A stretch of 61,556 nucleotides of DNA, taken from the NCBI GenBank assembly GCA_905233545.1, contig CAJOEV010000022.1, positions 1-61,556 of the forward strand, in the 5' to 3' direction. The stretch comes from an uncultured Eubacterium sp. (GTDB lineage Bacteria; Bacillota; Clostridia; Oscillospirales; Acutalibacteraceae). The position numbers were made by a program, and so were the translations under genes. Under the pieces are notes generated by a model that worked only from the letters and a program-made list of their open reading frames with translations, had not been told where the DNA came from and searched no databases. Below are positions 1 to 61,556 of this stretch, piece after piece (within the stretch, counting starts at the first letter, position 1; the number at the start of each line of letters is the position of its first letter).

Positions 1-2805
1 CGCTGTTGCAAATGCTGTTCTTGAATCCTCGGTATACTTAGTTGCAAAGTCTGCTTCAGCTGCTTTTGCGTCGTATGCTGCAACTGCTGCATCGTATGCA
101 TCCCAGTTCTGAGAGTCATATTCGGTATAGCTGTGATTACACTTCGGGCAGGTGTAAACCGTATAGCCGTTTGCATCGCCATTCGGTTCTGTGCGCTCTT
201 CGTTAAATACACAAGCCTCGGTTTTGCTGTGAGACTGTCCGTTTACAGTACATGTTGCAGTGTGTGATGAAGGATCGCTTGCATTATTATGTTCATAAGC
301 GAAGCTATGCTCATCTGTTGATTTTTCCTGAGTATAGGTTGCTGCACCTGTTACTGCTGCGAAATCTGCGTCCCAAGCATATGTATAGTGACCGTCTTCG
401 TCATAATCTGCTGCAGGAAGTGCGGGAGCCTCGGCTGCAACTGCTTTAGCGGTTGAACCGTAATCAAAGTCGTGAGTTGTCTGAGAATTGTCAGCTTTTA
501 CATATGTTACTGTGTATTTCTGAACTGTAAGTCCGCTTACTGCGTTTTCAAGTGCTGTTGTTGCAGTATTGATTGCAGACTGTGAAACTGTATTTGACTT
601 TGTGAGCTTGGTTACTGAAGTGAATGCATCTCTTGAAGCCTGAGTATACTTAGCATTGAAGTTTTCTTCTGCTGCTTTTGCATCGTATGCAAGTACTGCT
701 GCATCGTATGCATCCCAGTTCTGAGAGTCATATTCGGTATAGCTGTGATTACACTTCGGGCAGGTGTATACCGTGAATCCGTTTGTGTTGCCGCTCGGTG
801 CTGTGTATTCACTGCCGAATACGCACGCCTCGGTTGTACTGTGTGACTGTCCGTTTACTGAACATGAAACCGTGTGTGTTGAAGGATCACTTGCATTATT
901 ATGAGTATAGGTGAAGCTATGAGCAGCTGTTGATTCTTCCTGTGTATAGGTTGCTGCGCCTGTTACTGCTGCAAAATCCTTATCCCATACATATGCATAA
1001 TGACCGTTTTCGTCATAATTTGCCGAAGGAAGTGTTGGAGCTTCAGCTGCAACAGCTTCAGCGGTTGAACCGTAGGGAAGGCTTGCAGATGTCTCTTTGT
1101 TATCAGCGTCGATAAATGTGATTGTGTAATTCTGAATTGCAAGAGCTGCCTTTGCATCGGTGATTGCCTTTGCTGCAGCTGCGATAGCTGAAGGTGAAAG
1201 AGTTTTATCGCTCTTATCAAACTCTGCCTCAGCCGCTGCTGTGTATGCTGCTCTTGAAGCTGCTGTATACTTAGCAGTGTAATCAGCTGCTGCGCTATCT
1301 GCTTCATATGCTTCAACTGCTGCATCGTATGCTGAGAAATCCTGAGTGTCATAGGTTACTTTTGTATTTCCGCAAGCACAGCTGTCGGTTGTATAGCCGT
1401 TACCGTGAACGTCCGTTGTTGCAGGTGTGTGAACCGATGATGCTGTGAATGAGCAAGCAACGGGAGTTGCTGTTTCATTATAATCAGTGCTTGCATGAAC
1501 AACAACGTCAGATTTAATACCGCTGTCCCATGTGTAAACATTATGGGTATCTGTATTAGCGATATGGGCAATTGCAGAGTTTGCAGGAATTGTTCCGAGT
1601 GCAGTGCCGGCTGTGAATTGCTTTGTTTCTATTATTGAATTGCCGTCTGCTGTCTTGAAGTTTACTGTGAAAGTATCCTTAACAAGAATACTCGGAATAG
1701 CAAGATATGCTTCATATGCATTCTTGATATCATTTGCTGCAGTGCTTACTTCTGATGCTGTGTTAACCGTATAATCGAAATTATATTCATTAAGATCAAA
1801 GTTACCGACTGCAGCCATTCTTGTAAGGGCTTCATTTCTTGAAGCTGCTGTATACATCCATGAGCCTGCGCCTGTTGTCAAATAGGTGCGAAGATCTCTG
1901 ATATTCTTTGCGCCGTCAACATTAATTGTTGTCGGGCTGTCAGACTTAAGAATGTCGTAAAGAGGCTTGTAATTGATTACATAGAATTTATTAACAATCG
2001 ACATTGTTTGAGCATAATAATACCAGTTTTTGTCAAACCAACCATTTGATTTTGATACATGACCAACAGTTAAATTTGCATTGGTAATTGTATCGGAATA
2101 ACTGCCGTCGGAAAAGTTTCCGTAATACTCAATGCAGTTTCTCCAATAACGCTCAGAACCAGTATTATCCTGGTCAGCAGATTTTGTTCCGCCCTTACCT
2201 AACTGATTTGACGCTTCTGATTCCTGTTTTGCTGTATTACCGTCGCTTCTTGAAATCTGAGCATTAGCCTCACCCTTGAAGCTGTATCCGCTATTTGAGG
2301 GCCATCTGTTCCAAGCGGTATTCTCCGAATCGCCGTACCAGTCATACTTGAAATTAATCTTTCTTGCATTCCATGTTTCGGTGCTGCTTGCACTTGGCTG
2401 AACAAAACAGATGTACTCACCGCCACCGGCATGTGATGACCATCTTGTTTCCATAACAATAGGAAAAGAGGGTTTTGTTACACCGTCATATACACCGACA
2501 ACCGTTCCGGGAGTTACAAACTTCATTTTTAAGTGGTCTCGCTGCACCTGATCTGTCCACGCACAGCGGGTAGCATCATCTTCCTTTGTACCGTCCATGT
2601 TTGTGTAAACGATATTGCTTGAATAATCAGCAGGGATTTTTTCACCGTCAGTACTATTAATCCAGTAAAAATCCGAGCTGTACGATTTTGGTCCTGCAAT
2701 AGCTGATGCAGGGCAAATCTCGTCTGCAAGTGCGGTTATCGGAAGCATCGAAAGTGCCATGATTACCGCAAGAATTGTAGCAAAAATTTTCTTTGATAAT
2801 TTCAT
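1..2805 (-). CDS. Giant secreted FIVAR/InlB-like repeat protein, C-terminus beyond window
   Basis: The reading frame is open from an ATG at 2805 to the left edge, giving the first 935 residues of a longer protein. An N-terminal signal peptide (MKLSKKIFATILAVIMALSM, then an A-x-A-like site near residue 26) sends it outside the cell. A unique region of about 330 residues follows. After that come modules, each made of an InlB-like beta strand part (YTVTYVKADN...), a Cys-x-x-Cys motif (YTCPKCNHSYTEYD) and a FIVAR-like helical part (AYDAA...KYT..SR.A). The later modules repeat at exactly 204 codons. A ribosome-binding site (AAAGGA) precedes the ATG. The family role is surface adhesion or sugar binding; substrate and anchoring cannot be judged because the C-terminus is missing. 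Confidence 0.8.
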   Translation of the reverse strand, partial: MKLSKKIFATILAVIMALSMLPITALADEICPASAIAGPKSYSSDFYWINSTDGEKIPADYSSNIVYTNMDGTKEDDATRCAWTDQVQRDHLKMKFVTPGTVVGVYDGVTKPSFPIVMETRWSSHAGGGEYICFVQPSASSTETWNARKINFKYDWYGDSENTAWNRWPSNSGYSFKGEANAQISRSDGNTAKQESEASNQLGKGGTKSADQDNTGSERYWRNCIEYYGNFSDGSYSDTITNANLTVGHVSKSNGWFDKNWYYYAQTMSIVNKFYVINYKPLYDILKSDSPTTINVDGAKNIRDLRTYLTTGAGSWMYTAASRNEALTRMAAVGNFDLNEYNFDYTVNTASEVSTAANDIKNAYEAYLAIPSILVKDTFTVNFKTADGNSIIETKQFTAGTALGTIPANSAIAHIANTDTHNVYTWDSGIKSDVVVHASTDYNETATPVACSFTASSVHTPATTDVHGNGYTTDSCACGNTKVTYDTQDFSAYDAAVEAYEADSAAADYTAKYTAASRAAYTAAAEAEFDKSDKTLSPSAIAAAAKAITDAKAALAIQNYTITFIDADNKETSASLPYGSTAEAVAAEAPTLPSANYDENGHYAYVWDKDFAAVTGAATYTQEESTAAHSFTYTHNNASDPSTHTVSCSVNGQSHSTTEACVFGSEYTAPSGNTNGFTVYTCPKCNHSYTEYDSQNWDAYDAAVLAYDAKAAEENFNAKYTQASRDAFTSVTKLTKSNTVSQSAINTATTALENAVSGLTVQKYTVTYVKADNSQTTHDFDYGSTAKAVAAEAPALPAADYDEDGHYTYAWDADFAAVTGAATYTQEKSTDEHSFAYEHNNASDPSSHTATCTVNGQSHSKTEACVFNEERTEPNGDANGYTVYTCPKCNHSYTEYDSQNWDAYDAAVAAYDAKAAEADFATKYTEDSRTAFATA
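83..768 (-). repeat. 612-bp tandem coding repeat
   Basis: Bases 83-156 and 695-768 are identical over 74 nt, exactly 612 bp apart, inside the giant repeat protein. A more diverged copy lies about 620 bp further towards the N-terminus. The near identity at DNA level points to recent duplication or gene conversion between modules. Confidence 0.85.
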
Positions 2806-2854
2806 AGAATCAATCCTTTCTTTATTTTAGTGCACAATTTCACTACAGTATACT

Positions 2855-2883
2855 ATTTTATAATATTTGAATTAATTAGTCAA
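2855..2883 (-). promoter_or_regulatory. Sigma-A promoter of the repeat protein gene
   Basis: On the minus strand TTGACT (2883-2878), a 17-nt spacer and TAAAAT (2860-2855) lie about 50 bp upstream of the ATG. Confidence 0.6.
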
Positions 2884-3025
2884 TATTAATAGTAGTTAAA
2901 ATTCAGTTACAATCGGAATTTTGTCATTTGTAACAAAGTGATAATTCAAAAAAATTCGAAAAATGAACAGGTTGAATATACGGCATTTTTGATAATAAAC
3001 CGATATAAAAAAACAGTCTATTTTT

Positions 3026-3172
3026 TCAGAAATCTTCATCCTCATCATCAAAAAGATTATCCGAATCATTTTCATTATCTTTCATTCCCATAACCTCTTT
3101 GAACACCTGATATTCAATAAAATCGTCGGCAAGGGTATGCTTGCCGTCTCCGTCCCAATCAAAAAAGTCCAT
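3026..3172 (-). CDS. 48-residue acidic EF-hand-like protein
   Basis: This small gene starts 13 bp after the shikimate kinase stop. It has a strong ribosome-binding site (AAGGAGG) before the ATG at 3172. The product starts MDFFDWDGDGKHTLADD, which resembles a calcium-binding EF-hand loop (D-x-D-G-D-G...D), and ends in a run of Asp and Glu. It has no signal peptide or membrane segment. Short DWDGDGKH proteins occur in related gut Clostridia as hypothetical proteins, as far as I recall; I know of no assigned function. A longer in-frame extension upstream overlaps aroK and lacks a ribosome-binding site, so I reject it. Confidence 0.65.
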   Translation of the reverse strand: MDFFDWDGDGKHTLADDFIEYQVFKEVMGMKDNENDSDNLFDDEDEDF

Positions 3173-3185
3173 TTCTTCCTCCTTA

Positions 3186-3689
3186 TTATTTCTCGGCTGC
3201 TTCAACAATTTTCTTAACTGTATCTTCAACAGTGTTGTTATCACAGTAAATAACTTTGTCTGCATATTTTTGATAAAGCGGCAGTCTTTCGTTATACATA
3301 TCAAGAAGCGTTGAGCCGTTTTTCACTACTATTCCCCTTGTTGTAAAATTGTTTATTCGCTTGAGCATGGTTTCATAATCAAGGTGGAGATATATAACCG
3401 TTCCAAGCGATTTCAAATGTTCCATTGCCTTTTCGGAATAGATAACGCTTCCGCCCGTTGCAATAACCGTTGCTTCAATATTCAGCGAAAGAATTGCCTT
3501 TTCCTCGGCTTCATAGAAGTATTCACATCCCTTTGAATCGATTAAATCCTGAAGTCTGCTGTGTTCCAGTCCCTGAAGAAGCAAATCTGTGTCAAAAAAG
3601 TTTTTGAGCATAACCTTTGCCGCAATAACTCCGCAGGTGCTTTTTCCCGAACCCGGCATTCCGATTAAAATTATATTGCTGTTGTCCAT
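3186..3689 (-). CDS. aroK: Shikimate kinase
   Basis: Shikimate kinase phosphorylates shikimate at the 3-hydroxyl with ATP, a cytoplasmic step of the chorismate pathway. The 167-residue protein has the P-loop GMPGSGKS near residue 8, the FFDTD metal/substrate segment near residue 30, the TGGS segment that binds shikimate and a later Arg (TTRGI) in the lid. Length fits the family (160-175). The start at 3689 is chosen because it puts the P-loop beta strand at the N-terminus; the longer frame adds 19 residues from repetitive intergenic DNA. No other shikimate pathway gene is nearby. It probably forms an operon with the 48-residue protein. Confidence 0.85.
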   Translation of the reverse strand: MDNSNIILIGMPGSGKSTCGVIAAKVMLKNFFDTDLLLQGLEHSRLQDLIDSKGCEYFYEAEEKAILSLNIEATVIATGGSVIYSEKAMEHLKSLGTVIYLHLDYETMLKRINNFTTRGIVVKNGSTLLDMYNERLPLYQKYADKVIYCDNNTVEDTVKKIVEAAEK

Positions 3690-3725
3690 AATTCCGCTTT
3701 CTTTCTGAGTGATGATCGTGTTGTT

Positions 3726-3753
3726 GTGGGATGCCGAGGTCGTCATCCCCTAC
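3726..3753 (-). repeat. REP-like hairpin with GTAG foot, copy 1
   Basis: On the minus strand GTAG is followed by a hairpin with stem GGGATG/CATCCC and loop ACGACCTCGG. It aligns over 28 nt with copies at 3846 and 57039. Confidence 0.6.
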
Positions 3754-3804
3754 ATTTTCGTTCGCCATGGTATATCGAATAAAATCGGAGCGAAGCGACC
3801 CGAA

Positions 3805-3839
3805 ATTTTGCATTTTGCATTTTGCATTTTGCATTATAC
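3805..3839. repeat. Heptamer tandem tract (ATTTTGC)
   Basis: Four perfect ATTTTGC units and one degenerate unit (ATTATAC) lie between the two REP-like hairpins upstream of aroK. Confidence 0.9.
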
Positions 3840-3845
3840 ATTTCT

Positions 3846-3873
3846 GTGGGACATCGAGGGCGCTGTCCCCTAC
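3846..3873 (-). repeat. REP-like hairpin with GTAG foot, copy 2
   Basis: Minus strand GTAG, stem GGGACA/TGTCCC, loop GCGCCCTCGA. Both arms of the stem changed relative to copy 1 while pairing was kept. Confidence 0.65.
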
Positions 3874-3928
3874 GGTGTTCCCCAACATTTTATCATTGTT
3901 CCCATTCTTCGTCAATACAAATAACTTG

Positions 3929-3956
3929 TTGAAAACTGTTGACATTGTGGTATAAT
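3929..3956 (+). promoter_or_regulatory. Promoter of dac gene
   Basis: TTGAAA (3929-3934), a 16-nt spacer and TATAAT (3951-3956), with an extended minus-10 TG at 3948-3949. It sits 30 bp upstream of the dac start. Confidence 0.7.
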
Positions 3957-3985
3957 TAACCCATAAAAGAATTGAGAGGTATCGT

Positions 3986-5350
3986 ATGAAAAGAAGAGTT
4001 TTAGTCAGTTTACTGGCAATTTGTTTAATTATGTCCCCTGTTTCGGCATTTGCCCAGACGGAATCACCGAACGAAAACGCGCATTCCCCCGAAATGAAGA
4101 TTTCGGATTCACTGTATGAAAAGAATGAAATAGCTGATGAAGAGAAAACGGTTTTTGAGTATGACCGCACCGAGCAGGAAGTTTTAAACACAGCTCCTAT
4201 AATCGGATGTGAGGCGGCATATGTTGCCGACCCCGTCAGCGGAAAGATTTTCTATGAAAAGAATGCTCACCAGAAAAGATATCCAGCAAGCACTACAAAA
4301 ATTCTGACTGCACTTGTTGTTCTTGAAAACTGCAGTATGGATGAGATGGTTAAGGTTTCAAAAAGCGCCATAGATGCTATTCCTGCAGGATATTCAAACG
4401 CAGGTCTCAAGGTCGGTGAGGAGCAGAGTGTTTACACAATGCTTCAGGCTCTTCTTATTCCAAGCGCAAACGAAGCTGCATACGCCCTTGCAGAGCATGT
4501 CAGCGGAAGCGTTAAGGCATTCGCAGACCTCTGCAACAAAAGAGCAAAGGAGCTCGGCTGCGAAAAGCTCCATTTTGTTAACCCTAACGGCGTTCACGAT
4601 AACGACCACTACTGCACCGCATATGACTTATATCTTATTGCAAAAGAATGTCAAAAATACGATGTTTTCAACGAAATTGTAAAAACAACAAGTTTCACTG
4701 TTCCCGCATCAAAGCTATATAATAAAGCCGACAGAACATATTCAAACACAAATGAACTTATTCTTCCCACCTCGGCAAGCTATTTCTTCCCCTACTGCAC
4801 GGGAATTAAAACAGGTCACACAACTCCTGCGGGCGAATGCCTTGTTTCAAGTGCAGAAAAAGACGGACTTAATCTTATCTGTGTTGTTTTAAAGGGAACA
4901 ATAACAAGCAGGGGTGTTAACGAAAGGTTTTACGACTCTAAAAAACTTATGGAATTTGTTTATAACAAGTTCACCTATAAGCAGATTGCAAACAAGGAAA
5001 AACCGCTTGGTCAGATTGAAGTTAAACATGCAAAAAGCGGCGTTAAAACACTTGATTACTACGCTGCAAGCGACCTTTACAGCATAACTCCGAACAGCAC
5101 GGCATATGAAAATATTGAACCTGAAATTGAAATTGATGAAGCTGTTAAAGCTCCGATAAAAGCAAACCAGGTTTTAGGCACCGCAACTTACAAAATTGAC
5201 GGACTGATCTATTCAACAAACATCATTGCAAAAGAGGATATTGAGAAAAAGCCTTATACACTATACTTTGCAGCAGCGGGAATTCTGATTATTCTTATTG
5301 CCGCAGTTGTTGCAATTATTATGAAAAAGAAGAAAACAAGCGAGGAATAA
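3986..5350 (+). CDS. D-alanyl-D-alanine carboxypeptidase (PBP5/DacF type)
   Basis: This low-molecular-weight penicillin-binding protein trims the terminal D-Ala from peptidoglycan stem peptides outside the membrane. The 454-residue protein has a signal peptide (residues 1-24, ending AFAQ). Peptidase S11 motifs are S102-T-T-K105, S160-A-N162 and K275-T-G277. A PBP5 C-terminal beta domain follows, then a transmembrane helix near residues 430-448 and a KKKKTSEE cytoplasmic tail. The tail anchor replaces the usual amphipathic helix. The ribosome-binding site GAGAGG precedes the ATG. Its stop is one base from the next start, so it is probably translated with the GH36 gene. Whether it is the vegetative DacA or sporulation DacF form cannot be told. 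Confidence 0.88.
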   Translation: MKRRVLVSLLAICLIMSPVSAFAQTESPNENAHSPEMKISDSLYEKNEIADEEKTVFEYDRTEQEVLNTAPIIGCEAAYVADPVSGKIFYEKNAHQKRYPASTTKILTALVVLENCSMDEMVKVSKSAIDAIPAGYSNAGLKVGEEQSVYTMLQALLIPSANEAAYALAEHVSGSVKAFADLCNKRAKELGCEKLHFVNPNGVHDNDHYCTAYDLYLIAKECQKYDVFNEIVKTTSFTVPASKLYNKADRTYSNTNELILPTSASYFFPYCTGIKTGHTTPAGECLVSSAEKDGLNLICVVLKGTITSRGVNERFYDSKKLMEFVYNKFTYKQIANKEKPLGQIEVKHAKSGVKTLDYYAASDLYSITPNSTAYENIEPEIEIDEAVKAPIKANQVLGTATYKIDGLIYSTNIIAKEDIEKKPYTLYFAAAGILIILIAAVVAIIMKKKKTSEE

Positions 5351-5351
5351 A

Positions 5352-7193
5352 ATGGACTTTTATACTGAATGGCGCCTTGAGGGCGATGAATACAGCGGCG
5401 GCTTTTTAAACGGAATATCCCTTTCGGGAAGCGAATCCGTTAATGGCATGACAGAGATTAAAAAGTGCGATAACAAAACTGTTTTTGAAGGCAAAAACGG
5501 TCATATTATCGAGTGCTTTCACGAAGAAAAAAACGGTGTTGTTTTCACGAAATCCGTTTTCAAAAACAAAACCGATTTGCCCGCCCGTCTTGAACTTATT
5601 TCAAGCTTTGCAATCAAGGGAATCAATGCTGATAAAATCCACAGAGCAACCTCGTTCTGGGCTGCCGAGGGCAAGCTGTTGTCACAGAAACTCACCGATT
5701 TGAATATGGAAACCTCATGGGCAAAGCACGGAATCAGAATTGAAAAATTCTCTCAGATAGGCTCGATGCCCGTTCGCAAATGGTTTCCGTTTTTAGTTCT
5801 TGAAAACAGCCGCACAAGTGAATTCATCGGCATTCAGCTATACATAGGTTCGTCCTGGCAGATTGAAATACTCAACAAAACCGGTGAAATATATGTTCAC
5901 GGCGGACTTGCCGATAACGATTGCGCTCATTGGTTTAAAGATGTTTTGCCCGATGAAGAATTTGAATCTCCGAAAGCAGCGATTGCAATGGGAAGTTCTC
6001 TTGAAGAAGTCTGTGACAAGCTTGTTAAGGCACAGGAGCCGAGGATTTCCGAAACCGACAAAGATATGCCCGTTGTTTTTAATGAATACTGCACGACCTG
6101 GGGAAATCCTACTCTTGAAAACATTGAAAAGACTGCAAATAAGTTAGAAGGAACAGGCGTGCGCTATCTTGTTATTGACAGCGGATGGTACAAAAAAGAG
6201 GTCGGTGACTGGTTCAGCCTGACGGGTGACTGGATACCGAGCAAAAAGCTTTTTCCAAACGGAATCAAAGAGGTTGCAGACATAATCAAAGCCCACGGAA
6301 TGATACCAGGCTTATGGTTTGAATTCGAAACGCTCGGTCATCTTGCAGAGGGCTGGAATGACACCGGGCATATTCTGACTAAAAACGGCTATCCGATAAC
6401 CTCGGGCGGCAGACGCTTCTGGGATATGAGGCAAAAATGGGTTTGGAATTACCTTGATGAAAGAGTTATCGGACTTCTCAGGGACGCAGGCTTTGGTTAT
6501 CTCAAAATTGATTATAATGAAAACATCGGCGTTGGCGCTGACGGTGCAGAAAGCCTTGGTGAAGGACTGAGACAAACTGTTGATGCAAGCCGAAAATACT
6601 TTGAGCATATCGGAAACGAACTGCCCGAGTTGGTTATTGAAAACTGCTCCAGCGGCGGACACAGACTTGAGCCTTCGTTTATGGAAACAGCTTCTCAGGC
6701 AAGCTTTTCAGATGCACACGAATGCAATTCAATTCCGCTTATCGCAGCGAATATGCACAGACTTATAAGACCTGAACAAAGTCAGATTTGGGCTGTTCTC
6801 AGGGCGGATGCCGACATAAACAGAATTAATTATCTGCTATGCGCTGCATTTCTTGGAAGGCTCTGTTTATCGGGCGAAATATTTGATTTAAGCGATGAAA
6901 AATGGCAGCGTGCACTTGATGCGATTGAGCTGTACGGCAGGGTTAAGCACATCATCAAAAACGGCTTTACTTCAGTCATAAGAGCTACTGCCGAGGACTA
7001 CTCCTCTCCGGAAGGATATCAGGCTGTTTTACGCGAATATAAAAACGAAGCTCTCCTGATTGTACATACATTTAAAGACGGCGCAAATCCGCCGATAGAT
7101 GATTTGCTTGAGGGCTATTCAATCAAGGAAACCTTCGGAAGTGAACTTGACGGCGAATTCAGAGGTAAACTGTTTGTTCTTGAAAAGAATTAA
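5352..7193 (+). CDS. GH36-family alpha-galactosidase
   Basis: The enzyme would remove alpha-linked galactose, or alpha-N-acetylgalactosamine, from oligosaccharides in the cytoplasm; it has no signal peptide. The 613-residue protein has an N-terminal beta-sandwich and a central TIM barrel. The barrel carries the LKIDYNE motif with D387 as likely nucleophile and an ENCSSGGHR...SFSDAHE segment with D454 as likely acid/base, 67 residues later as in other GH36 enzymes. The substrate-binding WYKKEVGDW and GLWFEFE segments fit the clan GH-D barrel. Its ATG lies one base after the dac stop, and the ribosome-binding site is inside the dac 3' end. No sugar transporter is adjacent. Specificity within GH36 is not certain. 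Confidence 0.85.
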   Translation: MDFYTEWRLEGDEYSGGFLNGISLSGSESVNGMTEIKKCDNKTVFEGKNGHIIECFHEEKNGVVFTKSVFKNKTDLPARLELISSFAIKGINADKIHRATSFWAAEGKLLSQKLTDLNMETSWAKHGIRIEKFSQIGSMPVRKWFPFLVLENSRTSEFIGIQLYIGSSWQIEILNKTGEIYVHGGLADNDCAHWFKDVLPDEEFESPKAAIAMGSSLEEVCDKLVKAQEPRISETDKDMPVVFNEYCTTWGNPTLENIEKTANKLEGTGVRYLVIDSGWYKKEVGDWFSLTGDWIPSKKLFPNGIKEVADIIKAHGMIPGLWFEFETLGHLAEGWNDTGHILTKNGYPITSGGRRFWDMRQKWVWNYLDERVIGLLRDAGFGYLKIDYNENIGVGADGAESLGEGLRQTVDASRKYFEHIGNELPELVIENCSSGGHRLEPSFMETASQASFSDAHECNSIPLIAANMHRLIRPEQSQIWAVLRADADINRINYLLCAAFLGRLCLSGEIFDLSDEKWQRALDAIELYGRVKHIIKNGFTSVIRATAEDYSSPEGYQAVLREYKNEALLIVHTFKDGANPPIDDLLEGYSIKETFGSELDGEFRGKLFVLEKN

Positions 7194-7235
7194 AACAGTT
7201 TTAATAATTCCGAAAGAGTATTTACATCTTTTTGC

Positions 7236-7264
7236 TTGAAATATAAAGCAATATATTGTATAAT
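7236..7264 (+). promoter_or_regulatory. Sigma-A promoter of small-protein pair
   Basis: TTGAAA (7236-7241), 17-nt spacer, TATAAT (7259-7264). It drives the two short genes at 7356 and 7507. The leader of about 85 nt holds a small hairpin (GCTGT/ACAGC, 7323-7336) just before the ribosome-binding site. Confidence 0.75.
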
Positions 7265-7355
7265 GCTATTTGTTAATTTAAGAAAGAAACAAATTTGCAT
7301 TTGTGTTTTTATTAAAACTGAGGCTGTTTCAACAGCTTATCATAGGAGGACCGAT

Positions 7356-7505
7356 ATGAAAAAGAATTATAATGAACCTGAATTCATGGTGATTAGTTCA
7401 AAAACAGAGGATGTTTTAACTATGTCAACAGAATCTTCCGGTTCATCCGGAGGTAGTTCAGGTATAACTCCGGGTCATTATGATACCCCCATTATTCCGA
7501 TATAA
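7356..7505 (+). CDS. 49-residue Ser/Gly-rich peptide of unknown function
   Basis: The gene has a perfect ribosome-binding site (AGGAGG, 7 bp before the ATG) and its own promoter. The product starts MKKNYNEPEFMVISSKTEDV. It then carries a Ser/Gly-rich stretch and ends GHYDTPIIPI. The pattern MKKxYxxPEhxhhxxxxEDVhT is one I recall from many short uncharacterised Clostridia and Bacteroidetes proteins; some resemble peptide precursors. There is no Cys, signal peptide or recognised modification enzyme nearby. It is followed after one base by a membrane protein gene, so the two are probably made together. Confidence 0.6.
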   Translation: MKKNYNEPEFMVISSKTEDVLTMSTESSGSSGGSSGITPGHYDTPIIPI

Positions 7506-7506
7506 A

Positions 7507-7674
7507 ATGATTGGTTTTATCAGAACAAATATTGCAACAATAATAATTGTTACAGCTATTATAGCTCTTGTTATTCTTGCGATAAGAAAAATTGTAAAAG
7601 ACAGAAAATCGGGAATCGGACCTTGCGGTCAAAAATGCTCCGAATGCCCGAAATATGAAAATTGCAAAAAATAA
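7507..7674 (+). CDS. FeoB-associated Cys-rich membrane protein
   Basis: The 55-residue product has one transmembrane helix (about residues 8-26), a basic RKIVKDRKSG segment and a C-terminal Cys cluster (CGQKCSECPKYENC). This matches the FeoB-associated Cys-rich membrane protein family, thought to assist ferrous iron uptake. The feo genes that usually sit beside it are absent from the window. The start at 7507 is one base after the preceding stop. A terminator begins at the stop codon. Confidence 0.65.
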   Translation: MIGFIRTNIATIIIVTAIIALVILAIRKIVKDRKSGIGPCGQKCSECPKYENCKK

Positions 7675-7710
7675 AAAATGAGGAAGCACAACTGTGTTTC
7701 CTCATTTTTT
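7673..7710. terminator. Bidirectional intrinsic terminator
   Basis: Stem AAAAAATGAGGAA/TTCCTCATTTTTT with an inner CACA/TGTG helix, giving T-runs on both strands. It ends the plus-strand small-protein operon and the convergent kinase gene. Confidence 0.9.
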
Positions 7711-7724
7711 ATTATAATACCGTT

Positions 7725-8621
7725 TTATAGTTTTTGAATTAATTCATTTATTTCATTTATTCCTGCAAGCTTGTCGGAATACGCTGTCGCATTCCCGCAG
7801 GCAGTTCCAAGCTTCAGAGCATAGGAATAATCACCCGTTTTAATATATCCGGCAATAAACCCTGCAATCATACTGTCGCCGCATCCAACGCTGTTCACAA
7901 GCTCTCCTTTAGCGTTTTTTATATTATGAACAGTATTCGTTTCGTCAAGCAAAACTGCGCCGTTCTCGGCAAGAGAAACAAGAACATTCTTTGCGCCTGC
8001 TTCCTTGAGTTTTCGTGCATTGTTAATCACTTCATCTTTGTTTGCCGATGCTTTGAACAAAGCACCGAGCTCGTGGTGGTTGGGTTTAATCAGAAACGGT
8101 TTATATTTCAGCGAATTCAAAAGGAGTTCACCCTCGGCGTCAACGACGAAATTAATTCCCCCGTTGCTCAGCTTTTGCATAATTCTCTCATAAATATCGC
8201 TCGGCAGATTTTTTGGAACGGACCCTGCAAGAACAAGAAAGTCCCCTTCTTCAATTCTTTCAAGCTTTTTCATCAGCTCTTCAATATCTTCTTCGCTGAT
8301 TTCAGGTCCCTCGGCGTTGATATCAAGCTCGTTTCCGTATCTGATTTTAACATTAATTCTTGTTTCATCATTTATATGAACAAAATCAGTTTTAATATTT
8401 GCCTTTTCAAGCATTTTTTCAAGCTTATTCCCCGAAAATCCGCCGACAAATCCGAGAGCAATATTATCACATTCAAGTTCATTTAATACAGCAGAAACAT
8501 TTATTCCCTTTCCGCCGAAAAAAAGCTCTGTTTCATCCGCTCGGTTGATATCATTAAAACTAAGCTTATTAACTTTCAAAACATAATCCAGTGCAGGATT
8601 CAGTGTTACTGTGTAAATCAA
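7725..8621 (-). CDS. 1-phosphofructokinase / tagatose-6-phosphate kinase (PfkB family)
   Basis: A cytoplasmic ribokinase-fold kinase that phosphorylates a hexose phosphate at C6 or C1. The 298-residue protein has the N-terminal IYTVTLNPALDY signature of the FruK/LacC subgroup, GGKGINVSAVL near residue 36, AGSVP near 127 and the catalytic GCGDSMIAGF with Asp as base. The TTG at 8621 is chosen as start. It gives the expected N-terminus, and a GGGGTGAT ribosome-binding site lies just upstream. The next in-frame ATG upstream lies inside a terminator region. It is monocistronic, with no PTS fructose gene in view, so FruK and LacC cannot be told apart. Confidence 0.82.
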   Translation of the reverse strand: MIYTVTLNPALDYVLKVNKLSFNDINRADETELFFGGKGINVSAVLNELECDNIALGFVGGFSGNKLEKMLEKANIKTDFVHINDETRINVKIRYGNELDINAEGPEISEEDIEELMKKLERIEEGDFLVLAGSVPKNLPSDIYERIMQKLSNGGINFVVDAEGELLLNSLKYKPFLIKPNHHELGALFKASANKDEVINNARKLKEAGAKNVLVSLAENGAVLLDETNTVHNIKNAKGELVNSVGCGDSMIAGFIAGYIKTGDYSYALKLGTACGNATAYSDKLAGINEINELIQKL

Positions 8622-8653
8622 AATATCACCCCGTTTGATTTTATTATACATAA

Positions 8654-8690
8654 AAAAATGAGAAATGCAAAACGCATTTCTCATTTTGTT
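8654..8690 (-). terminator. Intrinsic terminator
   Basis: Stem AAAATGAGAAATGC/GCATTTCTCATTTT with a 4-nt loop and a T-run on the minus strand. It ends the DUF5684-like gene and separates it from the kinase gene. Confidence 0.85.
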
Positions 8691-8697
8691 TGAATCT

Positions 8698-9090
8698 TTA
8701 GCCCTGAGGTCCAACATATTCGGAACCGTCAAATGCAAGGATCAGCATAAATATCGGGGAAAAGAATATTAATCCGATACCGAATGCTGTCGACTTGTTG
8801 AACGCTTTTGCGAGTTTAATCATAAGAATAATCTCATAAATTATGTTAACAATCGGAATACAGAGCAACAGGAATTTTATTCCGTTACCGGTAATTATCT
8901 TAACCAAAGTAAATGCATTAAGAATCGGAATGATTGCCTTCCAACCCTGCTCGCCTGCCTTCTGGAATACTTTCCACATAGCTATTATTCCAAGAACAGC
9001 AATAATTGCGCCTATTGCATAAGATATTGCAAGTTCACCCGAGCTCATGGTTTGAGCATAATTATCTATGTAATTATCCACAAATTTCAT
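8698..9090 (-). CDS. DUF5684-like small membrane protein
   Basis: The 130-residue protein has about four hydrophobic segments (near residues 23-40, 55-70, 72-88 and 100-118). The FQKAGEQGWKAIIPILN motif after the first helix is typical of DUF5684 proteins, which have no firm function and sometimes sit near signal peptidase genes. The start at 9090 has an AAGGAGAT ribosome-binding site. It lies 62 bp downstream of the GH43 gene on the same strand and may be read with it. Its own terminator follows. Confidence 0.7.
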   Translation of the reverse strand: MKFVDNYIDNYAQTMSSGELAISYAIGAIIAVLGIIAMWKVFQKAGEQGWKAIIPILNAFTLVKIITGNGIKFLLLCIPIVNIIYEIILMIKLAKAFNKSTAFGIGLIFFSPIFMLILAFDGSEYVGPQG

Positions 9091-9152
9091 CTCCTTTCAT
9101 CAGTTTTTTTCTTTATTATACATTTTTTTGCATATTGTTTCAATACTTTTAA

Positions 9153-12100
9153 TTAAACTTTTATATCAGTGTATGCTGTTACAAATTCATTATCTGAGTT
9201 TTCGTAAATAACATATCCTCTGTAGATATATCCATCAGCAAGATTCTTTACCGAAATTGCAAACTGGTTTGCGCCGACAAGTCTTGTTGACTTAGCACGG
9301 ATAACTCTGTAGCTGTCATGAGTTCCCGAATTTTCAATAATAAGCGCATCCGCCGTTATATCGCCCGTACCGATAAGAATTCCGTATTCCTTAATCTCCT
9401 TTTTTGCATCAAAGAGCTGAGCATTGAATATGGTTTTTGTTACGGTTCCTTCAGTTACCGTTGTTATTGTTCCGCTCTGTCTAAGGTTAATGCACGGAGA
9501 GGTAAATTTATAACTGTCAAATTGATCCTTGTTTACAGCATAAAGATTTGTTGATTCACTTGCAAAGAAATCAACATTTTCGCCGACATAGAACGGTCTG
9601 AATCTGTTCGGAGCAATTTCTTCAACCCATGCATAAGCGCCGTTTCCGCCTTCAAGTGAAACCTTGGTGTTGTAGTTTGCTGTTGAATTGTGAGCAACAT
9701 TGTTGATATCGGTTGCATTGATTGCATAGGAAGCATTGCTGTCAAAGATGTATTTTGCAACTATTTCAATATCATCATCAACAGTTACTGTGTTTTCAGT
9801 ATACTTAACATTATTGATATAATAACCGTCGAAAGAATAGTATGCAATAGCGGGAGCTGCGGGAAGTGTATAGTTTGAGCCGGTTGTTACATAATCAACA
9901 AGTGAAACAGGTGCGGAATCCTTATCACTGTATTTTCTTGTTATCTTAACCTGTTTTGTTGTTGCAGAAGGTTTAACAGCCTTTATGGTCATATCACCGA
10001 TGACTTTTGTTTCAAAGTTTCTTCCCCAGCCCTGGAACTGTTCTGTTCTGCTGGTTGTTCCCGAAGATATTTCCATATACCATGCGGTTTCGTTATTATC
10101 CGATTTGCAGAGAACGGTTGTTCCATAGGTTGCGGTGTACGGTGTTTCGCTTCCCTCAGTTTCTCCGTTTTGGAATGATGTTTCGCTTGCACCCTGAGTT
10201 GTTACAGTATATCTTTTTACGCTGCTTGAAAGCGCTGTGAGAATTCTGTTGGTTGCATCGTCAATATTCTGAGCGTTTGTTCCTGAATTGAAACCGTAAA
10301 TTGTTGCACCGCCGTAGCTTGTTGTTGATGTGCCGACAAGCGTGTTTACATCGCTCTGTGCGCCTGTTATTGACGCTGTTTTGTCATATGCATCGGGGTC
10401 AAGATTATTTACGATAGCAACAGCAGCCTCATAAGCACTTGTATCAATTGTTATGTCTGTTGCAGAAAGCTTAAGCGAACTATATGCATTGTTGATTGCT
10501 TCTTCAAGTGCATCTGCTTGTGTCTGAACAGCCTGACCGTATTCAGCTCTTGTTGCTGAATCAGCATTAAGATATTCCGAAACCTTGCTTGCGGTTGTTG
10601 CGCTGATAAGCGCTTCAATTGAAGAAGCATCATACTGGGCTGCTTTGCCGTCAAGGCTTTTGAGGAATGCATCTGCTTTATCATAAGCTTTATGAAGATT
10701 TGTTAAATCAGCTTTAAGGTCGGGTGTTTTGTATGCATTGAAATCGCTTACAATGCTTGCAACCTCATCCGAAGCACCGCTTACAGTTGTTCCTGCTGAA
10801 TAATCGTAAACAGCCGATGAAGCATCGAAGATTTTTACTCTGTTAAGCGCTGCATAGTAATTTTTAACCGATGAAGGAGTATAAAGCTCTTCATTGTTCT
10901 TTACGCTGTTATACTCTGTCTGGAAAGCGCTTGTGTTTATCTCGTCGATAACTGCGCCAAGCGAATCATAGCCGATACTCTGAGAAACGCTCTGCTTTGT
11001 AATATTGCTTACAAGAGTATCCTTGTTGATATATCCCGAATCCTTGATATCGGGCTGAGCAATAGTCAGCTTTTCAATCGTGTTCTTGCCGTAGTAGGTA
11101 TCTCTCCAAACACCGAGCGCAAGGAAATTGAATTTGCTCTTTGAAAGACCGTTGTCCTGTTTGAAGCCGATAAGCTTTCCGTCCTGATAAACGCTGATTG
11201 TTTTTGTGCTGTATCTGAAATAGATTCTGTAGGTATGCTCGCCCTGGGACACGCCGTATGATGAGCCTGCGCGGATATTTTCATATGAAGTTCCGTACTG
11301 GAGGGTTCCGTCATTCTTAAGTCTGAGCAAATCATTAAAGCTTGAATCATCGCTTCCTGCCTTTGCAGAGCCTATTGCAAACGTTCCTGCCTGAGCATCG
11401 TTATACCTTTCATTCGTTATCATAGTGAACTGAATGTCTATATCCTTTTCATTCTCAAGCTTTGAGGCAATATTCTCGATATAAACATAACCGTCGCCCG
11501 TTCTTAAACCGTTTGAGCCGTCGTAGTAGTATGCATTATCACCCCAGTAAACAAGGGTCATAGTAGCATCGCCGTAGGTTGAATTCATAGGATATGTGAT
11601 TGAAGGAGTCAACCCGAAATCCCATTCGAGCTTTTTGTTAGCGAGTTCTGTTGCGTCGTAGTTGTTCTGCGATACGCCGTTAATGCTAACCTTGCCAACG
11701 CCTGCCATTGTCGGAGTTACCTGGTTGAGCAAATCAACGCCGCCGACATTGCGCTTAAACGTTATCTCATCAATACAGGTTTCTCTGTGGTGACCGACGT
11801 TACCGCCAATTGAAAGCGGGGTATAAAAGCGGTGATATGCAATAAATGCCTTATCTGTTTCGGGAATGTAGATAACGCTCTGATGTCCCGTTGCAAGAAT
11901 GCCGTTTGAGGGGTCTTTTTCAACAAGAACGCCCTGATAGGTTATTGTTCCTGTAAGGCTTGTTGATGTTCCATAGTGTACACTGTAGTTTTCGCTGCCC
12001 GTGTCATCGCATGACCAGTGCCAGTAGTAAACGCCGTTTCTCTTGAAAACTGCAACGCTCTCTCTGAATCCGTTGAGTCCTTCAAGCTTTCTTAATGTTG

Positions 12101-14270
12101 AGGTTTTAACTGTGAGCATATCGGAATTAAGCTCGGCAATCGCAGCGTTTCCGTTACCGAAAAGAAGATAAGATGTGTCGCCTTCGGTATAAACCGCAGG
12201 GTCGATAACCTGACCTTCGTAGCCTATACCCGAATCACTTACCATTTTGGGATATAAAATCGGAGAACTGCTTGCGGTATAAGGTCCTGCAGGTGAAGAA
12301 GCCCATGCAACACCGATTGCCATACCTTCACCGTAAACGCTTTCATATTCGCTGAGAATTCTTCCGCAGAAGTAGAAATAGTACTTATCACCCTTCTTTT
12401 CAATTGCGGGAGCCCAGGCGTTTCCGTTTGACCAAGTGCATGATGCAATCTGAATGCCCTTGTCGTTGAGCCCGGGATTTTTGTCTTTGTTGTCAAGAAT
12501 AACGCCTTCATCCGTCCAGGTTTCCATATCCTCGGACGAGAATGCGTGGAACTGAGTTCCGCCCCAGCCGGCTACGCCGTCGGTTGTGGGATAAATCCAG
12601 AACTTACCGTCGAAAACATCAATATCAGGGTCAGCATACATACCCGGTAAAACAGGGTTATTAGCAATCTGAGCTGCCTTTAAGGTATATGTCTCCTCTG
12701 TGTCACCGTGGACGATTCGAACACTTCTGTCGGAGGTTAAATCAAGATTGTTTCCGTTAGTAAACGCCTCGTTATCAACATATATTTTGCAATCATCGTT
12801 CAACGAAATGAAGTTAACAGGAACTGAGGCAGGGTCCTGACGGCGCTGAATAATTGAAGTGATATCGCCGTTTCCTCTGTTTATTGAGGTGCTTACCATT
12901 GTGTGGTTGTCGGTTCCCGATACACCGTCAAGGTTGCTGACAACAACACCGACATTAACGCTCAGAAGAAGCGGAAGATGCGCCTTTGCAGTATTCTGAA
13001 TTGCCTGAGGTGAAAGCACTGTGTCGTATACCTCGAAATTATCGAATAAGCCGTTGAAATATCCGTCGCCGTCGTAGAAGGACTTACCAAAATATGCAAG
13101 CAAATTGCTGCCGAGGTCGGATACCTTATGAGCATCGTTATTCGTTGCTTTAAGCGTTCCGTTAACATAGAGCTGACATTTCCCGTTATCAAAAACAAGC
13201 GCAATTGCCATCCAGCTGTCGGTTGCATCAAAGCTTGTTTTAACCTCACGCTCATTGTAATAATTATCAACCGTTATTGCGTTTCTGATTTCTGAACCGC
13301 GGACTCTGAAAAAGTCATATTTAGCAGTATCCTGTCCAAAAGTAAAGGTGAAAAAGTTTCCGCTGTTGGTGTTCGGTTTGATATCGAAAAGGATTGTCAT
13401 TTCATCCTTGTTATCAAAGAAGCCCTGAGGAATTTCGGCATATGTTCCGCTTGTTCCGTCAAGCGATAAAACCTTGCTGCCGTGTTCGCTGTTTGATACT
13501 GTTGCAGCATTGCCGTGTAAAGTCGGAAGTTCAGTTCCGTCCTCAAAGGTATATCTTAATACTGCCATTGCTTCGGGAAGATTTGCCTCGGCTGTTGAAG
13601 CAATTTCAGCGTCTGTTAAAACGCTGTCATAAACTTCAAAATTATCAAAACATCCGTGGAAGTAGCCGTCGCCGTCGTAAAGCGATTTACCGAGATAGGA
13701 ATAGAGATTGCTTCCCAAATCGGAAACCTTAATGGTTGTGTCCGAATTCTCTTTAACCTTCACGCCGTCAACATAGAGCTTCATCGTGTAGTTATCATAA
13801 ACCAAAGCAATATGCATCCAGCCGTTATAGTTTGCTCTGTTATAATCAACACCGTGCTCGTTCTGCCAGGAGGATGTTGATAAGCAGTTGTAGAAGTTTT
13901 TGTTATCATCACTGTTTCTCATTCTGAAAAATGAATACTTAGTGTTATTCGCACCGAAACAGAAGGTAAAGAAATTACCCCACTGGTCATTCGGAAGAAT
14001 GTCAAACTGAATTGTCATAACATCTCTTCCGTCAAAGAATCCCTGAGGGATTTCTGCATAAGTTCCGCTGTTTCCGTCAAGTGATAAAACCTTGCTCTGC
14101 TTATCGTGGTCGTAAACAAGCGCAGCATTTCCGAAAAGCGAGGGAGCGTTGCCCGTATCCTCAAAGTTGTAGCTTAAAACAGGGGTTTTTCCCTCCACTG
14201 CATATGCTAAAAATGCCGAGCATTGCGCAATCAACAATACTGATAGAATAAAACTTATTATCTTTTTCAA
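9153..14270 (-). CDS. Secreted multidomain GH43 glycosidase
   Basis: A 1705-residue exported enzyme, probably acting on arabinan or xylan side chains. Order: signal peptide (1-25); two LamG-like sandwiches (about 30-225 and 235-435), which are related copies; a linker sandwich; a GH43 five-bladed propeller (about 540-850); a second sandwich (860-1080); helical FIVAR-like segments (1100-1330); and InlB-like beta repeats to the end. The GH43 triad is visible: D547 (YADPD, base), D690 (VIDPA, pKa modulator) and E737 (GFRESV, acid). No LPxTG motif or other wall anchor is seen. I choose the TTG at 14270, 8 nt after AGGAGG; the GTG at 14279 overlaps that site and cannot be used. Subfamily is not certain. 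Confidence 0.85.
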   Translation of the reverse strand: MKKIISFILSVLLIAQCSAFLAYAVEGKTPVLSYNFEDTGNAPSLFGNAALVYDHDKQSKVLSLDGNSGTYAEIPQGFFDGRDVMTIQFDILPNDQWGNFFTFCFGANNTKYSFFRMRNSDDNKNFYNCLSTSSWQNEHGVDYNRANYNGWMHIALVYDNYTMKLYVDGVKVKENSDTTIKVSDLGSNLYSYLGKSLYDGDGYFHGCFDNFEVYDSVLTDAEIASTAEANLPEAMAVLRYTFEDGTELPTLHGNAATVSNSEHGSKVLSLDGTSGTYAEIPQGFFDNKDEMTILFDIKPNTNSGNFFTFTFGQDTAKYDFFRVRGSEIRNAITVDNYYNEREVKTSFDATDSWMAIALVFDNGKCQLYVNGTLKATNNDAHKVSDLGSNLLAYFGKSFYDGDGYFNGLFDNFEVYDTVLSPQAIQNTAKAHLPLLLSVNVGVVVSNLDGVSGTDNHTMVSTSINRGNGDITSIIQRRQDPASVPVNFISLNDDCKIYVDNEAFTNGNNLDLTSDRSVRIVHGDTEETYTLKAAQIANNPVLPGMYADPDIDVFDGKFWIYPTTDGVAGWGGTQFHAFSSEDMETWTDEGVILDNKDKNPGLNDKGIQIASCTWSNGNAWAPAIEKKGDKYYFYFCGRILSEYESVYGEGMAIGVAWASSPAGPYTASSSPILYPKMVSDSGIGYEGQVIDPAVYTEGDTSYLLFGNGNAAIAELNSDMLTVKTSTLRKLEGLNGFRESVAVFKRNGVYYWHWSCDDTGSENYSVHYGTSTSLTGTITYQGVLVEKDPSNGILATGHQSVIYIPETDKAFIAYHRFYTPLSIGGNVGHHRETCIDEITFKRNVGGVDLLNQVTPTMAGVGKVSINGVSQNNYDATELANKKLEWDFGLTPSITYPMNSTYGDATMTLVYWGDNAYYYDGSNGLRTGDGYVYIENIASKLENEKDIDIQFTMITNERYNDAQAGTFAIGSAKAGSDDSSFNDLLRLKNDGTLQYGTSYENIRAGSSYGVSQGEHTYRIYFRYSTKTISVYQDGKLIGFKQDNGLSKSKFNFLALGVWRDTYYGKNTIEKLTIAQPDIKDSGYINKDTLVSNITKQSVSQSIGYDSLGAVIDEINTSAFQTEYNSVKNNEELYTPSSVKNYYAALNRVKIFDASSAVYDYSAGTTVSGASDEVASIVSDFNAYKTPDLKADLTNLHKAYDKADAFLKSLDGKAAQYDASSIEALISATTASKVSEYLNADSATRAEYGQAVQTQADALEEAINNAYSSLKLSATDITIDTSAYEAAVAIVNNLDPDAYDKTASITGAQSDVNTLVGTSTTSYGGATIYGFNSGTNAQNIDDATNRILTALSSSVKRYTVTTQGASETSFQNGETEGSETPYTATYGTTVLCKSDNNETAWYMEISSGTTSRTEQFQGWGRNFETKVIGDMTIKAVKPSATTKQVKITRKYSDKDSAPVSLVDYVTTGSNYTLPAAPAIAYYSFDGYYINNVKYTENTVTVDDDIEIVAKYIFDSNASYAINATDINNVAHNSTANYNTKVSLEGGNGAYAWVEEIAPNRFRPFYVGENVDFFASESTNLYAVNKDQFDSYKFTSPCINLRQSGTITTVTEGTVTKTIFNAQLFDAKKEIKEYGILIGTGDITADALIIENSGTHDSYRVIRAKSTRLVGANQFAISVKNLADGYIYRGYVIYENSDNEFVTAYTDIKV

Positions 14271-14295
14271 GACAAACACCTCCTAATACAGTTTG

Positions 14296-14301
14296 ATTAT
14301 A
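14296..14301 (-). promoter_or_regulatory. Extended minus-10 of the GH43 gene
   Basis: Minus-strand TGATATAAT gives a TATAAT box with an extended TGn motif. No good minus-35 box is seen 17 nt upstream (TATACT). Confidence 0.45.
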
Positions 14302-14333
14302 TCATATATTTAAGCAAAAGTATATATTAATTT

Positions 14334-14368
14334 AAAAAATTAACTGCCGCGAAAGAAGCGCGGCAGTT
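14334..14368 (-). terminator. Terminator of the hexosamine operon
   Basis: Perfect 10-bp stem AACTGCCGCG/CGCGGCAGTT, 7-nt loop, then a T-rich tail on the minus strand, directly after the rubredoxin gene. Confidence 0.9.
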
Positions 14369-14379
14369 CAACACAATTA

Positions 14380-14538
14380 TTATGCTTCTGAGAAGTTATC
14401 CTTACCAACTCCGCAGAGAGGACAACACCAATCGTCCGGTAAATCCTCGAATGCAGTTCCGGGAGCTATTCCGTTATCGGGATCGCCCACTGCAGGATCG
14501 TACTCATATCCGCAGATATTGCAAACATACTTAGCCAT
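14380..14538 (-). CDS. Rubredoxin
   Basis: Rubredoxin is a small cytoplasmic one-electron carrier with one iron held by four Cys. The 52-residue product starts [20 protein letters not shown] and has both C-x-x-C-G knuckles (C6/C9 and C39/C42) with the usual PDDW-C-C-PLC segment. The start has a GGAGG ribosome-binding site. It is the last gene before the terminator of a sugar operon, which is an unusual place. The flavodiiron protein and flavin reductase, its likely partners, are about 6 kb away on the other strand. Confidence 0.92.
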
Positions 14539-14571
14539 TTTTTCACCTCCATACTTAAAACTTATATTAAC

Positions 14572-15912
14572 CTAATTATTAATTTTCTCCAATAATTCTT
14601 CGTGATGCTTTGGCTGATTTTTTCTTACAATCGCAGCAGGAATAAAACAGAAAAGCATAACAAACGCAGCTCCGAGGAAAAGCTCCATCGGATAGACTAT
14701 CTTGCTTTCGTCAGTGACTCCCCTATTTGCAGTGTTAATAATAAACTGTGCAACAAGCGGACCGATTATCATCGGAACAAGAACATACATAACCATTCTG
14801 CAGCCCTGGAAAAGTCCCTCTTTGCCTTCGGGAATATAATCTCTGTATGACGCGGTGAAAAGTCCTGCCATAACAAGAGAAACGCCGATAACAAGTATTC
14901 CTCCGATTATAAGAATTATTGTAACAAGCTTTTCGTTTTCGCCGATATAAAACTTTGCGAACCATATAATTATGCAGCCGATTATTCCCGCAATTATTGT
15001 CGGGTAATAGAAATGCTTTTTGCCCTTTTTATCCATAAGTGCCGAAACAACAACGGAAAGAACAGCAGAAACGAGCATAATTATTCCAATCGGAATGATA
15101 TAGTTCTTTATTTTCATAGTTCCTTCAACAAGATTGAAAAGATAGTTAACATATATCTGATATGCAATGGCGCTCACCATATTTCCCGCCAAACACCAAT
15201 AAAGCATTTTGTTCTGCTTAATTATCTTCGGCTGAAGCGAATAGGTGAAATCCGAAATAAAGGAATTATTTTTGTTGCCCTTAATTCCCTGTTTATCCTT
15301 CATTAAAACAAGACCGATAATTCCGCCGACGGTGGTTATCAGACCGAGCATAACAAAGAACTTTTTCCAGTCGGAATGAGTTGCCGAAGCATTTGTTAAA
15401 CTGTCAAATCCGCCGAAAACAACTGCCAGTGCAAAAAGAGGCATAACGGCAAGAACAGTGTCAACTCTTGCTCGGTTTGCAGTGCTTGAAACATCTGTTA
15501 CCCATGTGTTGAAAGCAGCATCATTACTTATTGAGCCGATTATGCTCATAACGCAGTCCATCACAACAACAAGAATTGCCATTCCGACAATCTTATCCTT
15601 GCTCGGCTGCATCGGAACAAGGGCAAACATCATAATCGTAAAGCCCCATATAATATAGCCCGCAGATATAAATATCTTTCTCTTTCCGCTTCTGTCGCAA
15701 AGCGCACCGCCGATAAGAGTTGAAATCGTTGCAAAGATTGCAGAGAATGCAACCATAAGCGTTGTTGCCCAGGGAGCTCTTGTTATTTCGTTTTGCATAA
15801 AGCGTGAGAAATACATATTCTCAACAACCCATGCAATCTGACCGATTAAGCCAAAAAGGATTATTGAACTCCATACTCTAAAGCCAAGAGCGCCCGTTTT
15901 TGCCGTTTTCAT
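14572..15912 (-). CDS. MFS sugar transporter
   Basis: A 446-residue permease with about 12 transmembrane helices. The cytoplasmic loop GGALCDRSGKRK after helix 2 is the major facilitator signature. It resembles the glycoside-pentoside-hexuronide cation symporter group. It starts 39 bp after the beta-galactosidase stop and runs with nahK and GH2, so it probably imports a galactoside or a hexosamine disaccharide, by proton or sodium symport. The substrate is inferred from context only. Confidence 0.78.
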   Translation of the reverse strand: MKTAKTGALGFRVWSSIILFGLIGQIAWVVENMYFSRFMQNEITRAPWATTLMVAFSAIFATISTLIGGALCDRSGKRKIFISAGYIIWGFTIMMFALVPMQPSKDKIVGMAILVVVMDCVMSIIGSISNDAAFNTWVTDVSSTANRARVDTVLAVMPLFALAVVFGGFDSLTNASATHSDWKKFFVMLGLITTVGGIIGLVLMKDKQGIKGNKNNSFISDFTYSLQPKIIKQNKMLYWCLAGNMVSAIAYQIYVNYLFNLVEGTMKIKNYIIPIGIIMLVSAVLSVVVSALMDKKGKKHFYYPTIIAGIIGCIIIWFAKFYIGENEKLVTIILIIGGILVIGVSLVMAGLFTASYRDYIPEGKEGLFQGCRMVMYVLVPMIIGPLVAQFIINTANRGVTDESKIVYPMELFLGAAFVMLFCFIPAAIVRKNQPKHHEELLEKINN

Positions 15913-15951
15913 AAATAATCACCTGAGTCTATTTTAACACTTAACGCCAAA

Positions 15952-18939
15952 CTATTCAATAGGCTCGGCAAAAATTGAAAACTTTATGCCCTTAAGTGAA
16001 TTGAGCCTGTATTCCTTTGTAGGGAACGGTCCGCAGGCGCCCGAGCCGGCACCGAGCTGATAATAATCAAGATGAATACATGTTGTGTCGCAGAGCTTCA
16101 AATCCTCCTGATGCCCCGCCTTTGCACACTGCTGAGAAGTAAAACGGTCTGCCGAAAAAATTCTCTGACCCTCACAGAAAGTAAATCGCAGTCCTGCGCC
16201 GTTTTCATTTGTAAGCTCAGCATAGCGAACATCGCTGCGCATTCCGCTTTCCTGTGGTTTAATGTATTTTTCACGCATTTCATCAACTTTGCATTCATAA
16301 ACTCCGAGCATTGCATGTTCCTTATAATCGGGCAGATTAGGCATATCACCCAATCCGAAATACTTAACATTTTCGTATTCCGAGGGCATTTCAAGGGTTA
16401 ATCCAAACCGAGGAACAAACGGAATTTTCTTTGATTTAAGACACTCAACATCAATTCTTAAACTGCCGTCTATTCTGATTGAATATCTGATTCTTAGTTT
16501 CAGAAGCTGTTTTGATTTGAGTGTTACAAGCTTATATATACCCTCGATTACAAAAGCGTCGCTCTCGGTTGAAGTTTTAATTTTTTCACAAAGACAGAGC
16601 TTTTCGGAATCAAGAGCAAATTTGTTCCAAATCATCTGCAGTTTTCTGTCGTTATCAATCGGTGCTCTGAAAACACTTATGCCAAAACCGTTTGTACTGC
16701 CGAAGGGTGCGGAATTGATGAATTCATTTCCGTATTTACAGTAGCTTTCAACCTCACCCGTTTTCGTGTTGAAAACGAGCTCTCCGCCTTCAAATTCAAC
16801 AATCAGTTTTTTCTGACTTTTGATAACCTCGGGGGCTGTATCATAAACACAGTATTCATTAAACGCACCTTCGTAATTATAAATGTCTATCTGCTCAGAA
16901 GCAATTTCGAATTCACCGCTGAAATATCTGAAAATAACTGCGTCGCTTTCGCCAAATTCCAAAACTTCTTCAAATTTGCCCCTCGGCTCAATATCAATTT
17001 CAAATTCGCCGTTTCCCATTTCCTCGCCTTTTCTTCCGATGGCGTTCCATTTAACCTTAAATGAAGCATTTTTAAAGAAGAAAAGGTTTTTGAAAACAAA
17101 CTTTTCGCCGTCATATTCAGCCCTTACGGGGCGGTAGCAGTTTTTCACCTGATATGCACCTGAATGAGGAGTTCTGTCAGGGAAAAATAAGCCGTCAACA
17201 CAGAAATTGCCGTCATGCTTTTTCTCCTTATGGTCCCCGCCGTAGGTGTATTTATATCTTCCGTTTTCATGGTAAACAGCGTGGTCGGCAAACTCCCATA
17301 TACAGCCTCCCATCATATTATCTCCGCCGTAGAAAAACTGCATATATTCTTCAAGGTCGCCTGCACCAAGTCCCATTGCATGACAGTATTCACACATAAA
17401 AAACGGTTTTTGATAGTATTTTTTCGGCAAGCCCTGACCTGATGAAATCTTTGATGCAAGCTTGTGCCATGGATACATCATTGAAATAACATCATACGCA
17501 AAGCGCTTTGTCCTAACAACGCCCTCATAGTGAATCGGGATATCGCTGAGCTTCTTCAATTCTTCATAGCAATAATCCTGATTAAGATATCCCCAGGCTT
17601 CATTTCCGAGTGACCACATTGTTATTGAAGCGTGGTTTTTATCACGCTCAAACATTTTCAAAACCCTGTCCCAATATCTGTTTTGCCAATCGGGATTATG
17701 CGAACAGGCTTTTGGCTTGTGAAGCTCACTCTGACAGCCATGAGTTTCAATATCTGCCTCGTCAACAACATATATTCCGTATTCATCACATAAATCAAGG
17801 AATATCGGGTCGGGAGGATAGTGTGAAGTACGAACACAGTTAACGTTGAAATCCTTAAATATTTTTATATCCCGTTCCATATCCGCAGCGCTCATAACAT
17901 AGCCTTTTTCATGGTTTGTGTCGTGATGATTTACCCCGAGAAGCTTAATCGGCTTTCCGTTAAAAGTGAAAATGTTTCCAATTATTCTAACACGTTTAAA
18001 GCCAATCGGTCTTGAAATGCTTTCAATCGCTTCCCCGTCCTTTGAAAGAACTAAAACGAGCTTATACAGATTAGGAGTTTCGGCACTCCATTCATCAACA
18101 TCCAGTGCCTCAAATTCAATTGTTTCCTGTTCTGACTCTGTTTCAATGAATTTCGTAACTATCTCTTTATCCTTAAAAAAAAGACACGCTTTGATTTCAC
18201 ATTTTTCTATCAGCTTCAAATTCAGTTTCAGATTAAGATTATATGAAAAGTCATTATTAAAAACAGTTTCAGCCTGAAAATCATAAATAGAATTCTTTTC
18301 GGTTTTGTAGAGCAAAACATCGCGAAAGATTCCGTTGTTTCTGAACATATCCTGTGCTTCCAGATAGGTTCCGTTTGAAAACTTATGAACAACTGCAACT
18401 ATTTCATTTTTGCCTTCCTCAAGATATTCACTTATATCAAATTCGCTTGTGTTATGGCTCCCTTCACTGTAGCCGACATAGTTTGTGTTAACAAAAACAT
18501 CAAGCGCACCGGCAACACCGAGAAAACTTAGCGTATAGTTAAGGGATAAATCATTGATGTTTATATACTTTCTGTATATACCCGCCGAACAGTCCTTTGG
18601 TATTTCGGGAGGATTCGGTGTAAACATATATCGGGTGTTAAGATAGCACGGAGGCTCATATCCCGTAAACTGCCAGACGGACGGAACGGTTATTTTATCA
18701 AAACACTCCTTATCACTATACCATTCTTCGGGAATATCCTCACAGTTTTTATAATACTTGAAATCCCATTCACCGCTGAGAACATCAACCATTGAAGATG
18801 AATAGCGTTCATTTCTTATATTCGATTTTTCTTTTGCTTCATCGCCTTTAAAAGGAATGAAATATGAACGAGGTTTTAAAGTGTTTTTTTCGAACACTTC
18901 AAAATTACAGTAATTCCCGTTTTTAAGATGATACTTCAT
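15952..18939 (-). CDS. GH2 beta-galactosidase
   Basis: A LacZ-type enzyme that hydrolyses terminal beta-galactosides. The 995-residue protein has the GH2 sugar-binding and immunoglobulin-like domains (about 40-330), the TIM barrel (330-620) and the long C-terminal beta-galactosidase domain. E447 (SLGNEAWG) is the acid/base and E517 (FMCEYCHAMG) the nucleophile. It has no signal peptide and works in the cytoplasm. The ATG at 18939 has a GGAGG site 5 nt upstream; a TTG four codons earlier overlaps that site and is rejected. With the NahK-like kinase upstream, lacto- or galacto-N-biose-type or N-acetyllactosamine substrates are plausible. Confidence 0.9.
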   Translation of the reverse strand: MKYHLKNGNYCNFEVFEKNTLKPRSYFIPFKGDEAKEKSNIRNERYSSSMVDVLSGEWDFKYYKNCEDIPEEWYSDKECFDKITVPSVWQFTGYEPPCYLNTRYMFTPNPPEIPKDCSAGIYRKYININDLSLNYTLSFLGVAGALDVFVNTNYVGYSEGSHNTSEFDISEYLEEGKNEIVAVVHKFSNGTYLEAQDMFRNNGIFRDVLLYKTEKNSIYDFQAETVFNNDFSYNLNLKLNLKLIEKCEIKACLFFKDKEIVTKFIETESEQETIEFEALDVDEWSAETPNLYKLVLVLSKDGEAIESISRPIGFKRVRIIGNIFTFNGKPIKLLGVNHHDTNHEKGYVMSAADMERDIKIFKDFNVNCVRTSHYPPDPIFLDLCDEYGIYVVDEADIETHGCQSELHKPKACSHNPDWQNRYWDRVLKMFERDKNHASITMWSLGNEAWGYLNQDYCYEELKKLSDIPIHYEGVVRTKRFAYDVISMMYPWHKLASKISSGQGLPKKYYQKPFFMCEYCHAMGLGAGDLEEYMQFFYGGDNMMGGCIWEFADHAVYHENGRYKYTYGGDHKEKKHDGNFCVDGLFFPDRTPHSGAYQVKNCYRPVRAEYDGEKFVFKNLFFFKNASFKVKWNAIGRKGEEMGNGEFEIDIEPRGKFEEVLEFGESDAVIFRYFSGEFEIASEQIDIYNYEGAFNEYCVYDTAPEVIKSQKKLIVEFEGGELVFNTKTGEVESYCKYGNEFINSAPFGSTNGFGISVFRAPIDNDRKLQMIWNKFALDSEKLCLCEKIKTSTESDAFVIEGIYKLVTLKSKQLLKLRIRYSIRIDGSLRIDVECLKSKKIPFVPRFGLTLEMPSEYENVKYFGLGDMPNLPDYKEHAMLGVYECKVDEMREKYIKPQESGMRSDVRYAELTNENGAGLRFTFCEGQRIFSADRFTSQQCAKAGHQEDLKLCDTTCIHLDYYQLGAGSGACGPFPTKEYRLNSLKGIKFSIFAEPIE

Positions 18940-18958
18940 AATATCCTCCAAAAATAAA

Positions 18959-18980
18959 GGAAGGGTACGGAGACCCTCCC
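18959..18980 (-). terminator. Weak intercistronic hairpin
   Basis: Minus-strand stem GGGAGGGT/ACCCTTCC with one G-U pair, followed by TTTATTTTT. It lies between nahK and the GH2 gene and could reduce downstream transcription. Confidence 0.45.
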
Positions 18981-18990
18981 CAAGACTATA

Positions 18991-20085
18991 TTAAATCGAC
19001 TTAATAATTTCTTCCATTTCGCTCATATGCTCTTCCATGCTCAAAGCCAGTTTCATCTGGTTTCTTGCACGGACAAGATTATGCTCGGAATAATTTGTTT
19101 TGAAATATACATCCCCGTTCAGATAATCGGTTAAAAATCGCATAACAAGCTCCGTTGTCAAAAGCCATGCCGAAAAAGCGAGATAATCCTTTTCGCACTG
19201 ATTAAGAGTATCACCGCATTCGCTGAGAAATCCCTCGGCAAATGCTTTGAAATATTCAAGATTAATGCCCACCTTCGATAAATCGGGTTCATCATCAAGC
19301 GCTGTATTAGCACCGAAACGAATTGCATCACCGAAATCATAGAGCGCAAGTCCGGGCATAACAGTATCAAGGTCAATAACGCATACACATTCCAGCGTTT
19401 TTTCATCAAACATAACGTTGTTGAGCTTTGTATCGTTATGAGTAACTCTTAAAGGAAGCTTATTCTCATTAATCAAATCAACAAGAATGCTCATTTTATC
19501 TTTTCTGCTTTTGATGAATTCTATAACATCCTGACAGTTCTGCGCTCTGTTTTCAACATCCATTTCAAGTGAAGGAATAAACTCATTTTCATAGCGCCAT
19601 ATTGTGTTATGGAAATTCTCGATTGTTTCATAGAGCGAATCAGCATCGAAATCGCCGAGCATTTTCTGAAAACGTCCGAAAGCAATTCCGCTTGATTTAA
19701 ACAGCTCAGGAGTTTCTGCATAATCAAAGCTTATGCTGTCTTTAACAAAAACATATGCGCGGTAAAAAGAACCGTCGGCACAGCGGTAATAATTAGCACC
19801 GTCAACAGTTTTGATAAAGTGCAGAGTTTCCCTGTTTTCGTCACCGCCGTTTTCTCTTATATACTTTCTAAGATACGATGTTACGGCAAAAACATTGTCC
19901 ATAAGCTCGTCAACATTTTTAAACACTCCGTTGTTGACCTTCTGAACAACATACTTAACTTCTTCGTCCCCTGCTCTGTATTTTGCTATGTATGTTTTAT
20001 TGATATGACCCGAACCGAATTCCTTAACTGAAACAAAATCACCGTCGAAAGCAAAATTGTTCAGCGCTTCTCTTAATTCTTCCAT
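18991..20085 (-). CDS. nahK: N-acetylhexosamine 1-kinase-like phosphotransferase
   Basis: An aminoglycoside-phosphotransferase-fold kinase. NahK phosphorylates N-acetylglucosamine or N-acetylgalactosamine at C1 in the lacto-N-biose/galacto-N-biose pathway. The 364-residue protein has the catalytic loop THNDTKLNNVMFD near residue 215 and the metal-binding VIDLDTVMPGLALYDFGDAIR near 235, which closely follow the bifidobacterial NahK pattern as I recall it. It is the first gene of the operon with GH2 and the MFS carrier. The usual partners (GH112 phosphorylase, galT, galE) are not in the window, so the substrate could be another sugar. Confidence 0.75.
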   Translation of the reverse strand: MEELREALNNFAFDGDFVSVKEFGSGHINKTYIAKYRAGDEEVKYVVQKVNNGVFKNVDELMDNVFAVTSYLRKYIRENGGDENRETLHFIKTVDGANYYRCADGSFYRAYVFVKDSISFDYAETPELFKSSGIAFGRFQKMLGDFDADSLYETIENFHNTIWRYENEFIPSLEMDVENRAQNCQDVIEFIKSRKDKMSILVDLINENKLPLRVTHNDTKLNNVMFDEKTLECVCVIDLDTVMPGLALYDFGDAIRFGANTALDDEPDLSKVGINLEYFKAFAEGFLSECGDTLNQCEKDYLAFSAWLLTTELVMRFLTDYLNGDVYFKTNYSEHNLVRARNQMKLALSMEEHMSEMEEIIKSI

Positions 20086-20114
20086 AATCTTTCTCTTTTC
20101 ATCTTATTATTGAT

Positions 20115-20143
20115 ATAATAACACATATCGTAAAAATAATCAA
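20115..20143 (-). promoter_or_regulatory. Promoter of the nahK operon
   Basis: Minus-strand TTGATT, 17-nt spacer and TATTAT with an extended TG. It lies 30 bp upstream of nahK in a short divergent region. Confidence 0.6.
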
Positions 20144-20152
20144 ATATATAAG

Positions 20153-20181
20153 TTGAAAAAAGAATTGATATAGTGTAAGAT
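20153..20181 (+). promoter_or_regulatory. Possible promoter of the flavodiiron gene
   Basis: TTGAAA (20153-20158), 17-nt spacer, TAAGAT (20176-20181). The ribosome-binding site AAAGGAG follows before the ATG at 20211. Confidence 0.45.
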
Positions 20182-20210
20182 AAAGAAAACAAAAGCAAAA
20201 GGAGTAATTT

Positions 20211-21374
20211 ATGGATATCAAAATTTCAGACAGCATTAAATATATCGGAGTGAATGATTACGATATTGACCTTTTTGAATCACAGTATATGCTTGAAAAA
20301 GGAATGGCTTATAACTCTTATATTATCTTTGATGAAAAGATTGCAATCTGTGATTCAGTGGACAAAATCGCAATCGAAAGATGGATGAATAATATTGATG
20401 AAGCGCTCGGCGGCAAGACCCCCGATTATCTCATCGTTCACCATCTTGAGCCCGACCACTCAGCAGGAATTGAAGCGCTTGCAGAAAAATTCGAAAACCT
20501 TAAAATTGTTATCTCAACAGGTGCGCTCAGAATGTTCCCGCAGTTTTGCACAGTTGACCCCGCAAGAGTTATTGCAGTCAAAGAAGGTGAAGAGCTTTCC
20601 CTTGGTGAGCACACATTAACTTTCTATATGGCTCCTATGGTTCACTGGCCCGAAGTTATGGTTTCATACGACAGCAAGGATAAGGTTCTTTTCTCTGCAG
20701 ACGCATTCGGAAAATTCGGAACAGTTGATGCCGATGAGAGCTGGAGCTGTGAAGCAAGAAGATACTATTTCAATATTGTCGGCAAATACGGCAAGCAGGT
20801 TCAGGCGCTTCTTGCAAAGGCGGCTAAGCTTGATATTCAGACAATATGTCCTCTTCACGGTCCTATTCTTACAGATACTATTCCCGAAGTTGTTAAGCTC
20901 TATGACACATGGTCAAAATACGAACCTGAGGACAGGGGTGTTTTCATTGCTGTTGCATCAATTCACGGCAACACACTCGGCGCAGCTGAAAAGATGAAAG
21001 AAATCCTTGAAGCAAAGGGCTGTCCCAGAGTTGCTATGGCGGACCTTTCAAGGGACGATATTGCAGAATGCGTTGAAGACGGATTCCGCCACAGTGTTCT
21101 TCTCTGTATGGCTTCAAGCTATGACGCAGGCGTTTTTGCACCGATGGCAGACTATCTTCACCACCTTCAGGTTAAAACCTTCCAGAACAGAACAGTAGCA
21201 CTTGTTGAGAACACATCATGGGCTCCGAGCGCGCTCAGAACAATGAAGTCAGAATTCGAGAAGATGAGCAATATAACCGTTCTTGATAAAACCGTTTCAA
21301 TCAAAACAAGAGTAACCCCGCAGAACATCAAAGAGCTTGAAGAGCTTGCTGATGAAATAATCAAAAACATTTAG
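20211..21374 (+). CDS. Flavodiiron protein (FprA family)
   Basis: A cytoplasmic A-type flavoprotein that reduces O2 to water, or NO to N2O, protecting anaerobes. The 387-residue protein has a metallo-beta-lactamase-like diiron domain with H78-x-E80-x-D82-H83 (VHHLEPDHS), later His ligands (APMVHWPEV, CPLHGP), and a C-terminal flavodoxin domain from about residue 250 (IAVASIHGNT phosphate loop). There is no extra rubredoxin domain, so electrons must come from separate carriers. It is followed by a flavin reductase gene, the gene pair known from Moorella fprA-hrb. Confidence 0.9.
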   Translation: MDIKISDSIKYIGVNDYDIDLFESQYMLEKGMAYNSYIIFDEKIAICDSVDKIAIERWMNNIDEALGGKTPDYLIVHHLEPDHSAGIEALAEKFENLKIVISTGALRMFPQFCTVDPARVIAVKEGEELSLGEHTLTFYMAPMVHWPEVMVSYDSKDKVLFSADAFGKFGTVDADESWSCEARRYYFNIVGKYGKQVQALLAKAAKLDIQTICPLHGPILTDTIPEVVKLYDTWSKYEPEDRGVFIAVASIHGNTLGAAEKMKEILEAKGCPRVAMADLSRDDIAECVEDGFRHSVLLCMASSYDAGVFAPMADYLHHLQVKTFQNRTVALVENTSWAPSALRTMKSEFEKMSNITVLDKTVSIKTRVTPQNIKELEELADEIIKNI

Positions 21375-21401
21375 AGTTGCGAGTTCCGGGTTTCGGTTAT
21401 T
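21374..21401. repeat. Heptamer tract (GAGTTGC type)
   Basis: Four degenerate 7-bp units (GAGTTGC, GAGTTCC, GGGTTTC, GGTTATT) start inside the fprA stop codon. Confidence 0.6.
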
Positions 21402-21444
21402 CGCTGCGCACAAACAATCAGATTAATTTATGGAGTGAAAAATT

Positions 21445-21948
21445 ATGAACGAATGGGCATTAACCAAACTTTCCTACGGCGTTTACATTGTTACAACATG
21501 GGCGGATGAAGGCAAGCCGACAGGCTGTACTGCCAACTCAGCAATGCAGGTTACTGCAGTTCCGCCGACTATTGCAGTTTCAATCAACCACGATAACTTC
21601 ACAAATGAATGTATTAAAAAATCAGGAAGATTTGCAATCAACATTCTCGGTGAAAACAGCAAACCGATGAACATCGGAACCTTCGGTTTCAGAAGCGGAA
21701 GAGATTTTAACAAATTCAGCGAAATTCCGCCGCTCAAAAACTATATGCCGATTATTGATGATGCGGTTGCTTATGTCACCTGCAAGGTAATCAACTCAAT
21801 GGAGAGCGAAACACACACGGTATTCCTCGGCGAGGTTACTGACTGTGATATTCTCAGTGAGGATAACCCAATGACATATGCTTATTATCATAAGGTCATC
21901 AAAGGCAAGGCTCCGAAAACAGCACCGACATATATTGAAGAAAAATAG
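21445..21948 (+). CDS. Flavin reductase-like FMN-binding protein
   Basis: The 167-residue split-barrel protein (YGVYIVTTWADEGKPTGCTANSAMQVTAVPP at the N-terminus, of which YGVYIVTT and TGCTANS are the flavin-binding parts) matches the flavin reductase domain of high-molecular-weight rubredoxin (Hrb), which passes electrons from NAD(P)H to the flavodiiron protein. In Hrb a rubredoxin domain follows the segment GKAPKTAPTY; here the chain stops at that place (APTYIEEK). The start has a GGAG site. Co-transcription with the flavodiiron gene is likely (70-bp gap). Confidence 0.82.
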   Translation: MNEWALTKLSYGVYIVTTWADEGKPTGCTANSAMQVTAVPPTIAVSINHDNFTNECIKKSGRFAINILGENSKPMNIGTFGFRSGRDFNKFSEIPPLKNYMPIIDDAVAYVTCKVINSMESETHTVFLGEVTDCDILSEDNPMTYAYYHKVIKGKAPKTAPTYIEEK

Positions 21949-21957
21949 AAACATAGT

Positions 21958-21993
21958 AAAAAGCAGTTTCACAAAAAGTGAAACTGCTTTTTT
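21958..21993 (+). terminator. Intrinsic terminator
   Basis: Perfect stem AAAAAGCAGTTTCAC/GTGAAACTGCTTTTT with a 5-nt loop and T-run. It serves the flavodiiron operon and, on the other strand, the convergent permease gene. Confidence 0.92.
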
Positions 21994-21997
21994 TGTT

Positions 21998-23248
21998 TTA
22001 TTCACTTCTAAGTGCGTCAATCGGACTTAGTTTTGCTGCTTTTCTTGCGGGATAGATTCCGAAGAAAAGTCCTGTTCCGCTTGAGAAAGCGAGTGCTATA
22101 AGAATCAGCCAGATGCTTATCTTCGGCTGTATATCAATCACGGCGCAGGCACCGAACGCTCCCGCGACGCCGAACAGTACTCCGATGAGTCCGCCAATTA
22201 AGCAGAGGATAACCGACTCGGTTAAGAACTGCATTGTTATAACTCCCGTTTTGGCGCCAAGCGATTTTCGTATGCCTATTTCCCTCGTTCGCTCCGTTAC
22301 CGAAACAAGCATAATATTCATAACGCCGATACCGCCGACAATAAGTGAAATTGCGCCGACACCTGCAATGAATATTGTCAAGACTTTCATAACTATGTCA
22401 ACAATTTCAATATATGTTGCCATATTCTGAGCGGTGTACATTCCCTTTTCATAATTGCTGTGTGCCGCTTTAAGATAGTTAACGGTTGCGTTTCCTACAG
22501 CGTCGTAGTCCATTCCCTCTTTTGCGATAACAAAAACACTTGAAAGGTTTGTTCCGCTTCCCGTTATCTGAGTTAAAGTCGTACATGGCATAAAGAGTGC
22601 AATTAAAGGCTTATCGGAAGAAGATTTGAGCATATTTGAAACGCCGCCTCCGCCTCCGAGAGAGCTTGCCATTGTGTCAACATTTGCAACGCCGCAAACC
22701 TTTATGTTCATTGACTTTCCGCTTGATGAAACAGTTATTGTTTCATTTGTTGCATCCTCATATCCGAAAACAGTTTTTGCGGATTCAACGCCCATAACTG
22801 CAACGGGAGAATTTGCTTCGTATTCCTCATCGGTAAAGAAACGCCCATAGTTGCAGGTGTTGGTTAACGCAAACTGAACGTCGCTGTTTACGCCTACCAT
22901 CATAACGGTTGCTTCGGTTGCGGTTTTATTGACAACCGCTCTTCCGAAGCCCATCAGCATCGGTGAGCAGCGTTCAACACCCTCAACCTTATTCTTAATA
23001 TTTGCAACATCCTCAAGTGTAATATAATCACTTTCGCTTGCCTGGGTTTCATCAACGCTTACAAGAACCGCATTTGAGCCCATATCCTGAATAAGCCCGA
23101 CTATGTAGTCCCTTACTCCCGTTCCTGCACCGACAATCATAATAACCGATGTAATACCGATTATAATGCCGAGCATCGTAAGCAAAGAGCGCATCCAGTT
23201 AGCTTTAATACACTTGATAGCAATTTTTAAGCTTTCTGTTATATTCAC
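21998..23248 (-). CDS. MacB/FtsX-type ABC transporter permease
   Basis: The 416-residue protein has an N-terminal helix (about 20-42), a large extracytoplasmic MacB-type domain (45-280) and three C-terminal helices (near 285-310, 330-360, 375-400) with the conserved ERTREIGIRKSLGA coupling segment. Such permeases pair with an ATPase and a membrane fusion protein to export peptides, antibiotics or lipids, or to act on cell envelopes. The fusion protein gene is directly upstream, but no ATPase gene lies in the window. Ribosome-binding site AGAGG before the ATG. Confidence 0.85.
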   Translation of the reverse strand: MNITESLKIAIKCIKANWMRSLLTMLGIIIGITSVIMIVGAGTGVRDYIVGLIQDMGSNAVLVSVDETQASESDYITLEDVANIKNKVEGVERCSPMLMGFGRAVVNKTATEATVMMVGVNSDVQFALTNTCNYGRFFTDEEYEANSPVAVMGVESAKTVFGYEDATNETITVSSSGKSMNIKVCGVANVDTMASSLGGGGGVSNMLKSSSDKPLIALFMPCTTLTQITGSGTNLSSVFVIAKEGMDYDAVGNATVNYLKAAHSNYEKGMYTAQNMATYIEIVDIVMKVLTIFIAGVGAISLIVGGIGVMNIMLVSVTERTREIGIRKSLGAKTGVITMQFLTESVILCLIGGLIGVLFGVAGAFGACAVIDIQPKISIWLILIALAFSSGTGLFFGIYPARKAAKLSPIDALRSE

Positions 23249-23325
23249 TGAATTACCTCTTGGTTTAAGCAGAACAAAACGAATCCTGAGCCTGTTTGAA
23301 ACAACAGATTCGCCTTATTTCAGCC

Positions 23326-25000
23326 TTAGTTTACTCGTACTTTGAAAGATTCCTCTTCATAATCAGAAGCGGGTGTTGAAACAATCTTATCTCCTATGGA
23401 TAGTCCGCTCTTGATTTCATATGCTGTATCCGAGGTTGCACCGGTTTCAATCTTTGTTTTGGTTACGGTTTCCTCTTCCTCGTCATATTTATATACATAA
23501 GTTCCCTCTTTTTCGAGAGCTATTGATTCAATCGGAACTGTCGGTACGCCGCTGAATGAGCCTGTTTTAATTTCAACGCTTGCTTCAAAGCCTGCAATAA
23601 TATTATCATCGGGCTCGAAAACCTTAACAACACATTCAACGCCTGCACCTGAATCGGTGAGTGATGAAAGACCGCTGATACCAGCCATTGAGCCAACGGA
23701 ATCAAGAAGTGAATTCGATGATTTTCCTGTTGCTGTCGGAGCAATGCTTACAATCTCACCCTTATATGTTCCGTATGCCGATTTAATTGTTGCGGGCATT
23801 CCGATAGCTACCTTATGAACATCATATTCACCCAGTGAGATATTAACCGAAAGCTCACCGAGATTTTCAATCTTTATTCCTGTCTGAAGAGCCGAGGTCT
23901 GCTGACCGGGTTCAATACCGCATTCGGTAACAATACCGCTTATTGAAGCAACCCAGCCTGCTTTGAGCTCGCCCTGAGCCTTTTTGAGTGTTTCAAGAGC
24001 GCTCTTTGAGGAGTTCATAACCTGCTTCTGTGCATTGACAACGGACTGATTTGAACCAACGCTGAAGAGCTCTCTTTCAGCATATAAAGCTGCAAGCTGA
24101 AGCTCAACGCTTGTTAATTGAACATTATCCTCTTCGGCAATTGCCTTTCCGATTGAAGCCCAGTCAACACTTCTTACTGCTGCTTCAATTGTTTCAACAA
24201 CAACACCGCTGTCGAGAATGAGCTTTGTTTCATCAATGAGTCCCTTCTGGATTGAATCGGCAATCGCGTCGCCGACTGCAGCAGCAATTGCATCTGCACT
24301 GTACTGACCCGTTGCTATCTCATCAGCAATTGTCTGCATGGCGATTCTTGTAAGCTCGTTTGTTGTTTCAATATCGTCAGTTAAAGAATTGATTGTTGCA
24401 ACAAGATCTGATAAAGCCTCAGCCATACCGTCAAGTGTTGCAGGATATGTTTTTCCTGCCGACGTTTCTCTTTTTGTCGTTGATGAAGTTGAAATAGGAC
24501 GGCGGGATGTAGTTTCTCTTTTGGTAGTTGTGGTTGTTACCCTTTTGGTAGTTGTCTTTTTCTTGGTTGTTGTAGTTGTTTTAGTCTTTTTCTCAAGTTT
24601 TTTCTTCTGCTTTTCAAGAGCCTTTATTCTCTTTTTCGCAGCAGCAAGCTTTTTTTGAGAATCATTCTGAGATTTGACAGCATTGTTATATGCTGTTACG
24701 GAATCATTATATGTAACCTGCAGTGACTTAATCTGGTCGTCGAGTTCATCGGTGTTGAAGGTTGCAAGCTTGTCGCCTTTTTTAACTTTGTCGCCAACCT
24801 TAACAAAAACCTCATTGCATGTTGCAATTGTTGCAGCACTGTATTCACGGCTTGTTTGTTCCGATTGTTGCGAGAGTAACAACAGGGGTTTTGTTTTTCT
24901 CTCTTATTGCAAAAATAGAACCAACAATAATTGCAAGAACAAGAACAATGCAAATCGGAATGATTATTTTCATTTTTTTGCTTTTCTTTACGGTTGCCAT
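23326..25000 (-). pseudogene. HlyD/MacA-like membrane fusion protein, frame disrupted
   Basis: A first segment (ATG at 25000, 51 residues) carries a membrane anchor (KIIIPICIVLVLAIIVGSIF) and ends at TGA 24845-24847. The rest of the protein, from about REYSAATIATCNEVFVKVGDKVKKGD, continues in another frame to 23326. Both parts are needed for a biotinyl-lipoyl fold plus coiled coil, so one gene is broken near 24850. The second part has a Thr/Lys-rich stretch, a long helical hairpin and the beta-barrel domains of the MacA/HlyD family. A good promoter and a ribosome-binding site (GAGG) remain. The cause may be sequence error, or it may be a real recent mutation. Confidence 0.75.
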
Positions 25001-25056
25001 AGTTAAAACCTCATAAACTTGTATATTATTCTATATAATTATAATTAGACATACTA

Positions 25057-25085
25057 AGTATAGTGCTAAACGCCTACAATGTCAA
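25057..25085 (-). promoter_or_regulatory. Sigma-A promoter of the fusion protein-permease operon
   Basis: Minus-strand TTGACA (25085-25080), 17-nt spacer, TATACT (25062-25057). Confidence 0.8.
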
Positions 25086-25100
25086 TATTCTTTTTTAAAA

Positions 25101-25137
25101 AATACACAGAGTTAATACAAAATTAACTCTGTGTATT
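25101..25137 (-). terminator. Intrinsic terminator of the LRR gene
   Basis: Perfect 16-bp stem AATACACAGAGTTAAT/ATTAACTCTGTGTATT with a short loop, then a T-rich tail on the minus strand. Confidence 0.9.
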
Positions 25138-25140
25138 AAT

Positions 25141-27033
25141 TCAGAAGAAGTTATAAGCATATTTCCAATAGTCTTCTCCGAGTTTTTTCTTCTTTTGTTT
25201 TAAGAAAATTGCAAAATCTTTTGCATTAACTCTTTTATCCCTGTTGAAATCATATCCCTCAAAAGCAACCTCACCGAATTCAACATCTTCGCCGTCAACA
25301 TCAATATGAACGCTGACATTTGTTCCGTTTTCATTCTCAAAAACCAAATCCAGGTCGTCAAATGTATTAACGCTCCAGTTTCCGTTTTCATCAATAAAAT
25401 ATGTTCTCTCATTTGCAAAAAAGGTTGCATACGGATATGGAATATCATCAGAATGTGTTCCGTCGGGCTTTTCCATAAGAACAGCTTTACCGCTTACTGT
25501 TACGGCAGGAGTGGGAACAAAATTATCCTTGTAGTTATCATTACACAAAATGCAGGTAAAAACAGAATATCCGTCGTCATCAACCGTATACGGAATAACT
25601 TCCTCTTCATAGGAATGTTCAATGAAAACACCGAACGGGCTTTCAACATCGCCTATCGCAATGTAAGAAATATTGTCTCCGCAGGTAAAAGGTTCTTCCC
25701 TCTGTTTATCTGCAATTTCAATCATTCGGTTATCAAAATACTTATTTTCGTAATATATCTTATCCGAAAAGCCTACAGCGAAATTGATATCAAGAATGAA
25801 GTCATTCAGCATATCGTCGTTGATGTCAAAAATCCTTTTATCACCTTCAACCGCTGAATCCACGGCATTGAATGCAAGACTGCCTTTTGTCTGAACAGAC
25901 TCAATTTCATCGGGATACACGATAATGCTGTATTCTCCGACGGACCTGACCGATGATACGGTTATAACATATTTCCTGCCTGCTTCCATATCATAAGTGA
26001 GACAGAAATTAAGATTATCCTTTGAAATATCATCGCTTTCCAGAAGTTTTCCGTTTTCATCCGAAAGGACTGCAGTCAAATCAACCTCACCCGTTGAATA
26101 AATGTTATATACACCGCTTGTTTCGGGGGTAAATGAGTAGTCAACAGAATTTGAAACCGTATCATCAACAAACTCATCATTATTAACTGCGCCGAGTTCA
26201 AGAGGAATCTCGTCAAGAAGTGTAAAGGGAATACCCTTGGTTTTAGCATAAGCAATTGCTTGGGAGCCCGAAAACAGTTTCATAGACGCGTCAGCGTATT
26301 TTGTTCCCGAATCATTTACTCCGTAGAACAGCTTTCCGACCGTTGCATATGCAGGAACCGTTAACTCAGTGAGCATAGGGCAATTCTGAAATGCATAGCT
26401 GCCTATTTTTTCAAGAGTGCTCAGCGACTCAAACTTCACACTGCTTAAAACCGAGCAGCGATGAAAGGCATAATTGCCGATTGAAGTTACACTGTGAGGG
26501 ATTACCACATTTTCAAGTTTATAGCACTGTTTAAATGTGTTTTTTGCAATAATTGTTACTGTGTCGGGGATATCCACTTCCGTCATTGAAATGCAGTTTT
26601 CAAATGCAGAAACGCCGATTGATTTAACTCCGAAAGGAATCTTAATGCTCTGTACCTTTGTTGTTTCAGCAAACGCATAACTGCCTATTGTTTTCAGCGT
26701 TGAGGGAAGCTGAATTTCTTTTGCACTGACATAAAACAACACATAGTTACCGATGCCCGTTATGCCCTCTTCAATAACAACTTTTTCGATTGACCCGTCC
26801 GAACGCCAGGTTCCCCAGGGCTGAGAAGTGTCGTCATTGAGCATATTGGGTATTGCACCGCTGCCGCTTAGTGTAAGCGTTTTTGTTTCGGCATCAAATT
26901 CATAATATGTATCCGAAGTTCCTATCTGTGTTCTTTCAACATCGGCTGTTTTAAACGCAAGTGCAGTTATACAAAAAGAAAATGAAGTAATAATCATTAA
27001 TACAGAAAGAATTATTGAAATGGCTTTTTTCAT
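25141..27033 (-). CDS. Secreted BspA-type leucine-rich repeat protein
   Basis: The 630-residue protein has a signal peptide (1-28), then BspA/LRR_5 repeats (about 80-245; units such as LKTIGSYAFAETTKVQSIKIP), a beta-rich middle (about 290-380) and a C-terminus with a single dockerin- or EF-hand-like motif (YDFNRDKRVNAKDFAIFLK, near 595). BspA repeats often bind host or sugar ligands. Only one half-motif is present, so it is not a complete dockerin. No sortase signal is seen. It has its own promoter and terminator. Confidence 0.82.
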   Translation of the reverse strand: MKKAISIILSVLMIITSFSFCITALAFKTADVERTQIGTSDTYYEFDAETKTLTLSGSGAIPNMLNDDTSQPWGTWRSDGSIEKVVIEEGITGIGNYVLFYVSAKEIQLPSTLKTIGSYAFAETTKVQSIKIPFGVKSIGVSAFENCISMTEVDIPDTVTIIAKNTFKQCYKLENVVIPHSVTSIGNYAFHRCSVLSSVKFESLSTLEKIGSYAFQNCPMLTELTVPAYATVGKLFYGVNDSGTKYADASMKLFSGSQAIAYAKTKGIPFTLLDEIPLELGAVNNDEFVDDTVSNSVDYSFTPETSGVYNIYSTGEVDLTAVLSDENGKLLESDDISKDNLNFCLTYDMEAGRKYVITVSSVRSVGEYSIIVYPDEIESVQTKGSLAFNAVDSAVEGDKRIFDINDDMLNDFILDINFAVGFSDKIYYENKYFDNRMIEIADKQREEPFTCGDNISYIAIGDVESPFGVFIEHSYEEEVIPYTVDDDGYSVFTCILCNDNYKDNFVPTPAVTVSGKAVLMEKPDGTHSDDIPYPYATFFANERTYFIDENGNWSVNTFDDLDLVFENENGTNVSVHIDVDGEDVEFGEVAFEGYDFNRDKRVNAKDFAIFLKQKKKKLGEDYWKYAYNFF

Positions 27034-27070
27034 CTGTAAATCACCAACTTCGTTAAATTAACTCATTATC

Positions 27071-27099
27071 ATTATAGCACAGTTAATCACTTTTAACAA
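27071..27099 (-). promoter_or_regulatory. Sigma-A promoter of the LRR gene
   Basis: Minus-strand TTGTTA (27099-27094), 17-nt spacer ending TGC, TATAAT (27076-27071). Confidence 0.75.
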
Positions 27100-27185
27100 T
27101 ATGCGAAATAAACAAGAATACATAAGCAATCAGCATATAGCGGTCAGTTTTCAGCCTTCTGCTGACCGCTAAACGCTAAAAAAGG

Positions 27186-27226
27186 AAAAAACACGGCATC
27201 ACAAATGTGATACCGTGGTTTTTTTA
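27186..27226 (-). terminator. Terminator of the ribosomal protein operon
   Basis: Stem CACGGTATCACA/TGTGATGCCGTG on the minus strand (one G-U), then TTTTTT. A second hairpin (AGCGGTCAG/CTGACCGCT, 27139-27170) lies just downstream. Confidence 0.9.
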
Positions 27227-27234
27227 TATTGCGA

Positions 27235-27576
27235 TTATACTAATTCGATAATGCACATTTCAGCTGCATCGCCGCGGCGAGGGCCTGTTTTGATTATACG
27301 AGTATATCCGCCGTTTCTATCTTCATAATTCGGAGCAATTTCATCAAAAAGCTTCTTTACAACATCTTCCTTAGTAACATAAGCAAGAACCTGTCTTCTT
27401 GAATGAAGGGTGTCGTTTTTGCCGAGAGTAATCATTCTTTCGGTTAAAGCGCGAACCTCTTTTGCTCTGGTAACGGTTGTTTCTATTTTGCCGTTTTCTA
27501 AAAGATAAGTAACTAATCCTCTGAGCATTGCCTTTCTCTGGTCTGTAGGTCTGCCCAGTTTTCTGCTACCTGGCAT
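27235..27576 (-). CDS. rplQ: Ribosomal protein L17
   Basis: The 113-residue product ([20 protein letters not shown] start) is a full-length L17 of the large subunit. It is the last gene of the alpha operon and lies 14 bp after rpoA. A terminator follows. Confidence 0.97.
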
Positions 27577-27590
27577 AGAAAATTCCCTCC

Positions 27591-28547
27591 TTAGTCCTCT
27601 TCCTTGCGAAGTCTGAAACCAAGAGAAGCAAGCTTGCCGACAACTTCGTCGAGCGACTTACGTCCGAGATTTCTGACTTTCATCATATCTTCTTCGGATT
27701 TTCCGATCAAATCTTCAACTGTGTTGATGCCTGCTCTCTTCAAGCAGTTGAATGAACGAACTGAAAGGTCAAGCTCTTCAATAGTCATTTCAAGAACCTT
27801 TTCTTTTCCGTCGTCATCCTTTTCAACCATAATCTCTGCATTGCCCATTTCTTCTGAAAGGTCAACAAAGAGATTAAGATGCTCGTTGAGAATCTTTGCA
27901 GCAAGTGATGCTGCTTCATCAGCAGGAATAGTTCCGTCTGTTTCAACATCAAGAATCAGCTTGTCAAGATCGGTTTGCTGGCCAACACGAGTGTTTTCAA
28001 CTGTGTAGTTAACCTTAAGAACAGGAGTATAAATTGAGTCGATTGCTATTGTTCCTATAGGAAGATCCATCAACTGCTTGTTTCTGTCGCAGGGAACATA
28101 TCCTCTGCCGTTGTCTGCAGTGAGCTCCATGATAACATTTGCGCCTTCATCAAGGTATGCAATGTGAAGCTCGGGGTTAAGGATTTCAACATCAGCATCG
28201 TGCTTGATATCACCTGCTGTAATTTCACCTTCACCGCTTGCATCAATATAGAGAGTCTTAGGATTCTCGTCGTGAATCTTAAGAATAACGTTTTTAAGGT
28301 TAAGAACGATTTCAGTTACATCCTCTTTAACATGAGGAATTGTTGAAAATTCGTGTAAAACACCATCAATCTTTACGGAAGTGATAGCGTAGCCCGGAAG
28401 TGATGAGAGAAGAACTCTTCTCATTGAGTTTCCGAGAGTTGTTCCGAAGCCTCTTTCAAGGGGCTCAACAACAAATCTTCCAACGCTTCTGCTTCCCTGA
28501 GTAGATAAATCTACTATTTCGATATTAGGCTTATCAATTTCGATCAT
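27591..28547 (-). CDS. rpoA: RNA polymerase alpha subunit
   Basis: The 318-residue protein has the N-terminal dimerisation domain ([20 protein letters not shown] near residue 34) and the C-terminal DNA-binding domain with helix-hairpin-helix motif ([20 protein letters not shown] and GRKSLDEV). It assembles core polymerase and contacts activators and UP elements. It lies between rpsD and rplQ as usual. Confidence 0.98.
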
Positions 28548-28601
28548 TTAATAGCCTCCTAATAATTGTTTTGTTATAACACTAAATAAAACTATCCAGC
28601 C

Positions 28602-29201
28602 TTACTTAGAATAGAACTCAACGATAAGATTGTACTGTAATTCGTAATCAAGATCTTCACTGGTGGGAAGAGCAAGAACCTTTCCTGAAAGTTCTTCCTG
28701 ATTCATTTCTAACCACTTAGGAACTAACTGTGAAGGACCTTCTTCTTTAACTGCCTTAAAGATATCGATATCCTTGCTCTTTTCACGAACAGAGATAACA
28801 TCGCCTACTCTTACTCTGTAGGAAGGAATGTTAACCTTCTTGCCGTTTACAAGGAAATGAGCGTGAGAAACGAGCTGACGCGCCATTTTTCTTGTTTTAA
28901 CAAGACCAAGACGATATACAACGTTATCAAGGCGGGTTTCAAGAAGCATAACCATGTTCTCACCTGTTACGCCGGGAAGTCTTTCAGCTTCCTCGTAAAC
29001 GCGGCGTGACTGCTTCTCAAGAATACCATATATGAACTTAACCTTCTGCTTTTCATTTAACTGAAGGCTATACTCACTTGCCTTTTTTCTGCGGTTAGTG
29101 TTTGAGTTTCTATAAGTGGTTTTGTTTGAATAACCTAAAACAGAAGGAGAAATATCATATTTCTTACATCTTCTTGCAACAGGCTGTCTGTTAATTGCCA
29201 T
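28602..29201 (-). CDS. rpsD: Ribosomal protein S4
   Basis: A 199-residue small-subunit assembly protein with the S4 RNA-binding domain ([20 protein letters not shown]). It is placed in the alpha operon rather than standing alone. S4 proteins in some lineages also control translation of their operon; no such site was tested here. Confidence 0.97.
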
Positions 29202-29225
29202 CTTAATTATCCTCCAACTTATAAA

Positions 29226-29621
29226 TTATACACGGCGTCTCTTTGGCGGACGACAGCCGTTGTGCGGGATAGGAGTAACATCCTTAATCATTGTTACATC
29301 AAGCCCAGCTGTCTGAAGTGCTCTTATTGCAGCTTCTCTTCCTGCACCGGGACCCTTAACTAAAACTTCAACAGTTTTCATACCGTGGTCAGTTGCAATC
29401 TTTGCAGCTGTTTCAGCTGCAGTCTGAGCTGCATAAGGAGTGGACTTCTTAGAACCGCGAAATCCCATTTCGCCTGCTGATGCCCAAGAAACAGCATTTC
29501 CCTGTGTATCCGAAATAGTTACAATTGTGTTGTTGAAGGTTGACTGAATATGAGCAACGCCGCGCTCGATATTCTTCTTCTCACGTCTTTTGCGTGATGA
29601 AGTTTGCTTCTTTGTAGCCAT
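29226..29621 (-). CDS. rpsK: Ribosomal protein S11
   Basis: A 131-residue platform protein of the small subunit. The family signature [18 protein letters not shown] and the C-terminal [13 protein letters not shown] tail are present. Full length. Confidence 0.97.
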
Positions 29622-29639
29622 ATACTGTTTCCTCCTATC

Positions 29640-30008
29640 TTACTTTTTCTTGTTAGCAATAGTCTTTTTAGGACCTTTGCGGGTTCTTGCGTTGTTCTTT
29701 GAGGTCTGACCTCTTACGGGAAGACCCTTTCTGTGACGAATGCCTCTGTAGCAATTGATTTCCTGAAGTCTCTTGATGTCCATAAGAATATCTCTGCGAA
29801 GGTCACCTTCAACATTTAAGTTATTGGTGATGTAGTCGCTGAGCTTCTTAACATCTTCTTCGGATAAATCTCTGCAGCGGGTATCCGGATCAACGCCTGT
29901 TTCCTTAATAATTTTTGTAGCAGTTGTGCGGCCGATACCAAAGATATAGGTAAGACCGATTTCAACTCTTTTGTCATTAGGTAAGTCAACACCAGAAATA
30001 CGTGCCAT
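29640..30008 (-). CDS. rpsM: Ribosomal protein S13
   Basis: A 122-residue small-subunit head protein ([20 protein letters not shown]) with the [20 protein letters not shown] signature near the C-terminus. Full length and in the usual order after infA and rpmJ. Confidence 0.97.
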
Positions 30009-30038
30009 ACTAAAATTTACCTCCGATTAATTTTCAGG

Positions 30039-30152
30039 TTAACCCTGACGCTGTTTGTGCTTTGGATTTTCACAGATAACCATTACTTTTCCATTTCTTT
30101 TAATAACTTTGCACTTTTCGCAAATTTTCTTTACAGAAGGTCTGACTTTCAT
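30039..30152 (-). CDS. rpmJ: Ribosomal protein L36
   Basis: A 37-residue protein, [20 protein letters not shown] onward, with C-x-x-C...C...H zinc ligands (C11, C14, C27, H32). This is the zinc-binding form. It lies between infA and rpsM, as in most Firmicutes, with an AGGAGG ribosome-binding site. Confidence 0.95.
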
Positions 30153-30173
30153 TTGAAAAATCCTCCTAATAAT

Positions 30174-30392
30174 TTACTTGGAACGCCATATGATACGACC
30201 CTTTGTTAAGTCGTAAGGAGACATTTCCATTGTTACTTTATCACCCGGAAGAATGCGAATGTTGTTCATTCTCAATTTTCCGCTGATGTGTGCTGTAATA
30301 ATGTGACCGTTTTGAAGCGAAACCTTAAACGTTGTGTTCGGAAGCGCCTCTACTACAGTACCTTCAACTTCTATCATATCTGACTTAGACAT
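30174..30392 (-). CDS. infA: Translation initiation factor IF-1
   Basis: A 72-residue OB-fold protein ([20 protein letters not shown]) that binds the A site of the 30S subunit during initiation. Full length. It follows a 258-bp non-coding gap after map that holds a nested inverted repeat. Confidence 0.97.
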
Positions 30393-30495
30393 CTTATACC
30401 TCTTTTTAAAGATAATAATTATTGATGTTTAATAGCGAATAATCACTCTATTAACTGGAATCACATTAATTTTTCTGCAATTGCAGTTTAAGGAT

Positions 30496-30654
30496 TTAAG
30501 GATTCGAGGCAAGTGGATTAAAAATTTTATAGTCTGCATTCATTTTGCCGTTTCTTTGTTGCAGGAATACTGTCGTATTTCAAAACAAAAAACGGTAAAA
30601 GGGATGTGAAATATAATATTTTTTAACCGCTTGGTTTGATTCCTTGAATCCTAA
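30496..30654 (-). repeat. Nested inverted-repeat element B between map and infA
   Basis: Outer arms TTAAGGATTCGAGG (30496-30509) and the complement of 30642-30654 pair, with a further imperfect 22-bp helix inside (CAAGTGGATTAAAA... against CAAGCGGTTAAAAA...). A central hairpin lies at 30548-30595 (CCGTTT/AAACGG, then AATAC-GACA-GTATT). The element starts at the map stop codon. Its core matches element A at 42860. It could be a miniature mobile element or a leader RNA of infA. Confidence 0.6.
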
Positions 30655-31400
30655 GCTTTCGTTAGGATAACGGGTCCGTTATTCGTTATGGCAATCGTGT
30701 GCTCAAAATGAGCGGATGCCTTTCCGTCGAGCGTTTTAACCGTCCATCCGTCTGAAAGTGTTTTAACCTTATAGGTTCCCAGATTAATCATCGGTTCAAT
30801 TGCCAATGTCATTCCGGGTAATAGTCGGATACCGCGTCCCGCGTGTCCGAAGTTTGGTACGCTCGGTTCTTCATGAAGCTTTGTTCCGACTCCGTGCCCC
30901 ACAAAATCCCTTACTACCGAGAAGCCTCGCTCCTCACAGTAGCTTTGAACTGCATAACCTATATCGCCGATTCTGCCGCCGACAACCGCCTTTTCGATTC
31001 CCTTATAAAGAGATTCTTTTGTCGTTTGCACCAGCCGCTCTACCTCGGGAGAGCAAGTCCCGCAGATAAATGTTGCAGCATTGTCGCCGTTATATCCGTT
31101 TTTAACAGCTCCGAGATCTATGCTTACGATATCGCCTTCTTTAACGATTCGCTTTTTGCTCGGTATGCCGTGAATAACTTCATCATTTATAGATATACAT
31201 GCGGTAGCAGGAAAACCGCCGTATCCGAGAAAGTTGGGTTTCGCACCGCTTTTGATGATAAAATCGTGAGCAATTTTATCAATCTCATAGGTTGAAACTC
31301 CCGGCTTTACTGCTTCTCCTGCCACCTGAAGCGCCTGAGCAGAAATCTCACAAGCTTCTTTCATAAGTTCAAGCTCGCGGCTGCTTTTAAGCACTATCAT
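30651..31400 (-). CDS. map: Methionine aminopeptidase, type I
   Basis: This 249-residue enzyme removes the initiator Met from nascent proteins. Metal ligands are visible in order: D in SIDLGAVKNGYNGDNAATF (two Asp), H in GHGVGTKLHEEP, E in LAIEPM and E in HFEHT. The start at 31400 lies one base after the adk stop. A longer frame begins inside adk and is rejected. Confidence 0.95.
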   Translation of the reverse strand: MIVLKSSRELELMKEACEISAQALQVAGEAVKPGVSTYEIDKIAHDFIIKSGAKPNFLGYGGFPATACISINDEVIHGIPSKKRIVKEGDIVSIDLGAVKNGYNGDNAATFICGTCSPEVERLVQTTKESLYKGIEKAVVGGRIGDIGYAVQSYCEERGFSVVRDFVGHGVGTKLHEEPSVPNFGHAGRGIRLLPGMTLAIEPMINLGTYKVKTLSDGWTVKTLDGKASAHFEHTIAITNNGPVILTKA

Positions 31401-31401
31401 G

Positions 31402-32034
31402 TTAATCCTCCAATGCTTCAAAGACGAGCTTTGTTGTGTCTTCAACCTTTTCCTGACCCTCAACAATTCTGAGCTTGCCGAGTTTCTGGTAGAATTCCTT
31501 AAGCGGTTCAGTCATTGCATGGTATTCAACCAAACGAGCCTTAACCGTTTCGGGAGCATCGTCCTTGCGCTGAACAAGTTTTCCGCCGCATGCATCACAA
31601 ATTCCTTCAACCTTCGGGAACTTGTAAATCATATGATATGAGTTTGCACATTTTTCACAAACTCTGCGGCCTGCTAATCTTGCGGTTATCGTTTCATCCG
31701 AAACTTCGATATCAACAACCTTGTCAATCTCGATTCCCATATCCTCAAGCGCCTGCGCCTGAGGAATGGTTCTCGGAAAACCGTCAAGAATAAATCCGTT
31801 TTTACAATCGTCTTCCTTAAGTCTTTCCTGAATGATGCCGATAACGACTTCATCGGGAACGAGCTGACCTGCATCCATAAAGGATTTTGCCTTTAAGCCC
31901 ATTTCAGTTCCGTTTGCAAGAGCAGCACGGATAATATTACCTGTTGAAATTGCAGGAATATTAAACTTTTCACAAATATTTTCTGCCTGAGTGCCTTTGC
32001 CCGCACCCGGAGCACCTAAAAGAATAAGTTTCAT
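31402..32034 (-). CDS. adk: Adenylate kinase
   Basis: A 210-residue enzyme (AMP + ATP to 2 ADP). The P-loop GAPGAGKGTQ is at residues 7-16, the FILDGFPRT segment near 81, and a four-Cys zinc site in the lid (CEKC...CDAC) as in Gram-positive enzymes. Translationally linked to map. Confidence 0.97.
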   Translation of the reverse strand: MKLILLGAPGAGKGTQAENICEKFNIPAISTGNIIRAALANGTEMGLKAKSFMDAGQLVPDEVVIGIIQERLKEDDCKNGFILDGFPRTIPQAQALEDMGIEIDKVVDIEVSDETITARLAGRRVCEKCANSYHMIYKFPKVEGICDACGGKLVQRKDDAPETVKARLVEYHAMTEPLKEFYQKLGKLRIVEGQEKVEDTTKLVFEALED

Positions 32035-32061
32035 AATTTACCCTTTCTAAGCTATAGCTTA

Positions 32062-33405
32062 TTAGTCAAGGAAGCCTTTGTAGTGACGCATCATCATCTG
32101 AGATTCAAGCTGACGGACTGTTTCAAGTGCAACACCAACCAAAATGATAAGTGATGTACCGCCGAGGCTGATTGACATTCCGCCTCCGTCGCTTCCGTCT
32201 GCAAGAGGCTTGATAGCCGCGTCGCAGATGAGTGAGTAAACAATCGGGAAGAGAGCAACAACGGAAATCATGAGTGCACCGATAAGGGTGAGTCTTGATA
32301 AAATCTTAAAGATATAATCCGATGTCGGTCTTCCTGGTCTGATACCCGGAATTGCGCCGTTGTTTTTACGAAGATTGTTTGCCATTTCAATGGGATTGTA
32401 CTGAATTGTACTGTAGAAATAAGCAAAGAATATAATCAGTAAGAAGTAGAGTCCGGCATAAATCCATGAATCACCCTGGAATGCGTCGAAGAACTTGCCC
32501 CAGAATGATGTCTCTGCAGGCTGATTCTTTAAGAACATCTGAACAGTTCCTGGAAGTGAAAGAATCGAGGATGCAAAGATGATGGGAAGAACGCCGCTCA
32601 TATTTACCTTAATAGGCATATGAGTATTCTGGCCGCCGTACATCTTTCTTCCGACAACACGCTTAGCGTACTGAATCGGAAGTCTTCTTTCTGCGTTATC
32701 CAGAAGTACGATATATGCAATCATAAGTAAGAATACTACGATTACAACAGGAACAAGTATTTTATATACGAGTCTGCCCGTGCTTAAATACTGGAATAAC
32801 TGTTTGATAAGTGTGGGGAAACGAGATACGATACCTGCGAAAAGGATTATTGAAATACCGTTTCCGATACCGTCGATAGTAATCTGCTCGCCAAGCCACA
32901 TAATTACTGCGGTTCCTGCAGTCAGAACTGTTATGATAACAATTGCCTGGAATACCATCTGTCCCTTGTTGATATCATCATCCATAAACAGAAGGTAGTT
33001 GTTTGCACGAAGGAAGAAGAAATATGCAAGAGACTGGAGAATACCAAGTCCTACTGTAACAAATCTTGTGATTGTTGTTATCTTTTTCTTTCCCTCTTCT
33101 CCCTCTTTCTGGAGCTTTTCCAGAGCGGGGATTGCAACTGCAAGAAGCTGCATAATAATCGATGCGTTAATGTAGGGAGTGATTGACATTGCGAAAATTG
33201 TTCCGTATGTGAACGCACTACCTGTCATTAAGCTGAGATAAGTCAAAATTGAGTTACCTTTACCAACTTCAATTTCATCAACAATGTTGAGGAACGGAAC
33301 AGGAATAACTGAACCGATTCTGAAAACAAGAATGATGAATGCGGTAAAAATCAGTTTTTTGCGGATTTCGGGGATTTTAAATGCATTAATAATTGTTTTT
33401 ATCAT
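32062..33405 (-). CDS. secY: Preprotein translocase subunit SecY
   Basis: A 447-residue channel protein with ten transmembrane helices, the core of the Sec translocon. It has the GIGNGISIILFAGI segment and the cytoplasmic loop VVGRKMYGGQNTHMP. It lies between rplO and adk, the standard spc order. Confidence 0.97.
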   Translation of the reverse strand: MIKTIINAFKIPEIRKKLIFTAFIILVFRIGSVIPVPFLNIVDEIEVGKGNSILTYLSLMTGSAFTYGTIFAMSITPYINASIIMQLLAVAIPALEKLQKEGEEGKKKITTITRFVTVGLGILQSLAYFFFLRANNYLLFMDDDINKGQMVFQAIVIITVLTAGTAVIMWLGEQITIDGIGNGISIILFAGIVSRFPTLIKQLFQYLSTGRLVYKILVPVVIVVFLLMIAYIVLLDNAERRLPIQYAKRVVGRKMYGGQNTHMPIKVNMSGVLPIIFASSILSLPGTVQMFLKNQPAETSFWGKFFDAFQGDSWIYAGLYFLLIIFFAYFYSTIQYNPIEMANNLRKNNGAIPGIRPGRPTSDYIFKILSRLTLIGALMISVVALFPIVYSLICDAAIKPLADGSDGGGMSISLGGTSLIILVGVALETVRQLESQMMMRHYKGFLD

Positions 33406-33408
33406 TTA

Positions 33409-33852
33409 TTAAAGCACCTCCACCTTACCGCCGGCTGCTTCAATCTTGCTCTTTGCTGTTTCACTGATTGCATCAACCTTAACTGTTAATGCCTTTGTGA
33501 TTTCACCGTTACCGAGTACTTTAACTCCGTCAAGTGTTTTCTTGAGAAGTCCGCAATCAATAAGGCTCTGTGCATCAACGGTTGCGCCGTCTTCAAATCT
33601 TTCATTAAGAGCGGAAACATTAACAGTTGCATACTCTGTTGCAAAGATGTTATTGAAACCTCTCTTAGGAAGTCTTCTCTGAAGCGGCATCTGACCGCCT
33701 TCAAAGCCCGGACGTCTGCTGTATCCGGAACGTGATTTCTGACCCTTCTGGCCCTTACCTGCTGTTTTGCCCTGACCTGAGCCGGGACCTCTACCAATTC
33801 TTCTGACAGCTTTTTTTGAGCCCTCTGCGGGAGAAAGTTCATGTAATTTCAT
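33409..33852 (-). CDS. rplO: Ribosomal protein L15
   Basis: A 147-residue large-subunit protein with the Gly-rich N-terminal extension ([20 protein letters not shown]) and a globular C-terminus. Its stop lies 3 bp before secY, so translation is coupled. Confidence 0.97.
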
Positions 33853-33865
33853 CCGAATACCTCCC

Positions 33866-34045
33866 TTATTCTTCTACAATTGTTACAAGGTGAGAAATCT
33901 TTTTGATTTTACCCTGAGTCTGAGCATTGTCAGGCTGAACTGTAACATTGCCTATTTTACGAAGACCAAGTGAGTGGGCTGTGGCAATCTGGTCCTTCTT
34001 ACAGCCGATTAAGCTCTTTGAAAGCTTGATTTTTACATCTGCCAT
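33866..34045 (-). CDS. rpmD: Ribosomal protein L30
   Basis: A 59-residue protein, [20 protein letters not shown] onward, with the L30 core ([13 protein letters not shown]). Ribosome-binding site AAGGAGG. It sits between rpsE and rplO in the usual order. Confidence 0.96.
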
Positions 34046-34058
34046 ACTAAACCCCTCC

Positions 34059-34562
34059 TTAACCTAATATTTCCTTAACACCCTTGCCTCTGATAGCAGC
34101 AACCTCTTCAGCAGTGCGAAGCTGGCTTAAGCCGTTGATTGTTGCACGAACAACATTGCAAGGATTATTTGAACGAATTGCCTTTGTACGGATATCCTTG
34201 ATTCCTACTGTTTCAACAACGGCACGAACAGGTCCGCCGGCAATAACTCCGGTACCTTTCGGAGCGGGCATGAGAAGAACCTCACCTGCGCCGAACTTAC
34301 CTTTGATTTCGTGAGGAATTGTTGTTCCTCTGAGTGAAACCTTAATAATATTTTTCTTAGCGTCCTCAATGCCCTTGCGGATTGCGTCCGGAACTTCACC
34401 GGATTTACCGATACCAAAACCAACGAGGCCGTTTCCGTCGCCAACAACTACGAGTGCCGAGAATTTGAAAATTCTACCACCCTTAACGGTCTTTGAAACA
34501 CGGTTGATAGCAACAACTCTTTCTTCAAGTTCCATTGAAGATACGTCAATCTTATTATTCAT
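34059..34562 (-). CDS. rpsE: Ribosomal protein S5
   Basis: A 167-residue small-subunit protein acting in decoding fidelity. The double-stranded RNA-binding N-terminal domain ([20 protein letters not shown]) and the C-terminal domain ([15 protein letters not shown]) are intact. Confidence 0.97.
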
Positions 34563-34579
34563 AATATTTACTCCCTTCT

Positions 34580-34939
34580 TTAGAACTTTAATCCGCCTTC
34601 ACGAGCGCCCTCTGCAACAGCTGCAACACGTCCGTGATATACGTATCCGCCACGGTCAAATACACATTCTTCAATGCCCTTTGCAGTGGCTCTCTCTGCG
34701 ATTTTCTTTCCAACAGCCTTAGCTGCCTCAACATTTCCGCCGTACTCAGTAAATTCCTTCTCAACTGTTGATGCCTGAGCAAGTGTTTCGCCCTTAACAT
34801 CATCAATGAGCTGAACATAAATATTGCTGAGGGAGCGATATACATTGAGTCTGGGACAATCAGCCGTTCCGCTGATCTTTGCGCGAACACGGGTGTGGCG
34901 CTTCTGTCTTGCTTTATTAGAATCCTGTCTTGAAACCAT
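34580..34939 (-). CDS. rplR: Ribosomal protein L18
   Basis: A 119-residue 5S rRNA-binding protein with the RPRLNVYRS-like segment ([16 protein letters not shown]) and the C-terminal [20 protein letters not shown] signature. Full length. Confidence 0.97.
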
Positions 34940-34957
34940 TGTAATTCACTCCTTCCT

Positions 34958-35500
34958 TTATTTCTTACCTGCTTTGCCTTCCTTACGGCGAATATGCTCG
35001 TCGGAATATTTGATTCCCTTGCCCTTATACGGCTCCGGAGGTCTCTTTTCGCGAACCTGAGCTGCGAACTGACCAACCTTCTGCTTATCAGCACCGCTGA
35101 TAACAATTGAGTTTGCGCTGGGGCATTCAACCTTAATTCCTTCAGGTGCATCCATAATAACCTGATGTGAGAAACCGAGGTTCATTGTGAGCTTGCTGCC
35201 CGAAGCCTGAACTCTGTAACCAACACCGTTTACATCAAGAGTTTTCTTGAAGCCGTCGGTAACACCTGTAACCATATTTGCGATAAGAGCTCTGTAGAGT
35301 CCGTGAAGACTTCTGTGCTCTTTATCGTCCGAAGGTCTTTGTAAAGTAATCTCGCTGCCGTTAACAGTAACTGTGATGTCTTTATTAACATCCTGAGTAA
35401 GAGTTCCGTTTGGTCCCTTAACGGTTACAGTGTTTGCGTCGTCTACTTTAACTTCAACGCCGGCAGGAACTACGATTGGTTTTAAACCTATACGTGACAT
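34958..35500 (-). CDS. rplF: Ribosomal protein L6
   Basis: A 180-residue protein with two similar L6 domains and the C-terminal PEPYKGKGIKY signature. Full length and in standard spc order after rpsH. Confidence 0.97.
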   Translation of the reverse strand: MSRIGLKPIVVPAGVEVKVDDANTVTVKGPNGTLTQDVNKDITVTVNGSEITLQRPSDDKEHRSLHGLYRALIANMVTGVTDGFKKTLDVNGVGYRVQASGSKLTMNLGFSHQVIMDAPEGIKVECPSANSIVISGADKQKVGQFAAQVREKRPPEPYKGKGIKYSDEHIRRKEGKAGKK

Positions 35501-35515
35501 CCTAACTGCACCTCC

Positions 35516-35859
35516 TTACCAAACGAATGCTAATACTTCGCCGCCAACATTTTGCTTGCGAGCTTCTCTGTCTGTCATTATACCTTTTGAGGTTGAAATG
35601 ATAGCGATACCGAGTCCGAAACTCTTCTGAGTCCTGTAATAACCTGGGTCTTGTTCTCGCCGTACTTAAGGGTTACGCGGATAACGCCCTGTTTGTCATC
35701 TTCAATTACTTTGTATGATGCGATATAGCCTTCATCAAGAAGAATCTGAGCAATTGCCTTCTTCATATTTGATGCAGGAATATCTACTGTTTCGTGTTTT
35801 GCTGAATTTGCATTACGAATTCTTGTAAGCATATCAGCAATAGGGTCTGTAATATGCAT
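35516..35859 (-). pseudogene. rpsH: Ribosomal protein S8 with internal out-of-frame deletion
   Basis: The first 79 residues ([20 protein letters not shown] onward to VITGLRR) are normal S8. The normal C-terminal part ([20 protein letters not shown] to LAFVW) follows in another frame up to 35516. About 20 residues of the middle (the ISKPGLRVYAK region) are absent. By comparison with a 132-residue S8, about 55 nt are missing at 35617-35622. Read as given, the frame makes only a 93-residue product. S8 is normally essential, so an assembly or consensus error is more likely than a real loss. Confidence 0.85.
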
Positions 35860-35895
35860 GATATTTCCTCCTTATACTATTTCGGCAATCTCAGT

Positions 35896-36081
35896 TTACC
35901 AAGATGATTTCTTTACTCCGGGGATCTCGCCCTTGTGAGCAAGCTCTCTGAAGCAGATTCTGCATACGCCATACTTACGAAGATAAGCATGAGGTCTACC
36001 GCAGATTTTGCATCTGTTATATGCTCTTGTTGAATATTTAGCAGGCTTTTGCTGCTTAACTTTCATAGATGTTTTAGCCAC
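35896..36081 (-). CDS. rpsN: Ribosomal protein S14, zinc type
   Basis: A 61-residue protein with C-x-x-C...C-x-x-C zinc ligands ([20 protein letters not shown]), the short zinc-binding form common in Firmicutes. Full length. Confidence 0.97.
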
Positions 36082-36093
36082 GATAATCCCTCC

Positions 36094-36636
36094 TTACTCT
36101 GCAAACGGAGCGCCCATAAGTCTGAGGAGCTCTCTTGCTTCTTCGTCTGTGTTTGCTGTTGTTACGATGATGATATCCATACCGCGGATTTTATCAATCT
36201 TATCGTAATCGATTTCAGGGAATATAAGCTGTTCCTTAACGCCCATAGCATAGTTTCCTCTGCCGTCGAACGAATTGGGGTTAATTCCTCTGAAGTCACG
36301 AACTCTTGGAAGTGCGAGATTGAAGAATCTGTCGAGGAATTCATACATTCTCTCGCCGCGAAGAGTTACTTTAACACCGATCGGCATTCCCTCACGGAGT
36401 TTGAAGTTAGCTACTGATTTCTTTGCCTTACAAACAACGGGCTTCTGACCTGCTATCTGAGTTACATCTGAAACAATAGCGTCAATTACTTTTGAATTTT
36501 CACGAGCCTCGCCGGCACCAACATTGATAACTACCTTGTCTACCTTAGGGATTTGCATAACAGACTTGTAGCCGAATTTCTTATTCAATGCAGGAGCAAC
36601 TTCGCTCTTATAGGTTTCTCTTAACCTTGCTGCCAT
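36094..36636 (-). CDS. rplE: Ribosomal protein L5
   Basis: A 180-residue 5S rRNA-binding protein. [21 protein letters not shown] and the RDFRGINP segment are conserved. Full length, 19 bp after rplX. Confidence 0.97.
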
Positions 36637-36655
36637 TTGTTATGTCCTCCCTTCC

Positions 36656-36958
36656 TTAAAACTCGTGTCCGCATTTCTTACAAACGCGGAGCCCATCCTT
36701 ACGGCCAACACGAACTGCTTCACCGCACTTGGGGCATACTAACTGAACTTTTGAAGCGTAAAGAGCTGATTCAACCTCTACAAGTCCGCCCTGCTCACCC
36801 ATTCTGCTGGGCTTAACATGCTTTGTAACAACCTGTACCTTTTTAACGATAACCTTGTTCTCTTTAGGACTTACAGCGATAACTTCGCCTCTGACGCCTT
36901 TTGACTTACCGGAAAGAACCTGAACGGTATCACCGGTTTTAACAAACATTTTACTCAT
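36656..36958 (-). CDS. rplX: Ribosomal protein L24
   Basis: A 100-residue KOW-domain assembly protein (FVKTGDTVQVLSGKSKGVRG) with two C-x-x-C pairs in the C-terminal part (CPKCGEA and CKKCGHEF). The start at 36958 is chosen because GGAGG lies just before it; an ATG five codons earlier overlaps that site and the rplN stop. Confidence 0.95.
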   Translation of the reverse strand: MSKMFVKTGDTVQVLSGKSKGVRGEVIAVSPKENKVIVKKVQVVTKHVKPSRMGEQGGLVEVESALYASKVQLVCPKCGEAVRVGRKDGLRVCKKCGHEF

Positions 36959-36972
36959 CTTGTGCACCTCCA

Positions 36973-37341
36973 TTAAAGTACTTCCGGAGCGAGAGATAAG
37001 ATTTTCATATAATCTTTCTCACGAAGCTCTCTTGCTACGGGGCCAAAAATACGGGTGCCTCTGGGAGTTTTGTCTTCTTTAATAATTACGGCAGCATTTT
37101 CGTCGAAACGAATATACTGTCCATCATCACGACGTACACCTTTAGTTGTACGAACGATGACTGCTTTAACAACTTCGCCTTTTTTAACAACGCCACCGGG
37201 AGCTGCCTTCTTAACGGTTGCTACGATAACGTCGCCGATGTTGGCATATTTTCTTCCTGAGCCGCCGAGAACACGGATGCAAAGAATCTCTTTAGCGCCT
37301 GTGTTGTCTGCAACTTTAAGACGACTTTCCTGTTGTATCAC
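36973..37341 (-). CDS. rplN: Ribosomal protein L14
   Basis: A 122-residue protein ([20 protein letters not shown]) starting at GTG 37341, with AAGGAGG 8 nt upstream. This matches the normal L14 N-terminus; the longer frame adds non-homologous residues. A hairpin lies just before the ribosome-binding site. Confidence 0.95.
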
Positions 37342-37359
37342 AGCATTTTCCTCCTTCGT

Positions 37360-37390
37360 ACTGCAAAATAACACTTTGCTTTTTTGCAGT
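37360..37390 (-). promoter_or_regulatory. Intercistronic hairpin before rplN
   Basis: Minus-strand stem ACTGCAAAA/TTTTGCAGT with a 13-nt loop ends 3 nt before the rplN ribosome-binding site AAGGAGG. The S17-L14 gap is 117 bp, larger than other gaps in this operon. It could affect rplN translation or protect an mRNA end. Confidence 0.45.
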
Positions 37391-37458
37391 TATTATTTTC
37401 ATTATGACTAAATTAAATTAGTACTTTTACCATTTTTAAAAGCTGTAAATCGCAATGA

Positions 37459-37713
37459 TTATTTAGCTTTTTCGATAATCTTTACAACTCTCCAGTTCTT
37501 ATCTTTGGAAAGCTTTCTTGTTTCCATAATCTGAACCTTGTCGCCGATTCCGCATTCGTTGTTCTCGTCATGAGCCTTGTACTTAACGGTCTCGTTTACG
37601 ATTTTGTTGTAAAGCGGGTGCTTAACCCTGTCCTGGATAGTAACAACTACGGTTTTATCCATCTTGTCGGAACTTACAATTCCGATTTTTGTTTTTCTGA
37701 GGTTTCTCTCCAT
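37459..37713 (-). CDS. rpsQ: Ribosomal protein S17
   Basis: An 84-residue OB-fold 16S rRNA-binding protein ([20 protein letters not shown]) with the [20 protein letters not shown] segment. Full length. Confidence 0.97.
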
Positions 37714-37727
37714 AATCAGTTACCTCC

Positions 37728-37931
37728 TTAGGAATTAGCTTCTTCAAGTTCGATAGCTCTTTCAACTGTCTTGATGCGAGCAATATCTTTCTTGACTGCT
37801 TTAATTCTCATAGGGTTGTCGAGCTGATTGATAGCTGACTGAAAATGAAGGTTGAAAAGCTCTTCTTTAAGCTCTGCAAGCTTCTTTGCTCTCTGCTCAG
37901 CAGAAAGCTCTCTGATTTCTGATGCTTTCAT
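37728..37931 (-). CDS. rpmC: Ribosomal protein L29
   Basis: A 67-residue helical protein near the peptide exit tunnel ([20 protein letters not shown]). Its ATG overlaps the stop of rplP (TAATG), so translation is coupled. Confidence 0.96.
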
Positions 37932-38303
37932 TACTGCTCGCCTCCCTCTTCTTTTTTAACAAACTTACATTTGATAGGAAGCTTGTTTGCTGCCAGACGC
38001 ATAGCCTCGCGAGCGATATCCTCGCTTACTCCGCCGAGCTCAAACATAACTCTTCCGGGTTTAACTACTGCTACCCAGTAGTCAACGTTACCTTTACCTT
38101 TACCCATACGGGTGTCGGCAGGTCTTGCTGTAATCGGCTTGTCAGGGAAAATCTTAATCCATAATCTGAGCTGCTGTTATCCATGCAGGCTCTGCTGCTG
38201 CAAGACCCCACTCGCCGTATGTTACCTTGTTGCCTCTTGAAGCAGTACCGGTCATACGGCCTCTGTGCTGCTTTCTGTGCTTAACACGCTTAGGTAAGAG
38301 CAT
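37931..38303 (-). pseudogene. rplP: Ribosomal protein L16 with internal out-of-frame deletion
   Basis: Residues 1-47 ([20 protein letters not shown] to WITAAQI) are normal. The chain from [14 protein letters not shown] to the C-terminus is also normal but lies in another frame. Between them the conserved EAARIAMTRY...GGKV stretch (17 residues) is gone; about 50 nt are missing near 38161-38163. As given, translation stops at 38154 after 49 residues. Start and stop both overlap neighbours by TAATG. L16 is needed for the peptidyl transferase centre, so an assembly error is the first explanation. Confidence 0.9.
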
Positions 38304-39007
38304 TATTTATTTCCCCCTTCCTTGCGATTTGGTCTTCTTCTGCTGTTACGCTTGTTATTGTTGCGTGATTCTCTGAGAACCTCGCCCTGATAAATCCATA
38401 CCTTGATACCGATTCTTCCGTAGGTTGTTGCAGCTTCTGCAGTACCGTAGTCGATATCAGCACGGATTGTCTGAAGCGGAATTGTTCCCTCCTTATAGGT
38501 TTCTGAACGAGCGATTTCTGCTCCGCCGATACGGCCTGAAACCTGGATTTTGATTCCGCGTGCGCCAAGGCGCATTGTGTTTCTTATAGCACCCTTAACA
38601 GCTCTTCTGAAAGCAACACGTCTTTCAAGCTGCTGAGCGATTGACTGTGCTACGAGAGTTGCATTAAGGTCGGGCTGCTTAATCTCAACGATGTTGATGA
38701 ATACTTCATTAACATCCTTGCCGAGCTTCTTAGCGCAGATTGCCTTAAGCTTTTCAATCTCAGCACCCTGCTTACCGATAACCATACCGGGCTTTGCACA
38801 GTGGATGTTGATTCTTACTCTCTTTGCGTCTCTTTCGATTTCAACCTTCGGAACACCTGCGCTGTAGAGGGTCTTAAGAAGATACTGACGAAGCTTATAA
38901 TCTTCATAAAGAGTATCTGCGAAATCGCCCTTCTTAGCATACCAGCGAGAGTCCCAGTTCTTGATAACACCGATTCTTAAACCGGTCGGATTACATTTCT
39001 GTCCCAT
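38303..39007 (-). CDS. rpsC: Ribosomal protein S3
   Basis: A 234-residue small-subunit protein with a KH domain ([16 protein letters not shown]) and a C-terminal S3 domain ([20 protein letters not shown]). The stop overlaps the rplP start. Confidence 0.97.
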
Positions 39008-39025
39008 TTAACTTTTCCTCCTCGC

Positions 39026-39370
39026 TTAGTCTTCCATTTCCTTGAGTACAAGGGTAATGTGTGATGTTCTTTTGTTGATTCTGTATGCTCTGCCCTGAGC
39101 TCTGGGCTGGATTCTCTTAAGAATCGGACCGGGAGCAACATGAGCGTATGCTACGTATAATTTGGATATGTCCATATTGTAGTTATTCTCTGCGTTTGCC
39201 ATTGCTGATTTGAGAACCTTTGTAACAGGCTCGCAAGCTGCTTTTGGTGTAAACTTGAGAATTGCCATTGCCTTATCTGCAGGCTGATTTCTGATTAAAT
39301 CCAGAACTATCTGAACTTTTCTCGGAGAAATACGAACATATTTTGCAACTGCTTTTGATTCTGTTTTCAT
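39026..39370 (-). CDS. rplV: Ribosomal protein L22
   Basis: A 114-residue tunnel-wall protein with the conserved C-terminal hairpin ([20 protein letters not shown]). Full length. Confidence 0.97.
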
Positions 39371-39387
39371 ATATTCATCCTCCTCGA

Positions 39388-39660
39388 TTACTTGCCTGTT
39401 TTAGAGCCGGCATGGCCTCTGAATGTTCTTGTCGGTGCGAATTCACCGAGCTTGTGTCCAACCATATCCTCTGTTACATAAACAGGAACATGCTTTCTTC
39501 CGTCGTGAACAGCAAATGTGTGACCAACGAACTCGGGGAAGATTGTTGAACTTCTTGACCAGGTCTTGATAACCTGCTTGTCGCCCTTTGCATTAAGAGC
39601 TTCAACTTTTTTCATAAGGCTTTCTTCAACGAAATAGCCTTTTTTAGCACTTCTACTCAT
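39388..39660 (-). CDS. rpsS: Ribosomal protein S19
   Basis: A 90-residue head protein ([20 protein letters not shown]) with [18 protein letters not shown]. Full length. Confidence 0.97.
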
Positions 39661-39679
39661 TTAATCTTCTCCTTTCCGT

Positions 39680-40513
39680 TTATTTACCGTTTCTGCGGCG
39701 AACGATCATCTTATTAGATGCCTTCTTCTTAGAACGTGTCTTATAACCGAGAGCAGGTTTACCCCAAGGAGTACACGGTCCCGGACGTCCGATGGGTGAC
39801 TTACCTTCACCACCGCCGTGGGGGTGGTCATTCGGGTTCATAACAGAACCGCGGACTGTAGGTCTCCAACCCATGTTGCGTTTTCTTCCTGCTTTACCGA
39901 TTTTAACGTTTGCGTGGTCTGCATTACCAACAACACCAACTGTTGCGATGCATGACTTGGGAACGTTTCTGAGCTCGCCTGAAGGAAGTCTTAAAAGTGC
40001 ATAAGGTCCTTCGAGAGCCATAAGCTGAGCGCTGTTACCTGCGCTTCTTGCAAGCTGAGCACCGTTGCCGGGATAAAGCTCAACATTGTGTACGATAGTA
40101 CCGACAGGCATATTCTCAAGAGGAAGAGCATTACCTGTTACGATATCAACATTTGTTCCTGCGATAACTGTGTCGCCTACTTTGAGTCCTTCGGGAGCAA
40201 TGATGTAGCTCTTAACTCCGTCTTCGTACTCAATAAGAGCGATGTGAGCAGATCTGTTGGGATCATACTCGATAGTTTTTACTGTTGCAGGGATATCGAA
40301 CTTATTTCTCTTAAAATCAATAATACGATACTTTCTTCTGTTTCCGCCGCCGCGGTGGCGAACTGTAATTCTTCCGTATGAATTGCGGCCCGACTTCTTG
40401 TTAAGAGGTTCAAGAAGTGATTTCTCGGGAGCAACCTTAGATAAAGAAGAATAATCGATTACCGACATATTACGTCTTGAAGGCGTTGTCGGCTTATAAT
40501 TTCTTACTGCCAT
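39680..40513 (-). CDS. rplB: Ribosomal protein L2
   Basis: A 277-residue protein needed for peptidyl transfer. The [16 protein letters not shown] start, and the C-terminal [20 protein letters not shown] with its catalytic-centre His, are present. The start at 40513 excludes 17 upstream residues that fall in a hairpin-rich gap. Confidence 0.97.
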
Positions 40514-40529
40514 TATTAATCTCCTTATA

Positions 40530-40579
40530 TGCGGATAACTTTGCGAAAGGATGGCACCTTTCATACCTCATCATCCGCA
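40530..40579 (-). promoter_or_regulatory. Intercistronic two-stem element between rplW and rplB
   Basis: Outer stem TGCGGAT/ATCCGCA (40573-40579 with 40530-40536) encloses an inner stem GAAAGG/CCTTTC (40545-40550 with 40557-40562). It ends 9 nt before the rplB ribosome-binding region. The 114-bp gap also holds an AT palindrome (TATAATA-CC-TATTATA). It could be a processing or translation-control site. Confidence 0.5.
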
Positions 40580-40627
40580 AGTTATTTAAGTCGCTTTTAT
40601 ATAATAGGTATTATATTATATAATTTT

Positions 40628-40924
40628 TTACATCATATCATTGAAGAATTCAATTTCCTTTGAATCTTCTGTGAGGGTTACGATAGCTTTCTTCCATGAG
40701 GGAGTGTAGCCAACGTTGTAGCCCTGACGGCGCTTCTGACCGCGAACGTGCATTGTGTTTACCTTAGCAACCTTTGTGCCGGGGAAAACTTCTTCAATTG
40801 CCTTTGCAATTTCAATCTTGTTAGCGTCTTTTGCAACCTTGAAGGTATACTTCTTAATCATAAGACCTGCCATAGATTCCTCTGTAATGATAGGCTTAAG
40901 AATAATATCATGAGCAGTTTTCAT
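40628..40924 (-). CDS. rplW: Ribosomal protein L23
   Basis: A 98-residue exit-site protein that docks the signal recognition particle and trigger factor (HDIILKPIITEESMAGLMIK). Its ATG overlaps the rplD stop (TAATG). Confidence 0.97.
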   Translation of the reverse strand: MKTAHDIILKPIITEESMAGLMIKKYTFKVAKDANKIEIAKAIEEVFPGTKVAKVNTMHVRGQKRRQGYNVGYTPSWKKAIVTLTEDSKEIEFFNDMM

Positions 40925-41547
40925 TATGCATATACCTCCTCAATTTTCTTTACTGCGTCCTTAAGAACGATGAATGAGTCGCAGTTGAGAATGTCGTAAA
41001 CGCAAAGAGTGTTTACTGTTACAACTTTAACGCCTTCAATGTTTCTTGCGCTCTTATAAATCTTTTCGTCTGACTCAGCAGTTACGATAAGAGCTTTCTT
41101 TGCAGCCTTGAGCTTTGCAAGAACGTCTACCATTGTTTTGGTCTTGATTTCTTCAAGCTCGATTTTGGTTACTACCATCATTTCCTCGCTTGCAACCTTT
41201 GATGAAAGAGCTGACTTCATAGCGAGTCTCTTAACCTTCTTGTTGAGGTTAACCTTATACTTTCTCGGCTTGGGGCCAAGAGCGATACCGCCGTGTGTCC
41301 ACTGAGGGCTTCTTGTTGAGCCCTGACGAGCACGGCCTGTTCCCTTCTGTCTCCAAGGCTTTGCACCGCCGCCGCTTACTTCTGAACGAGTGAGAGTTGA
41401 CTGTGTGCCCTGGCGCTGATTAGCAAGATAGCTAACAACAGCAAGATGCATTGCATTAGCATTTGGTTCAATACCGAATACTGAATCTGCAAGGTCTAAT
41501 TTGGAAGTCTTTCTTCCTTCTTGGTTATAAACCTGAACCTGTGCCAT
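40924..41547 (-). CDS. rplD: Ribosomal protein L4
   Basis: A 207-residue protein with the long loop that enters the exit tunnel (GGAKPWRQKGTGRARQGSTR). In several bacteria L4 also represses the S10 operon; whether the long leader here is a target is not shown. Confidence 0.97.
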   Translation of the reverse strand: MAQVQVYNQEGRKTSKLDLADSVFGIEPNANAMHLAVVSYLANQRQGTQSTLTRSEVSGGGAKPWRQKGTGRARQGSTRSPQWTHGGIALGPKPRKYKVNLNKKVKRLAMKSALSSKVASEEMMVVTKIELEEIKTKTMVDVLAKLKAAKKALIVTAESDEKIYKSARNIEGVKVVTVNTLCVYDILNCDSFIVLKDAVKKIEEVYA

Positions 41548-41565
41548 TTTTCATCTCTCCTTTCG

Positions 41566-42198
41566 TTATGCTTTAACCGCGTCTGCGATAACAACAATTC
41601 CGCCCTTAGGACCGGGGATTGCACCCTTGATTGCGATGAGATTGTTTTCAACGTCAACCTTTACAACCTTGAGGTTCTGAACTGTTACTGTTTCGTGGCC
41701 ATAGTGACCAGCCATCTTCTTTCCCTTGAAAACTCTTGAAGGGCTTGAACATGCACCGAGTGAACCTGCGTGACGGTGGTTAGGACCTGTACCGTGGCTC
41801 ATGCGGAGTCTTGAGAAGTTCCAGCGCTTGATTGCGCCTGCTGTTCCGTGACCCTTGCTTGTTCCTTTAACGTCAACAACATCGCCTGCGGCAAATGTGT
41901 CTGCCTTAAGGATGTCGCCTACGTTGAGTGCGGAAATGTCTTCAAGACGGAATTCCTTGAGTGTTTTCTTCGGAGCAACGTTGTTCTTATCGAAGTGTCC
42001 CTTCATAGGCTTGTTGACTCTGCTTACTTTAACATCGCCGAAACCTACCTGAACTGCTTCATAGCCATCGTTCTCCATTGTCTTCTTCTGAGTGATTACG
42101 CAAGGACCTGCTTCAACAACTGTTACGGGAACTGCGTTACCTGCTTCATCGAAGATCTGGGTCATGCCAATCTTCTTAGCGATAAGACCTTTCTTCAT
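41566..42198 (-). CDS. rplC: Ribosomal protein L3
   Basis: A 210-residue early-assembly protein ([20 protein letters not shown]) with the loop [20 protein letters not shown] that reaches the peptidyl transferase centre. Full length. Confidence 0.97.
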
Positions 42199-42266
42199 TT
42201 TATTTCCTCCTTTGGTTATTGGTTGGGATTTTCACCCAACATGACCTCAGCATTTGCCAACATCAA

Positions 42267-42581
42267 TTAAAGTTTGATTTCGATGTCTACGCCTGCCGGG
42301 AGCTCAAGACTTGTCAGAGCCTCAACAGTTTTGTTTGACGGTCTGAGAATGTCGATGAGTCTTTTGTGTGTTCTCTGCTCAAACTGCTCACGGCTGTCCT
42401 TATACTTATGAACAGCGCGAAGGATCGTTACCTTCTCGATTTCAGTCGGAAGCGGGATAGGACCGCTTACCTGTGCACCTGTTCTCTTTGCAGTTTCAAC
42501 AATTTTTTCCGCCGCCTGATCAACAAGAGAGTGATCGTAGCCCTTGAGGCGGATTCTGATTTTTACTTTACTTGCTGCCAT
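42267..42581 (-). CDS. rpsJ: Ribosomal protein S10
   Basis: A 104-residue protein, also the transcription factor NusE that links ribosome and polymerase. The start [20 protein letters not shown] at 42581 has GGAGG upstream; an earlier ATG overlaps that site. It is the first gene of the S10 operon. Confidence 0.96.
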
Positions 42582-43161
42582 TCTATTTTCCTCCATGAAA
42601 ATTTGTGGTGCGAGTTATTCAAGAAATTCAACAACGATTCCGTGTGTTTCATACAGTTCCATTAATTAAACCGAATGAACATCATTCGGACGCTGCTGCA
42701 CATTTTAAGAACGTTCGCAAGTCATTCTTAAAACAGATACTTGAATTAGTTTCGCCCGGTTTTAAATCGGACATACTCCGCCGAAATTCCCGTCTGGGTT
42801 AGGAGCATTACTCTTCAAATTCAATGTGTCTAAAATAATTTATTTTCCGCGCTCTTGTTCATTTTTTCGTTTGAAATACGCAAGTATTCCTGCACAAAAG
42901 AAATGTCCAATATCACGAAAACTAAATCATTTCAGATGCGGAGCAGTTTGATTTTGTTTATTTTTTTGCTAAGGCAAGGCACATTTCGGTTGATAGGCTT
43001 TCGCCTATCGACAGAAATTAACGAAGCATTAGTGAAAAAGAAACAAATCAAACCACATTCAATTTGAAGAGTTATGCTCCAGACGCAACCTCCGGCATCA
43101 ACGCATATCTGGTTGTGTAATCGCTTCTTTATATATTATTTATATAAGTCGCATTACACGC
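42582..43161 (-). other. Long leader of the S10 operon
   Basis: About 580 nt separate the predicted start point from rpsJ. No convincing gene lies here. It holds a 5' hairpin (GTGTAAT/ATTACAC at 43153-43159 with 43115-43121, near the RNA start), the inverted-repeat element A and a GATAGGC-GAAA-GCCTATC tetraloop hairpin (around 43000). Confidence 0.6.
42802..43080. repeat. Inverted-repeat element A in the S10 leader
   Basis: Left arm 42802-42828 (GGAGCATTACTCTTCAAATT...) and right arm 43054-43080 are inverted repeats of 27 bp with two mismatches, 225 bp apart. Inside is a core hairpin at 42860-42905 on the plus strand (CATTT/AAATG, then AATAC-GCAA-GTATT) related to element B. It may be a miniature mobile element or part of a regulatory leader. 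Confidence 0.65.
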
Positions 43162-43167
43162 TCGGAT

Positions 43168-43196
43168 ATTATATTATATAGTACCCTGCTTGTCAA
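43168..43196 (-). promoter_or_regulatory. Sigma-A promoter of the S10 operon
   Basis: Minus-strand TTGACA (43196-43191), 17-nt spacer and TATAAT (43173-43168): a perfect consensus, fitting a highly expressed operon. Confidence 0.9.
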
Positions 43197-43280
43197 GCAT
43201 TTTTTTGGAAAAAATTGAAATAATTTTTTTAGTGCTGTTTTACAAAAATAATTTTGAATTTTCGTTAAAATTGCACAAAC

Positions 43281-43317
43281 AAAAAATAAACGGATATTTA
43301 GTTATAAATACCCGTTT
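43281..43317 (-). terminator. Terminator downstream of spo0A
   Basis: Minus-strand stem AAACGGGTATTTA/TAAATATCCGTTT with a TAAC loop and the tail TATTTTTT. It lies 120 bp after the spo0A stop, beyond the repeat tracts. Confidence 0.85.
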
Positions 43318-43337
43318 GAACCACTATATATAGTTTC

Positions 43338-43365
43338 GAGTTGCGAGCTCCGCGTTCCGAGTTGT
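43338..43365. repeat. Heptamer tract (GAGTTGC type)
   Basis: Units GAGTTGC, GAGCTCC, GCGTTCC, GAGTTGT, similar to the tract after fprA. Confidence 0.6.
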
Positions 43366-43390
43366 CGGGGAGCGAAGCTCCGATTGTATT

Positions 43391-43414
43391 CGGGCGGACG
43401 ATATCCGCCCCTAC
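43391..43414 (-). repeat. REP-like hairpin with GTAG foot, copy 3
   Basis: Minus-strand GTAG then perfect stem GGGCGGA/TCCGCCC with a 5-nt loop. The loop differs from the other copies. Confidence 0.6.
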
Positions 43415-43440
43415 GAAACACGAGCCACGAACCACGAATC
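43413..43440. repeat. Heptamer tract (ACGAAAC/ACGAACC)
   Basis: Four units, ACGAAAC, ACGAGCC, ACGAACC, ACGAATC, directly beside the REP-like hairpin and reaching into the spo0A stop codon. Confidence 0.85.
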
Positions 43441-44206
43441 ACGCCGAATTTTTCATCGAAAGCTTAATCTTATCCGCAATCATTGCAATAAACTCGGAAT
43501 TAGTCGGTTTGCCCCTCTGCGCCTGAATTGTGTAGCCGAAGAAGGAGGACAAAACATCAACATCTCCCCTGTCCCACGCAACCTCTATTGCGTGCCTTAT
43601 TGCTCTTTCAACTCTGCTTGCTGTTGTGCCGAACTCCTTTGCAACAGTCGGATATAGTATCTTCGTAACTGAGCTGAGCATTTCGCTGTCGTTTACACAC
43701 AGAACAATCGACTTTCTTAAATACTGATATCCCTTTATATGTGCAGGAACGCCAATCTGGCGCATAATATCCGAAATGACAACCTCAATCTCATCTTCAG
43801 TCATTGCGCCTCTTGCTCTCTTTGACTTTTCGCCCTTCCACTGAAGAATTCTTTCAACGCGCTTTGCCACAGCGGCAGGCTTAATAGGTTTAATAAAATA
43901 ATAGTCGGCTCCGCAGCTGATTATCTGCTCTTCAAATTCCGAATTACCGACAGCTGAAACAACTATAACAAGGGGCTTTTCAGCAAGGGATTCATTGATA
44001 TAATCCATAACCTCCATACCGTCGGATGAGGACATAAACATATCCATAATAACAGCGTCGTAATGCGAAAGGGATATTCTTGAAATTACTTCGTCGCCAT
44101 CCTTTTTACAAAGCGAAACATCATAGCCAAGCTGTTTGAATTCTTTTTCACAGGCTCTTCCTATCTCCTCGGTTTCATCTGCAATCAATACTCTGATATT
44201 GCTCAT
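43439..44206 (-). CDS. spo0A: Stage 0 sporulation response regulator Spo0A
   Basis: The master regulator of sporulation entry. The 255-residue protein has a receiver domain with acidic pocket residue D10, phosphoacceptor D55 (YDAVIMDMF) and Lys in YYFIKP near 106. It also has the Spo0A DNA-binding domain with the diagnostic recognition helix segment [21 protein letters not shown] split around residues 195-215. Ribosome-binding site GGGAGG. It follows spoIVB, the usual Clostridia order. Possible 0A boxes upstream suggest autoregulation. Confidence 0.96.
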
Positions 44207-44250
44207 AACTTACCTCCCAAATTATTCTAATGATTAACCATTGCTTCCAC

Positions 44251-44279
44251 ATATTACCATACAATAATTCAAAATGCAA
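44251..44279 (-). promoter_or_regulatory. Promoter of spo0A
   Basis: Minus-strand TTGCAT (44279-44274), 17-nt spacer ending TGG (extended minus-10), TAATAT (44256-44251). Confidence 0.55.
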
Positions 44280-44299
44280 GTGTTTTTACATATATATTT

Positions 44300-44314
44300 G
44301 TGTAAATTTTACAC
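44300..44314. promoter_or_regulatory. Perfect palindrome GTGTAAATTTTACAC
   Basis: A 15-bp palindrome (7-bp arms around one base), 20 bp upstream of the spo0A minus-35 box: an operator candidate. Confidence 0.4.
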
Positions 44315-44334
44315 GCTTTGCTTTTACGATTTTA

Positions 44335-44351
44335 TGCGACATTATTCGACA
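44335..44351 (-). promoter_or_regulatory. Tandem 0A-box-like sites upstream of spo0A
   Basis: Minus-strand TGTCGAA (44351-44345) and TGTCGCA (44341-44335) lie 10 bp apart, one helical turn, about 90-105 bp upstream of the spo0A start point. TGTCGAA is the known Spo0A binding core. The first box overlaps the 3' end of spoIVB. Confidence 0.5.
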
Positions 44352-45391
44352 AAACTGTCGGATTTCTCAAGCATTGTTTCGGCAAAAACCGCATATCCCT
44401 TCTGCGGATTGTTTACAATAACATGGGTAACCGCCCCGACAAATCTGTTATTCTGAATAATCGGACTTCCGCTCATTCCCTGAACAATACCGCCTGTTTT
44501 TTTGATTAGTTCTTTATCCGTTATTTTAAATACAATATTCTTCTCTCCCATACTTTTGAGAAAACTTATCCTTGTTATTTCAATGTCATAGAGCTTCGGT
44601 TTGCCGCCATCAATCGTTGAAAGAATCTTTGCCCCACCCTTTTTAACCATGCGTTTTGATGCAACCGCAACGGGACGGACATTATCACTTATATGGGAAT
44701 ATGCGCCGTATAGACCGTATTCGGAATTTTCAAGCAATCTTCCAATCGTCTCATCCCTGAAATCGCAGTTCAGCGAGCCCATATTTCCCGAGGACGCTTT
44801 CTGCACCTTGCTGACCGTTGCCGCAACTGCTTCGCCCTTGAGCATTGGCATTATTTCTTTTGTGTCTACATCGTTTACCTGGTGACCGAGGGAGGCAAAA
44901 ATACCGCTCTTTTTATCATAATAAGTTATTGTTCCGATTCCTGCCGTCGAATCGCGCACCCACATTCCCGCTTTATAACTGCCCTCGCGTTCGCAGTATG
45001 CAGGTTTCAGCACAAAGGTTTTATACCTGCCGTCCCTTTTCAGCTTTATTTTATATGGCAAGCCGTTATTGTCATTAAGAAGCTCGCTCACTTCATTTGA
45101 GGAATACACATTTATATTATTAATTGAAATAATAATATCCCCCACCGCTATCCCTGCATTTTTTGCGGGATTGACTTTCTTACCGTTTGTTTCAACCGCC
45201 TGCGTTCCGACAACGATAACACCGTTTGTATAGAGCTTTATACCAAACGCCTCACCGCTGACATAAACCTGACGCTCCGGCTGAGAAACCGCATTCACGC
45301 TCTTTGCCGAGTTTTCATTCAATGACGCTATTAATAAAACAACGCTTAACATTGCTAATACTAATGTAATTATTCTCATACTTCTTCGCAT
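44342..45391 (-). CDS. spoIVB: SpoIVB peptidase
   Basis: A serine peptidase secreted from the forespore that triggers pro-sigma-K processing. The 349-residue form has an N-terminal membrane segment (MRIITLVLAMLSVVLLIASL), a PDZ domain (about 75-135) and the S55 peptidase domain with His in FASLGHQV and Ser in GMSGSPI. The start is uncertain: the ATG at 45391 touches the T-run of the upstream terminator, and the next one (45379) has only a weak GAAGAAG site. Confidence 0.92.
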   Translation of the reverse strand: MRRSMRIITLVLAMLSVVLLIASLNENSAKSVNAVSQPERQVYVSGEAFGIKLYTNGVIVVGTQAVETNGKKVNPAKNAGIAVGDIIISINNINVYSSNEVSELLNDNNGLPYKIKLKRDGRYKTFVLKPAYCEREGSYKAGMWVRDSTAGIGTITYYDKKSGIFASLGHQVNDVDTKEIMPMLKGEAVAATVSKVQKASSGNMGSLNCDFRDETIGRLLENSEYGLYGAYSHISDNVRPVAVASKRMVKKGGAKILSTIDGGKPKLYDIEITRISFLKSMGEKNIVFKITDKELIKKTGGIVQGMSGSPIIQNNRFVGAVTHVIVNNPQKGYAVFAETMLEKSDSFVE

Positions 45392-45422
45392 AAAAAAACA
45401 CCCACAAATATTGTGAGTGTTT
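45392..45422 (-). terminator. Terminator of the subtilase gene
   Basis: Minus-strand stem AACACTCACAA/TTGTGGGTGTT (one G-U pair) with a short loop, then seven T. It abuts the spoIVB ATG. Confidence 0.85.
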
Positions 45423-45455
45423 TTCTTGGTTTTATTAATTTTTGAAAACGTCAAG

Positions 45456-48400
45456 TTATTTCTTAGTTGTAACTGTTTTCTTTGAGCTCCAGGCAGAATA
45501 ATACTTCTTGCCGTTAATCGTCTTATATGCTCTTATACGAACATAATATTTTTTCTTTGCTTTAAGGTTCTTAACGGTTATTGATGTTGATTTATAACCA
45601 CTTACCGTAACAGTCTTGTTGCCCGATTTGAAGCTGCTGCTTGTGCTGTACTGAATCTGATAGCCTCCGATACTTGCAACGGATTTCCATGTTGCTTTGA
45701 ACGATTTCTTGCCTGCGGCCACCTTGCTGAGTGAAGGCGAGCCGAGCTTTGCGACTGTTTTCTTTACTCTGCTCAGCTCTCTTTTACATACCAAACAATA
45801 TACAACACTGTCGTAGGAGCCTTTTTTGCTGAAGGTAGCAGGAACAATGTTTTCTTTTACTGCTGCTTTAGGAGCATGTTCAAGCTTTTTAAGCGTCTTT
45901 CTTTCTCTTGAAAGCTCTTTTGAACATACAGTGCACTTTACAATTTCATCATATGAGCCGTTTGCTGTACATGTGGCAGGAAGAACATTTTCGCGTGTTG
46001 CTTTACCCGGTGTATGACCCGGAGCAATTATTTCCTTAGTCTGTCTTTCAAGCTCCTCAGAGCATACCAAGCAATAAATAACTTCGTCATAAGAACCGTT
46101 GACAGTACAGGTTGCTGCTTTAATATTCTCCTTTTTGGGCTCGGACGGCGAATGATGATGTTCCTGAGCAGCTCTTGATACTATATCAAAATATCCGTAA
46201 ACAGAACCGATATATTCACCGATACCCGTAACAGTTATTCTTCCTTTGCCGATATTTATATTAGAATTGAAGGATACAACATAATCCTTGCCCTGCTCTA
46301 AAACGCTGTTTTCAAAGGTAACCGTTACATTGGGCTCAATCTTTTCACCCGTGAACTCATAGTTTTCATATTCAGTCAGAATAGTTGCGCCGACAAGAGA
46401 TGTACCAATCTTAAAGGTTCCGTTAACTTCCTGTCCTTCAAATCGATTTAGTCCCTTGATAGTGAATGTACCGACTCCCTTATTAATATTTTCACCGTAT
46501 TCTACGGTATAATCCACATCTTCAGCTAAAGTAATGTAGCTGTTATTAACAATTATCCGAGGCTCAATCTGTTCCCCTGTGTATGCGCAATCGGGTGCAA
46601 TTATTCTGAAACTGTCAAGCTCTGGTACAATTTCAAATGTGAGCGTCTTTGAACCGGTAATATCCTCATCTCCGGAAATCGTTACTCGTCCTGTTCCTAC
46701 ATCAATGTTATTAGAGTAATTTACATTATAATCATAAGACGGCACTTCATTATCGTTTAAAAATACATGTACCCGAGGCTTTTGTGCAATTCCGTTATAT
46801 ACCATTTGAGGTTCAATTTCTATTGAGCAATCATTAATGGAGGCTGTACTGATATTATAATACTTGTTTACTGTACCTGTAAATCTTCCTATTCCCCTGA
46901 TAATCGCAGGATAATTATATTTATGGTATTCATAATCATAATAATATCTGGCACTTGTTCCCGAACTCAATACAGGTATTTCGTAATCAACACCTTCTGT
47001 AAGCGTTTCGCCCTCATAAGATACAGTAACTTCAGGCTTTTGGGGCTTTCCGTTATATTTCAGTGACGAAAAACTAACATCAGCTTTTCCTATATCAATC
47101 AGCGTTTCAGTATGTCCTGCAGGAACAACGCTTGAATTCTTTGTGACATTAAGCACAAAGCCGTTGTCCATACTCTCATAGATATAATACTGCTCCCCTT
47201 CAAAGAGAATATTATCGTCAATGCCGTTAAACAGAACACGAATATTTGTGTTTTTCGGAACGCTTATTGTTTCGTTTGTGATACCCTCAACCAGAATATC
47301 GCCGACAAAAACATTTACTGCGTTTTCAAAATTGAAGTCAACTGATACTGTTTCGTACGGACAGTTGACACGGCAGACATCTGAAACCAATGTTTTTTCG
47401 CTGTCTCTGTCATACACCGAGCAATAATAATATCCGCTTTTTTCAGGTAAAAGATTGTATCTGCTTGCTTGAGCTAATTTTTCATAATTGCTTCCGTCCT
47501 CGCTGTAATACCAGCTATAAACAGGATCGGGCGCCATTACGTGAATCTCAATAGAAGGATTATTTTCAGAAAGAGTAATGCTTGCAGGAAGATTCTCAAT
47601 AAAGAGCGGCTCTGAAATACGGTTATATTTTATTTCGTCATTTACAAGCTCAACTGTTATGTTCTCGTTAGCCGAATAAAATGTTTCTCCGTTGCCTACA
47701 TTGATTTTGTCGATTGCTTTAGGAAGAACTATCATTCCGCCATCGAAATACAGCTTACTAAGTTTTGTTATGTTCGGCATATGAACATTAGCGTAGAATT
47801 TTTCCGTTAATGTCACATTAACGAGTGAAGGCAGATTTAATTCCTTCATCGGCGAATTCTCGGGAATATAGCCGATAGTTCCTGTTTCAACATTAGGAGC
47901 AATAAGGTATTTCAACGACTCATCAGATGTAGTAAAAGAAGCGGATTGATTATATCGCCTTATGCTTTTTGCTGCCGAAACATCTATTATTTTCAGATTA
48001 TTTAACGGGCGGTAGCCGCTTATTACAGCGTTTGGAGTTATTATCTCTTCTATTGCCTTAGGATTTATATAATTGCTCCAGTTGTTTGCGGTAAAAACAT
48101 TATAGTCAAGCTTTGTTGCGCTGTAAATAACAAGCTTTTTTAATTTTGGGCAATTTCCAAACATACCGCTGCTTGTTATCTCGGTTAAATAAGGAGCGTA
48201 GAAAGTTTCAAGCGCAGTACAGTTGCGCACGGTCATCAATGTGGTTGAATTATAATCAGAAACCGCTTTCGGCAAGCGAAGCTCTTTCACATAATCATTA
48301 TCCGTAAATCCTATAAAGGTGACAACCTCAGGAAGAACAAGCGTTGTTATATACGGTGAATTAAATCCGCTTTGCGAGTTGAAATATGTAACACTATCAA

Positions 48401-51059
48401 GATTCAGTTCTCTGACATTATTGCATCCCGATATTGCATCTTTACCAATACGTGTTGCATAAGGAAAGGCAATCGTTTCCAGCGAACTGCAATTCTTAAA
48501 TGCTTCGCCGTTAATATTGGTTGCATACTTAAAGCACTCGGGGATTTCTTTGAGCGATGAGCATCCGTTGAAAAAGCCCTGCGGAACATAGTTCATTATC
48601 GGACCGTCATATTCTGAAAGCTTCACGCAATTCATAAACAGATTACTGCCAACCTTTTGCAGTGTGGGAAGAGTCGCCTTTTCAATACCGCACTCTTTAA
48701 ATACCGCGTTGCCAACTTCAATGAGATGGGCAAAAGAAACACTTTTAAGCTCTTTATTTCCCATAAATGCATTATTCCCTGCTTTTTTAAGATTGTCTGC
48801 ATTAACAACGGAAAGCTTATTGTTTGCAAAAGCATAGTTCCCGACTTCGGTAAGCAACGGTGCATTCAGACCGACAATGCTGTTTCCGTAAAACCCGTAT
48901 CCCTCAACGCAAGTAAGATTTTCCTCACATTCAAGGTGCGTAAAACCGCAGTTGTAGAACGCCTGATACGGTATTTCGGTAAGATTAGAAATATCAAGCA
49001 TATCCTCATTGATAAGATGCCTGTTATAAAACGCTCCCTGACTTACACTTAATAACGGAGAAAACTCAATATATTCAAGTTTTTCACTACTGCTTGATAC
49101 ATAAAACGCAAAGTCATCTATGGTTGTAACCCCTCGTGCAATTACAGATTGAAGAGAAGTGCAACCGTAAAATGCTCTGTTTCCGATAAATGTAACAGTA
49201 TCAGGCAACTGAACAGATACAACACTTTTGTTTTTAAAAACATTTGCACCAACGCCAATAACTGTTTGTCCCTGAATTACATCGGGAACAATCAATGCAG
49301 CCATAGAACCCAAATATGATGTGATTATACCGTTATCAATGGTAAAATTGTCTTCACTTTCAAGCCCATTGAAATAATAGTTTGCACGGGTAATTACTGA
49401 CGGAAGCTTACCGCTTTCAAATGCTCTGGCTTTAATCGTAATGTTTTCGGAGATAAGTATTGGCGAAATGTATTCGCTTCCGTTTGTTAATGACGGCACA
49501 GAACCGTCCGTTGTATAAATTATTTTCGCAGAATCGGAAGTACAATTAATGCCAAGATAAAACACATCTTTGTAATACCCGCTTTTAACGCTGAAAATTG
49601 CAGGCGCAGATATCTCTTCCTTAAGCAGTTTTGTAAAGCTGATTATACCTGTACCGTAGTTGCGTCCTTTGTTGTTAACAATGGGCGTAACTGCTTTCTT
49701 CAATGCGCTTTTTATAGCTGATGGCGTATTATGCTCATTCACAATAATATCAACAGCTGCTGCGGCACTAACAAAAGGAGTTGCCATAGATGTACCGCTA
49801 TAAACCATAAATCCGCTTCTTACAGATGAGGTTATATTGGAACCCGGCGCTGCAATATCAACGGCACTTCCGTAATTTGAGAAATAAGACGGCGAACCGT
49901 ACTGATTTGTAGCTGCAACGGTAATGCAATAATTTGAATTTGCCGGGTAGTAATATTTTGTATCATCATCTTCGTTACCTGCAGCCGCGCAGAGTGTAAC
50001 GCCATTGTTATAGGCGTAACTGATTGCATTTTTCAAAACACTTTCAGTCCAGTAGGCATAACCGCCCCAGCTCATATTAATAACAGAAGCACCCTCGTCA
50101 ACGCAATAGCGAATAGCATTGGCAAGTTCGTAATCGTCTCCGTAGCCGTCCTTATCCAAGCCCTTCGCTGCAAGGAGTTTTACATTATCGGGCGTATTGT
50201 CTTTTATAATTCCTGCAACATGGGAGCCGTGTCCTTCCAAATCGTCTGCAGTTTCTTCACTTTTTACAAAGGATTTGCTTTTATCAGATATTCTGTCCTT
50301 TAAAAAGCTGTGGTTAAGCGAAATACCCGTGTCAACAATACCGACAATCACTTCTTTTGTAATGCTTTTTGAAGTGATATATTCACTGCTGATATATGAA
50401 TTAACATAGGAGGCACCCCAGGATTTCTGTTCATTTGAGCGGAAATCATCTGCCGTAAGCTCACTTGACTGATAAACATTGTCGCCAAATACTTTTTTAA
50501 CTCTTTTATCAGATTTCAGCAAAGCATAGGCTTTTTCTGTTGTTTCTTCCGAATCGTAAAACAAAACGACCGCTCCGTCAGGAGAAGTAATTCTTTCAGT
50601 TTCCCCTGTTTTGGGAACATTTGAGGAATAAACGGTGAGGCGTTTCGTCTGAAACGGTTTAACCAGTGCCGTTATATCGCCATTGTTATCGACCTGAGCA
50701 TTTATTGCATCTGCAATATCTTCCAAAGCAGCAAAATCCTCTTCGTTTTTGCTTTTTGTATCAATGTCTTTTTTTGCTTTCTTTGAAAGCTTCATATCGT
50801 CAACGCTGACAAGAGTTTCATCATTTAGAGTTAATGTGTCAATTTTAGTATTGCCCTGTGATGCAGTATCGCCGTCAACAATTACAGGCAAAAAATAATC
50901 TTCTTTTTCATCAGTTGAGCTATTAAGCTTCTCGGCAAACTCAAGCCAGTCCTCCGTGGCCTTCTGCTTTGCATACGATGCAAAAGACCCCACAGGCATA
51001 ACGCCGACTGAAGCTAATATTACTGTTATTGAAAGTAAAAAAGATAATGCTTTTTTCAT
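45456..51059 (-). CDS. Secreted subtilase with leucine-rich repeats and Fn3 domain
   Basis: An 1867-residue extracellular serine protease. Order: signal peptide (1-28); propeptide-like region (to about 200); S8 catalytic domain with D243 (VDTG), H277 (GHGSHVAG) and S424 (GTSMATP); a chitobiase-C-terminal-like domain (about 500-560); a long BspA/LRR_5 region (575-1130); an Ig-like part; three MBG-like beta modules (about 1320-1640); three Cys-x-x-Cys repeats (ATCTVNGSYDEVIYCLVCS type, the third with the first Cys lost); and a C-terminal Fn3 domain. No LPxTG motif is seen. Ribosome-binding site TAGGAG. It probably acts on host or competitor proteins; the target is unknown. Confidence 0.88.
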   Translation of the reverse strand: MKKALSFLLSITVILASVGVMPVGSFASYAKQKATEDWLEFAEKLNSSTDEKEDYFLPVIVDGDTASQGNTKIDTLTLNDETLVSVDDMKLSKKAKKDIDTKSKNEEDFAALEDIADAINAQVDNNGDITALVKPFQTKRLTVYSSNVPKTGETERITSPDGAVVLFYDSEETTEKAYALLKSDKRVKKVFGDNVYQSSELTADDFRSNEQKSWGASYVNSYISSEYITSKSITKEVIVGIVDTGISLNHSFLKDRISDKSKSFVKSEETADDLEGHGSHVAGIIKDNTPDNVKLLAAKGLDKDGYGDDYELANAIRYCVDEGASVINMSWGGYAYWTESVLKNAISYAYNNGVTLCAAAGNEDDDTKYYYPANSNYCITVAATNQYGSPSYFSNYGSAVDIAAPGSNITSSVRSGFMVYSGTSMATPFVSAAAAVDIIVNEHNTPSAIKSALKKAVTPIVNNKGRNYGTGIISFTKLLKEEISAPAIFSVKSGYYKDVFYLGINCTSDSAKIIYTTDGSVPSLTNGSEYISPILISENITIKARAFESGKLPSVITRANYYFNGLESEDNFTIDNGIITSYLGSMAALIVPDVIQGQTVIGVGANVFKNKSVVSVQLPDTVTFIGNRAFYGCTSLQSVIARGVTTIDDFAFYVSSSSEKLEYIEFSPLLSVSQGAFYNRHLINEDMLDISNLTEIPYQAFYNCGFTHLECEENLTCVEGYGFYGNSIVGLNAPLLTEVGNYAFANNKLSVVNADNLKKAGNNAFMGNKELKSVSFAHLIEVGNAVFKECGIEKATLPTLQKVGSNLFMNCVKLSEYDGPIMNYVPQGFFNGCSSLKEIPECFKYATNINGEAFKNCSSLETIAFPYATRIGKDAISGCNNVRELNLDSVTYFNSQSGFNSPYITTLVLPEVVTFIGFTDNDYVKELRLPKAVSDYNSTTLMTVRNCTALETFYAPYLTEITSSGMFGNCPKLKKLVIYSATKLDYNVFTANNWSNYINPKAIEEIITPNAVISGYRPLNNLKIIDVSAAKSIRRYNQSASFTTSDESLKYLIAPNVETGTIGYIPENSPMKELNLPSLVNVTLTEKFYANVHMPNITKLSKLYFDGGMIVLPKAIDKINVGNGETFYSANENITVELVNDEIKYNRISEPLFIENLPASITLSENNPSIEIHVMAPDPVYSWYYSEDGSNYEKLAQASRYNLLPEKSGYYYCSVYDRDSEKTLVSDVCRVNCPYETVSVDFNFENAVNVFVGDILVEGITNETISVPKNTNIRVLFNGIDDNILFEGEQYYIYESMDNGFVLNVTKNSSVVPAGHTETLIDIGKADVSFSSLKYNGKPQKPEVTVSYEGETLTEGVDYEIPVLSSGTSARYYYDYEYHKYNYPAIIRGIGRFTGTVNKYYNISTASINDCSIEIEPQMVYNGIAQKPRVHVFLNDNEVPSYDYNVNYSNNIDVGTGRVTISGDEDITGSKTLTFEIVPELDSFRIIAPDCAYTGEQIEPRIIVNNSYITLAEDVDYTVEYGENINKGVGTFTIKGLNRFEGQEVNGTFKIGTSLVGATILTEYENYEFTGEKIEPNVTVTFENSVLEQGKDYVVSFNSNINIGKGRITVTGIGEYIGSVYGYFDIVSRAAQEHHHSPSEPKKENIKAATCTVNGSYDEVIYCLVCSEELERQTKEIIAPGHTPGKATRENVLPATCTANGSYDEIVKCTVCSKELSRERKTLKKLEHAPKAAVKENIVPATFSKKGSYDSVVYCLVCKRELSRVKKTVAKLGSPSLSKVAAGKKSFKATWKSVASIGGYQIQYSTSSSFKSGNKTVTVSGYKSTSITVKNLKAKKKYYVRIRAYKTINGKKYYSAWSSKKTVTTKK

Positions 51060-51169
51060 TTATATTCTCCTAACTGTAAAGGCGGATATACGCCCCCATA
51101 CTTTATATTCTGATAATAAGACGATTGAAACGCCTTTTTGGTTCATTTTTTGCGATTTTCGTCCATTTA

Positions 51170-51198
51170 ATTATATTGCAAAGCAATATGTATATCAA
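51170..51198 (-). promoter_or_regulatory. Sigma-A promoter of the subtilase gene
   Basis: Minus-strand TTGATA (51198-51193), 17-nt spacer and TATAAT (51175-51170), with a leader of about 100 nt. Confidence 0.8.
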
Positions 51199-51249
51199 TA
51201 CAAAATGCAAAACTATGCTATCAAAACGACAAAAAAAGCGTCTAAATGC

Positions 51250-51277
51250 AAAAAAGTGCGCAGCAAAAGCCACGCAC
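51250..51277 (-). terminator. Terminator of the predicted small RNA
   Basis: Minus-strand stem GTGCGTGGC/GCTGCGCAC (two wobble pairs) with TTTT loop, then six T. Confidence 0.75.
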
Positions 51278-51425
51278 AAAAAACGCATAGCTCAACTGTC
51301 GCCAAACAAACTAACAAATCGCCATTACAACGGTATGCTAATAAAGAGTATGCATTTTTATCAAAACAGATAAAAATAACATACCGCACAAAATGGCATA
51401 ATATTCACTTGTTAGTTTATTTGGC
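51250..51425 (-). ncRNA. Predicted structured small RNA, about 176 nt
   Basis: A self-contained unit between pfkA and the subtilase gene. The predicted start point coincides with the 5' arm of a nested hairpin. Its stems are 51409-51425 with 51301-51317 (17 bp, one G-U only when read on the minus strand), 51392-51397 with 51321-51326, 51380-51386 with 51331-51337, and 51369-51377 with 51354-51362. A terminator follows. No ORF fits. It could be a regulatory RNA; a miniature inverted-repeat element is the alternative. It does not clearly match 6S RNA. Confidence 0.55.
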
Positions 51426-51431
51426 AATTTC

Positions 51432-51460
51432 ATTTTACCATTTATCATAATACAAGTCAA
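51432..51460 (-). promoter_or_regulatory. Promoter of the predicted small RNA
   Basis: Minus-strand TTGACT (51460-51455), 17-nt spacer ending TGG (extended minus-10), TAAAAT (51437-51432). The start point should be near 51425. Confidence 0.65.
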
Positions 51461-51461
51461 C

Positions 51462-51502
51462 AAAAAAGACCATACAGGAGCAACTAACTCTTGTATGGTC
51501 TT
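51462..51502 (-). terminator. Terminator of pfkA
   Basis: Minus-strand stem AAGACCATACA/TGTATGGTCTT, then TTTTTTG, 60 bp after the pfkA stop. Confidence 0.92.
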
Positions 51503-51538
51503 ATATTATTAGTTGATTGAGCGAAGCGAGAAACTACA

Positions 51539-51559
51539 ATTCCTCATTCCTCATTCCTA
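51539..51559. repeat. Heptamer tract (ATTCCTC)
   Basis: Units ATTCCTC, ATTCCTC, ATTCCTA end at the pfkA stop codon. Confidence 0.75.
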
Positions 51560-51560
51560 A

Positions 51561-52550
<990 letters not shown>

Positions 52551-52583
52551 TTATAGATTATTATTAATAAAACTTTGAACAAT

Positions 52584-52612
52584 ATAATAATAGATTTCGC
52601 ACAAAAAGTCAA
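52584..52612 (-). promoter_or_regulatory. Promoter of pfkA
   Basis: Minus-strand TTGACT (52612-52607), 17-nt spacer, TATTAT (52589-52584), in the 98-bp gap after dnaE. Confidence 0.6.
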
Positions 52613-52627
52613 GATTTGACATTATTA

Positions 52628-55600
52628 TCATTCGATAAAAGCAACATTACTGTCTCCGAGAATCCTTCTGAGCTCACCGAGCATTGTTTCGTTGACATCA
52701 ACAAAATCATTTCTGCTTTGAAGATGATACTTTTTTTCATCCTCGAAATAGTAATAAAGAGGCAAATCGCCTTCAAATATTGAAGTGATAACTATTGTTT
52801 TCTTTATTCTTTCATCAGCCTTTGAAGAGAATTTCAAAAACAGTCCCCTTCTCTTTGATTTCTGAGTTTGCTGTTTTGCTGGCTGATTTGCATTCTGAGG
52901 AATTGAATTTGGCTTATACACCGCGTTCACAAGGATTTTTGCATCCTTCTCCTCCTCAAGCGAAAGTGTTCCCGAAACGGCAATAACATTTCCGTCGGCA
53001 ATCATTGAAGCGTACTGCAAAAACACCTTCGGAAATAGTATAACCTCGATTGTTCCGTATAAATCCTCCAGAGTTACGAACGCCATATTCGCTTTGTTCG
53101 CCCTCGTCTGCTTAACGGTTATATGGCTGATTATTCCGCAGAGAGTTACATTGCTTCCGTCCCTATACTGCGAAGCTGATTTACCCGCTTCAATAAGCTC
53201 AAAGGTCTTTGAACAACGGGCTTTTTCAATATACTCCTCATATTTATCCATCGGGTGTCCCGAAAGGAAGAGCCCTGTCATATCCTTTTCCATCTGAAGA
53301 AGTTCGGCTTTTGAAAATTCCTTAACATCGGGGAGCTCAAACTCCATTCCGAAATCTTCACTTATATCAAAGAAGCCGACCTGACCGTACATTGTCTTTC
53401 TATGCTGTTCTTCAAGATTTGTTACAAGCACAGGCAAGCCCTGGAGCATCTGGCGGCGGTTTGCGTTGAAGCAATCCATTGCACCGCAGCGAATAAGCGA
53501 TTCAACAGCTCTTCGGTTAAAATGGTTGCCCTGCATCCTTGAGCAGAAATCAAACAGGTCTTTGAATTCGCCGTTTTCACGCTCTTTGATTATTTCTTCA
53601 ATGAAATCATTTCCGAGATTCTTTATGCCCAGAAGCCCGTAGTTAATAACATTTCCGTTTGCCGTAAAGCCCTTCATTGAATTGTTTATATTCGGCGGAG
53701 CAAGGCGCAGACCGATTCTTTTGCACTCGGCAATATACCTTGCAACCTTGTTTGCTGAATCAAGCACCGAGGTCAGAAGTGCCGCCATAAAATCGGCGGG
53801 ATAATAGCACTTGAGATACGCGCACTGATATGCAACAAGCGCATAACACGCGGCGTGGGACTTGTTAAACGCATACGAGGCAAAATCTGTCATTTTGTCA
53901 AAAATCGAATTTGCAACGGACTGCGAAATATTATTTTCAGCACAGCCTTTTATAAAGGTTTCCCTCTCCTGCTCCATAACATCGTGCTTTTTCTTGCTCA
54001 TAGCACGGCGCACAACATCAGCTCGTCCGTAGGAATAGCCTGCAAGAGAACGGAAAATCTGCATTACCTGCTCCTGATACACCATACAGCCGTAGGTATT
54101 CTTAAGTATGGGCTCAAGAAGCGGAGTTTCATATCTGATTTTATCTTTGTTTTTAGAATTCTCAATGAACGTATCTATCTGACTTGCGGGACCCGGGCGG
54201 TAAAGCGAGGTTGCAGCAATCAAATCTTCAAGCGCAGTCGGTTTGAGATTCATAAGCATTTGCTTCATTCCGCTTGATTCAAACTGGAATATACCCTCGG
54301 TCTGACCTCTTGAAAAGATTTTGTATACCTTCCGGTCGTTTATATCAATATTCTTTATATTTATTCCCGCAGCCTTTGCAGCATAGTCAATAACCGTCAG
54401 CGTTCTGAGTCCGAGGAAGTCCATTTTAAGAAGTCCGAGCTCCTCGAGCGTTGTCATTATATACTGGGTTACGGGAACGCCGTCGTTGGTTGCAAGAGGA
54501 ACATAGCTTGCAACGGGGTCGTGGGTTATAACAACACCTGCTGCATGGGTTGAAGTATTTCTCGGCATACCTTCAACCTGCCTTGCGGTTTCAATAAGGC
54601 GGTTGACCTCGTCGTTTTCTTCCATTGCTCTTCGAAGCTCTTTGCTTTGATTGACCGCCTGGTCAATGGTTATGTGAAAGCTGTTGGGAACAAGCTTTGC
54701 AACGGCATCCACCGAAGCATAGGGCATACCCATAGCGCGTCCGACATCGCGGATTGCCGCCCTTGTCTGAAGCGTTCCGAAGGTTACAATCTGAGCAACA
54801 TGGTCTGCGCCGTATTTCCTCGTTACATAGTCAATAACCTCCTGCCTTCTCTCATAGCAGAAGTCAATATCAAAGTCTGGCATTGAAACGCGCTCGGGAT
54901 TGAGAAATCTTTCAAAAATCAAGTCATATTTCATCGGGTCGATATCAGTTATGCCAATGCAGTAAGCGGCAATTGAGCCCGCTCCCGAACCTCTTCCGGG
55001 ACCTACGGGAATGCCGTTTTCTCTTGCAAAGGCAACAAAATCCTGAACTATCAGATAATAGTCCGTATAACCCATTTTGTTGACGGTTTCAAGCTCGTAT
55101 TCAAGTCTGTTTACATATTCCTGAGGCGGATTTTCGCCGTATCTTTCCCTCATTCCCTCATAGCATTTCATTTTGAAATAATCAAAATGATTCATATTGT
55201 CGGGAGTTTCAAAATACGGAAGCTTTGTGTTGCCGAATTCAAAATCGAAATTGCATATTTCGGCTATTTTTGCCGTATTGTCAATCGCTTCGGGAACGTC
55301 CGAAAACAGCGTTCTCATTTCCTCTTCACTTTTGAGATAGAAATTGTCGCTGTGGAATTCAAGTCCGGTATCCTCGCCTAAAACATGGTTTGTTGCAATG
55401 CAGATTAAAACCTGCTGCACAGGCGCATCCTTTTGCTCGATATAATGAACATCGTTTGTTGCAACAAGCGGAATTTTTGTTTCGTCATTTATTCTCTTTA
55501 TTCCGTCGAGAACAATTTTCTGCTCGGGGATTCCGTGGTCCTGGATTTCGAGATAATAGTTACCGTCTCCGAAAACATCGTTATACCAGAGTGCTTCCCT

Positions 55601-56062
55601 TTTTGCACTTTCATAATCCTTTTTCAGCAGAAGCTGGGGTATTTCGCCCTTTAAGCAGGCAGAAAGGCACACAAGTCCCTCATGGTATTTTTCAAGCAAA
55701 TCACGGTCTATTCTCGGCTTAAAATAAAAGCCCTCGGTATATGCCAAGGAGACCATTTTTATAAGGTTTTTATATCCCGTTTCATTCTTTGCAAGCAAAA
55801 CAAGATGGTTATATTCCTTATCAAGCGCCTTATCCTTATCAAATCTTGTTCTCGGTGCAACATAAACCTCGCAGCCGATTATCGGCTTTATTCCCTGCTT
55901 TTTGCATTCCTTATAAAAGTCTACGGCGCCGTACATATTGCCGTGGTCGGTTATTGCAAGCGATGTCATTCCCAGCTCTTTCGCACGGCAAACAAGCCTG
56001 TCGGGTCGGCAAACGCCGTCGAGCAGGCTGAACTGCGTATGAAGATGGAGATGAGTGAACAT
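52628..56062 (-). CDS. dnaE: DNA polymerase III alpha subunit, DnaE type
   Basis: The 1144-residue replicative polymerase has an N-terminal PHP domain (MFTHLHLHTQFSLLDG), the catalytic Asp residues D396 and D398 in PDFDIDF, a helix-hairpin-helix region (about 830-900) and an OB domain (about 1000-1060; GIISHITVKQTRANKANMAF). It is the DnaE rather than PolC form (no exonuclease insertion). Its stop lies 98 bp before pfkA. Confidence 0.96.
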   Translation of the reverse strand: MFTHLHLHTQFSLLDGVCRPDRLVCRAKELGMTSLAITDHGNMYGAVDFYKECKKQGIKPIIGCEVYVAPRTRFDKDKALDKEYNHLVLLAKNETGYKNLIKMVSLAYTEGFYFKPRIDRDLLEKYHEGLVCLSACLKGEIPQLLLKKDYESAKREALWYNDVFGDGNYYLEIQDHGIPEQKIVLDGIKRINDETKIPLVATNDVHYIEQKDAPVQQVLICIATNHVLGEDTGLEFHSDNFYLKSEEEMRTLFSDVPEAIDNTAKIAEICNFDFEFGNTKLPYFETPDNMNHFDYFKMKCYEGMRERYGENPPQEYVNRLEYELETVNKMGYTDYYLIVQDFVAFARENGIPVGPGRGSGAGSIAAYCIGITDIDPMKYDLIFERFLNPERVSMPDFDIDFCYERRQEVIDYVTRKYGADHVAQIVTFGTLQTRAAIRDVGRAMGMPYASVDAVAKLVPNSFHITIDQAVNQSKELRRAMEENDEVNRLIETARQVEGMPRNTSTHAAGVVITHDPVASYVPLATNDGVPVTQYIMTTLEELGLLKMDFLGLRTLTVIDYAAKAAGINIKNIDINDRKVYKIFSRGQTEGIFQFESSGMKQMLMNLKPTALEDLIAATSLYRPGPASQIDTFIENSKNKDKIRYETPLLEPILKNTYGCMVYQEQVMQIFRSLAGYSYGRADVVRRAMSKKKHDVMEQERETFIKGCAENNISQSVANSIFDKMTDFASYAFNKSHAACYALVAYQCAYLKCYYPADFMAALLTSVLDSANKVARYIAECKRIGLRLAPPNINNSMKGFTANGNVINYGLLGIKNLGNDFIEEIIKERENGEFKDLFDFCSRMQGNHFNRRAVESLIRCGAMDCFNANRRQMLQGLPVLVTNLEEQHRKTMYGQVGFFDISEDFGMEFELPDVKEFSKAELLQMEKDMTGLFLSGHPMDKYEEYIEKARCSKTFELIEAGKSASQYRDGSNVTLCGIISHITVKQTRANKANMAFVTLEDLYGTIEVILFPKVFLQYASMIADGNVIAVSGTLSLEEEKDAKILVNAVYKPNSIPQNANQPAKQQTQKSKRRGLFLKFSSKADERIKKTIVITSIFEGDLPLYYYFEDEKKYHLQSRNDFVDVNETMLGELRRILGDSNVAFIE

Positions 56063-56077
56063 AGTTTTACCTTTATT

Positions 56078-56977
56078 TTATAATTCTTTTGCTATCTGTT
56101 CTATTCTTTTAAGTCTGTGGTTTGCGCCGCTTTTTGAAAGGGGAGGGTCAAATGATGCGGCAAGCTCCGCAAGTGATAATTCGGGATTGTCGAGCCTTGC
56201 CTGTGCCATTTCACGAAGGGGCTCAGAGAGAAAATCAAGTCCCTTTTTCTTCTTTATTTTTAAAATTGCTTCAATCTGGGGCATTGATGCCTGAATTGTT
56301 TTTTCAATATTCGCCGTTTCGCAGTTTGCTTTTCTGTTTGCGGAATTTCTAATTTCCTTTACTATTTTAACATTCATCATTTCAAACATTGAAGCCGAGG
56401 CGCCCATAATATACAAAAAGTCCTCTATTGCTTCACTGTCTTTGAAATAAACAACATTATAACCCTTGCGCTTAACAAGCTTCGGGCTGAGTTCCATTTC
56501 CTCCAGAAGTGTTATGAAGCTCTTTGCGAGGTTGAGATACGCAACGGTGAACTCAAGATGATAGTCCTTTTGTGGAGAAGAAACAGTTCCGCAGGATAAA
56601 AACGCACCTGATATAAAAGCGTTTCTGCAGGAATCGCAGTGGAAATTAGAATGATTGATTACAAGGTTCTTTTCACTGATATTATGCTCAAAAAATGTCA
56701 TAAGCTTCGTGGCATTTTTCTTTGTGTTAATATCAATTGTAAAGCTTTTTCCCGACGGAGAAACATCAATTTTGCCGTCAATATTACAAAACTCTTTAAG
56801 CAAACGCTTAAAAAGCTCTGTCGTACCTTCGTTTTCACTTTGAAATGTTACTCTTTTAAATGTGAAGTTTTTTGAGAACAGCGCCATTCCGTAAAGCAGA
56901 CTTTTCAGACAGCATCTGTTTTCATATTCATTTTTCAAGAGCTCGTTTTTTACCTGTGATGAAAAAGATGTCTTCAT
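56078..56977 (-). CDS. whiA: WhiA-family DNA-binding protein
   Basis: The 299-residue protein has the LAGLIDADG-homing-endonuclease-like fold without catalytic residues and a C-terminal helix-turn-helix (LSLAELAASFDPPLSKSGAN). In Bacillus it affects cell division and chromosome segregation; in Streptomyces it controls sporulation genes. Ribosome-binding site AGGAG. It lies 15 bp before dnaE. Confidence 0.94.
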   Translation of the reverse strand: MKTSFSSQVKNELLKNEYENRCCLKSLLYGMALFSKNFTFKRVTFQSENEGTTELFKRLLKEFCNIDGKIDVSPSGKSFTIDINTKKNATKLMTFFEHNISEKNLVINHSNFHCDSCRNAFISGAFLSCGTVSSPQKDYHLEFTVAYLNLAKSFITLLEEMELSPKLVKRKGYNVVYFKDSEAIEDFLYIMGASASMFEMMNVKIVKEIRNSANRKANCETANIEKTIQASMPQIEAILKIKKKKGLDFLSEPLREMAQARLDNPELSLAELAASFDPPLSKSGANHRLKRIEQIAKEL

Positions 56978-57038
56978 TATCTCCTGATGGTTTGCGTTAT
57001 TGTTTCATTTATAGATTTCAAAACAGCAGGGTTTTTAT

Positions 57039-57066
57039 GCGGTGCGTCGAGGGCGCCGCACCCTAC
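57039..57066 (-). repeat. REP-like hairpin with GTAG foot, copy 4
   Basis: Minus-strand GTAG, stem GGTGCG/CGCACC, loop GCGCCCTCGA identical to copy 2. It sits in the rapZ-whiA gap. Confidence 0.65.
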
Positions 57067-57084
57067 AATCTCGATTATTCTTTG

Positions 57085-57945
57085 TTACCTTCTGTCTATA
57101 TCCCTGTGGTTAAGCGTAACATTTTCCCAGGTTTCTTTGAAATGGTCTGCAAGCGCCTGAGTTATGGCAACACTTCTGTGGTTTCCGCCCGTACAGCCTA
57201 TTGCAATAACGAGCTGGCTTTTGCCCTCTTTGATATAAAGAGGACACAAAAAATCGAGCATATCAATCAGCTTACCAAGAAGCTTGTTTGCATCTTCAAA
57301 ACTGAAAACATATTCATAAACTTCTTTATCAAGTCCTGTTTTTGAACGGAGCTCCTCAACCCAGTACGGATTGGGAAGACAGCGCACATCAAGAACGAAA
57401 TCGGCATCGGTTGGAATTCCGTGTTTGAATCCGAAGGACATAACGTGGATATTCATAACCTTTTTATCGTCGCCGATAAGAATCTGGGTAAGTCGGCTTC
57501 TGAGCTGCTGAGCTGTTAAATCAGAGGTATCGATAACATAGTCCGCACTCTGACGAATCGGAGTCAAAACCTCTTTTTCATAATTCAGCGCATCTTCTAT
57601 TCTTCCCGAAAACTTATCGGAAAACGGATGTTTGCGCCTTGTCAGCTTATATCTCTGAAGAGCAACGTGGTTTTTTATATCAAGATAAATAACTCTTACC
57701 TTGTATTCCTCGCTCTTCAGGTTTTCAACTGCTTCGGTAAACGCCTGAAAAACGCCGTTTGAACGAACGTCGGCAACAATTGCAATTTTATTGTACGCGT
57801 CCGATTTTTCCATCAGCTCAATGAAAGTCTGAATAAGCTCGGTCGGCATATTATCAATACAGTAATAGCCGTTATCCTCCATAAAGCTCATCGCAGTTGA
57901 CTTTCCTGCGCCCGAAACACCTGTTAACAGAATTATTTCTTTCAT
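57085..57945 (-). CDS. rapZ: RapZ/YvcJ-like nucleotide-binding protein
   Basis: The 286-residue P-loop protein has GVSGAGKS at residues 9-16, the middle D-T-S-D segment and the C-terminal RapZ domain (SFGFKHGIPTDADFVLDVRC and GCTGGNHRSV). In E. coli RapZ controls amino-sugar synthesis through small RNAs; Firmicutes YvcJ has a less clear role. The start at 57945 (AAAGGA upstream) is chosen because the longer frame runs into a heptamer tract. Confidence 0.94.
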   Translation of the reverse strand: MKEIILLTGVSGAGKSTAMSFMEDNGYYCIDNMPTELIQTFIELMEKSDAYNKIAIVADVRSNGVFQAFTEAVENLKSEEYKVRVIYLDIKNHVALQRYKLTRRKHPFSDKFSGRIEDALNYEKEVLTPIRQSADYVIDTSDLTAQQLRSRLTQILIGDDKKVMNIHVMSFGFKHGIPTDADFVLDVRCLPNPYWVEELRSKTGLDKEVYEYVFSFEDANKLLGKLIDMLDFLCPLYIKEGKSQLVIAIGCTGGNHRSVAITQALADHFKETWENVTLNHRDIDRR

Positions 57946-57962
57946 TTTTTTAATCCTTTTAA

Positions 57963-57997
57963 ATTGAAAATTGAAATTTGAGAATTGAGAATTGCAG
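57963..57997. repeat. Heptamer tract (ATTGAAA)
   Basis: Five units, ATTGAAA, ATTGAAA, TTTGAGA, ATTGAGA, ATTGCAG, in the murB-rapZ gap. Confidence 0.85.
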
Positions 57998-58065
57998 CAG
58001 TACACCCGCACCCGATTGGAATCAGTTGTGCTAAGCACCCGAAATTCTCCGTTTTCCATTCAAAA

Positions 58066-58921
58066 TTATTCAGTTACTCTTATTTCCATTTCAAGCTTAA
58101 CGCCTTTTTCCTTCTGAATGGTCTGCTCAACCATTTTGCAAAGGTCAAGAACATCCTTGCAGGTTGCACCGCCTTTGTTGATAACAAAGCCCGCATGCTT
58201 TTCGCTTACCTGAGCACCGCCAACGCTTGCGCCTTTAAGATTGCACTCTTCAATAAGCGCGCCTGCAAAATATCCTTCGGGTCTTTTAAAGGTTGAGCCC
58301 GCCGACGGATATTCAAGAGGCTGTTTATCCTTTCTTCTCTGAAGAAGGTCGTCCATCTTTTCTTTTATCTGAGCTTTATCGCCCTTTTCAAGTTTCATAA
58401 ACAGTCCTGTTATTATGCATTCATTGTCATAATACGCCGAATGGCGATATGATAAATTCAGCTCGTTGCCTTCAAGAAAACCCTTGTTTCCAAATTTATC
58501 AATATGGGAGCATTTATAAAGCACATCCTTCATCTCTCCGCCGTATGCGCCTGCATTCATAAATGCCGCACCGCCGCAGGAGCCGGGGATTCCGTATGCA
58601 AACTCAAGCCCCGTTAAGCCGTTTTCAAGCGCAAGAGCTTTAATTTCGTCGAGGTCGCGGCTGTTCAAAATCAACGAGCAAAATAACACAGGCATCGATT
58701 CCGTTATCGGAAACAAGCATATTTGAGCCATTGCCGACAACAAGATACCTTACCGAACAATCGTTGCACTTTTTAACCAATGCACAAATATCATCCTCGC
58801 TCTTAGGAAAGACAATAAGTCTTGCATTTCCGCCGATTTTGAAAGTTGTGTGGTTGCTCATCGGCTCATTTTCGAGATATTCAATTTTAAGTTCTTTTGC
58901 AAGTTCAATAATATTATTCAA
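58066..58921 (-). pseudogene. murB: UDP-N-acetylenolpyruvoylglucosamine reductase, frame disrupted
   Basis: MurB makes UDP-MurNAc, a peptidoglycan precursor. The FAD domain starts normally at a TTG (58921, GGTGAT upstream), with YLVVGNGSNMLVSDNGID, then shifts frame near 58655-58668. The rest (LDEIKALALENGLTGLEFAYG, GAYGGEM, and YPSAGSTFKRPEGYFAGALI with the catalytic Ser) continues in another frame to 58066. A stretch of the FAD domain, probably 10-20 residues, is missing at the junction. Upstream of the break the frame stops at 58640. It is normally essential, so an assembly error is likely. Confidence 0.85.
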
Positions 58922-58936
58922 TGTATCACCAATTTA

Positions 58937-58964
58937 AAGTTTCGCGCTGCGAGTTTTGAGTTTT
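58937..58964. repeat. Heptamer tract (GAGTTTT)
   Basis: Units AAGTTTC, GCGCTGC, GAGTTTT, GAGTTTT, followed by CTCGCTGCGCTCAAACAATT, in the glk-murB gap. Confidence 0.65.
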
Positions 58965-59009
58965 AGTCCGCTCGCTGCGCTCAAACAATTAATCTTAATC
59001 AAAGCGAAT

Positions 59010-59960
59010 TTATTTTGCTAATCCTAAAAGTGCAGCGCCGATAATTCCTGCGTCATTTCCAAGAGTTGCCTTAACAACAAGGGTCTGAACCTTTGAATAA
59101 ACACTGTAGCGCTCTGCTTCAACATATCTTCTGATAGGTCTGAGAAGGGTTTCGCCCTCGTTGCAGATTCCTCCGCCGATACAGATAATCTCGGGCTGAA
59201 GTGCGTTGACAAGATTTGTTATTCCGCATGCAACATATTTTATGTACTGGTCAACAACCTTAATTCCTGCGCTGTCATTTCTTCTCATAGCGTCAAATGC
59301 AGTTCTGCCTGAAACCTTGCCTTCTGCTTTAGCAAGTTCATGCATAATTGATTCGGGGTTTTCTTCCATTGCAGCCTTTGTCTGATTGATAAGAGCAGTT
59401 GCAGAAGCATATGCCTCCCAGCATCCCTTACGTCCGCAGGTGCAGGGCTCGCCGTCAACAACGATAACCATATGACCGCATTCACCGCCTGCATTGTTAA
59501 CGCCTGCAACAATTTTACCGCCCTGAATAATTCCTGTTCCGACACCTGTTCCGAGTGTTACGGCAACAAAATCCTTTGAGCCGTGTCCGCTTCCGGCATA
59601 AGCCTCGCCGAGAGCCGCGCAGTTTGCATCGTTTTCAATATATACTCTGTCGATTCCGAGTCTTTCTGAAAGCATTGTTTTTGCATAGATATGGTCAAAA
59701 CCTAAGTTGTTTGCATATTCAATAACACCCTCTGTGTTAACAGTTCCGGGAGTGCCGAGTCCAATCCACTCAACATCCTCAATGCTGATTCCTGCAGAGC
59801 CCATTGCCTCTTTGCAAACCTGAGCGATATCGTCAAAAATTTCATCTGCAGAACGCGGAAGCGCAGTAGGTCTTTTTGCCTTTGCAACGATTCTGTATTT
59901 TCCGTCAACAACTGCTGCAACGATATTTGTTCCGCCTAAATCAATTCCTATTGTAAACAT
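59010..59960 (-). CDS. ROK-family glucokinase
   Basis: Phosphorylates glucose to glucose 6-phosphate. The 316-residue protein has the N-terminal ATP site (IGIDLGGTNIVAAVV), the GTGVGTGII segment and the ROK zinc motif C-x-C-G-x-x-G-C-x-E (CTCGRKGCWE). No helix-turn-helix is present, so it is a kinase rather than a ROK repressor. It lies 35 bp after hprK. AAGGAG precedes the ATG. Confidence 0.92.
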   Translation of the reverse strand: MFTIGIDLGGTNIVAAVVDGKYRIVAKAKRPTALPRSADEIFDDIAQVCKEAMGSAGISIEDVEWIGLGTPGTVNTEGVIEYANNLGFDHIYAKTMLSERLGIDRVYIENDANCAALGEAYAGSGHGSKDFVAVTLGTGVGTGIIQGGKIVAGVNNAGGECGHMVIVVDGEPCTCGRKGCWEAYASATALINQTKAAMEENPESIMHELAKAEGKVSGRTAFDAMRRNDSAGIKVVDQYIKYVACGITNLVNALQPEIICIGGGICNEGETLLRPIRRYVEAERYSVYSKVQTLVVKATLGNDAGIIGAALLGLAK

Positions 59961-59995
59961 AAGTTTTACTCCTTTGCTTTTTGCTTTATGATTAT

Positions 59996-60961
59996 TTATG
60001 AATTTTTCCAGATTTCAAGCTCTTTTTCGCTTGGTTCCATATCCTCAATTCCAAGAGAATGCATAAGCTCTTTTGCACCGTTATAACCCATCTTTTTCTG
60101 ACGGTTATTCATAGCGGCAGTTTCAACAATAACCGCAAGATTTCGTCCGGGCGTTATCGGAACGGTAATAACAGGAACCTTAACATCAAGTATTCTTGTG
60201 TATTCGTTATCAAGCCCGAGTCGGTCATACGCTTTAGTGCTGTCCCACTCTTCAAGCTGAATTACCATATCAATTTTTTCCTGGGGTTTAACAGCACCCA
60301 TACCGAAAATACGCCTTGCGTTGATTATTCCTATTCCCCTCAGTTCAACAAAATGCCTTATGTTGCTCGGAGAATATCCCTCAAGCGTTTTATCGGAAAC
60401 CTTTCGGATTTCAACTGCGTCGTCGGCAATAAGTCTGTGACCGCGCTTAATAAGCTCTATTGCCGTTTCGCTCTTACCTGCTCCGCTTTCACCGACTATC
60501 AGTATACCTTCACCGTAGACCTCAACAAGAACACCGTGGCGGGTAATTCTCGGAGCAAGCTGACGGTTGAGAAAGCCGATAAGCGCTGCATTAAACGGTG
60601 ATGTTTCCTCGTTTGTTGAAAGAAGGGGCACCTCATACTTTTCACAGGCGCTTACAAGATAATCGGGAATCTCGAGTCCCCTTGTAATAACCGCTGCCGC
60701 AGGATGAAGCCCAAGCCAATAGCCCAAAGCCTTCTCTCTTTCCTCGCTGAGCATATTCCTTAAAAATCCAAGCTCCGTCCAACCCAGTATCTGAATTCTC
60801 AGCGGGTCGAAGAAATCAACGTATCCCGTTAAAACAATACCAGGTCGGTTAATCTCGTTGGTTTGGATTTTTATTTCATCTGCTGCTTTCGGAATATAGA
60901 CAACATCAAGCGAATGGTTATCTATGATTTTATCAAGCGTTACGAAATATTTTTCCGACAT
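59996..60961 (-). CDS. hprK: HPr kinase/phosphorylase
   Basis: The sensor enzyme of carbon-catabolite control; it phosphorylates HPr on Ser46. The 321-residue protein has an N-terminal MurF-like domain, His142 in the HGVLVEVYGEG segment, the P-loop GESGAGKS (157-164), the catalytic ADDAVE and the C-terminal HprK signature ELRGIGIINARRIFGMGAV. It heads the cluster. Ribosome-binding site AAGGAG. Confidence 0.96.
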   Translation of the reverse strand: MSEKYFVTLDKIIDNHSLDVVYIPKAADEIKIQTNEINRPGIVLTGYVDFFDPLRIQILGWTELGFLRNMLSEEREKALGYWLGLHPAAAVITRGLEIPDYLVSACEKYEVPLLSTNEETSPFNAALIGFLNRQLAPRITRHGVLVEVYGEGILIVGESGAGKSETAIELIKRGHRLIADDAVEIRKVSDKTLEGYSPSNIRHFVELRGIGIINARRIFGMGAVKPQEKIDMVIQLEEWDSTKAYDRLGLDNEYTRILDVKVPVITVPITPGRNLAVIVETAAMNNRQKKMGYNGAKELMHSLGIEDMEPSEKELEIWKNS

Positions 60962-61019
60962 AAAAATCTCCTTGTTCTGAGAGAATATACTTTCAGTATT
61001 TCAGTATAATTCATTGTTC

Positions 61020-61048
61020 ATTATATAATATTATTTATACAATATCAA
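61020..61048 (-). promoter_or_regulatory. Sigma-A promoter of the hprK cluster
   Basis: Minus-strand TTGATA (61048-61043), 17-nt spacer, TATAAT (61025-61020). Confidence 0.75.
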
Positions 61049-61075
61049 GAATAAATAAATTAAGAAAATTTTAAT

Positions 61076-61104
61076 TTTACTTTTTGTTATATATATGTTA
61101 TAAT
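61076..61104 (+). promoter_or_regulatory. Promoter of the glycosyltransferase gene
   Basis: TTTACT (61076-61081), 17-nt spacer, TATAAT (61099-61104) with extended TGT (61096-61098). Confidence 0.65.
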
Positions 61105-61131
61105 TATGCTCAAATTTGCGAGGTGATTTGA

Positions 61132-61556
61132 GTGGAAAAATTGCTTAAAGTCGGAATAGGCAGCGACGCTTATTATCCGACTATCGACGGAGGCTGTACG
61201 GTTGCAAAATGCTACGCCGATATAATCAACGAAAAATTAGGTGAAGCCGTTGTTATAACTCCGAAAAACCCGAATGCGGAGGATTATCGCTTTCCCTATC
61301 AGATATACAGATATAAAAGCTTGTTTACCTTTGGCGAGGGCTATCCCGTCGGCTGGCCTTTTAAAGAGGTTTTTGCAAACGACGTTATTGATATGAATCT
61401 CGACATTCTTCATTCTCACTGCCCTATTGCAACAAGCTACTTTTTCAGAAGAATAAACAGAAAAAAGCGCATCCCGACCGTTTTGACGTATCACACGAAA
61501 TATGAATACGATTACGATAGTCCTCGAGTCAATCCCAAATTCTGTGTAAACGCAAA
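61132..61556 (+). CDS. GT4-family glycosyltransferase, N-terminal part
   Basis: The frame is open from GTG 61132 (GAGGTGA upstream) to the right edge: 141 residues. The N-terminus (KVGIGSDAYYPTIDGGCTVA) with its Gly-Gly loop, ILHSHCPIA and TVLTYHTKYEYDYD fit the donor/acceptor domain of GT-B fold family 4 enzymes. Some relatives make glucosyl-diacylglycerol. The sugar-binding C-terminal half is beyond the window, so the product cannot be named. Confidence 0.8.
   Translation, partial: MEKLLKVGIGSDAYYPTIDGGCTVAKCYADIINEKLGEAVVITPKNPNAEDYRFPYQIYRYKSLFTFGEGYPVGWPFKEVFANDVIDMNLDILHSHCPIATSYFFRRINRKKRIPTVLTYHTKYEYDYDSPRVNPKFCVNA

Follow-up and report, generated by a model that had tools for sequence, protein, structure and literature searches.

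Between pfkA and a gene for a secreted subtilase with BspA-type leucine-rich repeats (minus strand, 45456..51059), an uncultured Eubacterium sp. carries a segment that appears to have both a promoter and a terminator of its own, and this raises the question of whether it is an isolated small RNA gene, as a sequence-only reading of the locus had proposed, or the leader of a gene. The window is the whole stretch of 61,556 nucleotides that was analysed (contig CAJOEV010000022.1 of assembly GCA_905233545.1), and the features described for it lie on the minus strand unless stated otherwise.

Predicted layout of the unit at the pfkA–subtilase locus

The promoter proposed earlier was found, with a -35 box TTGACT (51455..51460; located by promoter scan) and, after a 17-nt spacer, an extended -10 element TGG TAAAAT (51432..51440), from which transcription is predicted to start near 51425. 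A single promoter-like match alone is weak evidence, and 16 such matches were found in 3 kb of this region versus 7.6 expected. A further promoter-like sequence, TTGGCA-16-TATCAT, lies inside the element on the opposite (plus) strand (51421-51448). The upstream border of the unit is the pfkA terminator (51461..51502), present just upstream as had been described, with a hairpin at 51466-51502 and a T-run that abuts the -35 box.

The transcript is predicted to form a nested hairpin spanning roughly 51427 to 51299, and for the 181-nt RNA 51430-51250 the fold has a z of -7.9, none of 200 shuffles being equally stable, which agrees with the hairpin that had been proposed to begin at the predicted start. 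The G-U pair noticed earlier in the outer stem also appears in the fold, and the element is read as structured at the level of RNA. Fold and compensatory changes define the 5' strand of P1 (51407..51427), which begins approximately at the predicted transcript start. In the internal loop between P1 and P2, the 5' side bears a conserved AAUA (51402..51405; 87-93% conserved in the set A2 described below), after which comes the 5' strand of P2 (51392..51398; fold). Strand A, GCGGTATGT, is the 5' strand of P3 (51379..51387), with B or X as its partner according to swap tests. Next come the 5' arm of P3a (51369..51378, including TTTTTATC; fold and covariation alignment) and strand X, GATAAAAATGCATACTC (51346..51362), which comprises the 3' arm of P3a and the apical bulge and which, judging by duplex energies and covariation, could pair with A or Y. 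The rod is completed by strand B, GCATACCGT, the 3' strand of P3 (51330..51338; swap test), and by the 3' strands of P2 and P1 with GTTTGGC inside (51299..51326; fold and compensatory changes). Behind it lie the linker GACAGTT (51294..51300), whose first bases are able to extend P1, and strand Y, GAGCTATGCGTTTTT (51279..51293), for which duplex energies, swap tests and covariation suggest X or the 5' arm of the terminator as partner. The unit ends in an intrinsic terminator, again as first proposed, with a hairpin of arms T5 and T3 (51256..51277; T5:T3 swap test z -20) and a U-tract (51250..51255). The subtilase gene starts 191 nt behind this terminator and has a second promoter-like site ahead of it, TTGATA-17-TATAAT (51170..51198, 11 of 12 matches); because of this distance and this separate site, the window copy could act alone.

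Searches for known families

The sequence-only reading had recognised no known family, and a cmscan of the window against Rfam 15 at gathering score likewise gave no match; eight sub-threshold matches in the window stretch were all far below their gathering scores, and in 20 loci with copies the only Rfam matches were four tRNAs elsewhere in the loci. The window copy had no BLAST match in plasmid and phage collections. A phage or plasmid origin was rejected, as the window copy was without match there and the one viral contig with the short pattern showed no model match at an E of 1e-5.

No description of the element was found in the openly licensed literature searched (passages of PMC11109978 and PMC8040213 included), and a word search of PMC8632094 for six terms was negative. 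PMC8040213 reports 3161 candidate structured RNAs from human microbiomes, of which 508 lie no more than 25 bp ahead of a gene; that large set and the element are alike in being intergenic structured RNAs of the gut, and fragments of the family may sit among its unnamed candidates.

Copies of the element in Clostridia

A search of genomes, going beyond the single sequence of the earlier reading, revealed that the element is multi-copy. The genome of origin holds 7 copies by BLAST and 8 by covariance model. Thirty copies went into the model R1, without the diverged copies L005 and L007 of this genome and the partly matched loci L032-L035. Within the genus, R1 matched 55 of 63 genomes, with 237 matches and a maximum of 34 in genome G085, 131 of 395 genomes and 74 of 172 genera of the order, where copies are undercounted since at most seven candidates were scored per genome, and 79 of 393 genomes and 47 of 220 genera of the class. 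In a phylum-wide draw it matched 2 of 398 genomes, the genome of origin, which is counted in all four tallies, and G108 from the same family.

A short-pattern scan of named contigs yielded at least 116 stretches. Of these, 115 were compared with R1 (L146, titled Rhizobium, was left out), and 106 matched. The nine others (L052, L062, L063, L071, L079, L099, L103, L117 and L126), whose titles include Listeria, Diaphorobacter, Prescottella and Rhizorhapis, were regarded as sites that fit the short pattern by chance. Matching records are mainly metagenome assemblies titled Clostridia, Clostridiales, Oscillospiraceae, Ruminococcaceae or Eubacterium, many from ruminants; three from one assembly (L044, L068, L096) are titled Bacteroides. 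Eight weak opposite-strand matches on copies (27-32 bits) were excluded, and 244 matches were reduced to 212 distinct copies, 19 of which are directly followed by another copy. Tandem arrays include four leaders in a row at L234 (G007:C60) and three at L235 (G088:C2). In genome G024, contigs C3, C9, C19 and C28 (first ~170 bases) each begin just behind a leader copy, suggesting that the downstream sequence is repeated in that genome. Beside pfkA in relatives, nothing above 15 bits was detected in eight stretches (L261-L268, of which two span just 428 and 1098 bases), and the window copy therefore seems specific to its locus or species.

Conservation of the promoter and covariation of the stems

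In 129 of 143 copies the -10 element starts at a fixed distance from the hairpin. A promoter match at 9 or more of the 12 bases was likewise obtained for 129 of 143 copies, compared with 42 of 429 random stretches. The register of the promoter seen in the window is kept across most of the family. When seven gaps between tandem copies were scored, the best promoter was in the family register in six, all gaps of 30-70 nt, the exception being L041. The predicted promoter is part of the unit.

Two-sided changes were found by RNAalifold in 19 of 30 pairs for the first 30 copies (A1) and in 32 of 45 pairs for 96 distinct copies (A2). In A2, compensatory cells numbered 504 versus 144 after shuffling, 97.2% of cells were paired versus 32-51% when one strand was slid, and the covariation score was 0.392 versus 0.179 for shuffled and 0.03-0.06 for slid alignments. 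The arms of homologues diverge with abundant compensation, and on this point the sequence-only reading withstood the check that it had set itself. Because the loci of A2 had been picked with GTTTGGCGACAGTTG(N)AGC as search pattern, the invariance of the P1 3' end, the linker and the first Y bases in this set reflects how the loci were chosen; beyond AAUA, X, Y and the linker, conservation of unpaired bases is small. The terminator folds with -8 kcal/mol or better in 137 of 139 copies.

Position of the copies before genes

In the leader test, a copy had to be followed by a ribosome-binding site (RBS) with at least 5 of 6 matches to AGGAGG and the start of an ORF of at least 40 codons within 75 nt of the terminator. 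Of the 212 copies, 183 were testable after removal of 19 in tandem and 10 with less than 200 nt downstream, and 113 of them passed with a median start distance of 20 nt, compared with 5 of 154 on the divergent side and 24 of 810 random positions. Since an RBS and a start lie within 75 nt in these 113 copies, and since in 84 of the 183 the start codon is 15-24 nt behind the terminator, the element is usually the 5' leader of a gene. The other 70 copies, including that of the window, failed; in some of the failures (L002, L030, L036, L076) a start codon behind a weaker RBS was seen by eye, whereas the window copy is a genuine failure. Of the isolated small RNA gene first proposed, promoter, terminator and RNA-level structure stand; isolation from the neighbours is possible for the window copy and others and is not seen in the 113, where a gene start lies directly behind.

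The 143 copies of A2 and A3 yielded 125 downstream proteins, which were cut at 330 residues; 124 were scanned against Pfam after one overlapping duplicate had been dropped. Among the best 25 of 50 families, LRR_5 (18 proteins), LRR_8 (11) and Zn_Ribbon_1 (7) were followed by AMP-binding (4), DZR (4) and HTH_3 (3), and within these families no common pathway was seen. By a simple hydrophobicity rule applied to proteins of at least 150 residues, signal- or anchor-like N-termini occur in 59 of 88 distinct downstream proteins versus 57 of 232 other ORFs of the same loci. The downstream proteins are enriched for predicted export signals.

Alternative helices within the leader

The apical strand X (GATAAAAATGCATGCTC type) is complementary to strand Y (GAGCTATGCGTTTTT type), which follows directly on the rod. 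Of 143 copies, 140 were usable, and their X:Y duplexes had a mean energy of -13.5. Swapping Y between copies gave -11.3, none of 300 swaps doing equally well, and shuffling Y gave -5.4. The model to which A2 was aligned does not contain this helix; in that set 96.7% of X:Y cells are paired, two-sided changes occur at 5 of 9 pairs, and one pair is GC in 59 copies and AU in 28.

Swap tests with 136 copies of A2 and A3 gave z values of -25 for A:B, -20 for T5:T3, -13 for X:Y, -9.8 for A:X and -3.1 for Y:T5, whereas six non-partner combinations ranged from -1.6 to +1.8. With relatedness corrected for by clustering only, 86 clusters gave -20, -16, -10.6, -8.4 and -3.7 in the same order of helices, and -1.3 to +1.0 for non-partners. 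In 68 further copies (A5, 80 matches) the values were -14.5 for A:B, -13.5 for T5:T3, -8.9 for X:Y, -5.6 for A:X and -1.8 for Y:T5, non-partners ranging from -1.8 to +1.0; Y:T5 does not stand out there because its value equals that of the lowest non-partner control. A strong Y:T5 duplex, at or below -8 kcal/mol, is predicted for only 31 of 139 copies, and in 51 of 139 the duplex is weaker than -5.

When the segment of Y plus terminator was folded for 135 copies, the mean probability of the terminator was 0.20 with Y free and 0.98 with Y blocked, and 0.96 with shuffled Y and 0.43 with the Y of another copy; with Y free it was below 0.5 in 110 copies and 0.5 or higher in 25. The 68 copies of A5 gave 0.27 with Y free, 0.98 with Y blocked and 0.93 with shuffled Y, and with Y free 49 were below 0.5 and 19 at 0.5 or above. 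For the window copy the values were 0.16 (free) and 1.00 (blocked). In minimum-energy folds of growing window transcripts, A:X was present at lengths of 82-100 nt, and A:B appeared once 106 nt had been reached. Together, the swap tests, terminator probabilities and growing-transcript folds indicate that the predicted order of alternatives is B-A-X-Y-T5-T3. A comparable order of alternative strands exists in known attenuators. The sequence comparisons support mutual exclusion of A:B with X:Y on one side and A:X on the other, and fold energies support a predicted exclusion between anti-terminator and terminator, for which covariation of Y:T5 is weak or not above controls.

A separate partner acting on X in trans was also sought in the genome of origin and rejected, exact matches occurring only at five copies and a one-mismatch match at a sixth. 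Two-mismatch matches to the X partner occur at five further places, compared with one for the reversed pattern (G-U pairing not counted).

Candidate anti-leader segments and paralogues in genome G085

Some leaders of G085 (L134, L212, L216, L217, L219, L222, L223, L225, L227) precede an SD-like site, a short segment complementary to the 3' strand of the rod, the linker and Y, and another terminator. A 17-base motif (at most 4 mismatches) lies within 1500 nt of 10 of the 212 copies, 7 of the 10 in G085, and six G085 motif copies are less than 100 nt from the terminator (L216:421, L217, L219, L222, and L225 twice). Since shuffled motifs give a mean of 2.1 and up to 9 copies, the total of 10 is not significant by itself; the notable point is that most of them fall in a single genome. 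Four further cases in G085 were found by eye (L134:6929, L212, L223:450, L227:201). A pattern search of G085 with at most 3 mismatches hit 33 places versus 15 for the reversed pattern, many of them the leaders themselves. It is possible that these segments are anti-leader RNA made by read-through. Their action in trans is likewise possible, because duplex energies with other leaders often equal those with the own leader and some segments do no better than ordinary downstream sequence. In the same genome, paralogous proteins of 91-94 residues (MTEKTYSYDIEGKDLHEFF...) are encoded directly behind 12 leader copies (L054, L084, L106, L179, L211, L213, L218, L220, L221, L224, L229, L232), as if leader and gene had been duplicated together.

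Proposed mechanism and alternative explanations

With an RBS and start codon behind 113 of 183 copies and far fewer in the controls, most copies look like transcription-attenuating 5' leaders, and the element is probably a portable promoter joined to such a leader. The RNA would start at the base of P1, and strand A would pair first with X. Upon closure of the long rod P1-P2-P3, A would move to B and X would be released, join Y just after the rod in a pseudoknot and so leave T5:T3 to fold, stopping transcription (OFF). If A:X were kept, by a factor holding that hairpin or blocking closure of the rod, Y would stay free and form an anti-terminator with the 5' arm of the terminator, and polymerase would read into the gene (ON). 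Sequence statistics support the putative promoter, the helices A:B, A:X, X:Y and T5:T3 and the leader position; the predicted Y:T5 is supported by fold energies, hardly by covariation; and we infer the direction of the switch, its timing during transcription and its trigger. Such a trigger must be common to many unlinked genes per genome, and it would more likely act on the rod or the apical hairpin, as a protein or a small molecule, than via a leader peptide.

Terminator-controlling riboswitches and orphan riboswitch candidates are also 5' leaders with an intrinsic terminator, in which anti-terminator and anti-anti-terminator strands compete, and they too occur in tandem; the element shares these traits; unlike them, it has no Rfam match, includes a fixed promoter in the unit and precedes genes without a common class. 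T-boxes and leader-peptide attenuators employ a chain of mutually exclusive helices that ends in a terminator, as the element appears to do, but no Rfam T-box match was obtained, and a leader peptide was rejected, an RBS with a short ORF occurring inside 3 of 212 copies versus 1 of 212 controls. In processive antitermination by LoaP/RfaH and put/EAR, an RNA hairpin near the promoter lets polymerase pass a terminator; the element likewise has a hairpin close to its promoter, but its terminator lies directly beside the RNA. Control of the LoaP/RfaH type was rejected, as PF02357 (NusG) is single in 36 of 38 genomes of the genus, the exceptions being G071 with three and G021 with two.

Two of the alternatives amount to naming the trigger of the attenuator. 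An RNA-binding protein that keeps the AU-rich apical hairpin in place or prevents the rod from closing is possible, if doubtful: covarying stems, the conserved AAUA bulge and the AU hairpin would resemble a protein site more than a ligand pocket, but there is no candidate protein, and a NusG paralogue of the LoaP/RfaH type is unlikely given the PF02357 counts. In our judgement a protein is slightly ahead of a small molecule. A riboswitch seems rather unlikely. In it, the choice between A:B and A:X would be made by a metabolite or second messenger bound at the internal loop between P1 and P2 or at the junction of X and P3. Conserved unpaired sequence (AAUA, X, Y, linker) is scarcer than expected of an aptamer, and the downstream genes show no visible common pathway, although the position in cis, the terminator within the unit, the number of leaders (up to 34 in one genome, which would suit a global signal), the tandem copies (19 of 212) and the enrichment for export signals would fit it.

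The other two alternatives deny a role in the following gene. That each copy is a self-contained gene for a trans-acting small RNA, with incidental genes downstream, is improbable: the unit has its own promoter and terminator, the next copy keeps its promoter in register in six of seven tandem gaps, and the subtilase gene has a separate promoter-like site, but starts 15-24 nt from the terminator in 84 copies leave no room for another promoter, and the switch strands would make sense only with read-through. A mobile or selfish, MITE-like repeat that carries a promoter and has no regulatory role is more improbable still; the multiple copies, the lack of one beside pfkA in the eight stretches of relatives and the copies at G024 contig starts speak for it, and the strong structural constraint, the precise placement before start codons and the unmatched window copy in plasmid and phage collections speak against it.

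In the attenuator reading, a short RNA with promoter and stop signal of its own would switch the following gene on or off; the RNA has no match in Rfam and recurs many times in bacteria of gut and rumen, often before exported proteins. More tentatively, and at somewhat short of an even chance, promoter-attenuator cassettes that are interchangeable and number up to 34 in a genome may serve Clostridia of the gut class-wide, tying varied, largely exported proteins to one signal through a cascade of helices from six strands, with 6-10 leaders in G085 driving short RNAs complementary to the rod 3' strand, linker and Y that might inhibit the whole set in trans by feedback. If the attenuator reading is true, an unnamed class of regulatory RNA would be spread through much of the Clostridia of gut and rumen and would offer a handle on the control of surface and secreted proteins in mostly uncultured bacteria; one leader on many unlinked genes would point to a global signal, and the order of the helices would provide precise mutants.
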